Shown: positions 1 to 64,000 of the stretch, one piece after another | How the letters are laid out: every line of letters begins with the position of its first letter | Numbering within the stretch: position 1 is the first letter of the stretch | Source of the DNA: Candidatus Baltobacteraceae bacterium | GTDB taxonomy: Bacteria; Vulcanimicrobiota; Vulcanimicrobiia; Vulcanimicrobiales; Vulcanimicrobiaceae | Assembly (NCBI GenBank): GCA_036488875.1 | Contig: DASXGW010000004.1 | Coordinates: 186,001-250,000, forward strand | DNA: 64,000 nucleotides | Reading direction: 5' to 3' | Notes under the pieces: model-generated | What the model was told of the DNA's origin: nothing | Database searches by the model: none | What the model saw: the letters and a program-made list of their open reading frames with translations, nothing else | Position numbers and translations under genes: made by a program

Positions 1-861
1 CAGCCGCCGGAGCTCTACGAACGCGCGATCGGCGGCGCGGTAGCCAAGCTCACGGATTTCAACGCGACCGTCGCGCGCTTCGATCTGGCGCCCGCGGAGC
101 GCATGACGTTTCCTACGTCCACGGGCATCACGGGCGACGGCGTCGTGTATTATCCGCCGGGCTTTGGCGCCGGTCGCAAATACCCGCTGAGCGTCTACAT
201 TCACGGCGGCCCCGACGATCCAACGGCGCTCGGATTCGATTTCTGGGCGCAAGTCATGGCGGCGCGCGGCTGGATCGTGCTGCGGCCGAACTATCGAGGC
301 AGTCCGAATCTCGGCTTAGCGTACAAGCGCGCGATCCTCTACGATCCCGAAGAAGGGCCGGGCAAAGACATCGTCGCGGCAATCGACGTGTTGCGGTCGC
401 GCGGCCTCGTCGACGAGTCGCGCATCGCAGTATCGGGCTGGTCGTACGGCGGCATCATGACCGCGTGGATGATTTCGAAGTATCATTTTTGGAAAGCCGC
501 GGTTTCGGGCGCGTCGGTCAACGATTGGATCACCGACTACGGTACCGCCGACGATAGCCTAGCCGATCGCGACATGCTGCACGGCTCGCCGTTCGTCGGC
601 GACAACGCGCCCGAGTGGCACCGCGTCTCGGCGATCTCGTACGCGCGCGACGTAACGACGCCGGTCCTGATCCTTTCCGACGTCGGCGACAATCGCGATC
701 CCTTCGCGACGTCGTCGATGTACTGGCGAGCGCTGCGCGACAACGGCAAGGACGCGACCTTACGCGTCTGGCCCATCAACGGGCATTTTCCGAGCGATCC
801 GGTGCGCATAGTCGACGTCTACCATTACTGGCTAGACTTCATCGCCCAACACTTCCGCTAG
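1..861 (+). CDS. S9-family (prolyl oligopeptidase-like) serine peptidase, C-terminal part
   Basis: The frame is open from base 1, so the 5' end lies outside the window; 286 residues remain. They form the alpha/beta-hydrolase catalytic domain of an S9 peptidase: YIHGGPDD (oxyanion-hole region), the nucleophile elbow GWSYGG near base 440, an Asp region (DVGDNRDPF) and the final His in NGHF. The missing N-terminal part would normally be a beta-propeller that gates access to the active site. Enzymes of this family cut short peptides, often after proline or as acyl/dipeptidyl peptidases. A second S9 enzyme starts 26 bases downstream on the same strand, so the two probably form one unit. The subfamily (S9C versus S9B) cannot be settled without the propeller. 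Confidence 0.85.
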   Translation, partial: QPPELYERAIGGAVAKLTDFNATVARFDLAPAERMTFPTSTGITGDGVVYYPPGFGAGRKYPLSVYIHGGPDDPTALGFDFWAQVMAARGWIVLRPNYRGSPNLGLAYKRAILYDPEEGPGKDIVAAIDVLRSRGLVDESRIAVSGWSYGGIMTAWMISKYHFWKAAVSGASVNDWITDYGTADDSLADRDMLHGSPFVGDNAPEWHRVSAISYARDVTTPVLILSDVGDNRDPFATSSMYWRALRDNGKDATLRVWPINGHFPSDPVRIVDVYHYWLDFIAQHFR

Positions 862-875
862 TGCGATCTTGGCAA

Positions 876-880
876 AGGAG
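876..880 (+). promoter_or_regulatory. Ribosome binding site that sets a TTG start
   Basis: AGGAG lies 7 bases before TTG 888, immediately ahead of a signal peptide. It argues for TTG 888 over the much longer upstream reading (from 615), which would overlap the preceding gene by about 250 bases. Confidence 0.7.
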
Positions 881-887
881 ACGTCCG

Positions 888-3059
888 TTGTATCGTACTT
901 TTCGAGCGCTGAGCGCGATCGCGCTGTTGAGCGCTGCCGCTCTTTGCGCGAGCGTTGCCGAGCCGGTGCGCGCGCAGTCGGCAGACGCAGCACAAACGAC
1001 GGTTGCCAAAGCCTCGCCTGCGGCGCAGGACGGCCCCGACCCGTTTCTTTGGCTCGAGGAGCAGACCGGCGCACGCGCAATGCAATGGGTGAATCAGCAG
1101 AATGCGCGCACGCTGCCGGTTCTTCAGAGCGATCCGCACTACGCGCTGCTGTATAACGACGCCTATTCCGTCATTACCGCGAAGGGGCGCATTCCATATC
1201 CGTCCGTGCTCGACGGTGCCGTGTACAACTTCTGGACCGACGCGACGCATCAACAGGGCATTTGGCGCCGAACGACGTTCGCCGATTACGCGAGCGATAC
1301 GCCTCGCTGGACGACCGTGCTCGATCTCGACGCGCTAAGCAAAGCGGACAACAAAACCTGGGTCAATCACGGCGCCGACTGTAACTGGCCCAAAGAGTAT
1401 GACTGCTTGTTGCAGCTCTCAAACGGTGGCGAGGACGCCGACACGGTTCGCGAGTTCGACCTTCGCACGGACTCGTTCCGTCAAGGCGGCTTCATGCTTG
1501 CGCGCGGGAAGCAAGACGTGTCGTGGTTCGACGACGACACCATTGCGGTCGCACGCGAGTGGACGCCCGGACAGCTGACGAAATCGGGCTACCCGTACGT
1601 CGTGAAATTGTTGCGCCGGGGACGGCCGTTATCCAGTGCGCTCGAGATCTTCCGCGGCAAGCCGACCGACGTCTCCGATTCCGCCTCCCAGCTCTACGAC
1701 GCGCGAGGAGATCGGCTCACCCTGATCACTCGAGGCGTCGACTTCTTCCACACCCAGACGTATCTCTACAACGGTAACAAGGCAGTCCTCACCGGTTTGC
1801 CGCTGAAATCGAGCATCGACGGCATGGTCGACGGACGGATCGTCGTGTCGCTCAACGAGCCGTGGACTGCCGGCGGGAAAACCTTTCCCGAGGGCGCGGT
1901 CGTTGCTCTTGCGTACGCGCAGTTCAAGCGCGATCCGGCCCACCTGCATCCGACGCTCGTGCGCGCCGCCGGGCCTCGTGAAGCGATCGATTCCGTCGCG
2001 ATCACGCGATCGAAGATGATCCTGTCGATCTACCAGAACGTCCGCGGCCACGCGTTCGTTTTTACGCCGCAGGGCGCAACCGGTTGGCAAGTCACGCAGC
2101 TAGTCCTCCCCGATAAATCCACGGTTTACCTCGCCGATACGAATCTGCACGACAACCGTGCCTATATTGCGGTGACGGGCTACCTCACGCCGACCACGCT
2201 ATGGTCCGTGAACGCCGATACCGGTGCCCTCGCTAAGGTCAAAGCGCTGCCTGCGGAGTTCGACGCGTCAAACGACACCGTCGACCAGTACGAAGCCACG
2301 TCGACCGACGGCACGAAGATTCCGTATTTTATCGTGCATCCCAAGATCATGAAGCTCGACGGACGCAACCCGACGGTGTTATACGGCTACGGCGGCTTTC
2401 AAGTGCCGCTCTGGCCGTCATATTCGGGCACCGTCGGCAAGGCGTGGCTCGAGCGCGGCGGTGTCTACGTCGTCGCCAACATTCGCGGCGGCGGCGAGTT
2501 CGGTCCGGCGTGGCACGATGCCGGACTAAAGACGCACCGCCAGATCGTCTACGATGATTTCTATTCGGTCGCGCAGGATCTGATCGCGCGCAAGATCACC
2601 TCACCCAGGCGGCTCGGCATCCAGGGTGGATCCAATGGAGGACTGCTCATGGGCGTCGAGTTCACGCAGCATCCGAGCGAGTTCAACGCCGTCGACATCC
2701 AAGTGCCTTTGCTCGATATGCTAAGGATCGAAAAAATCGACGCGGGCGCGTCGTGGGTCGGTGAATACGGCAGCATCTCCGATCCGGCGGTCAAGGCGTT
2801 TTGGGAAGCGCGTTCGCCGTATGCGAACCTCAAAGCCGGTGTCGCCTATCCCGAACCGTTTATTTGGACGACGACCAAGGACGATCGTGTGGGTCCTCAG
2901 CATGCCCGCAAATTTGCCGCTAAGCTTGCTGCAATGGACGTGCCGTATCTGTTCTTTGAAGTGACGCAAGGCGGCCACGGCGCCGGCGCCAACCCCAAGC
3001 AGGACGCGACGACGAGCGCGCTCGAGTGGACCTATTTTACGATGAAGCTCATGGAGTGA
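888..3059 (+). CDS. Secreted prolyl oligopeptidase (S9A)
   Basis: A 723-residue serine peptidase, close to the usual ~700 of prolyl oligopeptidases. The TTG start at 888 has AGGAG 7 bases upstream and opens a signal peptide (basic YRTFR, hydrophobic stretch, VRAQS cleavage region), so the enzyme is probably periplasmic. The N-terminal DPFLWLEE motif is typical of S9A. A seven-bladed propeller should span about residues 110-430. The C-terminal hydrolase domain has YGYGGF, the NIRGGGEFG segment, the nucleophile GGSNGG (near base 2625), Asp in TKDDRVGP and His in QGGHGAG. It should hydrolyse short peptides after proline. It follows another S9 peptidase gene by 26 bases, suggesting a peptide-scavenging pair. 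It ends 18 bases before a convergent aldehyde dehydrogenase. Confidence 0.9.
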   Translation: MYRTFRALSAIALLSAAALCASVAEPVRAQSADAAQTTVAKASPAAQDGPDPFLWLEEQTGARAMQWVNQQNARTLPVLQSDPHYALLYNDAYSVITAKGRIPYPSVLDGAVYNFWTDATHQQGIWRRTTFADYASDTPRWTTVLDLDALSKADNKTWVNHGADCNWPKEYDCLLQLSNGGEDADTVREFDLRTDSFRQGGFMLARGKQDVSWFDDDTIAVAREWTPGQLTKSGYPYVVKLLRRGRPLSSALEIFRGKPTDVSDSASQLYDARGDRLTLITRGVDFFHTQTYLYNGNKAVLTGLPLKSSIDGMVDGRIVVSLNEPWTAGGKTFPEGAVVALAYAQFKRDPAHLHPTLVRAAGPREAIDSVAITRSKMILSIYQNVRGHAFVFTPQGATGWQVTQLVLPDKSTVYLADTNLHDNRAYIAVTGYLTPTTLWSVNADTGALAKVKALPAEFDASNDTVDQYEATSTDGTKIPYFIVHPKIMKLDGRNPTVLYGYGGFQVPLWPSYSGTVGKAWLERGGVYVVANIRGGGEFGPAWHDAGLKTHRQIVYDDFYSVAQDLIARKITSPRRLGIQGGSNGGLLMGVEFTQHPSEFNAVDIQVPLLDMLRIEKIDAGASWVGEYGSISDPAVKAFWEARSPYANLKAGVAYPEPFIWTTTKDDRVGPQHARKFAAKLAAMDVPYLFFEVTQGGHGAGANPKQDATTSALEWTYFTMKLME

Positions 3060-3077
3060 GGATCCGGTAAGGCGGAC

Positions 3078-4604
3078 TTACTCGCTAAACCACCCGGAGG
3101 GGACGACGTCGAGGTTCACGTTGATCTGCTTGACCTCCGTGTACGCGTCGTAGCCGTACGTGCCGAGCTCGCGCCCGATGCCGGACTGCTTGTAGCCGCC
3201 CCACGGCGCTTCGTTGTACGTCGGATGATACGTATTGATCCACGTGATGCCGGCGCGCATCTTGCGGATCACGCGGTGCGCTTTGCCGACGTCTTGGGTA
3301 AAGACGGCGCCGGCCAGTCCGTAGACCGTATCGTTAGCCAGACGAATCGCGTCGGCTTCGTCTTCGAACGTCTGCACCACCAGCACCGGTCCGAAGATTT
3401 CCTCTTGAACGATGCGCATGTCGCGTTTCGTGTTGTCGAAAATGGTGGGGGCGATGAAGTTGCCGTTTGCAAGCGGTCCGCCGAGACGCTCGCCGCCGCA
3501 CAACAGCTTCGCGCCTTCTTCGCGGCCGGTCGTAATGTAGCTCTCGACGCGTTCGCGATGCACGGGTGAAATAATCGGGCCCATTTCGCTGTTCGGATCG
3601 AAACCGTCGCCGACCCGAATCTTGCGCGCGCGCTCGACCACGCGATCGATCAGCTTGTCGTGAATCGACCGTTCGACGATCAAGCGCGATCCGGCCGAAC
3701 AGACCTGGCCGGAGTTGGCGAAGATGCCGAAGAGCGCGTAATCGACGGCCGTATCGAAGTCGGCGTCGGCGAAGACGACGTTGGGCGATTTGCCGCCGAG
3801 CTCGAGCGAGATTTTCTTGAGGTTCGACGTGGCGGCTTGCATGATGCTGCGACCGGTTTTTGTTCCGCCGGTAAACGCGATCTTATCGACTTGCGTGCTG
3901 GCGGCGAGCGCGTGGCCGACCGTCGCGCCGGCACCGAGAACGATGTTGACGACGCCGGCCGGAAACTCGAGTTCTTCGAAGATCGCCGCTAAACGGAGCG
4001 TTGAAAGCGGCGTGAGCTCGGCGGGCTTGAGAATGCACACGTTGCCGGCCGCGAGAGCCGGCGCGAGCTTCCACACCGCCATGAGCAGCGGGTAGTTCCA
4101 CGGCACGATCTGTCCGCAAACGCCGATCGGCTCGCGCACGGTAAACGACTGCGACGGCGCGGGCACGTCGAAGGTTTGCCCGTGCGGCTTCGTGGCAATG
4201 CCGGCGTAATAGCGGAAGCAGTTGGCGGCGTCGATGACGTCGTACTCGGCTTCGCGCAGCGGCTTGCCGTTGTTGAGCGTGTCGATGCGCGTGAACTCGT
4301 CGCGCAAAGCGTCGATGCGGTCGGCGACGCGCAAGAGCAGCGCCGCGCGGTCGGCGGCGGTAAGCGATCCCCACGGACCCTCGTCGAACGCTTTGCGGGC
4401 GGCGCGAATCGCCTCTTCGGCGTCGCGCTCCGTGCCCTCGGCGACGGTCGCGATCGTTTCGCCGTTCGCGGGATTGATCAAGTCGCGCGTGCCGTCTTGG
4501 GCCGCGAGCTTCCAGCGACCGTCGACGTACATCGGGATGACGTTTCCGGAGCGCGGCAGCCCGCGCAGAATTTCTTCGCTGCTGACTCGTTGTATCGTTT
4601 CCAT
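3078..4604 (-). CDS. NAD(P)+-dependent aldehyde dehydrogenase, likely 4-aminobutanal (GABA-aldehyde) dehydrogenase
   Basis: A 508-residue ALDH-superfamily enzyme with all core signatures: PWNYP (residues 168-172), KPAE (193), the catalytic Glu in LELGGKSPN (Glu268) and the nucleophilic Cys in GQVCSAGS (Cys302). It oxidises an aldehyde to the acid with NAD(P)+. It is the last gene of a leftward operon, 4 bases after patA, which follows gabT with no gap. PatA makes 4-aminobutanal (pyrroline) from putrescine and GabT consumes GABA, so the intermediate step is the natural role here. That substrate is inferred from context; the sequence alone fits betaine-aldehyde or general ALDH1-like enzymes equally well. 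A divergent PucR-type regulator probably controls the operon. Confidence 0.9.
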   Translation of the reverse strand: METIQRVSSEEILRGLPRSGNVIPMYVDGRWKLAAQDGTRDLINPANGETIATVAEGTERDAEEAIRAARKAFDEGPWGSLTAADRAALLLRVADRIDALRDEFTRIDTLNNGKPLREAEYDVIDAANCFRYYAGIATKPHGQTFDVPAPSQSFTVREPIGVCGQIVPWNYPLLMAVWKLAPALAAGNVCILKPAELTPLSTLRLAAIFEELEFPAGVVNIVLGAGATVGHALAASTQVDKIAFTGGTKTGRSIMQAATSNLKKISLELGGKSPNVVFADADFDTAVDYALFGIFANSGQVCSAGSRLIVERSIHDKLIDRVVERARKIRVGDGFDPNSEMGPIISPVHRERVESYITTGREEGAKLLCGGERLGGPLANGNFIAPTIFDNTKRDMRIVQEEIFGPVLVVQTFEDEADAIRLANDTVYGLAGAVFTQDVGKAHRVIRKMRAGITWINTYHPTYNEAPWGGYKQSGIGRELGTYGYDAYTEVKQINVNLDVVPSGWFSE

Positions 4605-4608
4605 CGAG

Positions 4609-5976
<1,368 letters not shown>

Positions 5977-7227
5977 TTATTTCAACACGTGCTCCACGCT
6001 GTCTGAGAATATGCGCAGCGCTTCGTCGAGATCGGCGTCGTCGATAACGAGCGGTACCAAGATGCGTACGACGTTGCGTTTGCCGGCGAGCAGCAGCAAG
6101 AGGCCGCGTTCGCGCGCCGCGTCGACGATCTGCTCGGCACCCGTCGACAGCTCCATGGCGACCATCGCGCCCAAGCCGCGCACGTCTTCGATCTGCGGAA
6201 AACGCGACTGCAGCGAGCGCAGCTCGACGGTCAGGCGAGCACCGATCTCTCGCGCGCGTGCCAAGAACGCTTCGTCCATCAACTCGAAGGTCGCGAGCGC
6301 GGCGGCGCATGCAACCGGATTGCCCGCAAACGTTCCGCCCAGACCGCCCGGGGCGGGCGCGTCCATGATTTCGGCTTTGCCGGTCACGCCTGCGAGCGGC
6401 AATCCTCCGGCAAGCGATTTGGCGACGGTAACGAGATCGGGTTCGATGCCGTAATGTTCGCACGCAAAGAACTTTCCGGTGCGTCCGAATCCGGTTTGAA
6501 TCTCGTCGGCAACCAGCACGATGCCGTGTGCGATCGTCAACGCGCGCAGATTGCGCAAGAACTGCGCGGGCGCCGGCACGAATCCGCCTTCGCCCAGCAC
6601 CGGCTCGACGATGATCGCGGCGACGCGATCGGGAGCGACGGTGCTTTCGAAAATCTCTTCGAGCGCTTCGATCGCGCGCTCGCTCGTGATGCCGTGATGC
6701 TCGTACGGAAACGGCGCGTGATAGACCTCGGTGCAGAACGGCCCAAAGTGCTGTTTGTACGGTGCGTTCTTGCCGGTCATCGATAGCGCGAGCAGCGTTC
6801 TGCCGTGATAGCCGTGGGCGAACGCGATCACCGCCGGTCGCCGCGTGTACTCGCGCGCGATCTTGATTGCGTTCTCGGTCGCTTCCGCGCCGGTCGAAAG
6901 CAAAAGCGTTTTCTTCGCCGACGTTCCCGGCGCGCGGCGGTTGAGCGCTTCGGCGACCGCCACGTACGACTCGTACGTCGCGACCTGGAAGCAGGTGTGC
7001 GTCAGGCGTTTGGCTTGCTCGGCGATCGCCTCGGCGATTTTTGGATGCGCGTGGCCGAGGTTGAGCGTCCCGATGCCGCCCACGAAATCGAGGTAGGATC
7101 GGCCCTGATCGTCCCAAATGCGGGCGCCGGCGCCGCGCTCGACGACGACGGGATGGGCGACCGAGACCCCGCGGGGAACCGCGGCGGAGCGCCGGCCAAT
7201 GACGTTCTGCTTGCTGATCGTATCCAT
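5977..7227 (-). CDS. gabT: 4-aminobutyrate aminotransferase (class III)
   Basis: A 416-residue PLP enzyme: GAEATENA (residues 113-120), the HGYHGRT substrate loop (138-144), ADEIQTGFGRTG (Asp240) and the catalytic lysine in TVAKSLAGG (Lys270). Motifs fit GABA transaminases, which turn GABA plus 2-oxoglutarate into succinic semialdehyde and glutamate. ATG 7227 was chosen over an upstream TTG at 7296, because homology begins only after it and the longer reading would run into the divergent regulator. No Shine-Dalgarno is evident, so translation may be leaderless or weak. It is the first gene of the gabT-patA-aldehyde dehydrogenase operon and would complete putrescine to succinic semialdehyde. 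No succinic semialdehyde dehydrogenase is obvious nearby unless the ALDH serves both steps. Confidence 0.88.
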   Translation of the reverse strand: MDTISKQNVIGRRSAAVPRGVSVAHPVVVERGAGARIWDDQGRSYLDFVGGIGTLNLGHAHPKIAEAIAEQAKRLTHTCFQVATYESYVAVAEALNRRAPGTSAKKTLLLSTGAEATENAIKIAREYTRRPAVIAFAHGYHGRTLLALSMTGKNAPYKQHFGPFCTEVYHAPFPYEHHGITSERAIEALEEIFESTVAPDRVAAIIVEPVLGEGGFVPAPAQFLRNLRALTIAHGIVLVADEIQTGFGRTGKFFACEHYGIEPDLVTVAKSLAGGLPLAGVTGKAEIMDAPAPGGLGGTFAGNPVACAAALATFELMDEAFLARAREIGARLTVELRSLQSRFPQIEDVRGLGAMVAMELSTGAEQIVDAARERGLLLLLAGKRNVVRILVPLVIDDADLDEALRIFSDSVEHVLK

Positions 7228-7274
7228 AGGCAAGGAAGTGCTCTGTTTCGAGTGTAAGCGGTGGGCACAGGTCG
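7228..7274. promoter_or_regulatory. Short divergent control region between gabT and the PucR-type regulator
   Basis: Only 47 bases separate the two divergent start codons. On the minus strand a TTACACT hexamer-like -10 lies about 20 bases before the gabT ATG; no convincing -35 was found. The geometry is typical of a regulator that controls both its own gene and the divergent operon. Confidence 0.4.
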
Positions 7275-8948
7275 ATGCCAGGTATGTCCGGCACAATTTT
7301 ACCGCCCTTTTTGGAGGAAGAGTCCAAAAAAGCCACGCCGCTGACCGTGCGCGACGTGCTGCGCCTGCGTGTCCTCCAAGGCAGCCGTTTGGTGGCCGGG
7401 GAGGCGGGCCTCGATCGCCCCGTCATGTGGTCCCACGTGGTCGACATGCCCGATCCGGCGCCGTGGGTGCCCGAGGGCTACTTCCTTTTGACGACCGGCT
7501 ACAGCTGGCCGAAGGACGCCGCCGCCCAGCGCGAGCTGATCGAGGCGCTTGCCGTGCGGGGCGTGGCCGGCGTTGGATTGGCGGTGGGCCGGTACGTTCC
7601 GGAGTTTTCCAAAGCCGAGCGCGAGGCCGCCGATCGCGCGTTTCTGCCGCTGGTCGAGATTCCGTTCGATATTCCGTTCGCGCGCATAACCGAAGAGCTG
7701 CACCGTGCGATCATGGCCGAGCCGTATCGCGTGATCGAGCGTTCGGAACAGATCCACCGTGCGTTGATGCACGCCGCGTCGCGCGAAGCGACGCTCGACG
7801 ATTTGGCGCGCACGCTCGGGCCGCTGATCGGCCGATCGGTGACGTTTGAAGATCCGCATGGAAAGCTGCTTGCGAGCTGCACGATCGACGAGCGCGCCGA
7901 TCCAATTCGGCGAGAGACGCTCGAAAACGCGCAGACGCCGCCCAAGATGCTCGAAGTGCTGCAGGCGTCGGGGCTCGATCGACGCCTGCGTTCGAGTGAA
8001 AAGCCGATTCGCGTTCCGGCGATGCCGCAAATCGGATTGGTCGCGCGGTTGGCGTGCCCGATACGGCTGGGTGCGGAGTTCGTAGGCGCCGTCTGGATCG
8101 TTGAAGGCGACCAGCCGCTTTCGGAGCTCGATCACCGCGCCGCCGAATACGCCGCGCTCGTCGCGGCCATTCACATCGCGCACCAGCGCGAGCTCGCGTC
8201 GCTCGAAGCGTCGCTCGGGTATGCGTCGATTCTTTCGCTGCTCGAATCCGAAGGCGAGTTGACGCCGGCCGCGCTCGAGCGCGTGCGGCTGCTGGGATTC
8301 GATCCGGAAAAATCGTATCGTCCGGCGATCGCCGTTCTACCCGAAGAGATGCCGCTCGGGCGCGAGGGATTCTTGCGGCGCGACCGCGTCGCCTCGCGCG
8401 TTCGCGAAGCGTTGCGCAGATACGGCGCCGATCAGCTCGTTTCGGTCGTTCTCGATCGCGTGCCGTTCTTGATTCCCGCGCAAGTCGATATCGACGCACT
8501 CGCGAGCGTGCTCGACCCCGAAGTCACGCTCGTCGCCGGACGCGTACAGCGCGGCGTCGAGGGCGTTCGCACGGGTTACCGGCAGGCGCTTTCGCTGCTG
8601 CGCTATCGAAAGCGGCCGCGCGTCTGTTCGTTCGACGACGTCTTAGTGCCGCGCGTTATCGGGGGCGATACCGAAGCGCGGCGGACGTTCATCGATGACT
8701 CGCTGGCGCCGTTGCTGCGTCAACGCGGCGGAAGGAACCTCGCCGACGCGGTGCTGGCCCTGGCGCGCAACGGCTTTGCCATGAAAGAGACTGCCGACGC
8801 GCTTGGGATCCACACCAATACCCTGCGATATCGGCTGAACCGAGCGTCCGACGTGCTCGGGCGGCGTTTCGACGGTGCCGACGAGCGCTTCGAACTGCAG
8901 TTGCTCGCGAAACTTGTCGAATTCGAGGGCGGATCGGGTATTTTGTAG
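7275..8948 (+). CDS. PucR/CdaR-family transcriptional regulator
   Basis: A 557-residue regulator with three recognisable parts. About residues 20-140 form the PucR (purine-catabolism) N-terminal domain (LTVRDVLRLRVLQGSRLVAGEAGLD, MPDPAPWVPEGYFLLTTGY). A central GAF/CdaR-like segment follows. A C-terminal HTH_30 domain covers about 500-545 (MKETADALGIHTNTLRYRL). In many bacteria such proteins activate catabolic operons, including GABA and putrescine use, in response to the substrate. It is divergent to gabT-patA-ALDH and just upstream of a TonB receptor and amine oxidase, so local control is likely. The start is uncertain: ATG 7275 and ATG 7284 are both possible and neither has a strong ribosome site. 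Confidence 0.88.
   Translation: MPGMSGTILPPFLEEESKKATPLTVRDVLRLRVLQGSRLVAGEAGLDRPVMWSHVVDMPDPAPWVPEGYFLLTTGYSWPKDAAAQRELIEALAVRGVAGVGLAVGRYVPEFSKAEREAADRAFLPLVEIPFDIPFARITEELHRAIMAEPYRVIERSEQIHRALMHAASREATLDDLARTLGPLIGRSVTFEDPHGKLLASCTIDERADPIRRETLENAQTPPKMLEVLQASGLDRRLRSSEKPIRVPAMPQIGLVARLACPIRLGAEFVGAVWIVEGDQPLSELDHRAAEYAALVAAIHIAHQRELASLEASLGYASILSLLESEGELTPAALERVRLLGFDPEKSYRPAIAVLPEEMPLGREGFLRRDRVASRVREALRRYGADQLVSVVLDRVPFLIPAQVDIDALASVLDPEVTLVAGRVQRGVEGVRTGYRQALSLLRYRKRPRVCSFDDVLVPRVIGGDTEARRTFIDDSLAPLLRQRGGRNLADAVLALARNGFAMKETADALGIHTNTLRYRLNRASDVLGRRFDGADERFELQLLAKLVEFEGGSGIL
7285..7295. promoter_or_regulatory. Candidate operator TGTCCGGCACA
   Basis: An 11-base near-palindrome (TGT-CCGGC-ACA) lies at the very start of the regulator reading frame, next to the gabT promoter region. 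Its first nine bases recur at 8976-8984 ahead of the TonB receptor, in the same orientation. Binding by the PucR-type regulator is an inference. Confidence 0.35.
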
Positions 8949-8952
8949 GGCA

Positions 8953-8981
8953 CGGACAGACCCCATTGGGGAATTTGTCCG
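8953..8981. promoter_or_regulatory. Nested inverted repeat between the regulator and the TonB receptor
   Basis: CGGACA (8953-8958) pairs with TGTCCG (8976-8981), and inside it CCCC (8961-8964) pairs with GGGG (8968-8971) around ATT. It lies 4 bases after the regulator stop. No T-run follows, so a classic intrinsic terminator is unlikely. The right arm contains the shared TGTCCGGCA word, which favours an operator. A hairpin attenuator is an alternative. Confidence 0.45.
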
Positions 8982-9025
8982 GCATCTCCATAGGGGCGAC
9001 GGCAAACGAGCCGTACTTCACGAAG

Positions 9026-12000
9026 ATGCGCAGACTGCTATCGGCTCTGGCAGCGCTCGGGCTCTTTTCGCTGCCGCTGACTGCCTGGCCGGGAACGACG
9101 GGCTCGCTGCACGGGCATATCGTCGACGCCTCGACCGCAGCCCCAGTAGCCGGAGTCGCGGTGACGGCCGTTTCGCCGTCGCAAACTGCGACGGCGGTTA
9201 CCGACGCCGGCGGGAACTTTTCGCTGATCTCCCTGATACCCGACACCTATGCGGTGAGTACGACGAAGACCGGCTACGAACCCATATCGTATCCAGGCGT
9301 CGTCGTTTACGCCGATCAATCCCAAACCGTCAACATCTCACTGCCCAAGGCGCTCAAAACGATTGCGCACACGACGTCGCGATCCGCGCAAAGCCTCGTG
9401 CACGCCGGCGTTACCAGCGATTTGTATTCGGTTGGACCCAGCGGTCAGAAAGCGTCGCAAACGCTCGCGGGGTCCGGTTCGATGACGCAAGCGTACGGCG
9501 CGATTGCAAGCGCGCCCGGCGTCAATATGCCCTCGAATCAGCAAGGATGGTATCAAGGCCTCTCGATTCGCGGCGGCGACGTCGACCAAGTGGCGTACGA
9601 GCTCGACGGTTTGCAGTTGACGCGCCAATCGGATCTCGCGCCCATCGGTACGCTCAGCACGCTGGGCAGTCAGGAAGTGCAGGTCTATACCGGCGGAACG
9701 CCCGCAACGTCGAACTCGTCGGGCCTGGCGGGCTACATCAATCAAGTCTTGAAGACGGGCACGTATCCGGGATACGCCGACGGCGAGCTCGGTGCCGGTA
9801 CGCCGTCGTTCTATCACGAAGCGATGGTCGAAGCCGGCGGCGCGACGCCCGACCGGCTCTTTTCGTACTACGTCGGTTTTTCGGGCACGAATCAAACCTT
9901 CCGCTACGGCGATCAGTTCAACGGCGCCGGCGAACCGCTCTACTTCTATCCGTTGTGGGTGCCGTCGAATAACGCCGAATACTACATCCTCGACGGGAGC
10001 GCCGGGAAAGCTCCGAACTACGGCGCCCTATTCTCGCCGGGCTACTCGTACGCCCAAGGCTACAACGCCGATCGCGAAAGTATCGCGAACCTTCACCTCG
10101 GTATACCGCACAAAAACTCGCCGCTGCGCGACGACATCCAATTGCTGTACATCGTCGGGGGGATCCATTCGCAGTATTTGAGCTCGCAGCAAGAGATGAA
10201 CTATACGCCGAAGGCGGGCAGCTGCCGTTACACGTGTCTAGGCTATCCATTTCCGTATCTCGACTCGTATATTTACAACGGCGCGCTCATGCAGACGCCC
10301 AACCCGAACGACGTGACGATTCAACTGCTGCCGAGCAGCCAGACCGGCAGAGCACCGGGTAGCCCGGTGCCGGTGAATTTGCGCGACGGCAACTGGAACG
10401 ACTACGCAATAGAAAAGTTCCAGTACCAGAAGAACTTCAATCCGAGCTCCTACTTACGGTTCCTCGGGTACTCGGCGTACAGTGACTGGTTCATCAGCGG
10501 CGCCGACGCTGCCGAGCTGCCGTTCGGGTCGGACCTTCCCGATTACGAGGTGCTCGAGCACGGCTACGGTGCCGGCCTTATGTATTCCAATCAGCTTTCG
10601 GCGAGAAATCTCCTCACCGCGCAAACGACGTTTACGTCACAAAAACTCCAAACGTACAACGCGACCTTTTCGTCAACCGATCCTGCGACGAACAGCCTGC
10701 TGCCGACCGGATTGGGTTCCATCCTATCGAACTACGTCGGAAGCAACGGACGGTGTTACAACTATGCTACGGGCGCGCCGTGGAGCTGCTTCGACGCGCA
10801 CAGCCAGGGCGGTTGTCTGTTGACCGGCTACGATCAAAGCAGCGGCGGCTGCTATCCGGGCTTCGGCGGTTCGTTCAATCTCGAGCCCGGAAACTGCGTG
10901 ACGGGCGGCTCGTGCGCGGGCTCGGCAGCGGCGCGGGCTCACGCACACTGGATCATGACCGAAAACGGTCAAAGCGCGCAGGTCGACGACGTGCAGCCGT
11001 ATTTTACGTCGTATTCGCTCACCGATTTGTGGCAGCCCAACGATCGATTAGTCGTTAACGTCGGCGCTCGGCTCGATCACTTCGCGTATGTTACGAACGA
11101 CCTCGCCAGCGGTTATCCCGCGCGGCAGTTCTGGTTTAGCGCGTACAATCGAGAGCACTGCGGCGCGGTGGGCTCGTATCCGGTGTGGACGTGGAACGGC
11201 AGCGGCTTCGGCGCCTGCCCCGCCGGAACCACGCCCCTGACGCAGCCCGGTAACGGGCTGTACAACTCGGGCTCGAACTTCTTCGTTTCCAACGTGTTTC
11301 AGCCTCGAGCCTCTTTTACGTACACGATCAACCAGGATACCGTGCTGCGCGGTTCGTACGGCAAGTACGCGCGCGCCGAAGGTTCGTCGTATTACGAGTA
11401 CAACACGTACCAGCAGAACCTCGCGTCGTTCATCGCGCAGTTTTATGCCTACGGCTACCACACGCCCGACCATCAAATCTATCCGGACACTTCGAATAAC
11501 TACGACCTTTCGCTCGAGCAGCATCTCCACGGCACGAAGTTCTCGTACAAAATCACGCCGTTCTATCGCGACACGCGCAATCAGCTCCAGTTCCTGGCAA
11601 TCGATCCCGTCGAGGGAACGCTGGCCGGCCTCAACGTCGGCAACCAAGAGTCGTACGGCGCCGAACTGTCCTTACAGTACGGCGACTTCGCGCGCGACGG
11701 ACTCTCGGGGCAACTCTCCTACACGTATACGGCCGATCGCATCAAGTTCAGCCCGATCAACGGACAAAGCGTCATCGGCGGGCTCAACTCGCAAATCGCG
11801 CTGTACAACTCGTACACGTCGGCGTGCGCGAGCGTCACCGCGCGGTCCCCGAACTGGCAAGCCTGCGGCGGCGGCGTGGACGCCGGCAACGCGCAATCGA
11901 TCTTTACGAACGCGTGCGGGAAGGGCTGCACGGTGAAGGTTCCCAATCCGTACTATCATCTTGGGCTGCAGCCGCTGCTCGATCCGAACGGCTGGTACGA

Positions 12001-12610
12001 GCCCTACGACGTCATACCGACGCCGTTCAACGGTGCCAACGGGTATAACGTTCCCAACGTCGCGTCGCTGATTCTGAACTACCGGCACGGCAAGTTCGCG
12101 GTGACTCCGTCGCTGCGATATTCCGACGGAACGTCGTACGGTTCGCCGTTGTCGTGGCCCGGCTACGTGCCGCAAACGTGTACCGCGCCGCCGTCGAGGA
12201 CTCCGGCGACACCGGGAATGTCCTGTCCGGGAACGGCGACCGAGGGCGCGATCATGCTTCCCGATCCGTACACCGGCAAGTTCGACAACCTAGGATCGCT
12301 TCGCGAGCCGTCGCAGCTTGCGCTCAACATGCAGCTCAGCTACGACGTGTCGCCCAAAGTGAGCCTGACGTTGCAGGCCGTCAACCTCTATAGCAGCTGC
12401 TTCCAGCGCGGTTACGCGTGGGACAACTCCGTTACGTGCGTCTACTCCAGCTTGCCGTCGAACATCTTGCCGCCCGCCGGAAACTTCGTAAGAAATCCGC
12501 CGGTCCAGCTGAAATATCCGTACGGGACGTTCTTCAACGTCACCGAGGTGGGCATATCGTCGACCACCCAACCGTTCAACCTCTTCGGCTCGATTAACGT
12601 GAAACTCTAA
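9026..12610 (+). CDS. TonB-dependent receptor with N-terminal carboxypeptidase-regulatory-like domain
   Basis: A 1194-residue outer-membrane receptor. ATG 9026 opens a signal peptide (MRRLLSALAALGLFSLPLTAWP). Residues about 28-110 form a carboxypeptidase-regulatory/CNA-B-like beta-sandwich (GHIVDASTAAPVAGVAVTA, GGNFSLISLIPDTYAV), then a plug domain (about 150-260, including GVNMPSNQQGWYQGLSIRGGDVDQVAYELDG) and a large Tyr/Asn/Gly-rich beta-barrel. Several Cys pairs occur in presumed extracellular loops. Such receptors import scarce substrates with TonB-ExbBD energy; no tonB or exbBD gene is in the window. The next gene, an amine oxidase, begins one base after the stop, and polyamine-degradation genes lie just upstream, so an amine- or peptide-like ligand is plausible but inferred. 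Confidence 0.85.
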   Translation: MRRLLSALAALGLFSLPLTAWPGTTGSLHGHIVDASTAAPVAGVAVTAVSPSQTATAVTDAGGNFSLISLIPDTYAVSTTKTGYEPISYPGVVVYADQSQTVNISLPKALKTIAHTTSRSAQSLVHAGVTSDLYSVGPSGQKASQTLAGSGSMTQAYGAIASAPGVNMPSNQQGWYQGLSIRGGDVDQVAYELDGLQLTRQSDLAPIGTLSTLGSQEVQVYTGGTPATSNSSGLAGYINQVLKTGTYPGYADGELGAGTPSFYHEAMVEAGGATPDRLFSYYVGFSGTNQTFRYGDQFNGAGEPLYFYPLWVPSNNAEYYILDGSAGKAPNYGALFSPGYSYAQGYNADRESIANLHLGIPHKNSPLRDDIQLLYIVGGIHSQYLSSQQEMNYTPKAGSCRYTCLGYPFPYLDSYIYNGALMQTPNPNDVTIQLLPSSQTGRAPGSPVPVNLRDGNWNDYAIEKFQYQKNFNPSSYLRFLGYSAYSDWFISGADAAELPFGSDLPDYEVLEHGYGAGLMYSNQLSARNLLTAQTTFTSQKLQTYNATFSSTDPATNSLLPTGLGSILSNYVGSNGRCYNYATGAPWSCFDAHSQGGCLLTGYDQSSGGCYPGFGGSFNLEPGNCVTGGSCAGSAAARAHAHWIMTENGQSAQVDDVQPYFTSYSLTDLWQPNDRLVVNVGARLDHFAYVTNDLASGYPARQFWFSAYNREHCGAVGSYPVWTWNGSGFGACPAGTTPLTQPGNGLYNSGSNFFVSNVFQPRASFTYTINQDTVLRGSYGKYARAEGSSYYEYNTYQQNLASFIAQFYAYGYHTPDHQIYPDTSNNYDLSLEQHLHGTKFSYKITPFYRDTRNQLQFLAIDPVEGTLAGLNVGNQESYGAELSLQYGDFARDGLSGQLSYTYTADRIKFSPINGQSVIGGLNSQIALYNSYTSACASVTARSPNWQACGGGVDAGNAQSIFTNACGKGCTVKVPNPYYHLGLQPLLDPNGWYEPYDVIPTPFNGANGYNVPNVASLILNYRHGKFAVTPSLRYSDGTSYGSPLSWPGYVPQTCTAPPSRTPATPGMSCPGTATEGAIMLPDPYTGKFDNLGSLREPSQLALNMQLSYDVSPKVSLTLQAVNLYSSCFQRGYAWDNSVTCVYSSLPSNILPPAGNFVRNPPVQLKYPYGTFFNVTEVGISSTTQPFNLFGSINVKL

Positions 12611-12611
12611 T

Positions 12612-14216
12612 ATGGCGCGATCCCCATTGATGCGCGCGCTGCAATCGGTTGCAGCGCGTCACACCAACTCGCGCGCAAACTTTCTGCGTCAAGCAGCCGA
12701 CGCGGTAACTGCGGCGGCACTGATTCCGGAGTTTACGGCGTGCGGATCGTCGCAAGCTCGCGGACGCGAACGCGTCGTTATCGTCGGCGCGGGCATCGCC
12801 GGTCTCGTCACGGCCCGGCAGCTTCGCGATGCCGGCATCGATTCGATCGTCTACGAGTCGTCGACGCGCGTCGGCGGCCGCATGCACTCCGAGCGCAAGT
12901 ACTGGGCGCAAGGGCAGCATACCGAGTGGTGCGGAGCGATGATCGACTCGCTCCACGTCAACATGCATCGTCTTGCCGCGCGGTTTGGCGTGCCGCTGCT
13001 CAATACGTACGAGGGCCGGCCGCACGGTGCGCGCGATACGTGCTATCTCGACGGGCGCTACTATTCCATGACCGACGCGGATCGCGATTTCGCCCGGATC
13101 TATCCGGTGCTGCAAGAGCAGTTGAACAAAGTCAACCCCGCAACCACGTACGCTACCGCGACGCCGGAGGCGCGGCGAATCGATGCGATGAGCATGCACG
13201 ACTGGGTGGCGCAGTACGTGCCCGGCGGTCTCGATTCGCAACTCGGACGGTTGATCAAGGAAGCGTACCGCAATGAGTACGGCCGTGAGTTCGAGGAGCT
13301 CAGCGCGCTCAACCTGGTCGTTCAGCTCGGACAGCAACGCCGTTACACGCAGAATCACGAGATGAACGTGCTGGGCTACTCCGATCAAAAGTATATTTCG
13401 GCTTTGGGAAGCCAGGCGATTCCCGAAGCCATTGCGGCGTCGCTGCCCGAGGGAAGCATCGCGTTCAACCGGCGTCTGCAATCGCTGCGATCGAAACCCG
13501 GCGGAACGTACGAACTGCGTTTCGACACGGGAAGCGGAACGGAGTCCGTCGATGCCGATCGCGTCGTCCTCACGCTACCGTTTATCGTGCTGCGCGGACT
13601 CGACACGTCCGGCGCCGGTTTCGACACGTCGAAACGCAAGGCGATCGACGAGCTCGGCTACGGCTACCACACGAAGCTCCATCTTCAGTTCGATCGTCGC
13701 GCGTGGATGCGCCCGAGTCATCCGTGGCCGCATCCGACGACGGGACAAATCTGGACCACGCTCCCCGTGCAGAGCGCGCTGGATTTCTCGTTGGAACAAC
13801 CCGGAAGCGACGGGTTGATCGAAGTGTTCACCGGCGCCGGGCCCGCAATGCTCGATACGCCGCCGCAACCGTACGCTTACGTCGAAAACGCGCCCGCCGT
13901 CCGCCGGCACGTCAAGGCGTTCTTCGAGCAGCTCGACGACATTTGGCCTGGCGTGTCGCCTGCGTGGAACGGTAAGGCAACCTTCGGAAACGCGCAGGCC
14001 GATCCCAACATCCTTGCTAGCTACGCGTGCTGGCTGGTGGGACAGTGCACGACGATCGCCGGTCACGAAGCCTCGCCGCAGGGACGCGTGCACTTTGCCG
14101 GCGAGCATACTTCGGTCGACAATCAGGGCTTCATGGAAGGCGGCGCCGAGTCGGGAATCCGAGCCGCGAACGAAATTCTCGCCGACTACAAAATCAAGCA
14201 GAAGTCCCAGACGTAA
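12612..14216 (+). CDS. Flavin-containing monoamine oxidase family protein
   Basis: A 534-residue FAD-dependent amine oxidase. The dinucleotide fold appears at about residues 55-85 (VVIVGAGIAGLVTARQL, then VYESSTRVGGRM). The C-terminal FAD/substrate motif VHFAGEHTSVDNQGFMEGGAESGIRAA is typical of MAO and polyamine oxidases. The N-terminus (residues about 22-45) resembles an export signal ending FTACGSS, so a lipoprotein or exported enzyme is possible. It would oxidise primary or secondary amines to aldehydes with hydrogen peroxide release. It starts one base after the TonB receptor stop, indicating tight translational coupling, and fits a role in uptake and oxidation of amines feeding the adjacent putrescine/GABA genes. 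Confidence 0.87.
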   Translation: MARSPLMRALQSVAARHTNSRANFLRQAADAVTAAALIPEFTACGSSQARGRERVVIVGAGIAGLVTARQLRDAGIDSIVYESSTRVGGRMHSERKYWAQGQHTEWCGAMIDSLHVNMHRLAARFGVPLLNTYEGRPHGARDTCYLDGRYYSMTDADRDFARIYPVLQEQLNKVNPATTYATATPEARRIDAMSMHDWVAQYVPGGLDSQLGRLIKEAYRNEYGREFEELSALNLVVQLGQQRRYTQNHEMNVLGYSDQKYISALGSQAIPEAIAASLPEGSIAFNRRLQSLRSKPGGTYELRFDTGSGTESVDADRVVLTLPFIVLRGLDTSGAGFDTSKRKAIDELGYGYHTKLHLQFDRRAWMRPSHPWPHPTTGQIWTTLPVQSALDFSLEQPGSDGLIEVFTGAGPAMLDTPPQPYAYVENAPAVRRHVKAFFEQLDDIWPGVSPAWNGKATFGNAQADPNILASYACWLVGQCTTIAGHEASPQGRVHFAGEHTSVDNQGFMEGGAESGIRAANEILADYKIKQKSQT

Positions 14217-14233
14217 CCTCGAAAGAGGGCGCC

Positions 14234-16090
14234 GTGCATATTGTGGGCACGGCGGGTCACGTCGACCACGGTAAATCGTCTCTCGTCGCGGCGCTGACCG
14301 GGACGAATCCGGACCGTTGGCTGGAAGAACGGTTGCGCGGGATGACGCTCGATTTGGGATTCGCGCACCTCGTTCTCGACGGCGGAGTCGAAGCCGGTAT
14401 CGTCGACGTTCCAGGTCACGAGCGCTTCTTGCACAACATGCTTGCCGGCGCGGCCGGCATGGACGTCTTGCTGCTGGTCATCGACGCCAACGAAGGCGTG
14501 AAGCCGCAGACGCGCGAGCACCTTGACGTCTTACGTTACCTCAACGTACGCCGTACGGTCGTCGCGTTGACGAAGGTCGATCTGCTTTCCGATTCCGAAT
14601 TCGCCGCAGCGAGCGAGGCAATCGCGCACGATCTTCGCGGAACCATCGCCGGCGATGCGCCGATGCTCGGCGTTTCGAGTGTCACGGGCGCTGGCCTCGA
14701 CGACCTTCGCTCGATGCTCGCGCAGACGCTCGCGTCGCTTCCGGTGCGCGACGCCGAAGCGCCGCTCTATCTTCCCGTCGATCGCGTCTTTGCGTTGCCC
14801 GGTCTCGGCACGGTCGTGACCGGCACCCTGATGCAGGGACGGATTCGCACCGGCGATACCGTCACGTTTGCACCGAGCGGAAAAGGTGCGCGCGTGCGCA
14901 GTCTACACGTCTTCGGTAAGCAGCGCGACGTCGTCGAAGCCGGCTCGCGCGTCGCGCTGAACGTTCCCGCCGTCGACCGGCGCGACATCGCGCGCGGAGA
15001 AGCCGGCGTCGGGCGTGAGTTTTCCGGGCGAACGAACTTGGACGTGCGGTTCACGCCGCTGCCCGATACGATGCGCCTGCTGCAGCGGCGCACGCCCGTG
15101 CACGCGTACGTCGGCTCGGCGGAGATTCTCGGAACGCTGCTGCTCGAGGGGAGCCCGGAGCTCAAAGAGATGCGCGCGCGCTTAGTGTTGCGCACGCCCG
15201 TCGTCGCCTTTCCCGGAGTGCGATTCGTGGTACGGCGCCTTTCACCGCACGCGTTGCTGGGTGGCGGATTCGTCGAAGGAATCGATGCAAGCGCGCCGAG
15301 CGACGGTGTCGCGGCGCCGGCGGAGCTCGCCGTAAGCAACGTGCTTGCGAAGGCCGGAGCCGATCCGATCCTTCCCGGCGACATTGCCGTCGCGGCGAAC
15401 CTGCGCGAAGAGGTCGTCGCCAAGACGCTCGACGCGCTCGTCGAGCGAGGCGACGCGGTTCGCGTGGCACGTCCCGTGGCGTACGTGCACGCGGGCGCCG
15501 CGCGCGAATATCTGGGCGCGGTCAACGTCCATCTCGACGAACTGCACCGCGCCGAGCCGTGGGCGATGGGAGCGACGTCGATCACGATCGCGCGCGCCAC
15601 GAACAAGCCCGAAGCCCTCGCGGTTCGGTTGTTGTCGGCGTTTGCCGAGGAAGGCAGAATCGCCAACCGCGCGGGTTACTACGCGGCGGTCGACTTCACG
15701 CCGGCGCTTACCCCCAAGCAGCGCGAGTTCTTCGATACGCTCGTTAACGTCGAACCGAGCCAACCGTTCGTTCCCGCGCCGTTCGAGGAAGTTGCATCGG
15801 TGGTACGAAAGGCCCAGCTTCCCGGTGCGGCCAAGGCGTTCGACACGCTGCTCGCGCGGGGTGCGTTGGTAAAGGTGGGTGACTTTCTCTATAGGGGGTC
15901 GCAGATAGCGCAAATCCAGGCGCGCGTCGAGCAGCTCTTGATGCGGACCGGCAAGATGACCGCCTCGGAGTTTCGCGATCTGCTGGGAACCTCACGAAAA
16001 TACGCCGTGCCGCTGCTCGAATGGCTCGACGCGCGCGGCATCACGCTTCGTAATGGAGATTACCGCATACTGCGGAAGAGGGGCACGTGA
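14234..16090 (+). CDS. selB: Selenocysteine-specific elongation factor SelB
   Basis: A 618-residue translational GTPase, the same length class as E. coli SelB. G1 GHVDHGKS is at residues 8-15, the [10 protein letters not shown] switch region is SelB-type, then DVPGHE and TKVD. Three EF-Tu-like beta domains follow, and the C-terminal winged helices end in [20 protein letters not shown], which in SelB contacts the SECIS RNA hairpin. It carries Sec-tRNA(Sec) to in-frame UGA codons. GTG 14234 has GAGGG 4 bases upstream; earlier in-frame starts lie inside the amine oxidase. Its stop overlaps the next start (GTGA). The cognate tRNA gene selC lies at 32824-32917. No selA or selD was seen in the window. 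Confidence 0.92.
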
Positions 16091-17094
16091 TCGACGTCGT
16101 GACGTTACCCAAGGCGGAGTTGCACGTTCATATCGAGGGAACGTTCGAACCCGAGCTGATCTTCGAGTGCGCCGAGCGCCATGGGATACAGCTCGAGTAT
16201 GCTAACGTCGAGGCGCTGCGCGCGGCGTACCGTTTTAGCGATTTGTCGTCATTTCTCAAACTGTACTATCAGGCCATGGCCGTTCTTCGCGACGAGCGCG
16301 ACTTCTACGAGCTCACCACCGCGTATTTGAAGCGTGCGAGCAGTCAAGGGGTGCGGCACGCCGAGATTTTCTTCGATCCCCAAGCACACAACGCGCGCGG
16401 CGTCGCGCTAAACACCGTCGTCGACGGCATATGGCGGGCGCTGCGCGACGGAGAGCGCGATTTGGGCGTCACCTCGCTGCTCATCCCGTGCTTCTTGCGC
16501 GACAAAACCCCCGAATCGGCCGCAATGATGCTGCAGAGCTTACTTCGGTTCAAGGATCGTTTCGTCGCAATCGGCCTCGATTCGGCCGAAGTGGGCAATC
16601 CGCCCAACAAGTTCGCCGCCGTGTTCCATCGCGCGAAAGCCGAGGGTCTGCGTCTCGTCTGCCATGCCGGCGAAGAAGGACCGCCCGAGTACGTTTGGGA
16701 TGCTATTCAGGTGCTGGAAGTGGACCGCATCGACCACGGCATACGCTCTATGGAAGACCTTCATCTCGTCGAGTACCTTCGGCGCGAACAGATACCGTTA
16801 ACCGTTTGCCCCTTGTCCAACGTGCGGCTGCACGTCGTTCCCTCGCTCTCGATGCATCCGCTCAAGCGGATGCTCGAAGCGGGTTTGATGGTGACGTGTA
16901 ACTCCGACGATCCCGCCTATTTCGGCGGTTACGTTGGCGACAACTTCGCCAAAGTCGACGATGCGCTGCGGCTAACGACAGCCGAGACGTTGACCTTGGC
17001 GCGAAACTCGTTCAACGCGTCCTTCATCGGCGACGAAGCAAAACGCAGGTTTCTCAACGAGCTCGATGAGTACGTAGCGAGCGCAGCGACCTAA
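16087..17094 (+). CDS. Adenine deaminase (adenosine deaminase-like, ADE type)
   Basis: A 335-residue amidohydrolase of the adenosine/adenine deaminase family. Zinc ligands are in HVHIEG near the N-terminus, CHAGEEGPPEY and NSDDPAYFGGYV. The GEEGPPEYVWDA, RIDHGIRS and DDPAYFGGYV segments match the bacterial/fungal adenine deaminase branch (Pseudomonas PA0148 and yeast Aah1 type) better than adenosine deaminase. It would convert adenine to hypoxanthine and ammonia in purine salvage. The GTG start overlaps the selB stop in a GTGA quartet, so it is co-translated with selB; a functional link between the two is not evident. Confidence 0.85.
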   Translation: MIDVVTLPKAELHVHIEGTFEPELIFECAERHGIQLEYANVEALRAAYRFSDLSSFLKLYYQAMAVLRDERDFYELTTAYLKRASSQGVRHAEIFFDPQAHNARGVALNTVVDGIWRALRDGERDLGVTSLLIPCFLRDKTPESAAMMLQSLLRFKDRFVAIGLDSAEVGNPPNKFAAVFHRAKAEGLRLVCHAGEEGPPEYVWDAIQVLEVDRIDHGIRSMEDLHLVEYLRREQIPLTVCPLSNVRLHVVPSLSMHPLKRMLEAGLMVTCNSDDPAYFGGYVGDNFAKVDDALRLTTAETLTLARNSFNASFIGDEAKRRFLNELDEYVASAAT

Positions 17095-17104
17095 CCTATG
17101 CCGT

Positions 17105-18160
17105 TCAGTGATGGATTAGGGTTGCGACGCCGACGACGATTTCCACCGCGATAAGCGCGATCACGATCCACTCTAGGAAGACGTCGCGCCGGCTGCGCGC
17201 GTCGTCGGTAAAAAAGCGGTACATCTCGCCGACGCTGGCGAGCTTCGAATCGATCTGGCGCTGCCAATCGTTGAGGCCCAAGCGCGCCGCGGCCGCGCGA
17301 TAGATGCGCGCGTAATAGGCGTCGCCGACGATTTTGAGCGCGTTGCTCGAACGGTCGATGAGCTCGAGCACGTCGACGATCAAATAGCGTAAGGATCGCG
17401 CGTCTCCGCCGGGTTTTAGCTTGTAAATCGTGTCCAGCTCGCGGTCGAGCAGCGCGTCGTAAGTACGCAGCTCCAAGAGTTGCGAGTTGGCAAACTCGAG
17501 AATCTCTTCGATCGCGCGTCCGCTCTCCAGGCGGTCGTAGACGAAGGCGGCGTCCCACTGCACGACCGTCAAGTCGTCGTCGTAATACGAAAAGCGGGTT
17601 CGCAGCGACTCTTCGGATTCCGAGGCCGATAGCCGGTGACGCTCCCCGAGCAGCAGGCTGACCAGCGCCGGTGCGTGCTCGTCGAGCAGCGTTTCGGCAT
17701 CGACCGCTTCGACGAAGCGATTGATTTCGAGAATGTGATAGTCCTCAACGAGCGGAGTGTGGAGGTCGTCGAAGGCATGGGGATGCTCGTCGCGGATACG
17801 GGCCATCGCCGATTCGGCAAATCGCGCGATCTTCTCGTCGGTTCGCACGCGTTCGGCGAGCGCCACCAGATCGTTCCACGTGCCGCTGCAGTCGAACGAG
17901 AGTCGCAGCGACATCACGCCGTAATCGTAGACCTTCAATCGCACCGCGCACTCCAACTCCCCAATGCGCGCGGGTTCGAGCGTGGCGACGAGCGGGGGAA
18001 CCGGGAACTGCAGATATGCCGGTGAGGTGTGTGGCCGCAAGGGCAGCTCGGCCGGAGCGCGGCTGTCGCCGCCCAGCGCCGTCATCTGCGCCAAATCGAT
18101 CGTATCGGCGACGTCGAACAGATACAGTGCGCGTATCGAGCCTTCGGCGATTTCGAGCAT
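17105..18160 (-). CDS. RMD1/DUF155-like membrane-anchored protein
   Basis: A 351-residue protein. The middle and C-terminal part (SYYDDDLTVVQWDAAFVYDRL, EFANSQLLELRTYDALLDRELDTIY, then a helical region and FLEWIVIALIAVEIVVGVATL) resembles the DUF155/RMD1/YagE family, which ends in one transmembrane helix preceded by coiled-coil-like segments. Family members are membrane-associated, with mitochondrial homologues involved in translation or meiotic division; no bacterial biochemical role is established. It is convergent with the adenine deaminase (10-base gap) and divergent from the following propeller gene (37 bases). The family assignment rests on pattern recognition only. Confidence 0.6.
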   Translation of the reverse strand: MLEIAEGSIRALYLFDVADTIDLAQMTALGGDSRAPAELPLRPHTSPAYLQFPVPPLVATLEPARIGELECAVRLKVYDYGVMSLRLSFDCSGTWNDLVALAERVRTDEKIARFAESAMARIRDEHPHAFDDLHTPLVEDYHILEINRFVEAVDAETLLDEHAPALVSLLLGERHRLSASESEESLRTRFSYYDDDLTVVQWDAAFVYDRLESGRAIEEILEFANSQLLELRTYDALLDRELDTIYKLKPGGDARSLRYLIVDVLELIDRSSNALKIVGDAYYARIYRAAAARLGLNDWQRQIDSKLASVGEMYRFFTDDARSRRDVFLEWIVIALIAVEIVVGVATLIHH

Positions 18161-18197
18161 TGAAGGAGAGCATTATTCGCTAAGGTAACCGAGGCCT

Positions 18198-21182
18198 ATG
18201 GTCGTACTTGCAGCTTATCTCTTGGCCGTAATTGCCGCCGTCGTTGCGGCGTTCGGAAATCTCCAGTACCGCGCCATCGGGCCGGCAATCGCCGGCGGAC
18301 GAGCGACCGCGGTCTCCGGCAGCGACCGCGATCCACTCTTGTATTATGCCGGTGGGGCCGGCGGAGGCGTCTTCAAGAGCGTCGACGGCGGCGCGTCGTG
18401 GCGTCCGGTGTTCGATCGCGAACGTGTAGCGCCGATCGGCGCGATCGCGATCTCGCCGCGCGACGACGCGGACGTATGGGTCGGGACCGGCGAGTCCAAT
18501 CCGCGCAACGACGTCGAACCGGGAGATGGAATCTGGCATACGACCGACGGAGGCAAAACGTGGCACTTCGCCGGGCTTGCCGGAGCGGGACAGATTTCAA
18601 ACATTTCGATCGATCCGCGCGATCCGCATACCGTAGTTGTGGGCGTGCTCGGCAACGCGTTTGCCGACAGCACGACGCGCGGCGCTTACGTTACGCACGA
18701 TGCGGGAGCGCATTGGCAGCATGCACTGTACGTGGGAGCGTCGAGCGGCGTCTCCGATCTCGTGCGCGTTCCGGGAAAGCCGAACACGCTTTTCGCGGGG
18801 GTCTACCAGTTTCGCAGGCAGCCGTGGATGTTGACCAGCGGTGGACTAAACGGCGGCATCTATCGGTCCGACGACGGGGGATCGACGTGGCGGAAGTTGA
18901 GCCGCAACGGTTTGCCGCCCGCACCTACCGGCCGCATTGGGCTCGCCGCGGCAACCGGTGGACGGATCTATGCGATCGTTCAATCTCGCGCCGGGGAACT
19001 GTGGCGCTCCGACGACGGGGGATCGACGTGGAGCAAAATGCCGCACAGTCACTACGTCGGCGACCGGTCGTTCTACTTTAGCCGCATCTTCGTCGATCCC
19101 GGCGATCGCAATCGGCTAATCGACGTGGGTCTGATCTTGTCGCGCAGCGATGACGGCGGGAAAAGCTTTCACGCGATTGCGACCAATGCCGGCTGGGACT
19201 ACCACCAAGCGTGGTGGTCGCCCGACGGCCGGCGCGTGATCGTCGCTAACGATGAAGGCATCGTCATGTCGGGTGACGGCAGCGCGAACTGGTGGCAACC
19301 CTACGACGTTCCCTTCGCACAGCCGTATCATATCGGTCTAGGCGATACGGCGCCGAACTATCGTGTGTGCGTCGGTTTGCAGGACGACGATACGTGGTGC
19401 GGCTGGTCGGAAGTGTTCAACGGTATCGGCATTTTGAACCGCGATTGGTCCACGGTCGGTCCGGGCGACGGTATGTGGGCGTTGGAGGACCCGACCGACA
19501 GTCACTTGATCTGGAGCACGACGACCAACAGCGATACGGGCCAAGTGTACCTTTTCGACGAGCGCACGCAGCAAGCGTCGGAGCTATCGCCGTACGCACG
19601 CTCCAATTCGGCTGCGCCGCACACGTTGAAATATCGTTTTAACTGGGATTCGCCGCTCGCATTTACCGTATCCGATCGTCCGAGCGTACTCGTCGGCGGT
19701 AACGTCGTTTTCGAAAGCCCGGATCGCGGTCAGACGTGGACGGCGATCAGCCCCGACCTCACGCGCAACGACAAATCGCATCAGCAAGCCTCCGGCGGTC
19801 CCATCGATTTGGATATTTCCGGCGCCGAAACGTCGGATACGATTCTCGACATCGAAACGACGTCGCTCGATCCCGCGGCGATATGGGTTGGAACCGACGA
19901 TGGTTTAGTGCAGCTCACGCGCGACGGCGGGACGCATTGGACCAACGTTACGCCGCGCGGAGTCGCACCCTGGGGGCGGTTTTCGACCGTCACGCCGGGC
20001 CATTTCTCGACTGCCACGGCATATGCAGCGTACGATCGGCATTTGGTTGGAGACGAGCGCCCGTACGTTTTCGTGACCGACGACTCCGCCGCGACGTGGC
20101 GCTCGATTTCGGGCGACTTGCCGAGCAACGTATTCGTGCGCGTCGTCCGCGAGGATCCGAAGAATCGCGATCTGCTTTACGCCGGCTCGCAGCGCGGCGT
20201 TTGGGTTTCGTTCGATCGCGGCGCGCACTGGCGGTCGCTGCGGCTCAACATGCCTGCCACCGCGATCTACGATCTCGAAATCCAACCGAAGACCGGCGAC
20301 CTGGTCGTTGCGGCGCACGGACGCGGCGTCTGGATCCTGGACGACGTTGCGCCCTTACGGGATCTCGCGAAAGCGGAAGCGTCCGCGGTGACGCTCTTTG
20401 CGCCGCGCGATGCCTATCGCATGTTTAACGGATCGCCCGTCAACGCGTTTCCTTGCTGCGGAGCACTTACCACCGCGACGACCGGATTGACGCTGCCCGA
20501 CAACGTTTTCGTCGGAGAGAATCCGAAGTATCCGGCATCGATTAGCTACTACTTAGCCAGACCGGCCGCGCGCCGGCCCACCATCGAGATCGTCGACGCG
20601 CGGGGGCGCCTCGTCCGGCATCTCAGCGGCGATGCCGTTCCGAACCGCGTTGGGATCAACCGAACCGGCTGGGACATTGGCGAGGACGGTCCGGTGAAAT
20701 GGTATGGAACCTTCAAGGAAAACCAGGGGCCGGATGCGGGCCCCGAGGCGCTGCCCGGAACGTATATCGTTCGGCTGCACGTCGACGGACGTGCGTACGA
20801 GCAGTCGCTGGTCGTATTAGCCGACCCGCGCGACGGCGACAGCACCGATCGTTACGCAAAGCGCTACGCCTTCTTGAGCGAGCTCTTTAGCGAGTTCTCT
20901 GCGATCGACAGGTGGCTCAACGAGATCGATGCCCGTCTGAAAACGGCGACGCCGTCACAGGCCGCTAAGCTGCGAGCTTTCGCAAGCGAACTCTCGTCTG
21001 CGCCGCGCAACGTCGAGGACCTCGGGGGCGCAACGGCACTGCGCAATCGTATCGGCGATCTGTTAGCACGCGTCGGAACGTCGTTACAAGCACCCAACGC
21101 GCCGCAGGCAGACGAAGCCGCCGATATCAAGGCGACCTTCGACGCTTTGTCGGCTCAACGCAGAGCCTTAGAAATTCCGTGA
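18198..21182 (+). CDS. Large sortilin/VPS10-like BNR (Asp-box) beta-propeller protein
   Basis: A 994-residue protein opening with a hydrophobic, signal-like segment (MVVLAAYLLAVIAAVVAAFG). Many Asp-box motifs (SxDxGxxW) follow, for example KSVDGGASW, HTTDGGKTW, RSDDGGSTW twice, RSDDGGKSF, ESPDRGQTW and VSFDRGAHW. They define two consecutive propellers up to about residue 730. The rest (VNAFPCCGAL, WDIGEDGPVKWYGTF, PGTYIVRLHVDG) looks like an FlgD/Ig-type sandwich plus a short helical tail. Related bacterial proteins are annotated as glycosyl hydrolase or sialidase-like, but the catalytic sialidase Arg triad was not identified. A secreted binding or xyloglucanase-like role is possible; the activity is unknown. 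Confidence 0.75.
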   Translation: MVVLAAYLLAVIAAVVAAFGNLQYRAIGPAIAGGRATAVSGSDRDPLLYYAGGAGGGVFKSVDGGASWRPVFDRERVAPIGAIAISPRDDADVWVGTGESNPRNDVEPGDGIWHTTDGGKTWHFAGLAGAGQISNISIDPRDPHTVVVGVLGNAFADSTTRGAYVTHDAGAHWQHALYVGASSGVSDLVRVPGKPNTLFAGVYQFRRQPWMLTSGGLNGGIYRSDDGGSTWRKLSRNGLPPAPTGRIGLAAATGGRIYAIVQSRAGELWRSDDGGSTWSKMPHSHYVGDRSFYFSRIFVDPGDRNRLIDVGLILSRSDDGGKSFHAIATNAGWDYHQAWWSPDGRRVIVANDEGIVMSGDGSANWWQPYDVPFAQPYHIGLGDTAPNYRVCVGLQDDDTWCGWSEVFNGIGILNRDWSTVGPGDGMWALEDPTDSHLIWSTTTNSDTGQVYLFDERTQQASELSPYARSNSAAPHTLKYRFNWDSPLAFTVSDRPSVLVGGNVVFESPDRGQTWTAISPDLTRNDKSHQQASGGPIDLDISGAETSDTILDIETTSLDPAAIWVGTDDGLVQLTRDGGTHWTNVTPRGVAPWGRFSTVTPGHFSTATAYAAYDRHLVGDERPYVFVTDDSAATWRSISGDLPSNVFVRVVREDPKNRDLLYAGSQRGVWVSFDRGAHWRSLRLNMPATAIYDLEIQPKTGDLVVAAHGRGVWILDDVAPLRDLAKAEASAVTLFAPRDAYRMFNGSPVNAFPCCGALTTATTGLTLPDNVFVGENPKYPASISYYLARPAARRPTIEIVDARGRLVRHLSGDAVPNRVGINRTGWDIGEDGPVKWYGTFKENQGPDAGPEALPGTYIVRLHVDGRAYEQSLVVLADPRDGDSTDRYAKRYAFLSELFSEFSAIDRWLNEIDARLKTATPSQAAKLRAFASELSSAPRNVEDLGGATALRNRIGDLLARVGTSLQAPNAPQADEAADIKATFDALSAQRRALEIP
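18867..18890 (+). repeat. 24-bp direct repeat inside the propeller gene, copy 1
   Basis: A 24-base word is identical to 19008-19031. Both encode the Asp-box SDDGGSTW in register, so it probably reflects recent blade duplication or gene conversion, not a mobile element. Confidence 0.8.
19008..19031 (+). repeat. 24-bp direct repeat inside the propeller gene, copy 2
   Basis: Second copy of the word at 18867-18890, 141 bases downstream and in the same reading frame, equal to 47 codons, about one propeller blade. Confidence 0.8.
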
Positions 21183-21217
21183 GGGCCCAACGACGGGCTG
21201 AAAACGACGGGTAGCCT

Positions 21218-21290
21218 GCGCCCGGTTCCTTCTGCCCTAGCCAAAGCGGAAACCGTCCAGAGCAGGGGAAACCTGCAACGAATTGGGCGC
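21218..21290 (+). promoter_or_regulatory. Possibly structured 5' leader of clpB
   Basis: Between the propeller gene and clpB, GCGCCC (21218-21223) can pair with GGGCGC (21285-21290). Inside are two small perfect hairpins: GCGG-AAA-CCGT (21246-21256, with one G-T pair) and GCAGG-GGAAA-CCTGC (21262-21276). No known riboswitch core was recognised, and no HAIR or CIRCE heat-shock operator was seen. A thermosensor or leader RNA is only a suggestion. Confidence 0.3.
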
Positions 21291-21313
21291 CTCGGCGGTA
21301 TTATGGAGCACAC

Positions 21314-23956
<2,643 letters not shown>

Positions 23957-25136
23957 CGGGCGCAATCCGACGCGGCCATGCGCCGCGTCGAACAGAATTT
24001 CGTCGCGGTTGTAAAACGTCAAACCGGTGTTGACCTCGGGCGTCTTTCCCGGCTTGGGCGTGGCTAAGTGAGCGGCGTTGTAGTTCGCGCTATAGCCCGT
24101 CGAAAACGAACCGATCGTCGTCCGGTCGCCGCGCGCGAGCGCAAACGCCAGGCCTTTCACGACGAACTCGCATCCGGCGGGCTGAGTCGGGATTGCAAAC
24201 GGCGTCTCCGTTTGGAATTCGACGTTGTGCGCGCCGGTGTCAAAGACCGTCGCGATGCACGCGCGCTTGACGTACGAGCCGATGGTATAGCAGAGATTGA
24301 CGTCGCGTTCCCAGCTGCGAGCGCCGTTGGGCAAGTCCGTCGCTAATGGCTTCGGCGACATTTTGACGTAGGTGAAGCCTGCCGTCGCCGCGTCCCGCGG
24401 GCCAAGCTGCAGCTCGTGCGGCGCGACGACGACGAATGTGGTCGCCCACGGCGCGATGCCGAAGAGCACGTTATATAAGACGACGGGGCCCGGCGGCGCG
24501 GTGGCCGGGGGCGAGGGCGATGGAACCAGCGCCGGTTCGATATCGGCGCCAAAGGTGCCGAACAGCGCGCGCCCCTCTTCCAAACACAAAACTCCCGCGT
24601 GATCGCGCGGGTGCCGCTTGTAGACGTTGGGGCAGTTTTGCGCCGTCACTTGCGCCGGGCAGCTTTTTGTCGCGCAGCCGGCGCCGTCGACGATGACGAC
24701 CGGCACGGATGCAGCGGTCAATCCATTTTCGAACGCAACGTTCGTGCGGACGACGGTCCCCTCGTAGACGATACCGCTGCTGTACGTATTGGTCGTGCGC
24801 AGATGCGTGCTCTTGTAGTTTTTGCGCGGACCGGCGGCGTTGAAATATACCCATAGACCCGACGACCCGGTGTCGAAGAGATACGGCAGCGGTGATCCGC
24901 CCGCGACTTGCAGGCGAAGGTTGAGTCCGGCTTTGTCGGCGCCGTTGACGTGTAGCGGCAACAGGCCGTGCGGCGCCGGCGTAGCCGCCGCGGACGAGAC
25001 CGGCTGTAGTCCTGGAACGATCCCGGAGTGCGTCGAGCAAGCGACGGCGCTTGCGAGGGCCAACACGGAAAACAGAGCTCGCGGTGAAGCTGCCATTGAT
25101 AGGTAATCGTCTGAGGCTCGCGCAAATTCACTGCTC

Positions 25137-26054
25137 GTGATTAAAGACACGGTCGTGCTTTTCAACGCCCGGGGCGAGCGCGTTGAGCTCTCGCCACTGG
25201 GCGCGGGCATCACCGGGATCTACGTGCGCGACCGTCAGGGCCGGGTGGGAGACGTTAGCGTCGACGAAGGCGGCAGCGCGGGTAAAGTAGTTGGCCGCTA
25301 CGCCAACCGGATTGCCGGCGCGCGCTTTGCGTTGGACGGCCGCGTCTACCAACTCGCCGCCAACGAAGGGGCGAACACGCTTCACGGCGGACCGGACGGC
25401 TTTACCAAACGCACCTGGAAAACCGGGGCGACGCGCACGTCGATCGACGGCAGCACGATGAGCGTGGAGTTCTCGCTCAACAGCCCGGCGGGCGATCAAG
25501 GCTTTCCCGGCAATCTCGGCTGCAACGTCGTGTATTCGTTCGACGACGAAGCGGCGCTGCGCATAGCCTACGGCGCGACCTCCGACGCGCCGACGGTCGT
25601 CAATCTCACCAATCACGTGTACTTCAATCTCAGTGGTTCCGTCAGTCCGAGCATCGCGACGCAGCAGCTCTGGATCGCATCGGACGAATACACGCCCGTC
25701 GACCGCGCAATGATTCCGACCGGTGAGATTTCGCCGATCGCCGGAACCGTGCGCGACTTTCGCAAGATGCGGCCGATCGGCAACGTCGCGTTCGACTGCA
25801 ACTTCGTCCTCGACGCGTTTACCGGCGATCTGCGCGTCGTGGCCGAGGCATTCGACGACGCTTCGGGACGCCAGCTGCGCGTCGAAACCACCGAGCCCGG
25901 ATTGCAGCTGTACACCGGCAAGGGCAACGCTTTCGCACTGGAAACGCAGCATTTTCCGGACTCGCCGAACCACCCAAACTTTCCCAGCACCGCGCTGCGG
26001 CCGGGTCAGCACTTCAAGTCGACGACGGTCTACCGGTTTACTACGAGCGACTAA
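25137..26054 (+). CDS. galM: Aldose 1-epimerase (mutarotase family)
   Basis: A 305-residue protein with the GalM fold motifs: GGSAGKVVGRYANRIAGARF, the catalytic-region LHGGPDGF, the His of TNHVYFNL and the C-terminal general-base region ETTEPGLQLYTGKGNAF. It interconverts alpha and beta anomers of aldohexoses. The GTG start at 25137 lies 40 bases from the divergent peptidase lipoprotein. The gene stands alone and no sugar-catabolic operon is nearby. It overlaps the convergent bipA end by 14 bases. Confidence 0.9.
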   Translation: MIKDTVVLFNARGERVELSPLGAGITGIYVRDRQGRVGDVSVDEGGSAGKVVGRYANRIAGARFALDGRVYQLAANEGANTLHGGPDGFTKRTWKTGATRTSIDGSTMSVEFSLNSPAGDQGFPGNLGCNVVYSFDDEAALRIAYGATSDAPTVVNLTNHVYFNLSGSVSPSIATQQLWIASDEYTPVDRAMIPTGEISPIAGTVRDFRKMRPIGNVAFDCNFVLDAFTGDLRVVAEAFDDASGRQLRVETTEPGLQLYTGKGNAFALETQHFPDSPNHPNFPSTALRPGQHFKSTTVYRFTTSD

Positions 26055-27867
26055 GTTCGCGTTTCTTGGCTCTGAGCCGGTCGCTCTCGTTAAGGATGCG
26101 CTTGCGCAAGCGGATCGATTGCGGCGTCACTTCGACGAGCTCGTCGTCTTCGATGAACTCGATCGCGCGCTCGAGCGATAACTCGTCGGGCGGCGCGAGC
26201 GCCACGTTTTCGTCGGAGCCGGCGGCCCGCATGTTCGTCAGCTTCTTTTCGCGCACGACGTTGAGCCCGACGTCTTTATCGTCGTTGGCGCGGCCGGCGA
26301 TCATGCCTTCGTAGACGTCGACGCCCGGCCCGATGAAGAACTCGCCGCGCTGCTCGACGCCCATCAGCGCATAACCCGTCGTGCGCCCGGTATGGGTGGC
26401 GACCAGCGCTCCGACGTTGCGGCCCGGCAGTTCGCCCTGCCACTCCTGATGATCGTAATACGTGTGTGACATCACCGCCGTACCGCGCGTGAGCGTCAAC
26501 AGCTCGCCGCGCAGGCCGAATATCGCGCGCGTGGGCATGGTGTATTCCAAGCGCCGCGACTCGCCGACGTTGATCATGTTCGACATCATCGCCTTACGCC
26601 GCCCGAGCGCTTCGATCACTGCGCCGGAGTACGTCTCCGGCACGTCGACGACCACGTACTCGACCGGCTCCCAGCGTTTGCCGTCGCGCTCGGTGACGAT
26701 GACCTGCGGTTTGGAGACCGCGAGTTCGTAGCCTTCCCGGCGCATCGTTTCGATGAGAATCGAGAGATGCAGCTCGCCGCGGCCGCGCACTTCGAACGTG
26801 TCCGCCGATTCGGTGTCGGCGACGCGCAGCGCGACGTTCGACTCGAGCTCGCGCATCAGTCGCTCGCGAATTTGCCGCGACGTCAGGTACTTGCCTTCGC
26901 GTCCCGCAAACGGCGAGTTGTTGACGGAAAAGAACATCGAGACGGTCGGCTCGTCGACCGCGACGGCGTGGATACCTTCGGGGGACGATGCGTCGGCGAT
27001 GGTATCGCCGATGTTGAGATCTTCAATACCCGAAACGCAGACGATGTCGCCGGCCGAGGCTTCCTCGACTTCGAGGCGCTCGAGCCCGGCGAACGTTAGC
27101 AGCGTGGTCAAGCGCAAGCCGCCGGCAACCGTTCCGTCGCGCGCGACCTTGGCGATCGGCGCGTTCACCGACGAGCTGCCGCGGAAGATGCGCCCGATGC
27201 CGATGCGTCCGACGTACTTGTTGTGGTCGATCGCCGAGATCAATAGCTGAAACGGGCCTTCCTCGGCGGGCGCGTCGGGAATGCGCGCGACGATCGTCTC
27301 GAAGAGCGGCTCCAACGAATCGCTGGATTCCTCGAGCGTACGTTTGGCGATGCCGGCCTTGGCGTTGGTGAAGAGCACCGGGAAGTCCGCCTGCTCGTCG
27401 TTGGCGCCGAGCTCGATGAAGAGATCGAAGGTCTCGTTGACGACCTCTTGCGCGCGCGCGTCCTTGCGGTCGATCTTATTGACCACCACGATGGCTCGCA
27501 GGTCGAGCTCGAGGGCTTTGCGCAGCACGAAGCGCGTTTGGGGCATGACGCCTTCGGCCGCGTCGACGAGCAGCAGCACGCCCTGCACCATCTGCAGCAC
27601 GCGCTCCACCTCGCCGCCGAAGTCGGCGTGGCCGGGCGTGTCGACGATGTTGAACTTGACCTCGCCGTGACGCACCGCGGTATTTTTGGCCAGAATGGTG
27701 ATGCCGCGCTCGCGTTCGAGCGGATTTGAGTCGAGAACGCGCGTGGCGACCAGCTGGCCCTCACGGAAGACGCCGCTTTGTTTGAGCATGGCGTCTACCA
27801 GCGTGGTTTTGCCGTGATCGACGTGCGCGATGATCGCGACGTTGCGAATGTCGGGTCGAGTTTTCAC
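26041..27867 (-). CDS. typA: Ribosome-associated translational GTPase BipA/TypA
   Basis: A 608-residue GTPase with [20 protein letters not shown] (G1), [21 protein letters not shown] (G3) and NKIDRKDAR (G4). The EF-G-like domains III and V follow, then the BipA-specific C-terminal domain ([41 protein letters not shown]). It acts in 50S assembly and stress adaptation. GTG 27867 is chosen because the conserved protein begins there; an upstream start at 27933 would run 53 bases into the preceding sensor kinase. The kinase stop lies 13 bases upstream, so they may share a transcript. Confidence 0.95.
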
Positions 27868-27880
27868 GAAATGCTGCTGT

Positions 27881-29173
27881 TTATTGCTCGGTGGTGCGTG
27901 GTAGGGTGAACCAGAACGTGGTTCGCCGTCCACCTTCGCTTTCCAGTCCGATGGCTCCGTTCATCATCGTCACGAGCTCGCGACAAATGTAGAGTCCCAG
28001 ACCGGTCGAGCCGTTGTCGTACGTCAGCCGGCCGAAACGCTTGAACAGCTTCTCGGTGTCGCTGGCCGGGATGCCGATGCCCTCGTTGACCACGTACACG
28101 CCCATCTCGCGCTCGCCGACCGGCTTGATCTCGATATGGATCGGGCTATTGGGATACGAGTATTTCACGGCATTTGAGAGCAAATTCGCGACGATCTGAA
28201 CGAAACGACCTTCGTCGGCCAGAACGTTGGGCACCGGGTCGAGGTACGCGACGTTGAACAAACGGTCCGGGTGCTCGCTGCGCAGCCGCGCGATCGACTC
28301 CTCGATGATCGCGATCGGCGCGACGCTGGTCATGCGGAGCGAAAGTTGTCCCGCGTCCATCCGCGAGAGTAAAAGAAAATCTTCGAAGATGGTCGCGAGG
28401 CGTGTGGTAGCGCTGCCCAAGACGTTGAGCAACTCCTCGCGGCGCTCGCCGCCCATCGTTTCCCAATGCGTTTCCAGCAGCGACGTCGCGCCGCGAATCG
28501 CGGCCAGCGGCGAACGAACTTCGTGCGAGACCATGCCGAAAAACTCGTTCTGCAGCGCCACGTTTTCTTCGAGCAGCTGCCGCCGCTCGATTTCCGACAA
28601 GTGCGCGCGTGCGTTGGCCAACGCAAGGCCTACGAGGTTGACGAAGAGCTGCATCTGGCGAAGCGTTTCGATCGACGGCACCTTGCCGTCGACCGGTCCG
28701 TCGGTCGAAAGGTAGCCGAGCATGCCGCCGTCGCGATCCGGTAACACCAAGGTCAGCGAGTCGCGTTCGTGCCAGGCGTCGGGCGCCGTGCGCGGCTCGT
28801 GCCCGGTACTCTGTCCGAGATAGATGGAGCGCGCCCAGAACACTTCGCGTTCGGCCGGATTGTAGAAGCAGTTCGGCAGCACTTCGAACTCGGGAAGGAG
28901 CAGCGTTTTGATGTCGTTGCGAGCGATGCGCTCGCCGAGCCGTTCGCGAATGACCTGTTCGCCAAAGCCCAAAAGCACGCGGCGATAGAGGTCGCCGCCG
29001 GGTTCGTCAGCGGCAACGATCGTCACGAAACGCCAACCGAAGAGCGTGGCTACGCTTTGCGCGATCGACTCGAGTGGTGAAGTGATATCCTGGGTCTGCA
29101 GAATATCGTGCGTAATCGACAGCAGATGTTCGAGAAGATCGCCGCTAGCCGAGCGCCCCTGCGCGAGGTGCAT
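27881..29173 (-). CDS. GAF-domain sensor histidine kinase
   Basis: A 430-residue cytoplasmic kinase without obvious transmembrane segments. A GAF-like sensory domain spans about residues 15-190. HisKA carries the phospho-accepting His in MVSHEVRSPLAAI (near residue 215), and the HATPase domain has NLLSNAVKYS (N box), VNEGIGIPASD (G1) and GSTGLGLYICREL (G2). It should autophosphorylate in response to a soluble signal. No response regulator gene is adjacent, so it is an orphan kinase. It is followed closely by typA. Confidence 0.9.
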   Translation of the reverse strand: MHLAQGRSASGDLLEHLLSITHDILQTQDITSPLESIAQSVATLFGWRFVTIVAADEPGGDLYRRVLLGFGEQVIRERLGERIARNDIKTLLLPEFEVLPNCFYNPAEREVFWARSIYLGQSTGHEPRTAPDAWHERDSLTLVLPDRDGGMLGYLSTDGPVDGKVPSIETLRQMQLFVNLVGLALANARAHLSEIERRQLLEENVALQNEFFGMVSHEVRSPLAAIRGATSLLETHWETMGGERREELLNVLGSATTRLATIFEDFLLLSRMDAGQLSLRMTSVAPIAIIEESIARLRSEHPDRLFNVAYLDPVPNVLADEGRFVQIVANLLSNAVKYSYPNSPIHIEIKPVGEREMGVYVVNEGIGIPASDTEKLFKRFGRLTYDNGSTGLGLYICRELVTMMNGAIGLESEGGRRTTFWFTLPRTTEQ

Positions 29174-29194
29174 CTCCTCGGTTTCGCAGGGAAA

Positions 29195-29545
29195 CTAGAG
29201 CCTGCCTTCCTCCCGGTCTTGGCGGTCGAGATCCGAGCGGTGCTCGTCGAGCACGAACGCGTTGGCCCGCTCCCGGCTCGAGGGTGAGACGTGCCGGTCG
29301 AAATACGTCACCAGCTTCTCGTCGTCGGCCCCCTGAGAGATCAGGACGTCGAATGCGTCTTGCTTGACGCCGGCGCGTTCCAGAAAGCCGGTCGACAACG
29401 GACAGTAGCCCGTATAGTCGCCGCTGGTGCCGGCTTGTTCCGCACGGATCTTGTCTGCAAGGCGACCGAGCCAGGCATAATGCCCTAGCATCGAGCGGCC
29501 GCTGCGCGGCGGACTCTGGGAAAGATCAGGTACGGTCGTAACCAT
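29195..29545 (-). CDS. DUF5069 domain protein
   Basis: A 116-residue small protein. PDLSQSPPRSGRSMLGHYAWLGRLADKIRAEQAG and YTGYCPLSTGFLERAGV fit the DUF5069 family, a short conserved protein of unknown role. ATG 29545 was chosen since the family pattern starts right after it; upstream in-frame codons look non-coding. It lies 21 bases before the sensor kinase on the same strand and may be cotranscribed with it. Confidence 0.65.
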   Translation of the reverse strand: MVTTVPDLSQSPPRSGRSMLGHYAWLGRLADKIRAEQAGTSGDYTGYCPLSTGFLERAGVKQDAFDVLISQGADDEKLVTYFDRHVSPSSRERANAFVLDEHRSDLDRQDREEGRL

Positions 29546-29645
29546 AGTGGCCGCAGTTTTCCCACCGGGCCTGTTCATGAACCCGAGGGGGTTCTCAGCT
29601 TGCCGCGGGAGGGTATCCACAAGCGGCCTCTGCATACCCCCACGC

Positions 29646-29888
29646 ATGAACGACGCACAACGGCTGGCGACTGCGCTCAACGCCCACCTCAAGGCGCCGC
29701 AGTTTTCGAATCAGAAAGCGCGCGCGACCGCACGCCAAGAGCCGGCCGTCAACTGGCCCAAAACCAAGGCGCTCAATGAAGACTTCAATCCCGACGTCGA
29801 CGGCTACGAATCGTTCGCGATGAACGACGGCACCATTTGCGTCTGGAACCCCGGACAGTTCCGTTTCGCCGCCGGCAAAAACTCGTAA
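29646..29888 (+). CDS. Small hypothetical protein (80 aa)
   Basis: An 80-residue reading frame from ATG 29646 with ordinary codon use and a hydrophilic sequence (MNDAQRLATALNAHLKAP, ending VWNPGQFRFAAGKNS). I do not recognise a family. It is divergent from the DUF5069 gene and convergent with the beta-helix gene, where no competing reading frame looks better. Coding status is plausible but unproven. Confidence 0.5.
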   Translation: MNDAQRLATALNAHLKAPQFSNQKARATARQEPAVNWPKTKALNEDFNPDVDGYESFAMNDGTICVWNPGQFRFAAGKNS

Positions 29889-29895
29889 GAGAAGA

Positions 29896-31503
29896 TCAGA
29901 ACTTGCTTCCCGCGTCTTGATCGTGAGCGGTCCAGGTTGCGGGGCGCATGAGCTTATTGAGCCAGCTGAAGTAGGCGCCGGTTCGCTCGGGCAGCGTGTA
30001 GCTATTCTCGGCGTAGACGTTGTGGTTTGCCGGCGAGAACGCGGCGCCGTCGTGGTGCAGGTCGCAATCCAAGCCGGCGACTTCGGCGCGACCGGCGGCC
30101 GCGGTCTCGACGATCGCGTTGTTCTCGAACGTGTTGTCGTGAACCCAATGAATCGACTTGCCGCGATAGCGGTGCGGACATACCGGCGTGCCGTCAGGAT
30201 ACGATGCTGCGCGGGCCGTACCGAAAACGCACGAATCGCTGCGCGCCTGCTGAAGCATTCCAATGCCTCCGGCGCCGCTAACGCGGTTGCTGCGCACCGT
30301 CACGTTGGCGCTGGCAGACGCTTCGATCTGCGCGCCGAGGTAAAACGACATCGTGCCCTGGCGTGAGGCCGGCGGTCCGTTGTTTTCGACGAGGTTGTCT
30401 TCGATGAGCGCCCGGTCGCTGATTTCGATGAAGATGCCGGAGCCTACCGTGTAGCCGTACGGGCCGTTGGTTTGGACGTTCCGTACCACACGGTTACGGC
30501 GGTAAACCACGTTATAACTGTTGATGTCGTTCCAAAAGCCCGGTCCGTTATTGTCGTGAACGTCGTTATCCTCGACGACGAGGTCTCGCGACTCGTATCC
30601 CGGTCCGCCGGCGAACTTTGCGCCGCCGCATTCCCACCAGCAGCTATAGTTCACCCGATTGTTGCGCGTAATCTCGTTGTCGCGTATGGTGAGCGCGTCG
30701 CCGACGGCAGCGATGCCTTCTTGGCCGTTGCCGGCGATGGTATTACCGGTAATGAGCGAGCCGCCATGGTTTCCGCGGTCTGGAACCGACGCGATACCGG
30801 CAGCATGGTTATAGCGCACGACGTTGTTTTCGAGTGTCCATCCGGTGCCCGAGTATCCGTAGCTCTGGATTGCGCCGCTCTGCGCGCGATTGGCTGCGAA
30901 CTCGACGACGAAGGCGTCGACGACGATTCCGCCGTTGGACGACCAGACCAAGGCGGATGCTAGAGCCTGTTCCACGACGTGTCCGGACGGGTTAACGCCC
31001 AGCCACAGCCGGCCGGTCGAAAAATCTTCGTAGAACGTTGTCTTCCCAACGAGCCCGCGCGACGTGACGCGCGTAAGCGGCTTGCCGTCGAAGAAAACGT
31101 CTTGGCGCGTATCGCAGAGCGATTTGGGAACGGCACAGTTCAGGCTCGATTCCGGCGATTGTTTCAGAAAGGCACGAGCGACGAAGGCGTTCCCGGATCG
31201 CGAAAACGGCCCGACGATTGCCGCCCCGTTGAGGACGGCACCATGGCGCACCGTCGAAACGAGGCGTTGTCCGGCTTTAGGATTGACGGGCCGCGTGAAC
31301 CGGTATGTTCCGGGCGCAAAACAAAACGTCGTGCCGGGCGGACGTGCGTCGAGCACGCGCTGGACCGCGCGATCGTCAGAGGGACGGATCGCGGTTCCGG
31401 TGCAAGTGGTTTTCGCAGACACCGTAGAGGCAACCGAGGACGGCAGCAAGCGCGCTATATTCGCGCACCCCGCCAGGATGACGACGGCGCAGGCCGCCGG
31501 CAC
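29896..31503 (-). CDS. Right-handed parallel beta-helix lipoprotein
   Basis: A 535-residue protein. It begins with a short lipoprotein signal (VVILAGCAN). From about residue 200 it shows repeated short Asn/Gly-rich turns (LENNVVRYNHAAGIA, ITGNTIAGNGQEGIAAV, IRDNEITRNNRV, VEDNDVHDNNGPGFW, VVYRRNRVVRNV, IEDNLVENNGPP), the pattern of NosD/pectate-lyase-like beta-helices. These are usually polysaccharide-acting or adhesive surface proteins; catalytic residues were not identified. It follows a small lipoprotein gene by 22 bases and is probably in the same operon. The GTG start gives an unusually short signal with little positive charge, so the true start may differ. Confidence 0.75.
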   Translation of the reverse strand: MPAACAVVILAGCANIARLLPSSVASTVSAKTTCTGTAIRPSDDRAVQRVLDARPPGTTFCFAPGTYRFTRPVNPKAGQRLVSTVRHGAVLNGAAIVGPFSRSGNAFVARAFLKQSPESSLNCAVPKSLCDTRQDVFFDGKPLTRVTSRGLVGKTTFYEDFSTGRLWLGVNPSGHVVEQALASALVWSSNGGIVVDAFVVEFAANRAQSGAIQSYGYSGTGWTLENNVVRYNHAAGIASVPDRGNHGGSLITGNTIAGNGQEGIAAVGDALTIRDNEITRNNRVNYSCWWECGGAKFAGGPGYESRDLVVEDNDVHDNNGPGFWNDINSYNVVYRRNRVVRNVQTNGPYGYTVGSGIFIEISDRALIEDNLVENNGPPASRQGTMSFYLGAQIEASASANVTVRSNRVSGAGGIGMLQQARSDSCVFGTARAASYPDGTPVCPHRYRGKSIHWVHDNTFENNAIVETAAAGRAEVAGLDCDLHHDGAAFSPANHNVYAENSYTLPERTGAYFSWLNKLMRPATWTAHDQDAGSKF

Positions 31504-31525
31504 GATCCTACCGGCTACGATATCT

Positions 31526-31900
31526 TTAATTGAAGTCTACGGCTACGTATTTCAAGCCGTTGCCGCCGATGAGCGCGATGGACGCCTTTTGCGTCGTCAG
31601 GACTTTGGCTTGAAGAACGGACTCGTCGTCGAGCTTCGTTTTGTCGTATTCGACGGCGCCGCTCGGTCCGAACACCGAGGCCCGCCAATAGCCTTTTTGC
31701 CGCGGCTGCAGATACAACCTTACGACGGTGTTGACTTGCACTTGAGCTAAGCCTACAGCTTCGACCATCGCGGCGTCGTTCGGCACGGTAACGTTAGCGG
31801 CGTTCGCGTCGGGCACGAGGAGCGACGTCACAGGTTGGCTGCAACCGGCAACGCCCGCAGCGGCACCAATTACCGCCATACCTAGATCTCTGCGTTTCAT
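31526..31900 (-). CDS. Small putative lipoprotein (124 aa)
   Basis: Starts at ATG 31900 with a twin-arginine-like MKRRDLGMAVIGAAAGVAGCSQP segment ending in a lipobox-like AGC. The rest (VQVNTVVRLYLQPRQKGYWRASVFGPSGAVEYDK) has no family I recognise. It is the first gene of a pair with the beta-helix protein, so a surface role is likely. Confidence 0.65.
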   Translation of the reverse strand: MKRRDLGMAVIGAAAGVAGCSQPVTSLLVPDANAANVTVPNDAAMVEAVGLAQVQVNTVVRLYLQPRQKGYWRASVFGPSGAVEYDKTKLDDESVLQAKVLTTQKASIALIGGNGLKYVAVDFN

Positions 31901-32027
31901 ACTACGCCTCCAGCACCGGCAACGTTCAAAGGGTGCGAACCGTTATCCCCTAAACGTCGGCGACCGAATGACGTCATACGTGAGCCGAGGTGCAACGCCG
32001 AGATCGAACGTTGCGTCGTAGTCTGCG
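31901..32027. other. Intergenic spacer without a recognised gene
   Basis: This 127-base gap precedes the small lipoprotein and presumably holds its promoter; no clear -10/-35 pair was identified by eye. Confidence 0.4.
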
Positions 32028-32546
32028 TTAGCAGTCTACGGGGTCATGCACGAGTTTGGGTTCGGTTACGGAAAAGCCGCCGTTTGACGCTTTAATGTGC
32101 GCGCAAACGTTTGCGTCCGACCCGATCGGATGAAGGTCCGTGTTTTCGTTTGCCGGACTTTGGCCTGTGTTTCCGCCGCAGCCGGGACTCCTTTGCATCT
32201 CTGCGAGCACCTTGATGTGAAGCGTCGGAACGATAAAGCTGTGAGCGATCAGCAAATAACCGAAGGTGTAGCTCTTTCCGGCTTCGACGACGTGCGGATG
32301 GGCCATAGGGCCGCCGTCGAAGATGTGCCACGTCGTGACTGCATTCGACCAATACGGTGTAACCCAGGCGCATTGTGCGGAATCGTTAACGACCGTGACG
32401 CCGGTATTCCAGAAATCGATCGCGCCCTTCGGGGGCGCGGTGGACGACGACGCGGACGAGGAGCAGCCGTCGAGCAAGAGCGCTGCCAACCCAAGAATGG
32501 CGAGGGCGGCGCGGTGATAACGGCGCAGGCTAGACAGCATGTACAT
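32028..32546 (-). CDS. Putative lipoprotein of unknown function
   Basis: A 172-residue protein from ATG 32546 (a GTG at 32558 is the longer alternative). The signal has a basic RRYHR stretch, a long Ala/Leu core and a Cys followed by Ser-rich SSSASSS, typical of lipoproteins, although Asp before Gly-Cys makes the lipobox imperfect. The mature part has four Cys and the segment DFWNTGVTVVNDSAQCAWVTPYWS. I recognise no family. It lies upstream of selC on the opposite strand. Confidence 0.6.
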   Translation of the reverse strand: MYMLSSLRRYHRAALAILGLAALLLDGCSSSASSSTAPPKGAIDFWNTGVTVVNDSAQCAWVTPYWSNAVTTWHIFDGGPMAHPHVVEAGKSYTFGYLLIAHSFIVPTLHIKVLAEMQRSPGCGGNTGQSPANENTDLHPIGSDANVCAHIKASNGGFSVTEPKLVHDPVDC

Positions 32547-32593
32547 TAAATGCCACACCCTTTATGGTCGCAATGTGCAACGGAAGGCCCAGG

Positions 32594-32606
32594 TTAGATA
32601 ATCTAA
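32594..32606. promoter_or_regulatory. Near-perfect AT-rich palindrome
   Basis: TTAGATAATCTAA is a 13-base palindrome with an unpaired centre, 48 bases upstream of the lipoprotein start and in the gap before selC. It is a candidate operator; no cognate regulator is known. Confidence 0.35.
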
Positions 32607-32620
32607 GCCGGGATGCCGTT

Positions 32621-32663
32621 ATGCTAGTAGTCTTCGGCTGCTAGCATGCTCCAGCCAAGGCTG
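32621..32663 (+). other. Two successive hairpins upstream of selC
   Basis: ATGCTAGTAG (32621-32630) pairs with CTGCTAGCAT (32638-32647) through ten positions including one G-T pair, around a 7-base loop. CAGCC-AA-GGCTG follows at 32652-32663. No T-run follows on either strand, so these are not ordinary intrinsic terminators. They may be part of the selC promoter region, an operator, or a small structured RNA. Confidence 0.4.
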
Positions 32664-32823
32664 AAGGCAAAGAAAAGCTGAATGGAGGGGAAATGTTACC
32701 CAGATCACCTTATCGTGCTCCCTATCAAACCGCGTTCTTATGAACGAGCACGCGCATGCGCTTCCAATTCTGACAGAACGTGCAAAGTGAATCAGCATCG
32801 CCCTTGCAAATAATCGCAACCAT

Positions 32824-32917
32824 GGGAGTGTACGGGTCTGGTGGCCCGCACGGTCTTCAAAACCGCTGAGGCCGGGGCAACTCGGCTGGTAGGTTCGATT
32901 CCTATACGCTCCCGCCA
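32824..32917 (+). tRNA. selC: tRNA-Sec (anticodon UCA)
   Basis: A 94-base tRNA with selenocysteine-tRNA hallmarks. It has an 8-bp acceptor stem (GGGAGTGT with ACGCTCCC, one G-T pair), a 6-bp D stem with a 4-base loop (CGGGTC-TGGT-GGCCCG) and an anticodon loop CTTCAAA with TCA in the middle. A long variable arm contains GCCG...CGGC, followed by a T arm TAGG-TTCGATT-CCTA and an encoded CCA. It decodes UGA as selenocysteine together with SelB, whose gene is at 14234-16090. Its 3' end is the attachment repeat of the island that follows, so the tRNA is kept intact by the integrated sequence. Confidence 0.93.
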
Positions 32918-32918
32918 C
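32892..32918 (+). repeat. Attachment-site direct repeat, left copy (3' end of selC)
   Basis: A 27-base sequence covering the T loop through CCA of selC plus one base, identical to 38675-38701. tRNA 3' ends are classic sites for site-specific integrases. Confidence 0.88.
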
Positions 32919-33194
32919 CTAGCAACAGCATTGTTCTTAGCTGCTCTCTGCGTTCGATTGCCGAATCCCTGAACTCTGAAGGACACACAACGCGACGTGG
33001 CCTCCGATGGAATCCCGTGCAAGTAAAGCGCGTGCTCGCACACCTTTGAGTTAATGCCGGGGCTGAAGCCACGGCTGCGACGCGCCTTCGACCGCGGAAA
33101 CTTGCGATCTCGACGTAAGGTCCCGGTGTTTGCCTGAGCCGGGTACTACGCTAGACGACCGCTTGCAGAGAATAGAGGCGTCAAACACTATTGG
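32919..33194. other. Left end of the island without a recognised gene
   Basis: The 276 bases between the left repeat and the KTSC gene contain only short, unconvincing reading frames. This is where an integrase gene would be expected in many tRNA-integrated elements, but none is present. Confidence 0.5.
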
Positions 33195-33389
33195 CTACTT
33201 GGTGCGCTCGTACTCATATGCGTCCCTTATGAACTCATTGAAGTAGGAGCCCTTAGAGCTTGCATTGAGGAACGTTTTGTATACCAGTAACGGTACATCC
33301 TTAAAACGATACAGATTTCCATCGAAAAAACGTACGCTTAGCACGCTGGTCTCGCGGTCATAAGCGATGGATTCAATTGTCGACGACAC
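33195..33389 (-). CDS. KTSC domain protein
   Basis: A 64-residue protein matching the short KTSC domain pattern: IAYDRETSVLSVRFFDGNLYRFKDVPLLVYKTFLNASSKGSYFNEFIRDAYEY, with the family's SKGSYFN core. The domain occurs alone or fused to nucleic-acid-related proteins; its biochemical role is not firmly known. The GTG start lies 12 bases after the stop of the HTH-XRE/nuclease-like gene, so the two form one leftward unit inside the island. It may be an accessory factor of the restriction system (inference). Confidence 0.75.
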   Translation of the reverse strand: MSSTIESIAYDRETSVLSVRFFDGNLYRFKDVPLLVYKTFLNASSKGSYFNEFIRDAYEYERTK

Positions 33390-33401
33390 TCCAGGAGCGC
33401 C

Positions 33402-34328
33402 TTATTCAGTAGGCATTTCCGGGAGAGCTAACTGGCGCTCCTCGACGATACGCGGCCTAGCGTAAGGATTTAAATCGTCTACTTGGTAAACGGTGCTCAT
33501 GTTGTCGTGAACTTTTGTTTTAATAACAGCGGTTTTTCCGGAATCGCCCGAAGTACTGCTAATATCGAAGTCGTCCTTGGTCAAAACGCCAACCTTAGCC
33601 TCCCAAACAAAGGCGCGAAGTCCTCGATTCGCGGTGCCCCGTGTGAACACACCTGCTTCATCTGTGAGAACATACCGGAATGTGATATACGTTCCCGCCT
33701 TTGGCAGATGTCCTTTGGGACGGTTTGTTTCGAGAGCTACCTTGAGTTCTAAGTCAACGGCGGGAGACTTCTGCGGAAGAAGATCGGGATAAGTATGCGG
33801 TCCATTTCTTATGTAAAGGCCGTTCGACGCTTGAGCGATTCCCGCTCCGAGAAGGTTGCCGACCATTGAAGAAAGGTTCGCGAGTTCCACTAAGCCGGCA
33901 AGGCGGTTTGAGCCGTGCGCGATGAGCTGATCGTCGATTATGTCCAGCGTTTCGTAACAATATCTGATCGCTTCAACGAGCATTTCGCATGTTAGGCCGG
34001 TTAGGTGAGTCAACTGCGCTACGTTGTGGCAGAACTCCGTCGAAACGGCTCGTTCGGTTCGCTCGGGAGCTTTTGGCGGCGCGGCTTCGAGACCCGCTCG
34101 CCCTTCGGCCATAGCGACCAAGCCGGAAAGTGGAAACCCTAGGGCTTCGGCGAGCTTCTGCGCCATGCCGAGCGTGGGCTGGGAGTTGCCCTTTTCTAAG
34201 ACGCCGATGTAGGTCCGGTCAATCCCGGCAAGCTCGGCGAGAGACTCATGAGTAAGATTCTGATCGTTGCGCAGTTCTTTTAAGATCGCAAGAAATGCGG
34301 CGACTAGTCCCTCGTCATTTTCCGACAC
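33402..34328 (-). CDS. HTH-XRE protein with a C-terminal PD...ExK nuclease-like region (candidate fused control/restriction protein)
   Basis: A 308-residue protein in two parts. Residues about 8-72 form an XRE/Cro-type helix-turn-helix (LRNDQNLTHESLAELAGIDRTYIGVLEKGNSQPTL), the fold of restriction-modification control (C) proteins. The remainder is not a family I can name, but residues 181-196 read PD(x)9-DLELK, the arrangement of PD-(D/E)xK nucleases (Asp182, Glu194, Lys196). A KGH and a beta-rich FRYVL segment follow, and WEAK at 242-245 is an alternative ExK. It is divergent from the cytosine methyltransferase across a perfect palindrome, exactly where a C protein or restriction enzyme gene is expected. 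The GTG start has no clear ribosome site. The nuclease assignment is an inference; it could be only a regulator. Confidence 0.6.
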   Translation of the reverse strand: MSENDEGLVAAFLAILKELRNDQNLTHESLAELAGIDRTYIGVLEKGNSQPTLGMAQKLAEALGFPLSGLVAMAEGRAGLEAAPPKAPERTERAVSTEFCHNVAQLTHLTGLTCEMLVEAIRYCYETLDIIDDQLIAHGSNRLAGLVELANLSSMVGNLLGAGIAQASNGLYIRNGPHTYPDLLPQKSPAVDLELKVALETNRPKGHLPKAGTYITFRYVLTDEAGVFTRGTANRGLRAFVWEAKVGVLTKDDFDISSTSGDSGKTAVIKTKVHDNMSTVYQVDDLNPYARPRIVEERQLALPEMPTE

Positions 34329-34365
34329 GCGATGAGTCTAGGCGAGGAGGGAAAGCTTGGTCAAC

Positions 34366-34379
34366 GAGAATATATTCTC
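34366..34379. promoter_or_regulatory. Perfect 14-bp palindrome, candidate C-box operator
   Basis: GAGAATATATTCTC is its own reverse complement. It lies in the 68-base gap between the divergent XRE and methyltransferase genes, 4 bases before the methyltransferase ribosome site. C-protein operators sit in this position in type II systems, so binding by the XRE domain is likely (inference). Confidence 0.6.
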
Positions 34380-34383
34380 CACC

Positions 34384-34390
34384 GGAGGTG
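34384..34390 (+). promoter_or_regulatory. Ribosome binding site that sets a TTG start for the methyltransferase
   Basis: GGAGGTG lies 6 bases before TTG 34397, which starts directly on the conserved methyltransferase fold. This argues against a start at 34295, which would add 34 residues unlike any family member and overlap the divergent gene. Confidence 0.75.
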
Positions 34391-34396
34391 CAAGGT

Positions 34397-35554
34397 TTGG
34401 CGTATCGGCTTTTTGATCTGTTCTCTGGAACAGGTGCCTTCTCAAAGGGTTTCGAGAACTCTCTGTCCGCCGAGTACCAAACGGTTTTCTGCAACGACTT
34501 ACTCCCGGTTGCTGTGCGAACCGCTACTGCCAATCATCCCCATGCAAAGTGTGTCAGCGGCGACATAAGAAAGCTTCGACGCGAACACGTCGCGGAGATG
34601 CTCAAGCTACGTCGTGGGCAGGTTGACGTGATAATCGGAGGTCCCCCTTGCCAGGGATTTTCTTCGATAAGGCCTTTTAGATCATCCGAGGAGGACGATC
34701 CACGGAATAGCCTCTTTGAAGAGTTTGCTTCATTCGTAAACTATTTTCGACCAAGAGCACTCGTTATTGAGAACGTCGTTGGGCTCGCGACGCATAAGGG
34801 TGGCGAGACGATCGAGGCAATGCAAACCTGCTTCGAGCAACTCGGCTACGATACCGACTGGCGCATCCTTAACGCGGCCCACTTTGGTATACCGCAGCGT
34901 AGGGAGCGACTTATTTTCATAGGATTGCCACGCGGAGCGAAGATAACGTTCCCTAACCCAACTCACAGTTCCAATGGAAGCACGATTGGCTACCGTGATC
35001 GGACACGCATGCTTTTGCCTGATGAGGATACGCTATTCACCAGGGCGCCAAACCTTGAGCCCGCTATAACTGTGATGGAAGCAATCGGCGACTTACCAAG
35101 GATCGAATCCGGCGAGGAATCACTGGCGTATGACGTAGCACCGACCAATGCGTACCAAGCAGCTAGGCGAAAGGGCTTGACTAAGCTAACGCTCCACGGA
35201 TCGACGAAGCACACCAAGAAGATGCTTCGTATCATCAAACACTCCGGTCCAAATATTTATTCGATACCGAAGCACCTTATAACCAGCGGCTTTAGCTCGT
35301 GTTATTCGCGGCTCGATGGCGACTGCCCATCGGTAACGATCACCGTTAATTTTGTTCATCCGGCATCGAACCGTTGCATACATCCCGTACTGAACCGTGC
35401 CCTTACCCCTAGAGAGGGCGCACGACTGCAGTCATTCGATGACGATTTTGTTTTCTGCGGAAATCGTTCACAGATCGTAAAGCAGATTGGTAATGCCGTG
35501 CCGCCGCTCCTTGGCAAAGTAATAGGCGAGCACCTCGCATCCCTGATCGCCTAG
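34397..35554 (+). CDS. DNA (cytosine-5-)-methyltransferase
   Basis: A 385-residue type II-style C5 methyltransferase with the canonical motifs in order: I (RLFDLFSGTGAFSKGF, residues 4-19), IV with the catalytic Cys (GGPPCQGFSS, Cys85), VI (ENV, 125-127), VIII (QRRER, 167-171) and X (GNAVPP, 365-370). The variable target-recognition region lies between VIII and about residue 300. It transfers a methyl group from S-adenosylmethionine to cytosine in a specific site; the site cannot be read from sequence. TTG 34397 with GGAGGTG is the start. A vsr gene follows after 2 bases, and the probable control/restriction gene is divergent. The gene is AT-richer than the chromosome around it. Confidence 0.93.
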   Translation: MAYRLFDLFSGTGAFSKGFENSLSAEYQTVFCNDLLPVAVRTATANHPHAKCVSGDIRKLRREHVAEMLKLRRGQVDVIIGGPPCQGFSSIRPFRSSEEDDPRNSLFEEFASFVNYFRPRALVIENVVGLATHKGGETIEAMQTCFEQLGYDTDWRILNAAHFGIPQRRERLIFIGLPRGAKITFPNPTHSSNGSTIGYRDRTRMLLPDEDTLFTRAPNLEPAITVMEAIGDLPRIESGEESLAYDVAPTNAYQAARRKGLTKLTLHGSTKHTKKMLRIIKHSGPNIYSIPKHLITSGFSSCYSRLDGDCPSVTITVNFVHPASNRCIHPVLNRALTPREGARLQSFDDDFVFCGNRSQIVKQIGNAVPPLLGKVIGEHLASLIA

Positions 35555-35556
35555 CG

Positions 35557-36000
35557 ATGACCGCACAAGAGGGACACCTCCGGAAATCCCTGCAAACTTC
35601 AGTTCTCGTATCGAGAAGAATGCAGAATGTCGCCACAAGGGACACGCCGTGTGAACTCGCAGCTCGACAAGTTCTTTCGGCCTATCACGTTCGATACAGG
35701 CTCCACCGAGCGGATTTACCGGGTCGGCCTGATATCTTTATCCCGCGCATAAGGGTTGCGGTATTCGTTCACGGCTGCTTTTGGCACTCGCATCATTGTC
35801 CAAAAGGTAGAAGGCAACCGCGGACAAATGTGGCTTTTTGGGCGGTGAAACTCGCTAATACGGTCGCGAGAGATCGTCGCACCGTGCAGCGGCTACGTGC
35901 CGTTGGTATATCTGTCGTAATACTCTGGGAGTGCGAACAACAGACGTTCCTCGCAAATCTAAGGCGTACCATAGGCACGTATCGTCGAACCGCACTGTAA
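35557..36000 (+). CDS. vsr: Very-short-patch-repair (Vsr-type) DNA mismatch endonuclease
   Basis: A 147-residue protein with the Vsr pattern: RDTPCELAARQVL, YRLHRADLPGRPDIFIPRIRVAVFVHGCFWHSHHC and PRTNVAFWAVKLANTVARD, ending in ILWECE. Likely catalytic Asp59 and the Zn/active-site residues His72, Cys74, His77, His79 and Cys81 are present. Vsr nicks next to T:G mismatches that arise when 5-methylcytosine deaminates, so it protects sites modified by the adjacent methyltransferase, whose stop is 2 bases upstream. The classic MSxIR start motif is only partly present (VSRRMQNVATRDT). Confidence 0.9.
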   Translation: MTAQEGHLRKSLQTSVLVSRRMQNVATRDTPCELAARQVLSAYHVRYRLHRADLPGRPDIFIPRIRVAVFVHGCFWHSHHCPKGRRQPRTNVAFWAVKLANTVARDRRTVQRLRAVGISVVILWECEQQTFLANLRRTIGTYRRTAL

Positions 36001-36227
36001 GGCGTAACGTCTGGACGCATGTGGTTTTGACGATTAACGTACCGCCTAGGCTGCCCGTTGCGATGACGCGCGACTAGGACTGGCGGAGCAAATGGTTCGG
36101 AAAGCTCGATTCGCGTCTGAACTTGGGTACTGTACAACCGCGCAGCCGCGGGTGAAAGAAGGATAGGCAGCACCCAACTCGCAAGCTGTGCCACTTCAAA
36201 TAATGCGACTAGCGGAGGCTCTGTTTC
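36001..36227. other. Intergenic spacer inside the island
   Basis: A 227-base gap between vsr and the helicase gene without a convincing reading frame. It ends in the GGAGG ribosome site of the helicase and probably contains a separate promoter. Confidence 0.4.
36214..36218 (+). promoter_or_regulatory. Ribosome binding site for the island helicase
   Basis: GGAGG lies 9 bases before GTG 36228 and supports that non-ATG start. Confidence 0.65.
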
Positions 36228-38534
36228 GTGCCCGACGCGCTCTATTTTGGTACGACATGGCAGACAGCAGGCTGGCTACTCGAACACGAATCTATACGCA
36301 CGCCACTCCTTGACGCACTCAGCGATCCTGAAAAGCTAAAGGTAGTGCAGATGGGACTGTTTAGGCAGGGCCCAGTTCGAATGGTCTATGACGATAAATT
36401 GGGGCTGGTTTGCTTTTGGAACATCGATTATCTTACCGGGTTGGCGGATGAGGGGCTCGGCTTTATCAAGCTTTCTGGGACGTACGGGCTAGTCAATTTT
36501 CCGAGGATTGCCTTTGAAGCGTTCGAACGCGAGCTGACCGTTCTGAACTATCGCTTGCGTAACCTCATATTCGAATCCGCCTACTATCATCAGGACTTCG
36601 AGGACGGTAGTCATAAGGTTCTTGCGGGGAGAGGCACTGAAGCACGCGACTACAGTATCGGCTATGCCGAAACCCAGCTCGCCGTCAGAGCACAGGCGGT
36701 ATCAAGAAAGGTCGTTGTTTGCGTTGGTCCGGAGGGCGACTGGAAGCGCGCTGGCGCTGCGGCAACTGCTGAGCGGGCCATCCTGGGCGACCTCTCTGAG
36801 TCCCTTGTAGAGCGCATAAGCGAAGCGCGAGGCTCTGCTTCACTATTGACGCAAAATGCGCTCGTCGAACTTCGTATGGCAATTAGTCCACCGATACAGC
36901 AGCCGCCGCTCACCGAGGTAACAAGGCGCGCCGGGCCTCTCGCCGTTGAAGAATCCGACAAATATAGAACCGCCGGATGGCCCTTCGAGCAGTGGTTGTC
37001 CGATGGCACCACGCTTTCCGAGGACCAGCTAAATATCCTCATGGGCGATGGTGTCCTCAAGCATCCAATCCGAATAATTGGGCCGGCTGGTGCAGGCAAG
37101 ACTTTGCTAATGCAGTTGATGGCCATGCGACTGCAAACCATCGATCCATCCGCTTCAAAGATAATCTTCATTACGCACAACCAGCCGATGGAGTTAGCTA
37201 TTCGAGAGCGTTTCGCGGTGCTCGGCGCAAAGCAGTTTACTCTGGCCAACAATATAGCCGTGACCACGCTTGAGCGTTATGCAAATGACACACTGCTGCT
37301 AAGGGACGTTAATCTACTTGAGCCGACCAGTGCAGATGCGAAGAATACGCAGCTCGCATTCGTTAATCAAGCGTTTTTGGAGGCCGCAAAGATCAGCGAA
37401 TCCATCGTTAAGGGATCCGATGTACTCGGCGTAATCGCTAAGGACCTTAATACGTTTGGCGAATTTGTGCGGTCCGACTTCTCCGTGGCAATCAAAGCGC
37501 AAAATCTCCAATCCGATAAGACGTCATATGTAAACTCCTCCGTTGCGCTCGGTAAACTGCACGGGATTCTTACGCCTGATGAGCGAGCGGTCGTATATCA
37601 AGCGTTCCAGATATATCAGAATATGCTCGATGAGTACGGCGTGCTTGACACTGATGACGTGGCTCTTACGATGCTTGGAAAATTAAGCTCACCTGTCTGG
37701 CACCACCAGCGCAAATCTATGGGATTTGACTATATATTTGTAGACGAGGCGCAATTGTTCAACGAAAATGAGCGCAAGATTTTTCAGTACCTCGGCAATG
37801 GGAAGCGACCATTTGTGCCAATCGTTCTTGCTCTCGACGAGGGCCAGCAGTTTTTCGGCGAATCGCGGGTAGGTCTAGCTCTTCTTGGGATTAAGGACGC
37901 CGAACGCGAGAATCTTCGATACAATCATCGAATGACGGCTAGAATCGCCGACTTGGCTTTTTACGTGATTTCGCAGAGCACGGAGCTTTTTACGCTGGAT
38001 TTCCCTGACTACACGAAGACCACCGAGACGCCCTCTCACACGTCCGATGGAAGCAAGCCACACTTGGAGCGCGTCGGAGCCGACGAATTTCTATCTAACG
38101 CGGTCGCCCAACTTGTTAGGGACTGTCGCCGCGATGGATTAAGGCAGATTGCGATCGTTTGTTTTAACGAGTCCTACTGGTTGGAGCTCGAAGAGAAACT
38201 CAAGGACAAATTAAAGGACTTGGATTTTTTCCCGATGTTGCGGCGTGGGGAGCGCCCGCGCGGACATAGCTTCACGACCCTTTGCCGGCCGGCAATTGTC
38301 GGCGGCCAGGAGTTCGACGCAGTAATCGCCGTCGGCCTGGAACAGGGGGTCGTTCCAAAATATGTTTCAAATTCGGCACTGCAAACCGCTCTTGAACAGC
38401 AAGCTCTTAGGGATGTGTATGTTACATTTAGTCGCGCGAAGGACAGGCTGACGGTATTGATCGGTAGTCAGGCCGATCCCGCGCCAATTCTAAGGGGTGC
38501 AATTGAGCAGGGCCTTCTCGAAGTCATACCATAG
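36228..38534 (+). CDS. SF1 (UvrD/Rep-like) helicase with an unrecognised N-terminal domain
   Basis: A 768-residue protein. Residues 1 to about 240 are not recognised. Motor motifs follow: Walker A GPAGAGKT (residues 285-292), Walker B YIFVDEAQ (about 502-509), the LDEGQQFF segment, LRYNHRMT (motif IV-like Arg), and the C-terminal GQEFDAVIAVGLEQGVVP and YVTFSRAKDRLTVLIG typical of UvrD_C/SF1 helicases. It should be an ATP-driven DNA translocase. It is the last gene before the right attachment repeat, on the methyltransferase-vsr strand. The N-terminal domain may be a substrate sensor or nuclease; I see no PD-ExK motif there. A defence role is inferred from location. Confidence 0.82.
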   Translation: MPDALYFGTTWQTAGWLLEHESIRTPLLDALSDPEKLKVVQMGLFRQGPVRMVYDDKLGLVCFWNIDYLTGLADEGLGFIKLSGTYGLVNFPRIAFEAFERELTVLNYRLRNLIFESAYYHQDFEDGSHKVLAGRGTEARDYSIGYAETQLAVRAQAVSRKVVVCVGPEGDWKRAGAAATAERAILGDLSESLVERISEARGSASLLTQNALVELRMAISPPIQQPPLTEVTRRAGPLAVEESDKYRTAGWPFEQWLSDGTTLSEDQLNILMGDGVLKHPIRIIGPAGAGKTLLMQLMAMRLQTIDPSASKIIFITHNQPMELAIRERFAVLGAKQFTLANNIAVTTLERYANDTLLLRDVNLLEPTSADAKNTQLAFVNQAFLEAAKISESIVKGSDVLGVIAKDLNTFGEFVRSDFSVAIKAQNLQSDKTSYVNSSVALGKLHGILTPDERAVVYQAFQIYQNMLDEYGVLDTDDVALTMLGKLSSPVWHHQRKSMGFDYIFVDEAQLFNENERKIFQYLGNGKRPFVPIVLALDEGQQFFGESRVGLALLGIKDAERENLRYNHRMTARIADLAFYVISQSTELFTLDFPDYTKTTETPSHTSDGSKPHLERVGADEFLSNAVAQLVRDCRRDGLRQIAIVCFNESYWLELEEKLKDKLKDLDFFPMLRRGERPRGHSFTTLCRPAIVGGQEFDAVIAVGLEQGVVPKYVSNSALQTALEQQALRDVYVTFSRAKDRLTVLIGSQADPAPILRGAIEQGLLEVIP

Positions 38535-38674
38535 CATCTCGTCTAACATTTTCTAACGGACCGGTCGGAAACGGAAGGGACACGACGGCATTGGCAGGGA
38601 GCCAAGGCTTCTGAAAATGCAACAGGCCAACACTATTCGGTAACGGTAGGAATTGCCCGGAACCCCCGAATTGT

Positions 38675-38701
38675 GGTTCGATTCCTATACGCTCCCGCCA
38701 C
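38675..38701 (+). repeat. Attachment-site direct repeat, right copy
   Basis: A 27-base copy identical to the selC 3' end at 32892-32918. The sequence upstream of it has no tRNA-like 5' portion, so this is a displaced tRNA end, marking the distal junction of the island. Confidence 0.88.
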
Positions 38702-38715
38702 AAACACTGCCTTGT

Positions 38716-38738
38716 TGCCACACTGGGGAAGTGTGGCA
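38716..38738 (+). other. Perfect 9-bp hairpin just outside the right island end
   Basis: TGCCACACT (38716-38724), loop GGGGA, then AGTGTGGCA (38730-38738). It lies 14 bases after the right repeat, so before integration it stood directly downstream of selC and may have been its terminator. No T-run follows, so termination is uncertain. Confidence 0.5.
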
Positions 38739-38948
38739 GTTCGCACGCATCATGTGGCAATTCGGCTTTTGCAATCGGACTTCACGTATAGAAAATCTAC
38801 TGCCGTGGAACCTCAAAGCGGCGGCGCACGATCCGGCACACCTGGCCAATCGTAGCGTAACAGGCCAACTCCCCGCGCAGGTCTAATCCCGATCTTGAAT
38901 GCTAGACGCCGAAGACGACCTTGAACCGACGCTTACTACGTACCACCG

Positions 38949-39514
38949 ATGACGCTTGAAACGCTCAATTCGGTCGCTTCTGTAGGGACCTTTATCGTCA
39001 TTGCTTTGACCGCGCTCGCGGCGCTCGTACAACTTCGCCACCTTCGGCGCGGCAATTGGCTTGCAGCGCAGTTGACCATCCTGGAAATGTGGCAGTCCGA
39101 TAAGGTTCAGGGGCCGTACGACTACATCAAGGAGGAGCTCGGGGAAAAGCTCAAGGATCCGCGATATCGTCACGAACTGGAGTACGGCCCGATCAACCGC
39201 AGCAAGCATCCTGAGATGTACATGATCGACTGGAATGCACAGCTCGGACTCATTGTCAGCGAGGGATTGCTCGACGATCATTTCTTGCAGCTATACTCGC
39301 CCGCGATCGATACGAGTGGCGGAACTTAGAGCCCGTCGTCGCGCTACTGCGCCGGCAACGCGGTAACGATCAATTCACACACTTCGAATATCTCGTCTCC
39401 CGCATGCGACAACTCCAAGCCCGTCGCAACAAGAGTGTCTTCAGCGGTGCAACGCCGCGAATCTCGATCAACGACCCCTGGCTCGCGAGCGACCACCCGG
39501 AGGACTCCGGCTAG
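38949..39514 (+). pseudogene. Frameshifted DUF4760-like membrane-anchored protein gene
   Basis: The first frame (38949-39329) encodes a short N-terminal membrane helix (VASVGTFIVIALTALAALVQL), the QLTILEMWQSDKVQ segment and a helical domain, then stops. Moving one base back near 39308 restores a protein-like continuation (RYEWRNLEPVVALLRRQRGNDQFTHFEYLVSRMRQLQAR) that runs to the stop at 39512-39514. Together they make about 188 residues with the layout of DUF4760-type proteins. This looks like a single-base indel; a sequencing error or programmed shift are alternatives. It lies just beyond the right island end. Confidence 0.65.
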
Positions 39515-39726
39515 GCGGTTGATACCCGACCCAACGCTACGAATACTTCAAGAAGCATCGATTCGCGTATCCCAAAGCCACCGCGAAGGCGACTTGGCCG
39601 GATTGCCACAGCGCTCGTACGACCTGCGGCGCTCCCGCTTGGGTGATCGACGTTCTCCTCAAGCCAGCGCTGGGCGCCGACGTCCTAGCTCGTCAAGTGG
39701 TTGAGTTCAATTGCAAGGGACCAGTG
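39515..39726. other. Spacer between the frameshifted gene and clpP
   Basis: This 212-base stretch is open in one frame but has no good start and no recognised similarity; it may hold decayed gene remnants. Confidence 0.35.
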
Positions 39727-40311
39727 CTAACGCATGAGGATTTCGTCGATAAGCCCGTATTCCCGCGCGTCCTGTGCGTTCATGTGATAATCGCGTTCCA
39801 GATCGGCAAGGATTTTTTCGACCGTTTTTCCGGTTCGCTCCGAATAAATTGTCGCTAGCAATTGACGCGTCGCGAGCATCTCGCGTGCGTGAATCTCGAT
39901 GTCCGTAGCCTGGCCACCAATCTGCGAGACCCATGGCTGATGAATGAGCATTTTACTTCTCGGCAGCGCCATGCGCTTTCCGGGGGCACCCCCGACCAAG
40001 AGCACCGTAGCGGCCGAAGCGGCAAGGCCTGCGCAGATCGTCGCGACGTCCGGTTTCACGAACTGCATCGTATCGTAGATCGCAAGTCCGGCGGTCACGC
40101 TGCCGCCCGGACTGTTGATGTAGAGGTCGATATCGGCTTGCGGATCCTCCTTCTCTAGGAAGAGCAGCTGCGCCATCACGAGATTAGCAAGAGCATCGTC
40201 AATCGTTCCACCGACGAAGACGATACGGTCCTTTAAGAGGCGAGAGTAAATGTCGTAGGCGCGTTCGTACCGCCCATTATTCTCCAGTACGGTCGGCACA
40301 AGATGTCCCAT
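39727..40311 (-). CDS. clpP: ATP-dependent Clp protease proteolytic subunit
   Basis: A 194-residue serine peptidase of normal ClpP length. It has INSPGGSV, the catalytic Ser in GLAASAAT, the His in MLIHQPW, and the Asp in the [17 protein letters not shown] region. Tetradecamers of ClpP degrade proteins unfolded by ClpX, ClpA or ClpC. No clpX or tig gene is adjacent, so it may be one of several paralogues. The Ser motif GLAASAAT is slightly unlike the usual GMAASMGA. Confidence 0.95.
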
Positions 40312-40415
40312 GAGACGCTTTATAGCATCCCGGAGCGGAGCGCGGAAAGGCCATCGTGGTCAAAAGCGGACACCGTAATCGCAGGAGCTGCAAGAGCTAC
40401 GACGGAGTAACCGTC

Positions 40416-40607
40416 ATGAACACGTTGACACCCGAGCAGCAGCAGCGGATTGTTCGCCTTCTCGAGTCAGGCAAGAGCGCTCGCGAGGTCGAGAAAATCA
40501 CGGGACACCGGCGTGAAACGATTTCTCTGTACGGGCGGCTCGCCGGCGTCTTCCCGCGAACCGTCTCTGAACGGCACGGCTCGGAAACGAACGCGCTCGC
40601 CGCTTAG
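40416..40607 (+). CDS. Small helix-turn-helix protein (63 aa)
   Basis: From ATG 40416 (GGAG at 40404-40407) the product is MNTLTPEQQQRIVRLLESGKSAREVEKITGHRRETISLYGRLAG plus a short tail. The GKSAREVEKITGHRRETI segment is a helix-turn-helix similar to the N-terminus of IS21-type IstA or resolvase-like HTH_23/38 domains. No transposase core follows, so it could be a stand-alone regulator or a transposase remnant. An in-frame start at 40356 is less likely, having no ribosome site. Confidence 0.55.
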   Translation: MNTLTPEQQQRIVRLLESGKSAREVEKITGHRRETISLYGRLAGVFPRTVSERHGSETNALAA

Positions 40608-40617
40608 CTCCCGCCAA

Positions 40618-41916
40618 TCACGCGTCGACGCGAAGGGTCAGAATCGCGACGTCGTCGGGGTGGCTTCCGCCGTCGATGACGATCTCGCGTATCACGGCGG
40701 CTGGACGGCGCGCGAAGCGCACGTCGTGCCGGCGCATCGCCTCGATGAGGTGATCCCACGCTGCCGGAACGTCTCGGTTCCACTCCAGCAGACCGTCGGT
40801 GAAAAACACTGCGAACATTCCCGGCTTCATCAGCACCGTTTGCGACCGCCGAATCCTGCCGCTGTCCAAGTCGTGCAACCCCAATGGGAGGCTCCGCTCC
40901 GATATCGGATCGGCGATCGTTCCGTCGTGCATCCACATCAGCGGCCCGGGATGACCGGCCGAAGCGCACGACATCGTTCGATGAACGGGATCGACGATGG
41001 CGACCAGCGCGGTGCTGAAGGCGTCTTCGGAATCTAAGCGCATCAGCCGATCGGCGACGATCAATGCGCCCGCGGGATCCGGCTCGCTGAGGATTGCGGC
41101 GCGCAGCGCGTTTCTCAATCGTCCCATCCACACCGCTGCCTCTAGGCCGTGCCCAAGCACGTCGCCCACGGTAATGGCAATGCGGCCGTCGGGCATCTCA
41201 AAAGCGTCGTACCAGTCGCCGCCTACAAGCAGCTCTTCCGACGACGGCTCGTAAAAGCCGTCGAGAACCAAACCCGCGACGTAGGGAAGCTTCCCGGGCA
41301 GCGCCGCTTCCTGAAATCGTGACGCGATGTCGACGGTCTTCGAATGCAGTATTGCCTTGGCGATCGCGGAGGCGCAGCGGCGCGCAAGGTCGGCGGCAAA
41401 GCGCAAATCGATTTGGTCGAACGGCGCTTCATCCGACGTTTTTGCCAACGTCATTGCGCCGAGCACGCCCGAGGTCTGCGATACCAGCGGAAGAATCATC
41501 ATGGACTGGTAACCCAAGCGCTGCATGAACGCTCGGTGATCGTCGCTCGTCGAATGTTTCTCTAAATACTCGTCGTCGATGCGGGTAACCAGCATCGAGT
41601 TCCGGCTGCGTATGACCTCGCGAACCGGATGCGGTGCTTTTCCCTCTTTATGCCGTAAGTAGCGGCCGGCATTTTCGAGCTCCGAGCTGCGCGCGGGATC
41701 GCGATGAGCGGCTGCGACCAACCGCGGCGAATCCTCCGGGCCAAGGTCGATGATGCAAACGTTGGCAACCGTCTCAACTGCCGCCGCGCACACGTTTTGC
41801 AGCGTTTCCGAATAATCGAGCGATCGATCCAAAATTTCGCCCGCGCGAAGCAGCAGCTCGAAGTAATAAAAATCGCGCTCGCGCCAGGCAAAAGCGCGGC
41901 GTTCAACTTGACCCAT
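40618..41916 (-). CDS. GAF-domain PP2C/SpoIIE-type serine phosphatase
   Basis: A 432-residue soluble protein: a GAF domain (about residues 30-200; MILPLVSQTSGVLGAMTLAK) followed by a SpoIIE phosphatase domain. The phosphatase part shows the metal-binding DWYDAFEMPDGRIAITVGDVLGHGLEAA, AGHPGPL, FFTDGLLEW and HPDDVAILTLRV. RsbU-like enzymes dephosphorylate anti-sigma-factor antagonists and so switch on stress regulons. No anti-sigma or antagonist gene is adjacent. Confidence 0.9.
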   Translation of the reverse strand: MGQVERRAFAWRERDFYYFELLLRAGEILDRSLDYSETLQNVCAAAVETVANVCIIDLGPEDSPRLVAAAHRDPARSSELENAGRYLRHKEGKAPHPVREVIRSRNSMLVTRIDDEYLEKHSTSDDHRAFMQRLGYQSMMILPLVSQTSGVLGAMTLAKTSDEAPFDQIDLRFAADLARRCASAIAKAILHSKTVDIASRFQEAALPGKLPYVAGLVLDGFYEPSSEELLVGGDWYDAFEMPDGRIAITVGDVLGHGLEAAVWMGRLRNALRAAILSEPDPAGALIVADRLMRLDSEDAFSTALVAIVDPVHRTMSCASAGHPGPLMWMHDGTIADPISERSLPLGLHDLDSGRIRRSQTVLMKPGMFAVFFTDGLLEWNRDVPAAWDHLIEAMRRHDVRFARRPAAVIREIVIDGGSHPDDVAILTLRVDA

Positions 41917-42080
41917 GTAATCGGTAGTATCGCCGAGCGGCGGCCTTATGGCTAGAGCCGTGCGGTCGTCTGCTGGGAACGGGTGAAGGATATTTCACTA
42001 ATAAGAATTCAGTCATGCCGATTCTGGAAACGCGATGAGCCTTTTGCCGATCGGGCGCGGCGTGATACGATAGCCCGGAT

Positions 42081-42329
42081 TTGTCGACTTTTCCTCATCT
42101 CCCCGACGAGATTTGGGCGCGGTTAAAAACGTGGGCAAAAACGCAAGCCGCCTCCACGGCACAGCCCTCACTGGAAGAGAGCGAAGCCTACGTTCGCCGC
42201 ATTTGCGGCGAACTTACCGGCAGGCCTAGCGTCCTACCGCCCGGCGCCGTTGCATTTTATGCAAGCGAGCTTCGCGACATGGTGGCCAAGTTTCGCGCAG
42301 CGATCGATGCCGAGGGCGGCGTCGCCTAG
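42081..42329 (+). CDS. Small hypothetical protein (82 aa)
   Basis: A short open frame from TTG 42081 (STFPHLPDEIWARLKTWAKTQAAS, ending AAIDAEGGVA), mainly helical and charged. No family is recognised and no strong ribosome site precedes it. It occupies otherwise empty space between divergent and convergent neighbours; codon use is normal for the chromosome. Confidence 0.35.
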   Translation: MSTFPHLPDEIWARLKTWAKTQAASTAQPSLEESEAYVRRICGELTGRPSVLPPGAVAFYASELRDMVAKFRAAIDAEGGVA

Positions 42330-42343
42330 TCCGAACACCGGCC

Positions 42344-42916
42344 TTAATACCCGTTACGAGCGGGCGTAGCGCGAACGACCGTTGCGCCGCAGCCGACCAA
42401 TAGCGATTCCAGGCGGCGCCAAAAGGCCAGTCTCTCCAACAACGGATTCAAGTAATCCGTCATCGTGCAGAAGTTGATCGCGTACGGTGACTTATGGTGC
42501 TTGGCATGCTGGTTGCGCGATTGAAGAATCCCGGCGCGTTGGAGTTGCGCCACCCATCGCGGCACTCGCGAGCTGTGCGCCCAGAGATGGACCTGGTTCG
42601 ACTGCGAGAGCAGAAGCACGACGAAGTACGTTTGCCACGCGTGAACGTGGAACAGCAGCAGCGCCGCGGTAACGACCGCCGCAGCCAAGATGCATACGCG
42701 GTTGGTCTGCCAATAGTGACCGGCGCGAATCGTTCCGGGCATGCGATGGTGGTCGATGTTATCGCGAACGATCCAGCGATCCAATAGCTCCGACTTGCCC
42801 GGCGCAAGCCACGTGTCTTCCGCCCAGTGCAGGAGTCCCGAGATGAAGTCCGCGATCGCGAGGCAGGCGGCGATCCAGAGTGTGGCGATTGCGGCGCTCG
42901 AAACAATGTATAGCAT
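42344..42916 (-). CDS. CarF/TMEM189 (Kua)-family lipid desaturase-like protein
   Basis: A 190-residue membrane protein from ATG 42916. The first helix runs into ADFISGLLHWAEDTW (His30), close to the family signature DFxSGxxHWxxDTW. DNIDHHRMPG (His56, His57), QVHLWAH (His110, His114) and QHAKHHKSPY (His137, His140, His141) supply the His clusters expected of the diiron site. Family members include Myxococcus CarF and human TMEM189, plasmanylethanolamine desaturases that create the vinyl-ether bond of plasmalogens. It stands alone; no ether-lipid synthesis genes are adjacent, so its substrate is inferred. Confidence 0.75.
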   Translation of the reverse strand: MLYIVSSAAIATLWIAACLAIADFISGLLHWAEDTWLAPGKSELLDRWIVRDNIDHHRMPGTIRAGHYWQTNRVCILAAAVVTAALLLFHVHAWQTYFVVLLLSQSNQVHLWAHSSRVPRWVAQLQRAGILQSRNQHAKHHKSPYAINFCTMTDYLNPLLERLAFWRRLESLLVGCGATVVRATPARNGY

Positions 42917-42971
42917 GGGCAAACGGTAGCCGCCGGAGGCCGTCTAAGGCGTCCGTAAAACTACGGATCGT

Positions 42972-43568
42972 ATGAAGAGCTTTGCAACCGAGACGAGCCG
43001 GGTCGAGGCGTTTAGCGACGGCGTCTTCGCCGTCATCATCACGATCATGGTGCTCGAACTGCGCCCGCCATCGGGGACCGAGTTTCGCGCGCTCTTGGAG
43101 ACGCTGCCGGCTATCGCGACGTACGCCGTGAGCTTCGCCTTCATCGGCATCTATTGGAACAACCACCACCACATGCTGCGGGCGAGCCGCGGCGTGGACG
43201 GACGCGCGATGTGGGCGAACCTGAACCTGCTGTTCTGGCTTTCGCTGGTGCCGTTCTCGACGGCGTGGCTGGGTCGCAATCCGTTAGCCGTCGGCCCAAC
43301 CGCGTTCTACGCGATCGTGTTCTTGCTCGACGCCCTCGCCTACGCGCTGCTCGTGCGCGCGCTGCTGGCGGTCAACGGTAAAGAGGCACCGTTTGGCAAA
43401 GCCGTGGCGAGCGATCTCAAAGGAAACGTGTCGATCGTTCTTTACGTCCTCGCCGTCGTCGTGGCGTTCGTCTACCCGGTCGTAACCGACGTGCTCCTCG
43501 TCGTGGTCGCGATCACTTGGCTCGTTCCGGATCGGCGCTTCGAGCCGCTCATCAATCTAGAGAACTAA
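42972..43568 (+). CDS. TMEM175-family (DUF1211) membrane protein
   Basis: A 198-residue protein with about six membrane helices. The first contains RVEAFSDGVFAVIITIMVLEL, the FSDGxFAxxxTxxVLxL signature of the TMEM175/DUF1211 family. Animal TMEM175 is a lysosomal potassium/proton channel and bacterial versions form tetrameric potassium-permeable channels. The IYWNNHHHMLRASRG loop is also family-typical. It is divergent from the CarF-like gene by 55 bases. Confidence 0.85.
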   Translation: MKSFATETSRVEAFSDGVFAVIITIMVLELRPPSGTEFRALLETLPAIATYAVSFAFIGIYWNNHHHMLRASRGVDGRAMWANLNLLFWLSLVPFSTAWLGRNPLAVGPTAFYAIVFLLDALAYALLVRALLAVNGKEAPFGKAVASDLKGNVSIVLYVLAVVVAFVYPVVTDVLLVVVAITWLVPDRRFEPLINLEN

Positions 43569-43581
43569 TCAACGGATCGGG

Positions 43582-44136
43582 TTAGCTCGCTGCTGCCGTG
43601 CCTCTAGCCATAAGCGATTCCATCGCCGCATCGGCTTGTATCGCGAGTCCGCGAGGAGCGCCGTCGTCGAGAAACCGCGACGCACCGCATTCAATGCCGA
43701 GTGCCGTGACGACGTAGCCGGCCTCGTACATATAGCCGTAGATCAGCATGCCGTCGCCGTCGCCAGGCAGATCCTTGAACGTCGCGATCGCGCGAAACGC
43801 ACCGATTGCCGCGATGAAGTCGTCGTAGTTTTCCGAAAAATCGAGTACGGCGAGCGTCCAAGTCTGTGTCGCGTCGTCGTAGTCGCTGGCGCACGGCATA
43901 AAGAAGCCGACCGCCGGTTCTACCAAATCCTCGATCCATTCGCCAACGGTTGAAAGGCCGCGAAGCCGCTCGCGAATCGAATCGGGCGTGTAGCGTTCTC
44001 CGTAGTAACTGGCGTTCGCGAGCCAATCGAGGATCGCGGGGTCGGCGGCCGCATCCGGGAAGGGGCTGTTAAAGAAGCGATCGAGCTCAGCGCGGGTCAG
44101 GCGGACGCGCGCGAAAAGCTGGCATGGTTCGGACAT
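43582..44136 (-). CDS. Hypothetical protein (184 aa)
   Basis: A soluble acidic protein from ATG 44136 (MSEPCQLFARVRLTRAELDRFFNSPFPD). It has a central YDDATQTWTLAVLDFSENYDDFIAAIGAFRAIATF segment and a C-terminal alpha/beta region. I do not recognise a family. It lies 37 bases after the lipase gene on the same strand, so the two could share a transcript. Confidence 0.65.
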   Translation of the reverse strand: MSEPCQLFARVRLTRAELDRFFNSPFPDAAADPAILDWLANASYYGERYTPDSIRERLRGLSTVGEWIEDLVEPAVGFFMPCASDYDDATQTWTLAVLDFSENYDDFIAAIGAFRAIATFKDLPGDGDGMLIYGYMYEAGYVVTALGIECGASRFLDDGAPRGLAIQADAAMESLMARGTAAAS

Positions 44137-44173
44137 GGCGCCAGTCTAACCGCGGGAGCGTCCACGAAGCGTC

Positions 44174-45547
44174 CTAAAATCCCGGCGGATAGGTAAACGG
44201 CCCGATCGGTCCGCGCAGCCACGCCGGCCACCGGCCCGCTCGGGCCGGTCCCTTGCGCGCGTCGAGGATCGCGACCCGCTCGAGCGTGTGGCAGAGCACG
44301 AGGACGGCGTCGTGATACTCCGACAGCGGCACCGAAGACGGGACGTCCTTGTTGACGTCGAGCAGGTTCACCGTTGCGCCACGCTTCTTGAAATACGCGG
44401 TGGCGAGAACGGCGTTCTTGAACTCGACTTGCGGGTCGCGCTTTCCACCGCAGAAATACACGGGCACTTTCGGCGTCCAACCGTTGAGTAGGTCGTTGGC
44501 CGCGACGTCTTGCCGTGCCGGCGAAGACGCATGGGCAAACGACGTGAGGAACGACGGCTGCAGCAACTGCTTCACCTCGAGCGGCAGCAGCGTTCCTTGC
44601 AGCTTCGCGGCACGCGCGTACGTCTTGACCGGCAGCAGAGTATTCACGTACGTCGCATAGGGATCCTGAAAGACCGTTGACGGATCGGTGTAGACGTTTG
44701 CGTACGTTTTGTTATACGCCGTCAGCACGAACGTCGAAAGCACCGCGGCGTTCTGTCCGGGGTGCGCCATCCCGTCGAGCAGCGTCTGCGTGAGTGCGTA
44801 CGGCCCGCTCGACGGCGAGTTTGCAATGAGGTGGAACTCGCCGGCGTTCTGGGCCTCGATGACCTTCTCGGTCCCCAGCGACGTCTGGCCGCCTTGCGAG
44901 TAGCCCGTGAGGAACACGTCGCCGGATAGCGGCACGTGCAAGCGTGTCGCCGCCTTGCGAGCGGCTCGCATGGAGTCGATGACCGCGCTCGCTTCGGCGC
45001 TGACGACGAGGTACGGTTCGAACGGATAGTTCGAGTATCCTAAACCCAAATAATCCGTCGCGACCATGGCGTAGCCGTGCGACGCGAAGATCGCCGCCTG
45101 GAGCTGCGGCTCGATGTTGACCTTCGTGGGGTGAGTGATTTTCTGCGCCTTGACGACGTTGGTGCCTTGACCGTATCCGATCAAAACGAAGGTTCCGGTC
45201 CCGCCGGTGATGGGCACCCAAAACGCCGCGCTGGCGGTCGCGGGCTCGCCGTTGATGCCGATCGTGCGATAGAGAATTTTATAGAGGGCGACGTCGTACT
45301 TGGGAGGGCCGCCGAGTTGCGCGACCACCTGTTCGGCAAAGCCGAGCGTGCCCGAGGTGTGCGCGCCGCTCAGTGCGGCCTTTCGGAACACGGTGACTTT
45401 CTCGACCGAGATGACCGAGCCGCGCGCCGCGCTCGTAGACCGCACGAGCGAAGGGGCCGGGACTCCCGGCGTGATAGTGGGAGACGAGCACGCTGCGACG
45501 GCGAACGCAAACGTAACGGTGACGATGGTGCGAAAACGATGCAACAC
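44174..45547 (-). CDS. Secreted lipase/esterase-like alpha/beta-hydrolase lipoprotein
   Basis: A 457-residue protein. The lipoprotein signal (FRTIVTVTFAFAVAACSSPT) is followed by a hydrolase with ASHGYAMVATDYLGLGYS, nucleophile GYSQGGQTS and a late acidic/His region (CGGKRDPQVEF, YHDAVLV). This layout resembles the secretory lipase (LIP) family. The start is GTG 45547: AAGGAG lies 5 bases upstream on the minus strand. Nine bases overlap the divergent agmatinase start, so the two promoters must lie inside each other's genes. Confidence 0.78.
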   Translation of the reverse strand: MLHRFRTIVTVTFAFAVAACSSPTITPGVPAPSLVRSTSAARGSVISVEKVTVFRKAALSGAHTSGTLGFAEQVVAQLGGPPKYDVALYKILYRTIGINGEPATASAAFWVPITGGTGTFVLIGYGQGTNVVKAQKITHPTKVNIEPQLQAAIFASHGYAMVATDYLGLGYSNYPFEPYLVVSAEASAVIDSMRAARKAATRLHVPLSGDVFLTGYSQGGQTSLGTEKVIEAQNAGEFHLIANSPSSGPYALTQTLLDGMAHPGQNAAVLSTFVLTAYNKTYANVYTDPSTVFQDPYATYVNTLLPVKTYARAAKLQGTLLPLEVKQLLQPSFLTSFAHASSPARQDVAANDLLNGWTPKVPVYFCGGKRDPQVEFKNAVLATAYFKKRGATVNLLDVNKDVPSSVPLSEYHDAVLVLCHTLERVAILDARKGPARAGRWPAWLRGPIGPFTYPPGF

Positions 45548-46405
45548 GACGGCTCCTTAAAACTCGATGCGGCAACCGGCACTTCGCTGCAGGCAGCCGT
45601 TGCCCTCGCCGGATTTCCGACCGATAGCAACTCGTCGTATCGGCGAGGCCCGGCGAAAGCGCCGGCTGCGATTCGCACGGCTATGTGGAGCGAGGCCGGC
45701 AACCCGTACACCGAATCGGGCGTCCGGCTGCGGCTCACCGAAAACGTCGTCGATGCGGGCGACGCTCCGTTGCGCGAAGACGAAGAAGATCGAACGACGA
45801 TCGAGGCGCTCGTTGCCGCGCAACTGGAGTCGGGACGCCGCATGCTCTCGCTCGGCGGCGATCATTCGATCACGTTTCCCATCGTTCGCTCGTACGCGCG
45901 CCGCTATCCAAAACTCAACGTCGTGCATTTCGACGCGCATCCCGACTTGTATTCGAGCTTTGGCGGAAATCGTTTCTCGCACGCGTGTCCCTTCGCGCGC
46001 ATTTTGGAGAGCGCCGACGTCGGCAGTCTGGTCCAAATCGGCATTCGCACGATGACGCCGCCGCAGCGGGAAAATGCCGATCGTTATAACGTTCGTGTCT
46101 TCGGGCCCGACGAACTGGACGAAGCGCGACGAGCGCTGCCCGGCGGCAACGTTTACGTCACGCTCGACCTCGACGGCATCGATCCCGCCTTCGCGCCCGG
46201 CGTGTCGCATCGCGAGCCCGGCGGACTAAACGTGCGCGACGTGCTCAAGCTCGTCGCGGCGATTCCGGGCAATGTCGTCGGCGCGGACGTCGTCGAACTC
46301 AATCCGGATTGCGACGTCGACGGGCTGACCGCGGCAGTGGCCGCGAAGTTCGCGCGCGAGTTTATGGGCCGAATGCTAGCCGACGGGACTAACGTCGCCG
46401 GCTAG
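45539..46405 (+). CDS. Agmatinase/ureohydrolase family protein
   Basis: A 288-residue ureohydrolase with the manganese ligands in GGDHSIT, VVHFDAHPDLY and DLDGIDPAFAPGVSHREPGG, as in SpeB agmatinases. Agmatinase hydrolyses agmatine to putrescine and urea; guanidinobutyrase, formiminoglutamase or guanidinase activities occur in the same family. Putrescine would feed the patA-gabT pathway at 3-7 kb, but no arginine decarboxylase is seen. ATG 45539 is the only useful in-frame start before the conserved core and lies inside the divergent lipase start. The 3' end overlaps the convergent UbiB gene by 17 bases. Confidence 0.85.
   Translation: MQHDGSLKLDAATGTSLQAAVALAGFPTDSNSSYRRGPAKAPAAIRTAMWSEAGNPYTESGVRLRLTENVVDAGDAPLREDEEDRTTIEALVAAQLESGRRMLSLGGDHSITFPIVRSYARRYPKLNVVHFDAHPDLYSSFGGNRFSHACPFARILESADVGSLVQIGIRTMTPPQRENADRYNVRVFGPDELDEARRALPGGNVYVTLDLDGIDPAFAPGVSHREPGGLNVRDVLKLVAAIPGNVVGADVVELNPDCDVDGLTAAVAAKFAREFMGRMLADGTNVAG
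45553..45558 (-). promoter_or_regulatory. Ribosome binding site that sets the lipase GTG start
   Basis: AAGGAG on the minus strand, 5 bases before GTG 45547. It lies inside the agmatinase reading frame. Confidence 0.65.
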
Positions 46406-47993
46406 CCAGCGTACCGAGCGCGGTTCGTATCCCGACGATGACGGCGATCGCGAGCGCAATCCAAAAGAGCCAACCGGCAGCGACTTGCCAGCCCGCGGGG
46501 CGGTAGACGGAAAACAACACGGTCATGCCGACGACGCAGGCCGCGGCAATCATGGTGGCGTTCGCGCGTTCGACCAATCGTTCGAAGCGCACCAGCATCG
46601 GCTCCAAGTCTTCGACGCGCGTCCATACGCGCAAGTTTCCGCGTTCCAAGTCCGACAACACGCGGTCGGCGTGACGCGGAAGATCGATACTCAGCTCCGC
46701 GGCGTCCATCGCCGAGACGCGTGCGCGCTCGGCCCAATCGTCGAGCGACAACCGCGACGTCGCCACCTTACGTGCGATCGGCTCGAGATAGTGCGTCAGC
46801 GGGCGGTCCGGTGTGATGGCGGTCACGATGCCGTCCCCGAGCGCCACCGCCTTAAAGAGCAGTGCGAGCGAGGCGGGCGAGCGCAGCCCGTAGCTGCGAA
46901 CGATCTCCAGCATTTCACCCAGCGCCACGCCGATCTCGATGCGCTCGAGCGTGTCGCCCATATAGCGCTCCAGCAGGCGTTCGAACTTGTGCGTAAGCGC
47001 GCTTCGATCGATCGGCTTTACGGGCGGCGCGAGCTGAATCAAGCGATCCGTCAAGCGTGAGGCATCGCGCCGGTGCATCGCCATGAACATGTCGGCAACG
47101 CCGCGCCGCAGCTCGTCGCTGAGACGGCCCACCATGCCGAAGTCGAGCACGGCGATGCCGCCGTCTTTGCGAACCAGCACGTTGCCGCCGTGCGGGTCGG
47201 CGTGGAAAACGCCGCGCGTAAGCGCGGGCTCCAGAACGAATCGCGCGACGCGCTGTGCGGCGGCGGTTCGCCGCCGAGCGGTGAGTCCGGTCGCGTCTTC
47301 GACTCGATCGCCCTCGACGCGCGTCATCGTGAGGATTTTCGCCGTCGATAGCTCGTCGATTACTTCGGGCAGCCAGAAACCTTGCTCGGAGTCGAAATAC
47401 TCACGGAACGTCGCGACGTTGCGCGCTTCGCGCGTAAAATCGAGCTCCTCGTGCAGCGTGTCGCCAAACTCCTCGAGCATCGACTCGACGTCGTATTCTT
47501 CCAAACGCGGCAGGAAGCGCTCTGCCGACTTGGCCAGGCCCGAAAGGATGTCGAGATCGCACTCGGCGAGTTCCTTAACGCCCGGCTTGCGAACCTTGAC
47601 GACGCCGGCGCGGCCGTCGAACAGCGTAACGGCGTGAACTTGGCCGATCGAAGCCGACGCGAGCGGCACGCGATCGAAGGAGGCGTAGAGCTCTTCGGGC
47701 GCCGCCCCAAGCTCGTCTTCGATGCGGGCCTCGATGACGGCGGTGTCGACGGGCGCGACGTCGTCTTGCAGTTTTGCAAGCTCGTCGCGATAGTCGCGCG
47801 GCAGAAGATCGGCGCGCGCCCCCAGCATTTGAGCGAGCTTGATGAAGGTGGTACCGAGTTCTTCGCATGCCTCGCGCGCCTCAACCGGACCCATCGTCCG
47901 ATGACTTGCGGTCGCCAATCCGTGCTTGGCGAGAACCGCGACGATGTGCCGCGAGCGCTCGGCGCGACTGGGCGCCCGTTCCGTCGTCTGCAT
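46389..47993 (-). CDS. ABC1/UbiB (AarF) family atypical protein kinase
   Basis: A 534-residue protein with the UbiB-family core: the Ala-rich loop and KxGQ-like region (LASASIGQVHAVTLFDGRAGVVKVRKPGV), ELDFTREARN, and HADPHGGNVLVRKDGGIAVLDFGMVG (catalytic and metal-binding loops). Two C-terminal transmembrane helices follow. UbiB proteins are ATPases/kinases that support quinone biosynthesis or lipid handling at the membrane. A quinone-using respiratory cluster lies 4-10 kb downstream. It is divergent from an amino acid permease. Confidence 0.92.
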   Translation of the reverse strand: MQTTERAPSRAERSRHIVAVLAKHGLATASHRTMGPVEAREACEELGTTFIKLAQMLGARADLLPRDYRDELAKLQDDVAPVDTAVIEARIEDELGAAPEELYASFDRVPLASASIGQVHAVTLFDGRAGVVKVRKPGVKELAECDLDILSGLAKSAERFLPRLEEYDVESMLEEFGDTLHEELDFTREARNVATFREYFDSEQGFWLPEVIDELSTAKILTMTRVEGDRVEDATGLTARRRTAAAQRVARFVLEPALTRGVFHADPHGGNVLVRKDGGIAVLDFGMVGRLSDELRRGVADMFMAMHRRDASRLTDRLIQLAPPVKPIDRSALTHKFERLLERYMGDTLERIEIGVALGEMLEIVRSYGLRSPASLALLFKAVALGDGIVTAITPDRPLTHYLEPIARKVATSRLSLDDWAERARVSAMDAAELSIDLPRHADRVLSDLERGNLRVWTRVEDLEPMLVRFERLVERANATMIAAACVVGMTVLFSVYRPAGWQVAAGWLFWIALAIAVIVGIRTALGTLASRRR

Positions 47994-48033
47994 AGGCGGT
48001 TCTTACCCAGGCGCTGAACCCACGCGACTGGAG

Positions 48034-49446
48034 ATGGAAGAGCCGCACCTCAAGCGCAGCCTCGGGCTGCTCGACGTTGCGCTGTTTTTCGTTGTTGCAG
48101 GGTCGAACTTGCAATGGGTTGCGACCGCCGCCGCCGCCGGTCCCAGCTCGTTGATCGTCTGGCTGATCGGCTGCGCGGGAATGTTCGTGCCGCTGTCGAT
48201 CGTGGTCGTCTTTCTGTCATCGCACTACCCGCAAGAAGGCGGTATGTACGTGTGGAGCAAGCGCGCGTACGGACCGTTTGCCGGGTTTATGACGGGCTGG
48301 ACGTACTGGGCGAGCAATCTGCCTTACTTTCCCGCGTTGTTGTACTTCGCTGCGGGAAACGCGCTGTTCGTAACCGGGTCCAGCGGCGGGACGCTCTCGG
48401 CGTCACCGTGGTATTTCATCGGCGTCGCGATTTTCGGCTTGACCCTCGCGACCGTCGTGAACGTTCTCGGACTCGACGTTGGAAAGTGGCTGAATAACAT
48501 CGGCGCGTACTGCCGTTGGACGGTGACCTTGCTGCTCGTCGCCCTCGGCTTTTTCGCGTTGTGGAAGTTTGGTTCCGCGACGCCGATCACCGCTGCGACG
48601 GTCAAACCGGGTCTTGCGCTCAAGGATCTGATCTTCTGGTCGGTGATCGCGTTTGCGTGGACCGGTCCCGAGTCGCTTCCGTTCATGGCCGGTGAAGTGA
48701 AGAATCCGCGCCGCGCGATCCCCGTGGGATTGGCGATTGCCGCACCGGCGATTTTAATCATTTACGTCGTCGGCACGCTCAGCGTGTTGTGGACGCTGGT
48801 GCCCAGTGCCGTCAACCCGTCGTCGGGCGTCATGCAGGCAATCGCGAGCGCGTCGTCGCGCGCCGGCTGGGCGGCGCTGATTCCGGTTGCGGCAATCTTG
48901 GTTGCCGTGAGTTGTCTGGGCAGTTGCGGCGCATGGCTCGGCGCCGTCGCTCGCGTACCGTTCGTCGCGGGCATCGATCGTTATCTGCCGCCGATATTCG
49001 GCCGCATGCACCCGCGGTGGGGGTCGCCGGTCGCCGCACTAGTGACGCAATCGGGAATTGCCGCAATCTTCGTCTTCCTAGGTCAAGCCGGAACCAGCGT
49101 GCACGGCGCGTACGACGTGCTCGTGAGCTCGACGGTCGTCATCACGATGGTGCCGTTCGTGTTTCTCTATCTTTCGGCGTTCAAGCTCGACGCCGATCCG
49201 GCCACCCAAGGCGCGATACGCATTCCCGGCGGCCGTGCAACGGTCGTTGCCTGCGCGGCGATCGGGTTGATCACCACGCTCGTCGCGATGGTGCTAGCCC
49301 TCTTTCCCGCCGACGACGAACCCAACAAACCATTCGCGGTCTTGAAGGTGCTCTTCTTGACCGCGATGATGGTGTTGTTCGGCGTTGCCGTGTACGTTAT
49401 GGGTTCGTCGAATCAGTCGGTCTCGCCGCGAATGACGAAGCCGTAG
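48034..49446 (+). CDS. APC-superfamily amino acid/amine permease
   Basis: A 470-residue transporter with about 12 membrane helices. TM1 has the unwound substrate motif (LLDVALFFVVAGSNLQW), and YPQEGGMYVWSKRAYGPFAGFMTGWTYWAS plus FAWTGPESLPFMAGEVKNPRRAIP are classic APC signatures. It likely imports amino acids or polyamines by proton symport. ATG 48034 starts at the conserved N-terminus; upstream in-frame starts lie inside the divergent UbiB gene. The C-terminus overlaps the convergent small gene by 34 bases. Specificity is unknown. Confidence 0.88.
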   Translation: MEEPHLKRSLGLLDVALFFVVAGSNLQWVATAAAAGPSSLIVWLIGCAGMFVPLSIVVVFLSSHYPQEGGMYVWSKRAYGPFAGFMTGWTYWASNLPYFPALLYFAAGNALFVTGSSGGTLSASPWYFIGVAIFGLTLATVVNVLGLDVGKWLNNIGAYCRWTVTLLLVALGFFALWKFGSATPITAATVKPGLALKDLIFWSVIAFAWTGPESLPFMAGEVKNPRRAIPVGLAIAAPAILIIYVVGTLSVLWTLVPSAVNPSSGVMQAIASASSRAGWAALIPVAAILVAVSCLGSCGAWLGAVARVPFVAGIDRYLPPIFGRMHPRWGSPVAALVTQSGIAAIFVFLGQAGTSVHGAYDVLVSSTVVITMVPFVFLYLSAFKLDADPATQGAIRIPGGRATVVACAAIGLITTLVAMVLALFPADDEPNKPFAVLKVLFLTAMMVLFGVAVYVMGSSNQSVSPRMTKP

Positions 49447-49667
49447 TGACGCTGAGCCGCATTCTTGAACGGCTCGTACTCCGCGTCGCCGCTGATGACG
49501 AACGCGTGAGGTTCGTACGTGCGCGGCTTGCCGTGGAAAAAGCCCCGAAGGTTCTCCTCGTACGCTTCGTCGTCCCGAGTCACGATTTCAGAATCGAAGC
49601 CTCGTTCGCGTAGCATCGTCGCCGTCGCGGCGGCCTCCGGTTCGTTTTCAAAAGCTGCGATACGCAT
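49413..49667 (-). CDS. Small conserved-looking hypothetical protein (84 aa)
   Basis: Starts MRIAAFENEPEAAATATMLRERGFDSEIVTRDDEAYEENLRGFF, an alpha/beta start reminiscent of small stress-related proteins that handle membrane-protein-like substrates in other genomes; no family is firmly recognised. Codon use looks genuine. Its end overlaps the permease by 34 bases, and it is divergent from the DUF2231 gene across an inverted repeat. Confidence 0.55.
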   Translation of the reverse strand: MRIAAFENEPEAAATATMLRERGFDSEIVTRDDEAYEENLRGFFHGKPRTYEPHAFVISGDAEYEPFKNAAQRHYGFVIRGETD

Positions 49668-49702
49668 GCTTGCCTCCGTTACTGTTTTTGGTCACCGTGC
49701 TG

Positions 49703-49723
49703 TACCCACATAACCTGTGGGTA
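49703..49723. promoter_or_regulatory. 21-bp inverted repeat in a divergent promoter region
   Basis: TACCCACA (49703-49710), spacer TAACC, TGTGGGTA (49716-49723): perfect 8-bp arms. It lies between the divergent small gene and the DUF2231 gene, a typical dimer-binding operator layout. The regulator is unknown. Confidence 0.5.
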
Positions 49724-49737
49724 TGCCTAGATGTGAC

Positions 49738-49743
49738 GGAGGT
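49738..49743 (+). promoter_or_regulatory. Ribosome binding site for the DUF2231 gene
   Basis: GGAGGT lies 7 bases before ATG 49751 and fixes that start over an upstream in-frame one at 49670. Confidence 0.7.
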
Positions 49744-49750
49744 CAGGCAC

Positions 49751-50287
49751 ATGCAAGGCAAGGCGACGGTCGCCGGTCACCCGCTCCATCCGCTTCTCGT
49801 GACGTTCCCCATCGGCAGCTACGTCGCGGCGATAATTGCGGACATCATTTTCCTAACGGGCGGCTCCTCGTTCTGGGCGACGATGAGCATGTGGCTGATT
49901 GCCTTTGGCCTCGCGGGCTCGCTAATTGCCGGGTTTTTCGGCTTCATCGATTACCTGACCGCACCGATGTCGGCGCAAGCTCGCCAGGTCGCCAACTTGC
50001 ACATGATGCTCAACGTAGCGGTGATCATCGTCTTCGGCGTGGCCTTTGCGGCGCGCTATTTCTGGCCGCCGTTCGTCTGGGGACACGTCGCGACGTTCGT
50101 CGGCTTCTGTCTGTTGTTGGTCTCGGGCATTCTCGGCGGAAATCTCGCGCACCAGCATCTCGTTGGTTCGACCGAACGCGACGTCGGCGTCGCACGACGG
50201 GCGGCCGACGACGATTCGGATTTCACGCCGACCGAGCGCATCGCGCGCGAGCGCGAGAAGACCCGCGCGACCAAGGGCAGCATCTGA
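49751..50287 (+). CDS. DUF2231 family membrane protein
   Basis: A 178-residue protein with four membrane helices. The N-terminal GHPLHPLLVTFPIGSYVAAIIADI is the DUF2231 signature (the HPxHPxLVxFPI motif), followed by the TAPMSAQARQVANLHMMLNV loop. Function is unknown; family members may be haem- or cytochrome-associated. The next gene starts immediately after the stop, so they are probably cotranslated. Confidence 0.85.
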   Translation: MQGKATVAGHPLHPLLVTFPIGSYVAAIIADIIFLTGGSSFWATMSMWLIAFGLAGSLIAGFFGFIDYLTAPMSAQARQVANLHMMLNVAVIIVFGVAFAARYFWPPFVWGHVATFVGFCLLLVSGILGGNLAHQHLVGSTERDVGVARRAADDDSDFTPTERIAREREKTRATKGSI

Positions 50288-51055
50288 TTGCGGCTTCGCG
50301 ATAAAGTCGCGATCGTCACCGGCGGGTCGAGCGGCATCGGCGAAGCCGTCGCGGTAGCCTTCGCGCGCGAAGGCGCCTCGGTAGTCATCGACTACCACGG
50401 CAACGCCGAGCACGCGCGCAGCGTCGTCGAGTCGATCGAGGCGCACGGTGGCCGTGCGGTCGCCGTCGGCGCCGACGTCTCGAAGGAAGAAGACGTCAAG
50501 AAACTCGTCGAAGCCGCGGTCGCGGATTTCGGTTCGCTCGATATTCTCGTCAATAACGCCGGCATCGAACGTCAAATGCCGTTTCTCGAAACGCCGCTCG
50601 ACGTGTGGCGGAGTGTGATAGAGACGAATCTTACCGGCGCTTGGATCTGCTCGCAGCTGGCGGCTCGCGAGATGGCCAAGGGAAAACGCGGCGGACGCAT
50701 CATCAACATCTCCTCGGTGCACGAAGACGTCACGATGCCGTCGAACGCTCCCTATTGCGCCTCGAAGGGCGGCATGAAGATGTTGATGCGCACCATCGCC
50801 GTCGAGCTCGCTCCGCTCGATATCACCGTCAATAACGTGTGTCCCGGCGCAATCGACACACCGATTCAAAAGAACCTCGAGAAGGATCCGCATAAGGTCG
50901 AAGAGCTGCTTTCGGAGATTCCGCTGCGCCGCATGGGGTCGCCCGAAGAGGTGGCGGGCTTGTGCGTGTTCTTGGCGAGCGAGGCAGGATCGTACGTTAC
51001 CGGCGCGTCTTATATCATCGACGGCGGAATGACCAAACAATCGGGAAGCTTATAG
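50288..51055 (+). CDS. Short-chain dehydrogenase/reductase, glucose 1-dehydrogenase-like
   Basis: A 255-residue SDR starting at TTG 50288, directly after the previous stop. It shows VTGGSSGIGEAVA (cofactor loop), NNAG, the catalytic Ser in ISSVHED, the Tyr-Lys pair in YCASKGGM, and the CPGAIDTPIQ and YITGASYI-type ends (SYVTGASYIIDGGM). It is closest in style to bacterial glucose 1-dehydrogenases, but SDR substrates are hard to assign from sequence. It ends 2 bases before the convergent cytochrome gene. Confidence 0.85.
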   Translation: MRLRDKVAIVTGGSSGIGEAVAVAFAREGASVVIDYHGNAEHARSVVESIEAHGGRAVAVGADVSKEEDVKKLVEAAVADFGSLDILVNNAGIERQMPFLETPLDVWRSVIETNLTGAWICSQLAAREMAKGKRGGRIINISSVHEDVTMPSNAPYCASKGGMKMLMRTIAVELAPLDITVNNVCPGAIDTPIQKNLEKDPHKVEELLSEIPLRRMGSPEEVAGLCVFLASEAGSYVTGASYIIDGGMTKQSGSL

Positions 51056-51057
51056 GG

Positions 51058-51789
51058 TTACTCGGTCGATCCGATCTCGCGAAGGAACAACACCAAAAAG
51101 CCGATTCCAAAGAACCACGCGACGAAACCCTCGGCGACCGCCCCCACGTGGGCGAGCGTGAATCCGCCGGGATCGGTACCGTCTTGGCCCCCGCCTGCGG
51201 TCTGCACGTAGTTTACGTAGCGCGCGATGTCCGTTACGTCTTGCTCGCTGAGCAAGTCGCGCCCGAAGCGCGGCATGACCGATGGTCCCGCGCGGATCGC
51301 TTCGGCAACTTGGAACACGGTGGCGCTTCCCAGCGGCGGCGCGACGTTGTCTTGCCCCACCGAATCGCCTTGTCCGACGGTGCCGTGGCACGGCGCGCAA
51401 TCGGCGATGAAGAGCTTGGCACCACGCCGGACGTCGCCGGTGCCGAGCGCGACCTGCGGCAAGGAATGATCGGCGTGCGGCGAGAGGCTTTCGACGTAAT
51501 CGACGATGCGATCCATTTGCTCGAACGTAAACACCGGTGCGACGTGCATTTCGTTGACGAACGGCGCACCGGCCGGCATTCGGCCGGTATCGAGCATCAG
51601 GTGCACGTCGGCTGCGGACTTGCCCGCGAGCGACGGCGCGATGGTCGAGCCTTCGCCGCGAGCGCCGTGGCACGTCGCGCAGTGAAGCGCGTAGAGCTGC
51701 GCGCCGTCGTCGTTGCCCGCGCCCAGCGTGGCTAACGCCAGCACGAGACCCGCAATCGCGCTTTGGGTACAACGCCGGAGAGATGCCAC
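51058..51789 (-). CDS. qcrC: Di-haem cytochrome c subunit of cytochrome bc complex (QcrC-like)
   Basis: A 243-residue protein with an N-terminal signal/anchor, two haem c sites CATCH (residues 37-41) and CAPCH (131-135), and a C-terminal transmembrane helix (AEGFVAWFFGIGFLVLFL). This arrangement, two cytochrome c domains plus a C-terminal anchor, is the actinobacterial QcrC type, in which the subunit passes electrons directly to an aa3 oxidase. qcrB and qcrA are in the same cluster but separated by ctaG and a small cytochrome gene. The GTG start overlaps that divergent gene by 7 bases. Confidence 0.82.
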   Translation of the reverse strand: MASLRRCTQSAIAGLVLALATLGAGNDDGAQLYALHCATCHGARGEGSTIAPSLAGKSAADVHLMLDTGRMPAGAPFVNEMHVAPVFTFEQMDRIVDYVESLSPHADHSLPQVALGTGDVRRGAKLFIADCAPCHGTVGQGDSVGQDNVAPPLGSATVFQVAEAIRAGPSVMPRFGRDLLSEQDVTDIARYVNYVQTAGGGQDGTDPGGFTLAHVGAVAEGFVAWFFGIGFLVLFLREIGSTE

Positions 51790-52130
51790 GACTCTGTGCT
51801 ACCCTGTTCGCCGTCGCGCTGCTCGCGACGGCGGCGTGTACGCCCGCAACCGGACAGAAGGGATCGACGATCGTTGCGCGGACCGTGCGCGGCGGCGAAA
51901 AAGAAGCCGGCGCTCTGCTGTTCCGGCAGCACTGCAGCTCCTGTCACGGAGCCACCGGTAAGGAAGAAGACATGCCGGGACCGTCGCTGCACTACGAATC
52001 GGCGCGCATGGACTTTGCGACGACAGTCTCGTGGATAAAAGATCCAATGCCGCCGATGCCCAAGCTCTATCCGGCCTCGTTGAGCGAGAACGACGTTGAC
52101 GATATCGCGGCATACGTGCAGTCAATATGA
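51783..52130 (+). CDS. Mono-haem cytochrome c lipoprotein
   Basis: A 115-residue protein with a lipoprotein-type signal (LCATLFAVALLATAACTP), a single haem site CSSCH and a later axial Met region (PPMPKLYP). It is probably an electron carrier between the bc complex and oxidase. It is divergent from and overlaps the start of qcrC by 7 bases, and overlaps the ctaG end by 9 bases on the other strand. Confidence 0.85.
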   Translation: MPRLCATLFAVALLATAACTPATGQKGSTIVARTVRGGEKEAGALLFRQHCSSCHGATGKEEDMPGPSLHYESARMDFATTVSWIKDPMPPMPKLYPASLSENDVDDIAAYVQSI

Positions 52131-52799
52131 GGCTCCGTCCGCCGCGCGCAGCTCCCGGGCAGCCCACGTTCCCACCGTCGCAAGCAGCGCGATAAAGATC
52201 GCCAGACCGCCGGCGATCCACATCACGGCAGCGGCATTTTGCTGATCGGCGACCGCCTGCGCGGCCGGCATGATGCGCGCGTAATGCTCGTAGAGCGGCC
52301 TGCGCGCCGCACCCAGCGCGATCGCCAGCAGCGCGCCTTGCGGCAGCGCGACCATGAGATAGAGTAAGCGTGCCGGATATGCGATCGGCCGCAGCGGCGC
52401 CACGGTGAGAACGGGCAGCCAGAAAACGAACCCCGCGAAGAGATACAGGGCGTGTTCCGCGGCGTGCACCGGCGTTGCGCCGAGCGCCGCCTCGTACAGA
52501 TGCGAAAAATGCGTGCCCCAGAGCGTCGCGACGAAAATCGCCAGCGCGATCGGCGGAAACGCGATCGCATGAAGCGGCCGCGTTGCGCGCAACAGCGCGA
52601 CCGTGCGCGCGTCGCCGATCAACCGGCGAACGATCGGGAACGGCTGCGACGAGAGAACGAGCAGCGGCACCACGATGAGTAGGACTAAATGCTGCGCCAT
52701 GTGCCACGCGAAGGAACGATCGGCGAGCGCTTCCATTGGCCCGAGCACCGCGCCGGCGAAGCAGGCCGCCGCCGCAAGCAAAAGCGCCGTGCGTTTCAC
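52122..52799 (-). CDS. ctaG: Cytochrome c oxidase assembly factor CtaG (caa3-type)
   Basis: A 225-residue multi-pass membrane protein (about six helices) with the caa3_CtaG/DUF1404-like motifs: FAWHMAQHLVLLIVVPLLVLSSQP, HAAEHALYLFAGFVFWLPVL and PLYEHYARI. These proteins help build the CuB centre of bacterial oxidases. It overlaps the qcrB stop by 4 bases and so is cotranslated with the reductase genes. Confidence 0.85.
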   Translation of the reverse strand: MKRTALLLAAAACFAGAVLGPMEALADRSFAWHMAQHLVLLIVVPLLVLSSQPFPIVRRLIGDARTVALLRATRPLHAIAFPPIALAIFVATLWGTHFSHLYEAALGATPVHAAEHALYLFAGFVFWLPVLTVAPLRPIAYPARLLYLMVALPQGALLAIALGAARRPLYEHYARIMPAAQAVADQQNAAAVMWIAGGLAIFIALLATVGTWAARELRAADGASY

Positions 52800-54163
52800 G
52801 GAACCGAATCTTCTTCGAAGCCGCCGCGCGTATTACGCTTGAGGCTGACGCGGTGCGCTTTACGAACGCCGCCTTTTTCGCGCAGCTCGGACGCTGCCGC
52901 ATACGCGACGACGAACGCGAGCAACGGTCCGCCCAAGGTGAACGCTTGATAGAAGTGCACGATGTCGACGATCGAGACGTGTAAGTAACGCGCTTGGACG
53001 TCGTCGCTTCCGGCCGCCGTTAACGCAAAGCCAAACGTGAGCAGCGCCGCACCCAGCGCCGTGCGCCACGGCACTTCGCGCGGCCGGTCGAGCAGCTGGT
53101 GCGAGCGATGGTCTCGCGTGATCGCGCGTTCGATCCACGGCCACAGCAAGAGAAAGCCGAAGACGATCGCGGGCAGCAGAACCGTCGGCCAGAACACCGA
53201 CGGAATCGTGCGTCCGAACGGGTGCCACGCCCACGGCGGCGCGATGCGCAGCGCACCCTCGAGCCACCCGACGTACCAGTCGGGCTGCGCCGGGCTCGAC
53301 GCTTTCCACGGGTCGTACGGTCCCCACAGCCAGATCGGATTGATCTGCGTGGTCGCGCCGAGCGCGCACACCACGAAGACGATGACGGCAAGCAGCGCCA
53401 ACGACTTTACGGCATACACCGGAAACATCGGCGAACCGACGACGTTGTCTTCGGTGCGAAGCGGTCCGGGAAACTGCGAATGCTTCTGGCGCCAGACGAT
53501 CGCGAGATGGACGGTTATGAGTCCGGCAATAACCGCCGGTAAAATGAAGATGTGCGCCACGAACAGGCGCGGAATCATTTGCTGCGACGGAAAGTTGCCG
53601 CCCAGCAAGAGAAACGACAGCCAGGCTCCGATGACGGGAACCGAGAGCGCTACCGAGTCGGCGATGCGCAATCCCGTGCCGCTGAGCAAGTCGTCGGGCA
53701 GCGAGTAGCCGCAAAAACCCTCGAACATCGAAACGCCGAAGAGCGCGATTCCGAGAACCCAGTTGATCTCGCGCGGCTTGCGAAACGCTCCCGTCAGAAA
53801 GATGCGCGCCATGTGCACGACGATGCCGGCTAAAAAGATCAATGCCGTCCAGTGATGGATTTGGCGTAAGAGCAGACCGCCGTTGACGACGAAGCTCAGA
53901 TAGAGCGTGGATTCGTAGGCGTGCGACATCTGCTGGCCGTCGAGCAGCCAGTACGGTCCGTGGTAGATCGTCTTCGACGTGTTCGGATCGAAGAAGAGCG
54001 CGAGAAAGGTTCCGGTCGCCACCAAGATGACGAACGCGTACATGTTGATCTCGCCCAGCATGAACGACCAGTGGTCGGGAAACGCCTTGCGCAGCGCGTG
54101 ATGGACGAAGTGAGCGGTGCCCAAACGCTCGTCGATCCAGTCTGCGAACCTCTCGACGATCAT
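52796..54163 (-). CDS. qcrB: Cytochrome b subunit of quinol:cytochrome c reductase
   Basis: A 455-residue cytochrome b. ATG 54163 overlaps the qcrA stop (ATGA). The N-terminal cytochrome b domain has the haem-ligand helices (HHWTALIFLAGIVVHMARIFLTGAFRKPREINWVLG, GFCGYSLPDDLLSGTGLR, and VAHIFILPAVIAGLITVHLAIVWRQKHSQFPGP). The C-terminal part carries the quinol-site PxW-like and PDWY motifs (QPDWYVGWLEGALRI) and extra helices. The tail is longer than in proteobacteria, as in actinobacterial QcrB. It works with QcrA and QcrC. Confidence 0.93.
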   Translation of the reverse strand: MIVERFADWIDERLGTAHFVHHALRKAFPDHWSFMLGEINMYAFVILVATGTFLALFFDPNTSKTIYHGPYWLLDGQQMSHAYESTLYLSFVVNGGLLLRQIHHWTALIFLAGIVVHMARIFLTGAFRKPREINWVLGIALFGVSMFEGFCGYSLPDDLLSGTGLRIADSVALSVPVIGAWLSFLLLGGNFPSQQMIPRLFVAHIFILPAVIAGLITVHLAIVWRQKHSQFPGPLRTEDNVVGSPMFPVYAVKSLALLAVIVFVVCALGATTQINPIWLWGPYDPWKASSPAQPDWYVGWLEGALRIAPPWAWHPFGRTIPSVFWPTVLLPAIVFGFLLLWPWIERAITRDHRSHQLLDRPREVPWRTALGAALLTFGFALTAAGSDDVQARYLHVSIVDIVHFYQAFTLGGPLLAFVVAYAAASELREKGGVRKAHRVSLKRNTRGGFEEDSVP

Positions 54164-54975
54164 CCGCCCGTTTCTTCCCAGAAGCCGGGTCCGACGGGGC
54201 TCGAAAAATCGCCCGTCGCGCGCAGCACGCCGTCGTCGCCGACGACGAGCGGAAGACGCGGCAGCGCTCGATCTGCGGGACCCGATACGACCGCACCGTC
54301 CGCGAGAACGTTGAAGAGCGACTGGTGACAGGGGCACAGCAACTGGCGATCCGGCGCACGGTAGAGCGCGACCGGGCAGCCGGCGTGCGTGCACACGCGC
54401 GAATACGCGATGTACCCGTGCGTCTGCGGAGCCTCGGACTCGGTAACGCGAACGAGGGTGACTTGCGATGCTGCATCCTCGACCGCGTCGTGCGGAAACA
54501 CGAGCAGCGCGGAATCGACTTCGAGATCGCTCACCTTGACCGGCGTTCCGTCGTCGCGAACGACCACGCTGCCGTTACGCCACGCCGTGTGGAATAGCGT
54601 GTCGCCGAGTTTGGGGCCAAGCGATCGGAGTGGGACGAGCAGCGCCGCGCCGAAACACGCAAGCGCTCCGCCGAGCATCGCGAGCAACAGACGCGGCCGC
54701 GAGATTTTCTCGATACCGCGTTCGATCGCCAGATCCGCAGCGACCCGCTGATCGTGAGGCGACGGGTACGTGACGATCTCGTCGACGACTTGTTCCGCGG
54801 GCAGAATCCAAAACGCCCAGCCCAACGCGGCCAAACACAGTCCCAGCGCCGCACCGCCGAGACCGAGCCCCTCGTACAGCGTGTTTCCGCCCGTCGCGTA
54901 CGCCGCGATGAAGCCGCCGCTGCCGATGACGGTCAAGAAAAGCGCGAAGGCGATTGCGAGTTCGCGCCGGTTCAT
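54160..54975 (-). CDS. qcrA: Rieske iron-sulfur subunit of quinol:cytochrome c reductase
   Basis: A 271-residue protein: two or three N-terminal membrane helices (FALFLTVIGSGGFIAAYATG and the following AALGLCLAALGWAFWI), a further helix, and a C-terminal Rieske domain. The 2Fe-2S ligands are in CTHAGC and CPCHQS, with a GPADRALPRLPL loop. Multiple N-terminal helices, unlike the single anchor of proteobacterial Rieske proteins, are an actinobacterial-type feature. The start overlaps the ctaE stop by 4 bases and the end overlaps qcrB by 4. Confidence 0.92.
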   Translation of the reverse strand: MNRRELAIAFALFLTVIGSGGFIAAYATGGNTLYEGLGLGGAALGLCLAALGWAFWILPAEQVVDEIVTYPSPHDQRVAADLAIERGIEKISRPRLLLAMLGGALACFGAALLVPLRSLGPKLGDTLFHTAWRNGSVVVRDDGTPVKVSDLEVDSALLVFPHDAVEDAASQVTLVRVTESEAPQTHGYIAYSRVCTHAGCPVALYRAPDRQLLCPCHQSLFNVLADGAVVSGPADRALPRLPLVVGDDGVLRATGDFSSPVGPGFWEETGG

Positions 54976-55562
54976 CGGACGAAGTAGATCGTCGACCAGA
55001 TGCCGAGCCAGACGATGAAGACGAAATGCCAGTAGTACACCATGGACTCGGCTCCGGCGCGCTGATTGACCGTGAGCGCCGGGCTCTTCATGCCGATCAG
55101 AAGCGCTGTGAGGATCCCGATTCCGACCGTGACGTGCAGCAAGTGAAAGCCGGTCATCGAGTAATAGACCGAGCCGTACGCATTCGTCCAAGGCCAAAAC
55201 GCGTTGCTCGTGTAGCCGTGGACGGAGAGGATGACGAAGCCGACGGCGGCGACGATCGCACTGAGCGTCCACCAGCGCGCCGCCCGCATACGCTGCCGAT
55301 CCATCGCTTTGGTCGCAAAATACATCACGACGCTGGCCAAGAACAGTAAGAACGTTCCCGACGCCGACTCGACGAGATCGAGATGCACCATCGGCGGCGG
55401 CCAGCTCGTGCGATTCGCTCGCAGGTTGAAATACGCGGCAAACAGCCCGGAAAAAAACATGAACTCCGAAGCGAGGAAGACCACGACGCCCAGCACGAGT
55501 GGATGGGCGCGAACCGGCAATGGCGCAAGCGAGCGCGCGCTACCATTCGCATTGCTCGACAT
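54972..55562 (-). CDS. ctaE: Cytochrome c oxidase subunit III
   Basis: A 196-residue membrane protein with the five-helix short form of subunit III: FLASEFMFFSGLFAAYFNLR, GFHLLHVTVGIGILTALL and YWHFVFIVWLGIWSTIYF, ending the family's typical HFVDxVW region. It opens the leftward operon ctaE-qcrA-qcrB-ctaG, all with 4-base overlaps. The gene is divergent from ctaC by 56 bases. Confidence 0.92.
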   Translation of the reverse strand: MSSNANGSARSLAPLPVRAHPLVLGVVVFLASEFMFFSGLFAAYFNLRANRTSWPPPMVHLDLVESASGTFLLFLASVVMYFATKAMDRQRMRAARWWTLSAIVAAVGFVILSVHGYTSNAFWPWTNAYGSVYYSMTGFHLLHVTVGIGILTALLIGMKSPALTVNQRAGAESMVYYWHFVFIVWLGIWSTIYFVR

Positions 55563-55618
55563 GCGTGTGTCGTACCCGCGGTACTTCTTGCTTACGCCTG
55601 GGTAATCACACCAACACC

Positions 55619-56269
55619 ATGAAGTGGCTGTTCGATCCGGCGTCGGTTCAAGGCGTCGCGATGGCGGGCGACTGGTACGTGTTCATCGGCGCCGGCATCT
55701 TGGTCGGCATTTACGTCTACGTTGCGATCTTCTGGTGCGTGTTTCGGTATCGCCGTCGTCCCGGGCAAGCCCAACAGTTCGAAAAAAATACGCCGCTGGA
55801 GTTAACCTACGCCATCATTCCGTTCTTGATCGTGTTGGGACTGTTCGCAAAAACGTTCGTCGTGGAACGGCCGATCGACCGCGTAGCGAGCAGTCCGCAG
55901 GAGAAGATCGGCGTGGTCGGCTTCCGCTGGTCGTGGCAGTTCAAGTATCTCGGCACGAGCCTGACGGCAACCGGAACGCCGCGCCGGCCGCCGACGCTCT
56001 ACCTTCCGCTCGGGCGGCTCACCGAGTTCGATCTCACGACCGTCGACGTCAATCACTCGTTCTGGGTGCCGGCGTTTCTTTTCAAGCGCGACGCGATTCC
56101 CGGAATGACCAACGTCTTCGACATCACGCCCAACCGCCTGGGCACCTTTGAAGGCCGTTGCGCGCAGTATTGCGGCCTCGACCATGCGTTCATGACCTTC
56201 GCCGTCAAGGTGGTGCCCGCAGCGGCGTTCGACCGGTACGTCGCCTCAAACGGAACGCAGGCCCCATGA
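55619..56269 (+). CDS. ctaC: Cytochrome c oxidase subunit II
   Basis: A 216-residue subunit with two N-terminal helices (WYVFIGAGILVGIYVYVAIFWCVF, ELTYAIIPFLIVLGLF) and a CuA domain: VNHSFWVPAF and CAQYCGLDHAFM give the His/Cys/Met ligands. No fused cytochrome c domain follows, so it is not a caa3 form. It is first of ctaC-ctaD-ctaF, with an ATGA overlap into ctaD. Confidence 0.93.
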   Translation: MKWLFDPASVQGVAMAGDWYVFIGAGILVGIYVYVAIFWCVFRYRRRPGQAQQFEKNTPLELTYAIIPFLIVLGLFAKTFVVERPIDRVASSPQEKIGVVGFRWSWQFKYLGTSLTATGTPRRPPTLYLPLGRLTEFDLTTVDVNHSFWVPAFLFKRDAIPGMTNVFDITPNRLGTFEGRCAQYCGLDHAFMTFAVKVVPAAAFDRYVASNGTQAP

Positions 56270-57846
56270 TCGAGTGGCTGACGACGACCAATCATAAGAA
56301 GATCGGCACGATGTACATCGTGGCGACGTTGGCGTTTTTCATCGTTGCCGGAGCGTTGGCCGGGATGATCCGGCTTCAGCTATCGCATCCCAACAACACG
56401 ATCGTCGGCACGCACGAGTACAACCAGATTTTTACGATGCACGGAACGGCGATGATTTTCTTGGTCATCGCTCCGTTTGCCATCGGCCTCGCGAACTTCT
56501 TGATTCCGCTGCAGATCGGCGCGCCCGACATGGCGTTTCCGCGGCTCAACGCGACGGGACTGTGGCTCTTCGTCGTCGGCGGCTTAACCGTCTTTGCCGG
56601 CTTTGCGACCTACGGCGGCGCAGCCGCCGCCGGCTGGAGCAACTACGCGCCGCTCTCCGAGATCACGATCGGCACCGGCGCCGGCGAGGACTTGTATCTC
56701 ATCGGTTTGACCCTTACCGGCATCTCGAACATTCTCACCGCGGTGAACTTCATCGTGACGATCGTTTGCTATCGCGCGCCGGGGATGACGTTCTGGCGCA
56801 TGCCGATCTTTACGTGGGAGATGGTGGCGACGTCGATTCTCATCCTGATGGCGTTCCCGGCGCTGACGGCGGTGATGGCCATGGTGCTGATCGACCGCCA
56901 CATGGGCGGCCATTTCTTCGATCCGGCTTCGGGCGGAAATCCGATTCTCTATCAGCATCTGTTCTGGTTCTTCGGTCATCCCGAAGTGTACATCATGATC
57001 CTGCCGTACTTCGGCGTCGTGGCGGAAATCATCGCGACCTTTTCACGTAAACCCGTTTTCGGGTACGTCGGCATGGTGTTATCGGCGTTTGCCATAGCCG
57101 GCCTCTCGTTGGGTGTGTGGGCCCACCACATGTTCACCACCGGCGCGGTCAGCAATCCGTTCTTCTCAGGCATTTCGTTCCTCATCGCCATTCCTACCGG
57201 CGTGAAATTCGTAAACTGGATCGGAACGATGTGGAAAGGATCGATCGAGTTCAGCACTGCGATGCTGCTATGCATAGGCTTTTTGCTGAACTTCCTGTTA
57301 GGCGGCATTACGGGTGTGATGATCGCCTCGCCGCCGCTCGATTACATGGCGCACGACTCCTATTTCATCGTGCAGCACTTTCACTACACGCTCGGCGGCG
57401 GCAGCCTGTTCGCGCTGTTTGCGGCGCTGTTCTTTTACTTTCCGAAGATCTTCGGCGTGAAGCTCGACGAGCGGCTCGGCAAGTGGTTCGCGGCACTGTT
57501 CTTCCTGGGCTTCAACGTGACGTTCATCCCGATGGGTTTTGCCGGACTCGAAGGCATGGCGCGTCGCGTTTCGACCTATCCCGACGTCGCGCACTTGGCG
57601 CTGCTCAACGGCTTATCGAGCATCGGAACCGCGATCATCGCAATCAGCGTGATTCTGTTTTTCATTAACGTGGTGATTTCGTGTCTGAAGCGCGAGCCCG
57701 TCGGCGATAATCCGTGGGGAGGCTACTCGTTGGAGTGGTTGACGTCGTCGCCGCCGCCGGAGTTCAACTTCCACGAGCTGCCGCCGATCCGCAGCAAGCT
57801 GCCGGCGTGGGACCTGATGGAGGAACGGGGGATCTCTCGGGTATGA
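56266..57846 (+). CDS. ctaD: Cytochrome c oxidase subunit I (aa3-type haem-copper oxidase)
   Basis: A 526-residue subunit. Haem a ligands lie in FTMHGTAMIF and QHFHYTLGGG. The CuB site shows WFFGHPEVYIMILPYFG, with the cross-linked His-Tyr, and WAHHMFTTG. HDSYFIVQHFHY is typical of A-type oxidases. It reduces oxygen to water and pumps protons. ATG overlaps the ctaC stop, and its stop overlaps the ctaF start, both as ATGA. Confidence 0.95.
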   Translation: MIEWLTTTNHKKIGTMYIVATLAFFIVAGALAGMIRLQLSHPNNTIVGTHEYNQIFTMHGTAMIFLVIAPFAIGLANFLIPLQIGAPDMAFPRLNATGLWLFVVGGLTVFAGFATYGGAAAAGWSNYAPLSEITIGTGAGEDLYLIGLTLTGISNILTAVNFIVTIVCYRAPGMTFWRMPIFTWEMVATSILILMAFPALTAVMAMVLIDRHMGGHFFDPASGGNPILYQHLFWFFGHPEVYIMILPYFGVVAEIIATFSRKPVFGYVGMVLSAFAIAGLSLGVWAHHMFTTGAVSNPFFSGISFLIAIPTGVKFVNWIGTMWKGSIEFSTAMLLCIGFLLNFLLGGITGVMIASPPLDYMAHDSYFIVQHFHYTLGGGSLFALFAALFFYFPKIFGVKLDERLGKWFAALFFLGFNVTFIPMGFAGLEGMARRVSTYPDVAHLALLNGLSSIGTAIIAISVILFFINVVISCLKREPVGDNPWGGYSLEWLTSSPPPEFNFHELPPIRSKLPAWDLMEERGISRV

Positions 57847-58229
57847 AGACGTTCGTCGCGTTCTTTGCCGGCTCCGCGATCTTCGGAGTGGTCACGGGAG
57901 TTGCGTACTGGCTCATCGCGCACGAGGAAGCGACCGGAACGGTATTGCTGGGCTGCATGGCGGCGGCGCTCGCCTTCACGGCTGCTTACGCCGTCATCGC
58001 CGAAAAGAATGCCGATTTGCCCGGCGACGATCCGCAAGAAACGCCGGAACGCGCGGCGGGCGAAGCCCTCGGGATCTTTACGACGCACAGCGCGTGGCCG
58101 ATCCTCGTAGCGATCTCGTCGCTGGCGATGCTCGTGGGAATGTTGTGGTCGCCGCTGATCGGCTTCAGCGGTTTGGCCGCGCTGTTGTTGTGTCTATGGC
58201 GTTTGGGTGCGGAAAGCGCGCGCGTGTAG
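57843..58229 (+). CDS. ctaF: Cytochrome c oxidase subunit IV-like (CtaF-type) membrane protein
   Basis: A 128-residue protein with four hydrophobic helices and the PDDPQETPE loop, laid out as the actinobacterial cytochrome oxidase subunit IV (CtaF). It directly follows ctaD with a 4-base overlap. The assignment rests on position and topology more than sequence identity. The end overlaps the convergent DUF4126 gene by 36 bases. Confidence 0.7.
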   Translation: MKTFVAFFAGSAIFGVVTGVAYWLIAHEEATGTVLLGCMAAALAFTAAYAVIAEKNADLPGDDPQETPERAAGEALGIFTTHSAWPILVAISSLAMLVGMLWSPLIGFSGLAALLLCLWRLGAESARV

Positions 58230-58766
58230 CCACCGTACGGCGAAAACGAGCGCAATCGTAAAGACGATCGCGAGCACCGCCGCGACGAACGGCGCTAAAA
58301 ACGCGACGAGCAGCGCGACGGCAGCACCGATGTCCTCGATCAAGCTCATCGCCGGATTTGCAATACCGCCGGTCGTGACCGTCGACGCGCCGCGCATCGA
58401 AGCGACCGCGACGTGAATGCCGAGCGCGTTGAGCGCGCCGACCACCATCAAAGCGATAAGCATCTCGTGCGATTGCGCGTGAACCGAACCGCCGACTAAG
58501 ATCGCGCCGGCCGCCGGTTTGCCGGCGATCTGGACGAAGTGCACGACGTGATCGAGAAAGGGAACCTTGTCGGCGAGTATTTCGACGCCGGCGACGCCGA
58601 TCAGGATCCACATCACCATCGTGTGGCCGAGCCATTCGAATCCGCCCGGCGGGTGCATCCAGCCGATATGGGCCGCGACCGAAACGGCGGCCAATGCAAG
58701 CAAGGCTCGAACGCCGGCCGTCGTGGTCAGCGCGTAGGCAAACGCGTATTGAGCGGCAGCATCCAT
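58194..58766 (-). CDS. DUF4126 family membrane protein
   Basis: A 190-residue membrane protein with about six helices. ALTTTAGVRALLAL, the AGKPAAGAILVGG segment and STVTTGGIANPAMSLIEDIGAAVALLVAFLAP fit DUF4126, which has no assigned function. It starts at ATG 58766 and converges on the oxidase operon. Confidence 0.75.
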   Translation of the reverse strand: MDAAAQYAFAYALTTTAGVRALLALAAVSVAAHIGWMHPPGGFEWLGHTMVMWILIGVAGVEILADKVPFLDHVVHFVQIAGKPAAGAILVGGSVHAQSHEMLIALMVVGALNALGIHVAVASMRGASTVTTGGIANPAMSLIEDIGAAVALLVAFLAPFVAAVLAIVFTIALVFAVRWLHARAFRTQTP

Positions 58767-58819
58767 ACGACCAGGGTATTATACCAGGGCCGGCACGGCG
58801 TCGCTAGAAAGAGCGGGTC

Positions 58820-60484
58820 GTGTCATTCGTTTACAGCATGTACCGGGTCGGCAAAATGGTGCCGCCCAAGCGTCAAATCCTCAAAGACATCTCGCTGAGT
58901 TTCTTCCCGGGCGCCAAGATCGGGATTCTCGGCCTCAACGGTGCCGGCAAGTCGACCTTGCTGCGCATCATGGCTGGAATCGATACCGAGATCGACGGCG
59001 AGGCCAAGCCGATGCCGGGAATCACGATCGGGTACCTCGAGCAAGAGCCCAAGCTCGACCCCGATACAACGGTCCGCGAGACGGTCGAGGAAGGTCTGTC
59101 GTCGCTGTTCGAGGCGCGCAAGCGGCTCGACGCCGTTTTTGCGGCGTACGGCGAGCCGGATGCGGATTTCGAAAAACTCGCCGAAGAGCAGGCCAAACTG
59201 GAGGCGGTTCTCTTCGCCGAAGGTGCCGACGACTTGGAAGCGCAGCTGGAAATTGCCGCGGATGCGCTACGGTTGCCGGCGTGGGACGCAAAGGTCGGCC
59301 CGTTGTCGGGCGGCGAGAAGCGCCGCGTCGCACTGTGCCGCTTGCTCTTATCGAAACCCGATATGCTGCTGTTAGACGAACCGACGAACCATCTCGATGC
59401 CGAGAGCGTCGAATGGCTCGAGCAGTTTCTGTCGCGCTTTCCCGGAACGGTCGTTGCGGTCACGCACGATCGCTACTTCCTGGACAACGCGGCCGAGTGG
59501 ATTCTCGAGCTCGATCGTGGTCGCGGCATCCCGTGGAAGGGTAACTATAGCTCCTGGCTCGAGCAGAAGCAGGAGCGTCTAGCGCAAGAAGAAGCGGCCG
59601 AATCGGCGCGCCAAAAAGCGCTCAAACGCGAGCTCGAGTGGGTGCGCGCCGGCGCCAAGGCGCGTCACGCCAAGAGCAAGAGCCGCATCTCGCGATTCGA
59701 AGAGCTCTCGAGCTACGAGTATCAGCGTCGCAACGAGACGCAAGAGATTTTCATTCCCGTTGCGGAACGGCTCGGCGATCGCGTGATCGAGTTCAAAGAC
59801 GTCAGCAAGGCGTTCGGCGACCGGCTGTTGATGGAGAACGTGTCGTTCACCATCCCGGCGGGCGCGATCGTGGGTATCATCGGGCCAAACGGTGCGGGAA
59901 AGACGACGCTGTTTCGAATGATTGCCGGCGGGGAGAAGCCCGATTCCGGAGAGATCCTCATCGGTCCCTCGGTGAAGCTCGCGGTCGTCGAGCAGAGCCG
60001 CGAAGCGCTCGGGCACAAAACGGTGTTCGAGGAAGTCGGCGGTGGTCTCGATCTGCTCAAGGTCGGCAAATTCGAGATGCCGGCGCGCGCGTATCTGGGA
60101 CGCTTCAACTTTAAAGGCGGCGATCAGCAGAAGCCGGTCGACGCGCTGTCGGGCGGCGAGCGCGGCCGCTTGCATCTTGCGAAGGCGCTCTTGAGCGGCG
60201 CGAACGTGCTGCTGCTCGACGAGCCGAACAACGATCTCGACGTGGAGACGATGCGCGCGCTCGAGGATGCGCTGGCGGAGTTCGCCGGTACCGTGCTGGT
60301 GACGAGTCACGACCGCTGGTTCCTCGACCGCATCGCGACGCATATTCTCGCGTTCGAAGGGGACTCGCGTGTTGAGTTCTTCGAAGGAAACTATCAGGAG
60401 TACGAGGCCGACAAACGTAAACGGCTGGGCGAAGAAGCGGCTAAGCCGCACCGCCTGCGCTACCGCCCACTGACGATGAAATAA
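58820..60484 (+). CDS. ettA: Energy-dependent translational throttle protein EttA (ABC-F)
   Basis: A 554-residue soluble ABC-F ATPase with two ABC domains: Walker A GLNGAGKST and GPNGAGKTT; signature LSGGEKRR and LSGGERGR; Walker B LLLDEPTNHLD and LLLDEPNNDLD. A helical linker rich in Arg/Lys joins them, as does the EttA-type tail (YEADKRKRLGEEA). It binds the ribosomal E site and gates elongation by ADP/ATP ratio. The second D-loop reads DEPNNDLD, an Asn where the family normally has Thr. GTG 58820 has only a weak ribosome site. Confidence 0.93.
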   Translation: MSFVYSMYRVGKMVPPKRQILKDISLSFFPGAKIGILGLNGAGKSTLLRIMAGIDTEIDGEAKPMPGITIGYLEQEPKLDPDTTVRETVEEGLSSLFEARKRLDAVFAAYGEPDADFEKLAEEQAKLEAVLFAEGADDLEAQLEIAADALRLPAWDAKVGPLSGGEKRRVALCRLLLSKPDMLLLDEPTNHLDAESVEWLEQFLSRFPGTVVAVTHDRYFLDNAAEWILELDRGRGIPWKGNYSSWLEQKQERLAQEEAAESARQKALKRELEWVRAGAKARHAKSKSRISRFEELSSYEYQRRNETQEIFIPVAERLGDRVIEFKDVSKAFGDRLLMENVSFTIPAGAIVGIIGPNGAGKTTLFRMIAGGEKPDSGEILIGPSVKLAVVEQSREALGHKTVFEEVGGGLDLLKVGKFEMPARAYLGRFNFKGGDQQKPVDALSGGERGRLHLAKALLSGANVLLLDEPNNDLDVETMRALEDALAEFAGTVLVTSHDRWFLDRIATHILAFEGDSRVEFFEGNYQEYEADKRKRLGEEAAKPHRLRYRPLTMK

Positions 60485-60497
60485 AGGAAGGATCGCC

Positions 60498-61310
60498 ATG
60501 CTTTCGCTTCTCGCGTTGCCGCTGCTGCTTGCGGCGCTAGGGCCCAAGGTGCCCGCGCCGCACGTTGCCCACGTCACGGTCGTGCTCATGGAGAATCGCA
60601 ACTACGACAATATCGTTGGAAGCCCCGACATGCCGTACCTCAATAACGTGCTGATCGCGCATGGCGCACTATTGACCAATAGCCACGCCGTGTCGCATCC
60701 CAGCGAGCCCAACTACTTGGCGCTTTTTTCGGGTTCGACCCACGGCATTACGTCGGATGCGTGTCCGTTGACGTTTTCAACGCAGAATCTCGGCTCGGAG
60801 CTCATTGCCGTGGGCAAAACGTTCGTTGGATACGCCGAGTCGATGCCGCAGGACGGATTTATGGGTTGCCGCGCAAACGGCTTGTACGCCCGCAAACACG
60901 ATCCATGGGTGAACTTCGACAACGTACCGGCTTCCGACAACCTGGTGTACCACGGGTTACCCGTTGCGAACATGCCCACGGTGGACTTTCTCGTTCCCAA
61001 TTTGTGCAACGATATGCACGACTGCAGCGCACGTCAGGGCGATGACTGGCTCGCCAAGAACCTACCGCCGATCGTCGCCTGGAACGCGAAGAATGCGGGG
61101 CTTCTCATCATTACCTGGGACGAGGCCGACCCCGATACGGGAAACAACCATATTCCAACCGTGCTCGTCGGCCCGATGGTGAAACCCGGCAGCGTCGACA
61201 AAGAAAACGTCGATCACTACGGCGTGCTGCGTACGATCGAGTCGTTCTTCAATCTACCCTGCATCGACCAAGATTGCCACGCCGCTCCGATCGCGGGCAT
61301 CTGGCAGTAG
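60498..61310 (+). CDS. Secreted phosphoesterase (acid phosphatase/phospholipase C-like)
   Basis: A 270-residue protein with a signal peptide (MLSLLALPLLLAALGP). The phosphoesterase-family motifs are VLMENRNYDNIVG, HPSEPNYLALFSGSTHGITSD, and the metal-binding TWDEADPDTGNNHIPTVLVGP. AAGGA-like purines precede the ATG. Family members hydrolyse phosphate monoesters or phospholipids outside the cytoplasm. Four Cys near the ends may form disulfides. It follows ettA by 13 bases. Confidence 0.85.
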   Translation: MLSLLALPLLLAALGPKVPAPHVAHVTVVLMENRNYDNIVGSPDMPYLNNVLIAHGALLTNSHAVSHPSEPNYLALFSGSTHGITSDACPLTFSTQNLGSELIAVGKTFVGYAESMPQDGFMGCRANGLYARKHDPWVNFDNVPASDNLVYHGLPVANMPTVDFLVPNLCNDMHDCSARQGDDWLAKNLPPIVAWNAKNAGLLIITWDEADPDTGNNHIPTVLVGPMVKPGSVDKENVDHYGVLRTIESFFNLPCIDQDCHAAPIAGIWQ

Positions 61311-61796
61311 CTACCTCACCTTCCGCATTCGGATGACGTCGTACGGCTCACCCGACGAACGCAGCTCGGGATATCGATCGCCGAACTCTTCGAATCCGCT
61401 GCTTCGATACAGCGCGATTGCGGCGTCGTTGTGCGCGTACACCTCGAGCTCCAAAATCGAATAGCCGCGCTCACGAGCCAGCGCTTCGCCGGCCTCCAGC
61501 AGCCGGCGCCCCAGACCGCGGCCGCGTTCGCTCGCGTCGACGAACATGCCGAACTCCGCCACTTCGTCGGACGGAAACAACGTGATCTGCCCAACGATTC
61601 TACCGCCGCGCTCGGCGACGGTGCAGGCAACGCTGCCATCGTGCAGCCTTCCGCGAACGCGTTCCACGCGCAGGGCTTCGTCGAACGGCCACTGCGTTCG
61701 TATCCAGCGACCTTCCATCGCGACGCCTTTCATCAGCGTGACGATACCGTCGGCATCGCGTGAGTCGGCGGTCCGCAGCGTAACCTCTTCGATCAC
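61311..61796 (-). CDS. GNAT-family N-acetyltransferase
   Basis: A 161-residue GNAT enzyme: VTLRTADSRDADGIVTLM at the start, RIVGQITLFPSDEVAEFGMFVDASERGRGLGRRLLEAGEALA (acetyl-CoA-binding Q/RxxGxG/A loop) and YAHNDAAIALYRSSGFEEFG. GTG 61796 overlaps the MFS stop as GTGA, a strong reason to prefer it over the upstream start at 61862. It may modify a compound exported by the partner transporter. Confidence 0.85.
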   Translation of the reverse strand: MIEEVTLRTADSRDADGIVTLMKGVAMEGRWIRTQWPFDEALRVERVRGRLHDGSVACTVAERGGRIVGQITLFPSDEVAEFGMFVDASERGRGLGRRLLEAGEALARERGYSILELEVYAHNDAAIALYRSSGFEEFGDRYPELRSSGEPYDVIRMRKVR

Positions 61797-63280
61797 TTGC
61801 GATGCGTCTTTGGCAGCGTCAGCGCCGCAACCGCGGCCGAGAGCACCGTCAGGCCCGAGCACGCAAACGCAACCATGCGAAATCCCTCGGCGTAAGAATC
61901 GTGTACCGCCTCAATTTCGGCCGGGTCGTGCAACTGCGCCGCGGCTAACGCGCTGCGTTGTGCCTGCACGTCGTGACGCTGCTGCGGCGACAGGGAATCC
62001 AGACGCGGATCCAATCGCGCGTTGAAGACGGCGCTCAACAGCGCGCCGAGCACGGCGATTGCCAGTAACCCCGCGACGCGCGACGTCGCGTTGTTGATAC
62101 CCGACGCGAGGCCGACGCGGCCCTCGGGAACCGATTCCAAGAGCGTCGCGGTCAGCGGTGCGACCGTCAGCCCCATTCCCAACCCGACGACGGCGATCGC
62201 CGGAACGATGCCGCTCCAGAACTGCAGCTTCGGCAGCACGGCAAACAGGGCAAAACCCGCGGCGGTAATGAGTGGACCCGCGACGAGCAGCGTACGCGGC
62301 CCCAAGCTATACGACAACGCTCCGGAGAAGCGTGAGAGCAGCACCATCAACACGATGAACGGCAGCATCGCCGCGCCGGCGAGCGTGGCCGGATAGCCGT
62401 CGATCTGAATCATCACGAACGGCACGAAATAAAAGAGACCGCTCAGCGCGGCGTACAGCAGAAGCGTCAGCACGTTGACGCCGGTGAAATCGCGGCGCGC
62501 AAAGAGCGAGAGCGGAAGGATCGGATTGAGCGTTTTGCTTTCGAACATCACGAACGCCGCCAACGCCACCGCTCCGGCGCCAAGACTCGCAAACGTCATG
62601 GCATCCCAGCCGTCTTGGCCCGAAGCGACGAACGCGTAGACGATGCCGGCGAGTCCGGCCGTGACGAGCAGCGACCCGACGATGTCGGGCGTGCCGCGCT
62701 CGCCTTCGTCACGGCTCTCCGGAACGTGCCGCAACGTCAGCAGCACGACGGCAAGTGCGATCGGAAGATTGATGAAAAAGACCCACCGCCATCCAAAGTG
62801 ATCGACGATAGCGCCGCCGGCAACGGGACCAATCGCAGTCGCGACCGCCGTTAGACCCGACCAGCTTCCGATGGCCTTACCGCGATCCGCACCTTCGAAA
62901 CAGGCGCCGATGAGGGCTAAACTGGCCGGCGCGAGCATCGTTCCGCCAAGACCTTGTAAAATGCGCGCGGCGATCAGCATCGTCATCGAGGTTGACAAGC
63001 CGCAAAGAAGCGAGCCGGCGGCAAACACGACGACGCCGGATATGAAAAGGAGTCGCCGTCCATAACGGTCGCCAAGGCCGCCGGCCAGCAACATTAACGC
63101 CCCGAGCACTAACGTGTAGGCTTCCACCACCCACTGCGCGGACGTGGCGGAGGCGTGAAACGTTTCTTGGAGCACCGGCAAGGCGATCGCCACGACGGTG
63201 CCGTCGATGAAGACGAGGCTGGAGCCCAGGATCGTCGCCGCGAGGATCCATGGCTGGGACGCGCGTCCGCGATCGGGCAT
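61793..63280 (-). CDS. MFS multidrug exporter (DHA2/EmrB-QacA type)
   Basis: A 495-residue transporter with about 14 membrane helices. Signatures are LVFIDGTVVAIALPVLQ (motif D1), GDRYGRRLLF (motif A), RILQGLGGTMLAPASLALI (motif C region) and the GPVAGGAIVDHFGWRWVFFINLPI antiporter motif C. It is probably a proton-coupled exporter of hydrophobic cations or drugs. ATG 63280 begins the conserved part; an upstream start would lie in the divergent gene's promoter region. It is coupled to a GNAT acetyltransferase. Confidence 0.9.
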   Translation of the reverse strand: MPDRGRASQPWILAATILGSSLVFIDGTVVAIALPVLQETFHASATSAQWVVEAYTLVLGALMLLAGGLGDRYGRRLLFISGVVVFAAGSLLCGLSTSMTMLIAARILQGLGGTMLAPASLALIGACFEGADRGKAIGSWSGLTAVATAIGPVAGGAIVDHFGWRWVFFINLPIALAVVLLTLRHVPESRDEGERGTPDIVGSLLVTAGLAGIVYAFVASGQDGWDAMTFASLGAGAVALAAFVMFESKTLNPILPLSLFARRDFTGVNVLTLLLYAALSGLFYFVPFVMIQIDGYPATLAGAAMLPFIVLMVLLSRFSGALSYSLGPRTLLVAGPLITAAGFALFAVLPKLQFWSGIVPAIAVVGLGMGLTVAPLTATLLESVPEGRVGLASGINNATSRVAGLLAIAVLGALLSAVFNARLDPRLDSLSPQQRHDVQAQRSALAAAQLHDPAEIEAVHDSYAEGFRMVAFACSGLTVLSAAVAALTLPKTHRK

Positions 63281-63300
63281 GGGGCGTACACATTCGGGGT

Positions 63301-63314
63301 GAGGGCAGGCCCTC
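63301..63314. promoter_or_regulatory. Inverted repeat between the MFS and diguanylate cyclase genes
   Basis: GAGGGC-AG-GCCCTC, 6-bp arms with a 2-base centre, in the divergent gap. A candidate operator for a drug-responsive or signalling regulator that is not identified here. Confidence 0.4.
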
Positions 63315-63353
63315 CGCCGTGCCGAAAATACGGATAAGGTCTGGAGCCTTGTG

Positions 63354-64000
63354 ATGAACCGTAACGAACGGAATCTGGAGATCGTGCGGCAAACCGCCGA
63401 GATCCTCTCGACCGGCTCGGGTATATCCGAGACGTTCGAGCGCTTTTGTCTCATGCTCGCCAAGTTCATCGAGGCGTCGGTGGTGTTCATTGCCATCAAG
63501 CGTCGCGACGGCGTCTTCATCGACTTTGCCTACGACCACGGAAACGCCGTCCACAATCCGCAAAGCGGGCGCAAGATCAGCGCCGATTCGCAGACGCAGC
63601 GGGTGATCGATACCGGACAGCCGATCTTTCTTCGCACGCGCCTAGAGATTCGCGGTCCCATCATTCCGCTCAAAGAGGTCAAAGACGACGAGTCGCAGAG
63701 CGCAATCTTCGTTCCGCTGCGTTTCGGCAACGAGACGATCGGCGTGCTTTCGATTCAAACGACCGAACAGTGCGCGTACTCGCCCGACGATTTGCATCTG
63801 ATCGAAACGTGCGCGCTGTACGTCGCCGTCGCCGTGCAAGCTGAGACGATGCGCGGCGAAAAGGAGGCACTGCAATCGGTTGCCTCGCGCGATTCTTTGA
63901 CCGGCGTCGCGAGCCGGCGCGCCTTCGATCAACGTCTCCACGAAGATTGGACGCGCGCCCAGCGCGAGGACGGCGTGCTCTCAGTGCTCGTGATGGACGT
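63354..64000 (+). CDS. GAF-GGDEF diguanylate cyclase, partial
   Basis: The reading frame from ATG 63354 is open to the last base, so the 3' end is missing. About residues 10-165 form a GAF domain (SAIFVPLRFGNETIGVLSIQTTE), then the start of a GGDEF domain appears at SRDSLTGVASRRAFDQRL, the DxLTGxxNRR-type signature. The GGDEF catalytic motif itself lies beyond the window. It probably makes c-di-GMP in response to a small molecule sensed by the GAF domain. It is divergent from the drug exporter. Confidence 0.85.
   Translation, partial: MNRNERNLEIVRQTAEILSTGSGISETFERFCLMLAKFIEASVVFIAIKRRDGVFIDFAYDHGNAVHNPQSGRKISADSQTQRVIDTGQPIFLRTRLEIRGPIIPLKEVKDDESQSAIFVPLRFGNETIGVLSIQTTEQCAYSPDDLHLIETCALYVAVAVQAETMRGEKEALQSVASRDSLTGVASRRAFDQRLHEDWTRAQREDGVLSVLVMD

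What the first reader, a model, noticed from the sequence alone, without database searches (positions are those of the whole stretch)
32892..38701. Compact restriction-modification island inserted at the 3' end of selC
A 27-bp piece of tRNA-Sec is duplicated at both edges of a 5.8-kb AT-richer block carrying a KTSC protein, an XRE/nuclease-like protein, a C5 methyltransferase, Vsr and an SF1 helicase. All cargo is DNA-handling. No single named defence system has this exact set (DISARM, BREX and simple type II systems differ), so it could be a new arrangement.
Basis: partly seen in the sequence, partly recalled or inferred. Interest (0 to 1): 0.8.

Follow-up and report, generated by a model that had tools for sequence, protein, structure and literature searches.

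The report
Integrase-less restriction island at tRNA-Sec
A 5.8-kb block of foreign DNA sits at the end of the tRNA gene for selenocysteine: it carries an ordinary two-gene restriction-modification (DNA-immunity) system whose cutting enzyme is fused to its own regulator, plus unrelated passengers, and its right end carries a 145-bp attachment sequence that recurs more than 150 times next to tRNA fragments in related bacteria.

Summary
The 27-bp tRNA-Sec 3' end is duplicated exactly at 32892-32918 and 38675-38701, the only two copies in the genome. The block between is 52.9% GC; same-sized flank windows average 62.6% (sd 0.8).

The cargo is not a new five-gene system. The XRE/nuclease gene and the C5 methyltransferase form a recurrent two-gene type II R-M system: 34 of 37 relatives from many phyla have the pair adjacent. 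The XRE protein is a controller protein fused to a PD-(D/E)XK nuclease; a C-box-like operator lies between the two genes. Vsr accompanies 2 relatives; the helicase accompanies none.

The less expected part is the carrier. The island has no integrase, only the tail of a serine recombinase. Just inside its right repeat lies a 145-bp non-coding module, found in 46 of 149 genomes of the phylum (over 150 copies). Copies examined mostly sit directly before a tRNA 3'-end copy (Leu, Glu, Sec). Thirteen of 100 checked have a tyrosine integrase within 500 bp beyond the tRNA copy, all convergent, as in an attP site. Of 25 stretches between successive modules, 22 lack an integrase. I read the island as a non-autonomous, CIME-like tRNA element whose cargo is an R-M system.

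The parts
32824..32918 (+). tRNA-Sec (selC), target gene, left intact by the insertion
   Evidence: ARAGORN; relatives' selC 80-99% identical
32892..32918 (+). attL-side copy of the 27-bp repeat (T-arm to 3' end of tRNA-Sec)
32945..33046 (+). remnant: last ~34 codons of a small serine recombinase (PF07508 part)
   Evidence: PF07508 22.2 bits against cut-off 21.1; similar to the C-terminus of an intact serine recombinase on contig C14 of the same genome
33195..33389 (-). KTSC-domain protein, 64 aa, passenger
   Evidence: PF13619 E 2.2e-21
33402..34328 (-). controller-protein/restriction-endonuclease fusion (XRE HTH aa ~11-72; PD-(D/E)XK nuclease aa ~104-290, D182, E194, K196)
34366..34379 (.). 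perfect 14-bp palindrome GAGAATATATTCTC, C-box-like operator between the divergent genes
   Evidence: GAC-N4-GTC core at the same place in 21 of 21 divergent relatives
34397..35554 (+). C5-cytosine DNA methyltransferase (modification enzyme)
   Evidence: PF00145 E 2.1e-59; the only PF00145 gene in the genome
35557..36000 (+). Vsr mismatch endonuclease
   Evidence: TIGR00632 122 bits against cut-off 98
36228..38534 (+). UvrD-type SF1 helicase of 768 aa with an unassigned N-terminal ~250 aa; independent cargo
   Evidence: PF00580/PF13361; relatives 37-38% identical elsewhere in the family
38542..38685 (+). 145-bp conserved non-coding module, putative integrase arm region of the element; its last ~11 bp overlap attR
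38675..38701 (+). attR-side copy of the 27-bp repeat (displaced tRNA-Sec 3' end)

Best explanation
The block is a non-autonomous (CIME-like) integrative element inserted at the T-arm/3' end of tRNA-Sec. Insertion restored the tRNA gene and left the 27-bp displaced 3' end as attR (shown by sequence). Its distal end carries a 145-bp arm module that in related bacteria forms an attP-like order module - tRNA 3' core - convergent tyrosine integrase, so insertion was most likely by a tyrosine integrase that the element no longer encodes or that acted in trans (inferred). Its main cargo is a type IIP-like restriction-modification system. The C5 methyltransferase protects host DNA. A controller protein fused to a PD-(D/E)XK endonuclease both autoregulates through a C-box-like operator between the divergent genes and cuts unmethylated DNA, so that restriction is delayed after entry into a new host (inferred by analogy to C-protein systems). 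Vsr would repair T:G mismatches from deaminated 5-methylcytosine at the methylated site (inferred). The UvrD-type helicase and KTSC gene are separate passengers.
For: Insertion: exact repeat unique in the genome, GC and GC3 contrast, plain selC without these genes in relatives, tyrosine integrases directly downstream of selC and convergent in other genera (G006, G020, G058, G069, G075). R-M: methyltransferase homologue beside the XRE-nuclease in 34 of 37 loci from many phyla; two exceptions end at contig edges and one is a gene fragment. The fusion occurs on a 10-kb mobilizable Psychrobacter plasmid with only this pair (55% and 62% identity). PD-x11-ExK invariant in 33 homologues. Nearest solved HTH structures are C.BclI and C.AhdI; model pLDDT 90; nuclease part matches NaeI (Z 9.8, 151 residues) and EcoRV (Foldseek prob 0.99). 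Some relatives have separate HTH and nuclease genes (Acidiphilium). Conserved operator. Carrier: module in 46 of 149 genomes; 13 of 13 neighbouring integrases convergent; 22 of 25 inter-module stretches without integrase.
Against: No relative with exactly the same two flanks and an empty site was found: G041 (same genus) joins selC directly to a gene that lies 4.3 kb beyond attR here. The left edge lacks the CCTTATTTTA motif that follows the core in 11 of 34 related places, so the element may be dead. The only recombinase trace inside is of the serine, not the tyrosine, type. The operator deviates from the relatives' consensus (GAATATATTC instead of GACTATAGTC). Nuclease activity and recognition site are unknown.
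Confidence: 0.8

Rival explanations
1. A new five-gene defence system in which the KTSC, XRE-nuclease, methyltransferase, Vsr and helicase proteins work together, like DISARM or a helicase-assisted R-M system.
For: The genes are contiguous within one att-bounded unit, and methyltransferase, Vsr and helicase are co-directional.
Against: The helicase is absent within the flanks of all 37 R-M relatives. Helicase relatives occur without R-M genes and, in three cases, with a different ~300-aa partner. A 228-bp gap separates it from Vsr. No PADLOC system matches the set.
Confidence: 0.07
2. The island is a decayed autonomous genomic island: it once carried its own integrase beside selC, which was deleted, leaving an immobile relic.
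For: A recombinase remnant lies where integrases sit in relatives; decay at this position is also seen in the second tandem island of G075 (31 integrase residues left) and upstream of selC in G041. The left-edge motif is absent.
Against: The remnant is of a serine recombinase, unlike the tyrosine integrases next to the modules. The R-M genes and both att copies are intact. Integrase-less units are the rule, not the exception, among module-bounded stretches.
Confidence: 0.4
3. The XRE protein is only a transcriptional regulator, and Vsr is the sole nuclease of the system.
For: Databases annotate it as a helix-turn-helix regulator; Pfam and NCBIfam see only the HTH.
Against: Invariant PD...ExK motif in 33 homologues; nuclease fold match to NaeI and EcoRV; HTH-less versions of the C-terminal part persist beside the methyltransferase; Vsr is absent from most loci.
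Confidence: 0.06

Closest known systems
[quoted passage not shown] CR.NsoJS138I (PMC3850674)
   Same: Controller HTH fused to the N-terminus of the endonuclease, methyltransferase mostly divergent, symmetrical operator of GACT...AGTC type in between (PMC3115060 for the C-box form).
   Different: The NsoJS138I endonuclease is a PvuII orthologue; here the nuclease domain is another PD-(D/E)XK family without a Pfam model. The methyltransferase is C5 and a Vsr gene follows. The operator in the window is a symmetric variant.
CIMEs (cis-mobilizable elements: att-flanked, without integrase or transfer genes; PMC5704250)
   Same: attL and attR at a tRNA 3' end, no integration genes, tandem accretion seen in relatives.
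   Different: A 145-bp arm module is conserved on integrase-less units at several different tRNA genes; mobilisation has not been shown.
Dehalococcoides ssrA genomic islands (PMC3146451)
   Same: Tandem islands behind a tRNA-like gene, bounded by copies of its 3' end; 15 of them without an integration module.
   Different: Those use one target (tmRNA) and a serine recombinase; here several tRNAs and, where present, tyrosine integrases.
selC islands of enterobacteria (e.g. PMC6174562)
   Same: Same target gene as an integration site.
   Different: Unrelated cargo; the enterobacterial islands are pathogenicity and fitness islands.

Membership tests
Type II R-M system with C protein (C-REase fusion) | Methyltransferase and endonuclease as separate, adjacent genes | tested here: met
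   34 of 37 loci and a Psychrobacter plasmid
Type II R-M system with C protein (C-REase fusion) | Endonuclease with a nuclease active site | tested here: met
   Invariant PD-x11-ExK and nuclease fold; activity not assayed
Type II R-M system with C protein (C-REase fusion) | C-type HTH regulator | tested here: met
   C.BclI, C.AhdI and C.Esp1396I are the nearest structures
Type II R-M system with C protein (C-REase fusion) | C-box operator | tested here: met
   GAC-N4-GTC core in 21 of 21 divergent relatives; the window has the symmetric variant GAGAATATATTCTC
Type II R-M system with C protein (C-REase fusion) | Cleavage and methylation of one recognition sequence | not testable with these tools
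   Needs an enzyme assay or methylome data
CIME / non-autonomous tRNA island | attL and attR as direct repeats of the tRNA 3' end | tested here: met
CIME / non-autonomous tRNA island | No integration genes | tested here: met
   The whole-genome PF00589 scan finds only a Xer-like gene and a fragment on other contigs; serine recombinase remnant only
CIME / non-autonomous tRNA island | No transfer genes | tested here: met
   None among the open reading frames of the 5.8 kb
CIME / non-autonomous tRNA island | Mobilised by a partner element | not testable with these tools
   Needs circle PCR or a mobility assay
DISARM | Core genes drmA (helicase), drmB (DUF1998) and drmC beside the methylase | tested here: not met
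   Only the methylase resembles DrmMII; no drmA, drmB or drmC among the hits shown for the island proteins

The most novel reading that the evidence does not exclude
The island is one member of an undescribed, abundant family of integrase-less gene cassettes (cargo, 145-bp arm module, tRNA 3' core) that are moved in trans by tyrosine integrases of sister elements and stack up behind several tRNA genes in this bacterial family, acting as an integron-like gene-capture system built on tRNA genes.
Probability: 0.35. Interest if true: 0.8.

Novelty: new variant of a known kind. Interest (0 to 1): 0.55.

Why it matters
It exposes a widespread restriction endonuclease family (fused to or separate from its controller) that databases label only as a helix-turn-helix regulator; the recurring pair and its operator make specificity and regulation directly testable. 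If the 145-bp module is the arm region used in trans, it also explains how an island without an integrase reached a tRNA gene, and gives a sequence tag for finding such cassettes.

Tried and rejected
Five-gene system: rejected, the set does not recur. PADLOC and NCBIfam give no named system for the whole set. Viral contigs and phages: only HTH-level hits, apart from one Streptococcus suis phage with a split nuclease homologue next to an annotated R.SnaBI/M.SinI pair. Module as a structured RNA or attC-like hairpin: RNAalifold finds almost no covariation (-0.29 kcal/mol) and Rfam has no match there. Module in viral contigs: the one exact 19-mer hit (L221) is chance, with no module match around it. 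Exact empty site: not found; the same-genus genome differs downstream of selC. Recognition sequence: could not be inferred from sequence. A defence theme for the other module-bounded stretches: not seen; peptidase, TPP enzyme, HNH nuclease, NB-ARC/cyclase and unknown genes. NaeI and EcoRV are named only as fold neighbours, not as family members.

Full report
OBSERVATION. The 27-bp 3' end of tRNA-Sec (T-arm to end) occurs twice, letter for letter, at 32892-32918 and 38675-38701. No other copy is found in the window with up to three mismatches or, exactly, in the 3.7-Mb genome. The tRNA (32824-32917) remains complete, and selB is on the same contig. The 5,756 bases between are 52.9% GC; windows of that size in the flanks are 62.6% +/- 0.8% with a minimum of 60.4%, and GC3 of cargo genes is 0.50-0.59 against 0.66-0.84 for the other window genes measured.

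THE R-M CORE. A profile of the XRE protein and its 55%-identical Psychrobacter plasmid homologue found 37 loci in genomes from many phyla. In 34 of them a homologue of the window's methyltransferase (46-70% identity) is the adjacent gene; two exceptions end at contig edges (L094, L108) and one is a gene fragment (L109). Two layouts exist: divergent genes, as here, and convergent genes. In the convergent group the HTH can be a separate small gene before an HTH-less nuclease of ~215-240 aa (also the Acidiphilium plasmid). The Psychrobacter plasmid (10 kb, mobilizable) carries just this pair (methyltransferases 62% identical). So the minimal system is XRE-nuclease plus C5 methyltransferase.

THE FUSION PROTEIN. 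HTH part: the closest solved proteins are the R-M controllers C.BclI and C.AhdI, confirmed by structure comparison, with C.Esp1396I also near. C-terminal part: 33 aligned homologues share P181-D182 ... E194-x-K196, plus N202, K205, H207 and others, all invariant. The AlphaFold2 model (mean pLDDT 90) places a mixed alpha/beta domain at 104-290 that matches NaeI (Z 9.8 over 151 residues) and EcoRV (Foldseek probability 0.99). Pfam and NCBIfam have no model for this part. I conclude a controller-endonuclease fusion. Such fusions are known: CR.NsoJS138I was shown to be active in both roles (PMC3850674), but that nuclease is a PvuII orthologue.

THE OPERATOR. In the divergent group the intergenic region carries a GAC-N4-GTC palindrome in 21 of 21 relatives, and GAGAC-N4-GTCTC in 16. 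This is close to the classical C-box form GACTtatAGTC (PMC3115060). The window has GAGAATATATTCTC at 34366-34379, a perfect 14-bp palindrome in the same CCGGTG context; 35 of 20,000 shuffles of the intergenic region contain any perfect 14-bp palindrome. The recognition helix differs in parallel (GIDRTYIG here, mostly G(V/I)HRTTIG in relatives), which would fit a co-changed operator; this is inference.

VSR AND HELICASE. Vsr is intact (TIGR00632) but accompanies only two of the 37 relatives (L093, L098), so it is an optional companion of a C5 methyltransferase. The UvrD-type helicase is found near none of them, by tblastn or by profile. Its full-length relatives (37-38% identity in three family genomes; more distant on plasmids) stand alone or follow a ~300-aa gene of unknown function. 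It is best regarded as separate cargo. The KTSC gene was not seen beside the R-M pair elsewhere.

THE SITE. selC is a recurrent insertion site in this family. Tyrosine integrases lie directly downstream of it, convergent, in G006, G020, G058, G069 and G075. G075 has two tandem islands bounded by copies of the selC 3' end, the second with only 31 residues of its integrase left. G019 has a 2.1-kb integrase-less insert bounded by such a copy. The only other genome of the genus (G041) has selC without this repeat, but its downstream gene corresponds to window position 42972, so a perfect empty site is not available.

THE CARRIER. The window island has no integrase. Genome-wide, PF00589 finds only a Xer-like gene and a fragment, both on other contigs. 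Just inside the left repeat is the C-terminal tail of a small serine recombinase (32945-33046, PF07508 above cut-off), resembling the end of an intact one on contig C14 of the same genome. At the right end, 38542-38685 is a non-coding module that recurs. BLAST found it in 19 of 99 family genomes; a profile built from 26 copies found it in 46 of 149 genomes of the phylum, over 150 copies. In the 21 fetched contig stretches, nearly all copies that reach the module's end run straight into a tRNA 3' end (TTCGAnTCC...). Where an intact tRNA lies nearby its 3' end is the one copied: tRNA-Leu(TAA), tRNA-Glu(CTC), tRNA-Glu(TTC), and tRNA-Sec in the window. In genomes scanned for both features, 100 modules were considered. 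Thirteen have a PF00589 integrase within 500 bp beyond the tRNA core, and all thirteen are convergent: the order expected of an attP site or of a junction between tandem elements. Of 25 stretches between successive same-strand modules less than 12 kb apart, 22 hold no PF00589 gene. The module shows repeats such as TCTAACATTTTCTAACGGA and no conserved RNA fold, as expected of protein-binding arm sites; this role is inferred. I therefore read the island as a non-autonomous, CIME-like element (definition in PMC5704250), a situation with a precedent in the Dehalococcoides ssrA islands, 15 of which lack an integration module (PMC3146451). Whether it is a relic or still mobilised in trans is open; the absence of the CCTTATTTTA left-edge motif found after 11 of 34 cores favours a relic.

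VERDICT. Observation confirmed; interpretation partly supported. The defence cargo is a new member of a known kind, with an unannotated nuclease family. The carrier, integrase-less tRNA cassettes with a shared arm module in tandem arrays, is a variant of a known kind and the more interesting part.

Noticed in passing
L041:55-95, L120:1372-1409, L118:5738-5775, L121:5315-5352, L124:6113-6157, L125:9851-9877: In several relatives the 5' half of tRNA-Sec, up to the anticodon loop, is duplicated 1.3-16 kb upstream of selC in the same orientation, sometimes with an integrase nearby: apparently a second, opposite-sided insertion class at the anticodon loop.
   Followed up: partly
L043:2999-3901, L072:3343-4314, L073:3416-4255: Relatives of the island's helicase are preceded by a homologous ~280-320-aa gene without a family match, on two plasmids and in G021: possibly an undescribed two-gene unit.
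   Followed up: partly
window 38702-42970: The stretch between attR and the TMEM175-like gene (ORF 38949-39329, ClpP, PP2C-type phosphatase, desaturase-like gene) is missing beside selC in the same-genus genome; no repeat was seen at its far end. Homologues of the 126-aa protein occur in the selC regions of G063, G069, G070 and G071.
   Followed up: partly
L137:10417-12560 (G019): A 2.1-kb insert downstream of selC, bounded by a 28-bp copy of the tRNA end and holding one membrane protein with pentapeptide-like repeats, with neither integrase nor the 145-bp module.
   Followed up: partly
L205:3213-3630 (G016:C209): A minimal unit of about 0.3 kb behind tRNA-Leu(TAA): essentially only the 145-bp module and the copied tRNA 3' end, like a miniature element.
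   Followed up: partly
L181:3495-4844 (Streptococcus phage phi-SsuHCJ31_comEC): A broken homologue of the nuclease domain lies next to genes annotated R.SnaBI and M.SinI in a phage record.
   Followed up: no

Follow-up and report, generated by a model that had tools for sequence, protein, structure and literature searches.

Two reviews and a study from 2024 state, in their available text, that prokaryotes have no known transporter specific for selenium (PMC13188914, PMC9312934, PMC11097638). The first of these, a 2026 review, counts more than 110 prokaryotic selenoprotein families and states, in the portions at hand, that a specific system for high-affinity transport of selenium is yet to be identified; in the same portions YraQ is unmentioned and both uses of the word 'permease' refer to SaoP (PMC13188914). 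The standing candidate for selenium transport is YedE, a membrane protein that co-occurs with SelD and has an invariant Cys (PMC5322559, excerpts), and deletion of YedE and four other loci in M. maripaludis revealed no required selenium transporter, as far as the accessible part of that report goes (PMC11097638). SelA and SenB both draw on selenophosphate made by SelD (PMC13188914, PMC10891094, in part). In the described sen cluster, senA-senB-senC, the genes for SenA, SenB and SelD/SenC stand together, and the main text of that description contains neither 'permease' nor 'transport' (PMC10891094); the deep-Sep paper, in its available portion, likewise mentions no permease or transporter. Here, we report a selenocysteine (Sec) decoding system in a 3.7 Mb genome and, directly upstream of its selD, a YraQ-type permease gene with an in-frame UGA, and we relate the distribution of this permease to the selenium genes around it.

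The window is a stretch of 64 kb of this genome (labelled G000; other genomes, loci and contigs carry the prefixes G, L and C). ARAGORN found a single tRNA gene in it, tRNA-SeC(tca) at 32824-32917 on the forward strand, and tRNA-Sec (RF01852) was the sole Rfam match over the gathering score in the window (cmscan, 78.1 bits against 47, E 2.3e-14). The alignment displayed a 6-bp D stem, a long variable arm, the anticodon loop CUUCAAA and a stack of acceptor and T stems of 13 bp, which Rfam draws as 9+4 and which is equivalent to 8+5; the CCA end is encoded at 32915-32917. These features confirm the selC gene of the initial annotation, with its UCA anticodon, 8-bp acceptor, 6-bp D stem and long variable arm. 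It was the one tRNA-Sec over the cut-off in the whole genome, seven other matches (30.9-40.6 bits) lying below 47 bits. The Sec-specific elongation factor SelB (618 aa) is encoded at 14234-16090 on the forward strand, as had been annotated, with a natural GTG start at 14234, a TIGR00475 score of 308.9 bits over the cut-off of 242.25 and the Pfam domains GTP_EFTU, D2, Beta-barrel_SelB and SelB-wing_3. The further statement that selA, selD and selenoprotein genes are absent from the window stood up as well: tblastn with SelA and SelD gave no match inside it, and none of its 108 in-frame TGA candidates was upheld as a selenoprotein by composition and reading, a coarse test. The only candidate whose two flanks both had coding-like composition and good length, the TGA at 50285, was rejected as an ordinary stop between two genes in one frame, with TTG next. 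These two genes (49502-51055), a membrane-protein gene that we take to be DUF2231-like and a presumably SDR-like gene with a TTG start, are parted by the TGA alone and mimic a selenoprotein frame. Adjoining the tRNA-Sec gene downstream, at 33402-38534, genes for an HTH regulator, a C5 cytosine methylase, a Vsr endonuclease and a UvrD-like helicase form a restriction-modification-like island.

The whole-genome search that had been proposed for selA, selD and a formate dehydrogenase with an in-frame TGA found all of them, on C4, C12 and C1. SelA (PF03841, 433.9 bits against a cut-off of 22.8) is encoded at C4:183791-184858, 1.1 to 2.2 kb before the start of the window, and selA, selB and selC lie within 36 kb of one contig, with selD on another. 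SelD (TIGR00476, 369.9 bits against 125; C12:160593) has one in-frame TGA, in the context DCAG-U-ASK. A formate dehydrogenase gene at C4:75437-77341 has an in-frame TGA (DSCNRT-U-HAPS), as does a second gene, FDH-N-like, at about 66 kb on C1 (NQARI-U-HSST); we take the UGA positions in both and in SelD to be the Sec sites known for those families. The formate dehydrogenase set at C4:72700-77400 (L026) appears to be divided between a short N-terminal Fe-S piece and a catalytic subunit encoded apart from it, the latter with the Sec codon; gene names in this interval were read from the sequence, with a family search only for TIGR01591. Another TGA there, C4:72773, was rejected as a Sec codon, being the stop of the short Fe-S subunit, which overlaps an fdhD-like gene (presumably fdhD, named from sequence).

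As in the bacterial Sec-decoding system in general, all of SelA, SelB with its C-terminal winged helix, tRNA-Sec of the bacterial type and SelD are present, and UGA occurs in formate dehydrogenase and SelD; the machinery is no different, its genes are scattered, and by itself it is ordinary. Sec decoding, as initially proposed for this organism from selC and selB, is thus backed by selA, selB, selC and selD together with UGA-containing genes, and the complete system is almost certainly a working one, as judged from its genes. Among 99 genomes of the family, whose named relatives are Candidatus Eremiobacterota or Eremiobacteria, tRNA-Sec was found in 64 and SelD over the cut-off in 76, and the Sec trait is therefore usual in the group. 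SelU/MnmH over the cut-off was found in 0/99, which argues that selenouridine does not explain the SelD of the family. A second selD lies outside the window at C12:115087-116091 (L025:9087-10091), with a TGA at the Sec site (SCVG-U-APN). Its frame is open and its dN/dS to the first SelD is about 0.28, but it has lost 19 of 75 near-invariant columns, presumably including K20, D51, D91 and D227, against 2 of 75 in the first. This copy appears to be either a non-catalytic paralogue of SelD or a gene in early decay. No similar copy was noted elsewhere in the family (98 genomes); two SelDs over the cut-off occur in G088 as well.

When the neighbourhood of selD was read with TGA as Sec, a long frame broken by one TGA was found directly upstream (C12:159479-160558, forward strand). 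It encodes a permease of 359 aa related to E. coli YraQ and matches PF03773 (ArsP_1) with 111.9 bits against a cut-off of 32.3. AAGGAGG precedes its GTG start by five bases and the senA stop precedes it by 19, and the GTG of selD follows about 13-14 bases behind its end. The UGA, codon 131 of 359, takes the place of a Cys that is otherwise invariant in the motif GMM[U/C]TCC. A standard gene call would cut the permease at residue 130 of 359, which bears out the early caution about in-frame TGA codons in this genome. Close orthologues (E < 1e-60) were found in 22/99 family genomes, and in the motif column tblastn showed TGA in 12 and Cys (TGC/TGT) in 10 of them, within GMM[U/C]TCC or a near variant, the protein being conserved on both sides of the TGA. 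In a wider alignment that includes members from E. coli, Paenibacillus and Ligilactobacillus, MM[C/U]TCC was kept in 14/14. A Sec form was found in G025, where tRNA-Sec was not found under a stricter filter, and a Cys form in G078, where neither selD nor tRNA-Sec was found. In G050 the Sec permease (L081, around C9:243069-244451) is interrupted inside the hairpin described below, and the final part of the protein is encoded about 1.4 kb further on; this disrupted gene was left out of the codon and hairpin comparisons.

Constraint at the nucleotide level was found behind the UGA. Among the Sec forms, 81% of synonymous codons were identical in the 14 codons after it (rank 5 of 348 windows, median 53%), against 59% in the Cys forms over the same codons (rank 72 of 354; 21 of the 22 sequences compared). 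An 8-bp hairpin starts 12 nt behind the UGA, and in an alignment of 14 of the 15 Sec sequences 91.3% of its cells were paired, falling to 39-64% when the partners were slid, with a covariation of 0.186 against 0.107 in shuffled alignments (0/500 shuffles as high). The G000 hairpin has a loop of four bases and a stem that is one base out of register, and single-sequence z-scores are modest (-1.9 for G000). A hairpin of partly different sequence stands at the same place in two genomes of a second phylum (G149, G182), and none was predicted behind the UGA of the Sec permease in G184. A tree of 45 sequences, made by a quick method, contained at least five Sec/Cys changes, forced by its starred branches. 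Its rows were 20 of the 22 family permeases (without L062 and L081), 16 of 80 loci from named genomes, 6 of 7 second-phylum copies (the seventh being the L142 gene again) and 3 of 16 matches of a further search; one further set consisted of 47 sequences chosen by hand.

In G000 the permease gene is the middle one in a selenoneine-type operon, with a putative senB on the reverse strand, followed by senA, the permease gene and selD on the forward strand. SenA, the synthase of the selenium antioxidant selenoneine, scored 474.8 bits against 420; SenB scored 299.1 against 300 in G000 and passed the cut-off in L134 and L142. SenA, SelD and the putative SenB stand together as in the described sen cluster, the G000 version of which contains the permease in addition. 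The permease adjoins selD on one contig in 16 of the 22 family genomes that have it (ten on the same strand, five convergent, one divergent); in four of the other six selD is on another contig, and G024, with the permease at a contig edge, and G078 are without a selD over the cut-off. SenA was found in 19/99 family genomes, over the cut-off in 18, and the permease was present in 19/19 of these against 3/80 without SenA (Fisher 1.4e-17, a value that overstates independence because of shared ancestry within the clade). In 18 of the 19 the two share a contig and are no more than about 1.2 kb apart, and in G050 the permease is disrupted. They also come and go together within genera, namely g1 (both in G000, neither in G041), g12 (both in seven genomes, neither in three) and g24 (both in one, neither in one). 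Tested against SelD alone, the permease was present in SelD-positive genomes in 20/22 cases (Fisher 0.09), a comparison that is uninformative because SelD is common.

Outside the family, 51 of the 80 permease loci from named genomes were from Burkholderiales. There the tRNA 2-selenouridine synthase MnmH is encoded directly upstream in 44/51 loci, 28-86 nt away in 42 of the 44, and SelD accompanies MnmH in 18/51; in L140, for example, MnmH scored 541.8 against 266 and SelD is also over the cut-off. Neither MnmH nor another selenium gene was found at the permease locus in the remaining 7/51, no selenium gene was found within 5 kb in 11 of 12 loci outside Burkholderiales and the Eremiobacterota-like group, and none lies near E. 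coli yraQ. Such loci without selenium genes suggest that the family may have a wider substrate, such as thiols or soft metals. The YraQ of E. coli K-12 (b3151, 'permease family protein') is 51% identical to a Paraburkholderia member over the aligned part and keeps GMMCTCC; unlike the G000 permease it is a Cys form with no selenium genes adjacent. On a Ligilactobacillus plasmid the permease gene stands between those for YedE and an aldo/keto reductase, near TusA and PrdA/PrdB. A locus in a MAG titled Bacillota (L142) has a Sec permease gene and, behind it, genes for SenA, SenB and EgtD (the last for hercynine supply), each of these three over the cut-off, in a genome with tRNA-Sec (74.3 bits). 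In this second phylum the permease was found in 5/43 genomes, in seven copies, three with TGA. All three Sec copies (G149, G182, G184) are beside SenA, with SenB and EgtD following in G149, and the four Cys copies were without SenA in the stretches examined. Two of the genomes, G149 (L236/L241) and G182 (L237/L242), have a Cys paralogue at another locus in addition to the Sec permease next to SenA, which makes a natural Sec/Cys pair within a single cell.

Two structure models of the permease were made, the first weak (pLDDT 70.6) and replaced by the second (pLDDT 84, pTM 0.86). In the predicted structure Sec lies between helices H117-130 and H134-146, at the tip of a helical hairpin, and a second hairpin (294-303, 308-320) with a conserved PTAGEVP mirrors it, an arrangement that may belong to the elevator/IT type of transporter fold. 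The best VIA-align rows were ion-transporter folds (Z 8-11.5, where values below about 13 can reflect a common helical arrangement), among them the carriers Pho90, NaDC, DASS, NaS1 (sulfate), ArsB, CNT and TRAP. In carriers of these kinds paired hairpin tips hold the substrate. The best Foldseek match was weak (E 0.028), no clear solved relative was found by sequence, and the weak PDB matches were not read as a new fold. The permease profile also gave a weak match of 19.5 bits to copper ATPases, in the region that binds metal. The nearest named families, SaoE (NF040736, 79.0 bits against 325) and SO_0444 family Cu/Zn efflux (NF033936, 49.2 bits against 300), lie so far below their cut-offs that the permease was not filed under either. 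SaoE, of the same superfamily, is reportedly found beside selenoproteins; in contrast to its context, there were no Sao genes among the neighbours looked at of permeases of the G000 type. An SO_0444 transporter with a predicted Sec form, GenBank-annotated and with the motif UxC, is a distant PF03773-type relative and the one listed in the available part of the 2026 review (PMC13188914), whereas the G000 permease belongs to a YraQ-type subfamily with GMM[U/C]TCC that is tied to selD, senA and mnmH. YedE, for all its likeness as a membrane protein proposed to transport selenium (PMC5322559, excerpts), is of an unrelated family, PF04143.

Some explanations would make less of these observations. 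That selB and selC are relics in G000 is refuted by the presence of selA and selD in the genome; there are four UGA genes besides, tRNA-Sec is found in 64 of the 99 family genomes, and the probability left to this reading is negligible. The Sec trait could also be an ordinary one that serves formate dehydrogenase and SelD, with the permease TGA as a stop in a decayed or split gene and its adjacency to selD due to chance. Formate dehydrogenase and SelD are a common bacterial selenoproteome, which counts for this account, as does the z-score of only -1.9 for the G000 hairpin. However, the Sec/Cys pair occupies the column in 22/22 orthologues, the protein is conserved behind the TGA, the codon constraint is seen in Sec forms only and is accompanied by the hairpin, the tree has five switches and the same UGA recurs in a second phylum, and an ordinary stop is on this evidence very improbable. 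Judged from these comparisons it is highly probable that the permease UGA encodes Sec, and the permease appears to constitute a new family of selenoproteins whose selenium context is unusually coherent.

A role of the permease in selenium metabolism is likewise quite likely from its gene contexts, and the alternatives then concern what it moves. As the product transporter of the sen operon it might carry selenoneine or a selenosugar intermediate, as would fit its presence in 19/19 family SenA genomes, near SenA in 18, and its position beside senA-senB-egtD in G149; the Burkholderiales permease, however, sits behind MnmH and not SenA in 44/51 loci (counted at the level of loci) and E. coli has yraQ but no SenA, and this substrate is considered unlikely. 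That the permease expels soft metals or metalloids (arsenical, copper, mercury) and stands in selenium operons to shield selenol chemistry from metals is more doubtful still: the nearest named families, SaoE at 79.0 and SO_0444 Cu/Zn at 49.2 bits, are efflux systems and there is the weak copper-ATPase metal-binding match of 19.5 bits, but both families are far below their cut-offs (325 and 300) and the neighbours, as far as the loci were searched, are selenium genes. MnmH uses selenophosphate. The permease goes with SelD, MnmH or SenA/SenB and not with one product, and their common denominator, selenophosphate, points most simply to a carrier of selenium. Inorganic or small selenium species are held to be a somewhat better candidate cargo than selenoneine.

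The best explanation overall, and a probable one, is a complete Sec system together with a Sec permease that moves selenium species. SelB and tRNA-Sec would recode the permease UGA with the aid of the 8-bp hairpin 12 nt on, and Sec, or Cys in sister lineages, would come to lie at the tip of a re-entrant hairpin, where similar transporter folds hold their substrate. A selenol at this tip could bind selenide, selenenyl-sulfides or a soft metalloid, and the permease may carry selenium, as a reduced or a thiol-bound species, through the inner membrane, a movement that would balance the supply of selenide to SelD. As its synthesis needs Sec, the permease would be made only when selenium is sufficient; this dependence and the efflux names of the nearest families make export of excess selenium slightly likelier than uptake, and we lean narrowly towards export.

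No description of a Sec YraQ-type permease was found in the literature searched, the Haft papers on selenoprotein neighbourhoods being a place that could contain one. The permease would add a Sec-containing inner-membrane permease to the prokaryotic selenoproteome, with repeated Sec/Cys exchange at one transporter residue. The YraQ-type family becomes a concrete candidate for a selenium transporter, one that gene order associates with selD, mnmH and senA across separate phyla and that is present in E. coli K-12. It may even be, though we hold this tentatively and at somewhat less than even chances, that YraQ-type permeases are the long-missing dedicated bacterial selenium transporters, common to the selenocysteine, selenouridine and selenoneine traits, and that the transporter of Eremiobacterota and of a second phylum is a selenoprotein in its own right. 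If so, synthesis of the Sec permease would report on the very element that it moves, and E. coli yraQ would be the model member of the family.

Follow-up and report, generated by a model that had tools for sequence, protein, structure and literature searches.

A probable control and restriction fusion in a tRNA-Sec island

Within the window, i.e., the whole 64,000-nucleotide stretch of Candidatus Baltobacteraceae DNA analyzed here, two att-like direct repeats lie 5783 bp apart and delimit an island of ~5.8 kb (5.76 kb between the repeats), whose only genes encode a fused controller (C) protein and restriction endonuclease (REase), hereafter CR, a methyltransferase, a Vsr endonuclease, and a UvrD-like helicase (Table 1). 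The repeat of the tRNA 3′ end occurs at both borders, as expected of a tRNA-integrated island, and G+C content is lower in the island (mostly 0.50–0.55) than in the flanks (about 0.60). No integrase ORF was found within 32919–38674, and the two matches to PF00589 in the genome are both on other contigs. In two host relatives (G073 and G033) compared in search of an empty insertion site, the tRNA-Sec gene is followed by unrelated DNA and the flanks are not syntenic. A family-level host relative carries a gene for a HipA-like kinase downstream of its tRNA-Sec (L093, 865–2499), and the tRNA-Sec gene is possibly a hot spot for insertions.

Table 1 Features of the island and of the CR gene in the window
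Feature	Position	Strand	Evidence
tRNA-Sec gene, insertion target	32824–32917	+	RF01852, 78 bits; ARAGORN
Left att-like direct repeat, 27 bp, tRNA-Sec 3′ end	32892–32918	+	
CR fusion gene (XRE/C-protein domain and PD-(D/E)XK restriction endonuclease), 308 aa, GTG start	33402–34328	−	
PD-(D/E)XK endonuclease domain, about residues 104–286	33471–34019	−	AlphaFold2 and fold comparison
Active-site motif P181-D182 ... E194-L-K196	33741–33788	−	invariant in 79/79 rows
XRE/C-protein domain, residues 16–69	34122–34283	−	HTH_3; C.BclI and C.AhdI sequence; C.Esp1396I fold
Putative CR promoter: −35 TTGACC (34364–34359), −10 TAGACT (34340–34335)	34335–34364	−	predicted
Palindromic candidate operator GAGAATATATTCTC, common to both divergent genes	34366–34379	.	
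Putative methyltransferase −10 TATATT, within operator	34371–34376	+	predicted; position in relatives
C5-cytosine DNA methyltransferase	34397–35554	+	PF00145, sequence, and homology start in relatives
Vsr mismatch endonuclease (nicking)	35557–36000	+	TIGR00632, 122 bits vs cut-off 97.85
UvrD/Rep-like superfamily 1 helicase, island cargo	36228–38534	+	
Right att-like direct repeat, 27 bp, 100% identical	38675–38701	+	

The original prediction had proposed an ORF joining an XRE domain to a PD and a DLELK motif, divergent from a C5 methyltransferase and with no separate restriction enzyme in the island. All of these elements could be located: the ORF at exactly the predicted position, its HTH_3 domain, PD at residues 181–182 and DLELK at 192–196, the divergent methyltransferase (PF00145, E = 2.1e-59), and, as the remaining island genes, Vsr and the helicase. 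A C-protein/XRE N-terminus and an REase C-terminus are thus found in a single ORF beside a methyltransferase gene. The methyltransferase ORF is open from an ATG at 34295, inside the CR gene, which is the start given by the ORF tool. Since homology to most relatives begins only at about residue 37–39 of this ORF, and a TTG at 34397 stands 8 nt after a GGAGG (34384–34388), this TTG is more likely the true start judging from sequence, in which case the two genes would not overlap. About 270 N-terminal residues of the helicase are without a known family, and the protein gave weak matches to GajB and to RT-associated helicases.

The N-terminal domain of CR matches controller proteins by sequence and fold. 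Its HTH_3 match was well above the Pfam cut-off (E = 1.4e-13), the nearest solved sequences were the controller proteins C.BclI and C.AhdI, and the PADLOC Control_protein model matched it at E = 8.5e-10. Fold comparison of the AlphaFold2 model with C.Esp1396I yielded Z = 13.1 over 76 residues.

The endonuclease domain of CR

Next, we evaluated the C-terminal half for conservation and fold. A genome-collection scan with a profile built from a three-sequence alignment returned 79 loci, and conservation was read from an alignment of the window protein and 78 homologues from many phyla (79 rows). P181, D182, E194, K196, G206, and H207 were invariant in 79/79 rows, so the PD...ELK motif exceeds what chance would produce. 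The proposed catalytic residues D182, E194, and K196 are therefore conserved, as is P181, while the DLELK motif held only in part: D192 varies, with G taking its place across the distant half of the homologues. AlphaFold2 modeled the window protein, with 40 relatives, at a mean pLDDT of 91.6. Because the XRE domain dominated the fold search with the whole protein, residues 86–308 were modeled (pLDDT 90.4) and searched separately. The best VIA-align match of this model was NaeI (Z = 9.7, 3.6 Å, 152 residues), followed by DpnI, SwaI, NhoI, 3ndh, BglI, SfiI, EcoRV, HincII, and PvuII. Among the best 50 structures, all were restriction enzymes save two Hjc resolvases, which are themselves PD-(D/E)XK enzymes. 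The catalytic residues are located on adjacent strands of the model (183–185 and 193–199), i.e., the usual PD-(D/E)XK arrangement, and the predicted nuclease core is thus present in the model. NaeI is the closest solved fold for residues 104–286, yet at 8% identity we claim neither membership of its family nor a common target.

Profile comparisons pointed in the same direction. The PADLOC Type II REase model PDLC03564 matched the window protein weakly (residues 112–197, E = 6.7e-4), while it matched two REases of a relative locus, L005, at E = 1e-41 and 3e-45, and the CR nuclease domain is homologous to these two by profile (96%, E = 2.4e-9). If CR were a transcription factor whose C-terminal domain had nothing to do with nucleases, PD and ELK would be a chance resemblance, a reading to which the lack of any Pfam or NCBIfam family covering residues 80–308 lends some room; given the invariant motif, the restriction-enzyme fold match, and the Type II REase profile homology, it is hardly credible, and at the level of sequence and model, motif and fold already refute it. 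We also considered that the nuclease may be inactive in this host, with the XRE part regulating a solitary methyltransferase whose deamination damage is repaired by Vsr. The Vsr gene does adjoin the methyltransferase in the window and was found with none of the fused relatives in flanking stretches of up to 5 kb, but all catalytic and fold residues are preserved without variation, the ORF has its full length, and the model is confident, which makes an inactive nuclease improbable. By sequence and model, the C-terminal half of CR is a PD-(D/E)XK restriction endonuclease domain with predicted activity.

Three assignments to known REase families were not retained. Orthology to PvuII was rejected, as a PDB search with a 41-sequence profile, taken as far as E = 1, recovered none of the PvuII chains. 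A relationship to BbvCI/Bpu10I, considered because L005 combines two REases and two C5 methyltransferases, was unsupported by the PDB search, and we therefore do not infer a recognition sequence for the CR system. The NotI family was considered because a 38%-identical methyltransferase adjoins a NotI-family REase, but the REase domain gave no such match.

Fused and unfused relatives

The same fusion was found in 15 relatives (L003 and L007–L020), at 46–55% identity to the window protein, with hosts including Pseudomonadota, Bacillota, Verrucomicrobiota, Deinococcota, Acidobacteriota, and Latescibacterota. A mobilizable Psychrobacter plasmid of 10 kb carries one of them. By BLAST, 14 of the 15 had a C5 methyltransferase 58–66% identical to that of the window, upstream and on the opposite strand; in L010, it came out in two pieces. 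Relatives of Vsr and of the helicase were not found near the other fused systems, within flanks of at most 5 kb per side. No CR homologue was detected in 148 other genomes of the host phylum, and no relative was confirmed on viral contigs with either query.

Farther out, the homologues are unfused REases of ~215 aa adjoining convergent methyltransferases of the N6_N4_Mtase type, several of them with a separate C gene ahead, which some overlap. The tree brings the 16 fused C5 systems together (SH-aLRT 85 for all 16, drawn open), with 99 for a group of 14 that includes the window. A second fusion, L026, is placed among the split forms, so that fusion arose at least twice in the CR nuclease family; a separate event is known from published work on the PvuII family (PMC3850674). 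This independent C-REase fusion (4968–5828) comes from a Desulfobacterales MAG and adjoins an N6_N4-type methyltransferase. The homologues closest to the fused clade, two Butyrivibrio proteins (L022, 4983–5612; L023, 4944–5573), are without an XRE domain or a recognized methyltransferase nearby, and are possibly orphan REases. L005 (2380–6442), on Peribacillus simplex plasmid pSHB26, carries a pair of C5 methyltransferases, one of them 55% identical to that of the window, and a pair of paralogous REases to which the CR nuclease domain is homologous, in the gene arrangement of an asymmetric heterodimeric restriction system. Compared to such free PDLC03564-type REases, the window thus has a homologous nuclease domain, but one that is fused and scores only weakly.

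C-REase fusions have been characterized in the PvuII family, CR.NsoJS138I among them, by Liang and Blumenthal 2013 (PMC3850674). These likewise combine an N-terminal C protein with a PD-(D/E)XK REase, are spread over phyla, have the operator upstream, and mostly have a divergent methyltransferase. By contrast, the window REase has no detectable sequence kinship to R.PvuII (Z = 5.3 by fold), lies in an island with a C5 methyltransferase, Vsr, and tRNA-Sec, and has one palindrome instead of the paired C-boxes of the PvuII-family fusions. The literature found included no report of C-REase fusions in this REase family, although automatic REBASE entries may exist for some of the proteins. The suggestion that such a fusion would be unusual needs correction: it is not unprecedented (PMC3850674), although the fusion in the window belongs to a separate REase family.

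A single conserved operator between divergent promoters

An addition to the original finding, and a new one, is a perfect 14-bp palindrome between the two divergent genes of the window, which is the sole match to the pattern GAGAMTATAKTCTC in the 3.7-Mb genome. At the equivalent place, 14 of the 15 relatives display GAGACTATAGTCTC or a near copy inside a longer conserved CCGGTGGAGACTATAGTCTCGTGG, while in L008 the operator is absent from the expected place. The window matches this 24-mer at 21 of 24 positions, a level equaled by 0 of 20,000 shuffles. On the methyltransferase strand, eight relatives have TTGACA or TTGACT 17 nt upstream of the TATAGT of the palindrome (18 nt in L010), and on the CR strand most have a −10-like hexamer 24–25 nt past the palindrome; neither promoter alignment score was reached in 2000 shuffles. 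Since the relatives share descent, these promoter and operator counts describe a conserved layout rather than independent events. From the promoter positions in relatives, the operator would cover the methyltransferase −10 and be centered near −43 of the CR promoter, which it abuts. The CR transcript is predicted from sequence to be leaderless, with a start at 34328.

Published C-boxes comprise a pair of inverted repeats, with GACT as the core (PMC5282649; PMC8053105). Activation by C proteins proceeds from the promoter-distal operator and gives way to repression once the second operator is filled (PMC8053105). Unfused cousins have such a double box, for instance ACTTATAGTCTGTAGACTTATAGAGT ahead of the C gene of L038. 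In the window and 14 fused relatives, however, a single palindrome was found rather than the canonical OL and OR before the C gene, and neither inspection by eye nor palindrome ranking revealed a second operator ahead of the CR gene in the fused clade. On the sequence, the natural reading is that the operator serves to repress the methyltransferase and activate CR.

In the mechanism that we infer from sequence and models, which extends to cleavage, dimerization, operator binding, and the direction of regulation, the C-protein domain would dimerize on the lone palindrome, which in relatives contains the −10 of the methyltransferase promoter. Bound there, it would block that promoter and, with the operator centered near −43 of the CR promoter, touch RNA polymerase at the latter. 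Upon entry into a new cell, the methyltransferase would thus be expressed first, with CR accumulating afterwards, and the PD-(D/E)XK domain would cut unmethylated target DNA, probably as a dimer.

A simpler scheme is that palindrome-bound CR silences both divergent promoters, so that the endonuclease limits its own level. A single operator between both promoters would suit such an autorepressor, and the putative CR promoter of the window, with a good −35 (TTGACC, better than in relatives) and a −10 TAGACT, perhaps makes activation needless. However, CR promoters of the relatives combine a conserved −10 with a poor −35 beside the operator, the center near −43 is the place of an activator, and known C proteins repress through a second filled operator (PMC8053105), while no second box was seen here. 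We therefore regard autorepression as doubtful, and the self-limiting expression originally suggested was not upheld: the single operator is so placed that binding would be expected to repress the methyltransferase promoter and would be likelier to activate than to repress the CR gene. As the methyltransferase promoter of the window has no recognizable −35 and its CR promoter a good one, the direction of regulation may nevertheless differ in the window. Overall, the fold, the invariant catalytic residues, the linkage to a methyltransferase, and the conserved operator support the predicted fusion of a C protein with a PD-(D/E)XK endonuclease, and place it in a C5 restriction-modification system. 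That the gene is the CR fusion of a mobile Type II (C5) system, under single-operator control as proposed above, we consider very probable.

The window also displays a paired change in operator and protein. C.Esp1396I uses R46 and T36 to contact G and C, respectively, in the GTC of its C-box (PMC4041747). This controller has the same XRE fold, and two of its base-reading residues, R35 and T36, are equivalent to R38 and T39 of the window. The lone operator OM of its methyltransferase is likewise a palindrome with a central TATA; unlike CR, this controller is small and unfused and has additional operators. In the structural alignment (model residues 6–81 with chain residues 3–78, i.e., 76 residues), R46 and T36 correspond to residues 49 and 39. 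T39 is retained in the window protein, while residue 49 is Arg in 15/15 relatives and Ser in the window only, where C.Esp1396I has R46. The operator G is likewise lost in the window only, which reads TTC instead of GTC. From sequence, this is the change expected if the XRE domain reads the palindrome, and it represents one event in one lineage.

One tentative possibility is that the fusion takes the place of the usual two-operator C-box switch: dimerization through the nuclease domain would provide the second protein contact, or compete for it. A single operator shared by both genes would then be enough to shut the methyltransferase off and turn the endonuclease on, the amount of endonuclease setting the timing. 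In addition, the system of the window would have re-tuned its operator (G to T) in concert with the residue that reads it (Arg to Ser), and would thereby be orthogonal to those of its relatives.

The fusion type itself is known; new is a CR fusion in an REase family apart from that of PvuII, and a conserved control site that goes with it. A ready-made specificity experiment is offered by the joint change in operator and reading residue, and the independent fusion of L026 allows one to ask whether joining regulator and nuclease alters the timing of restriction. Taken together, a different REase family has made the same C-REase fusion as the PvuII orthologues and retained it in several phyla; the control region of the fused clade has one operator, compared to the double C-box of its unfused cousins.
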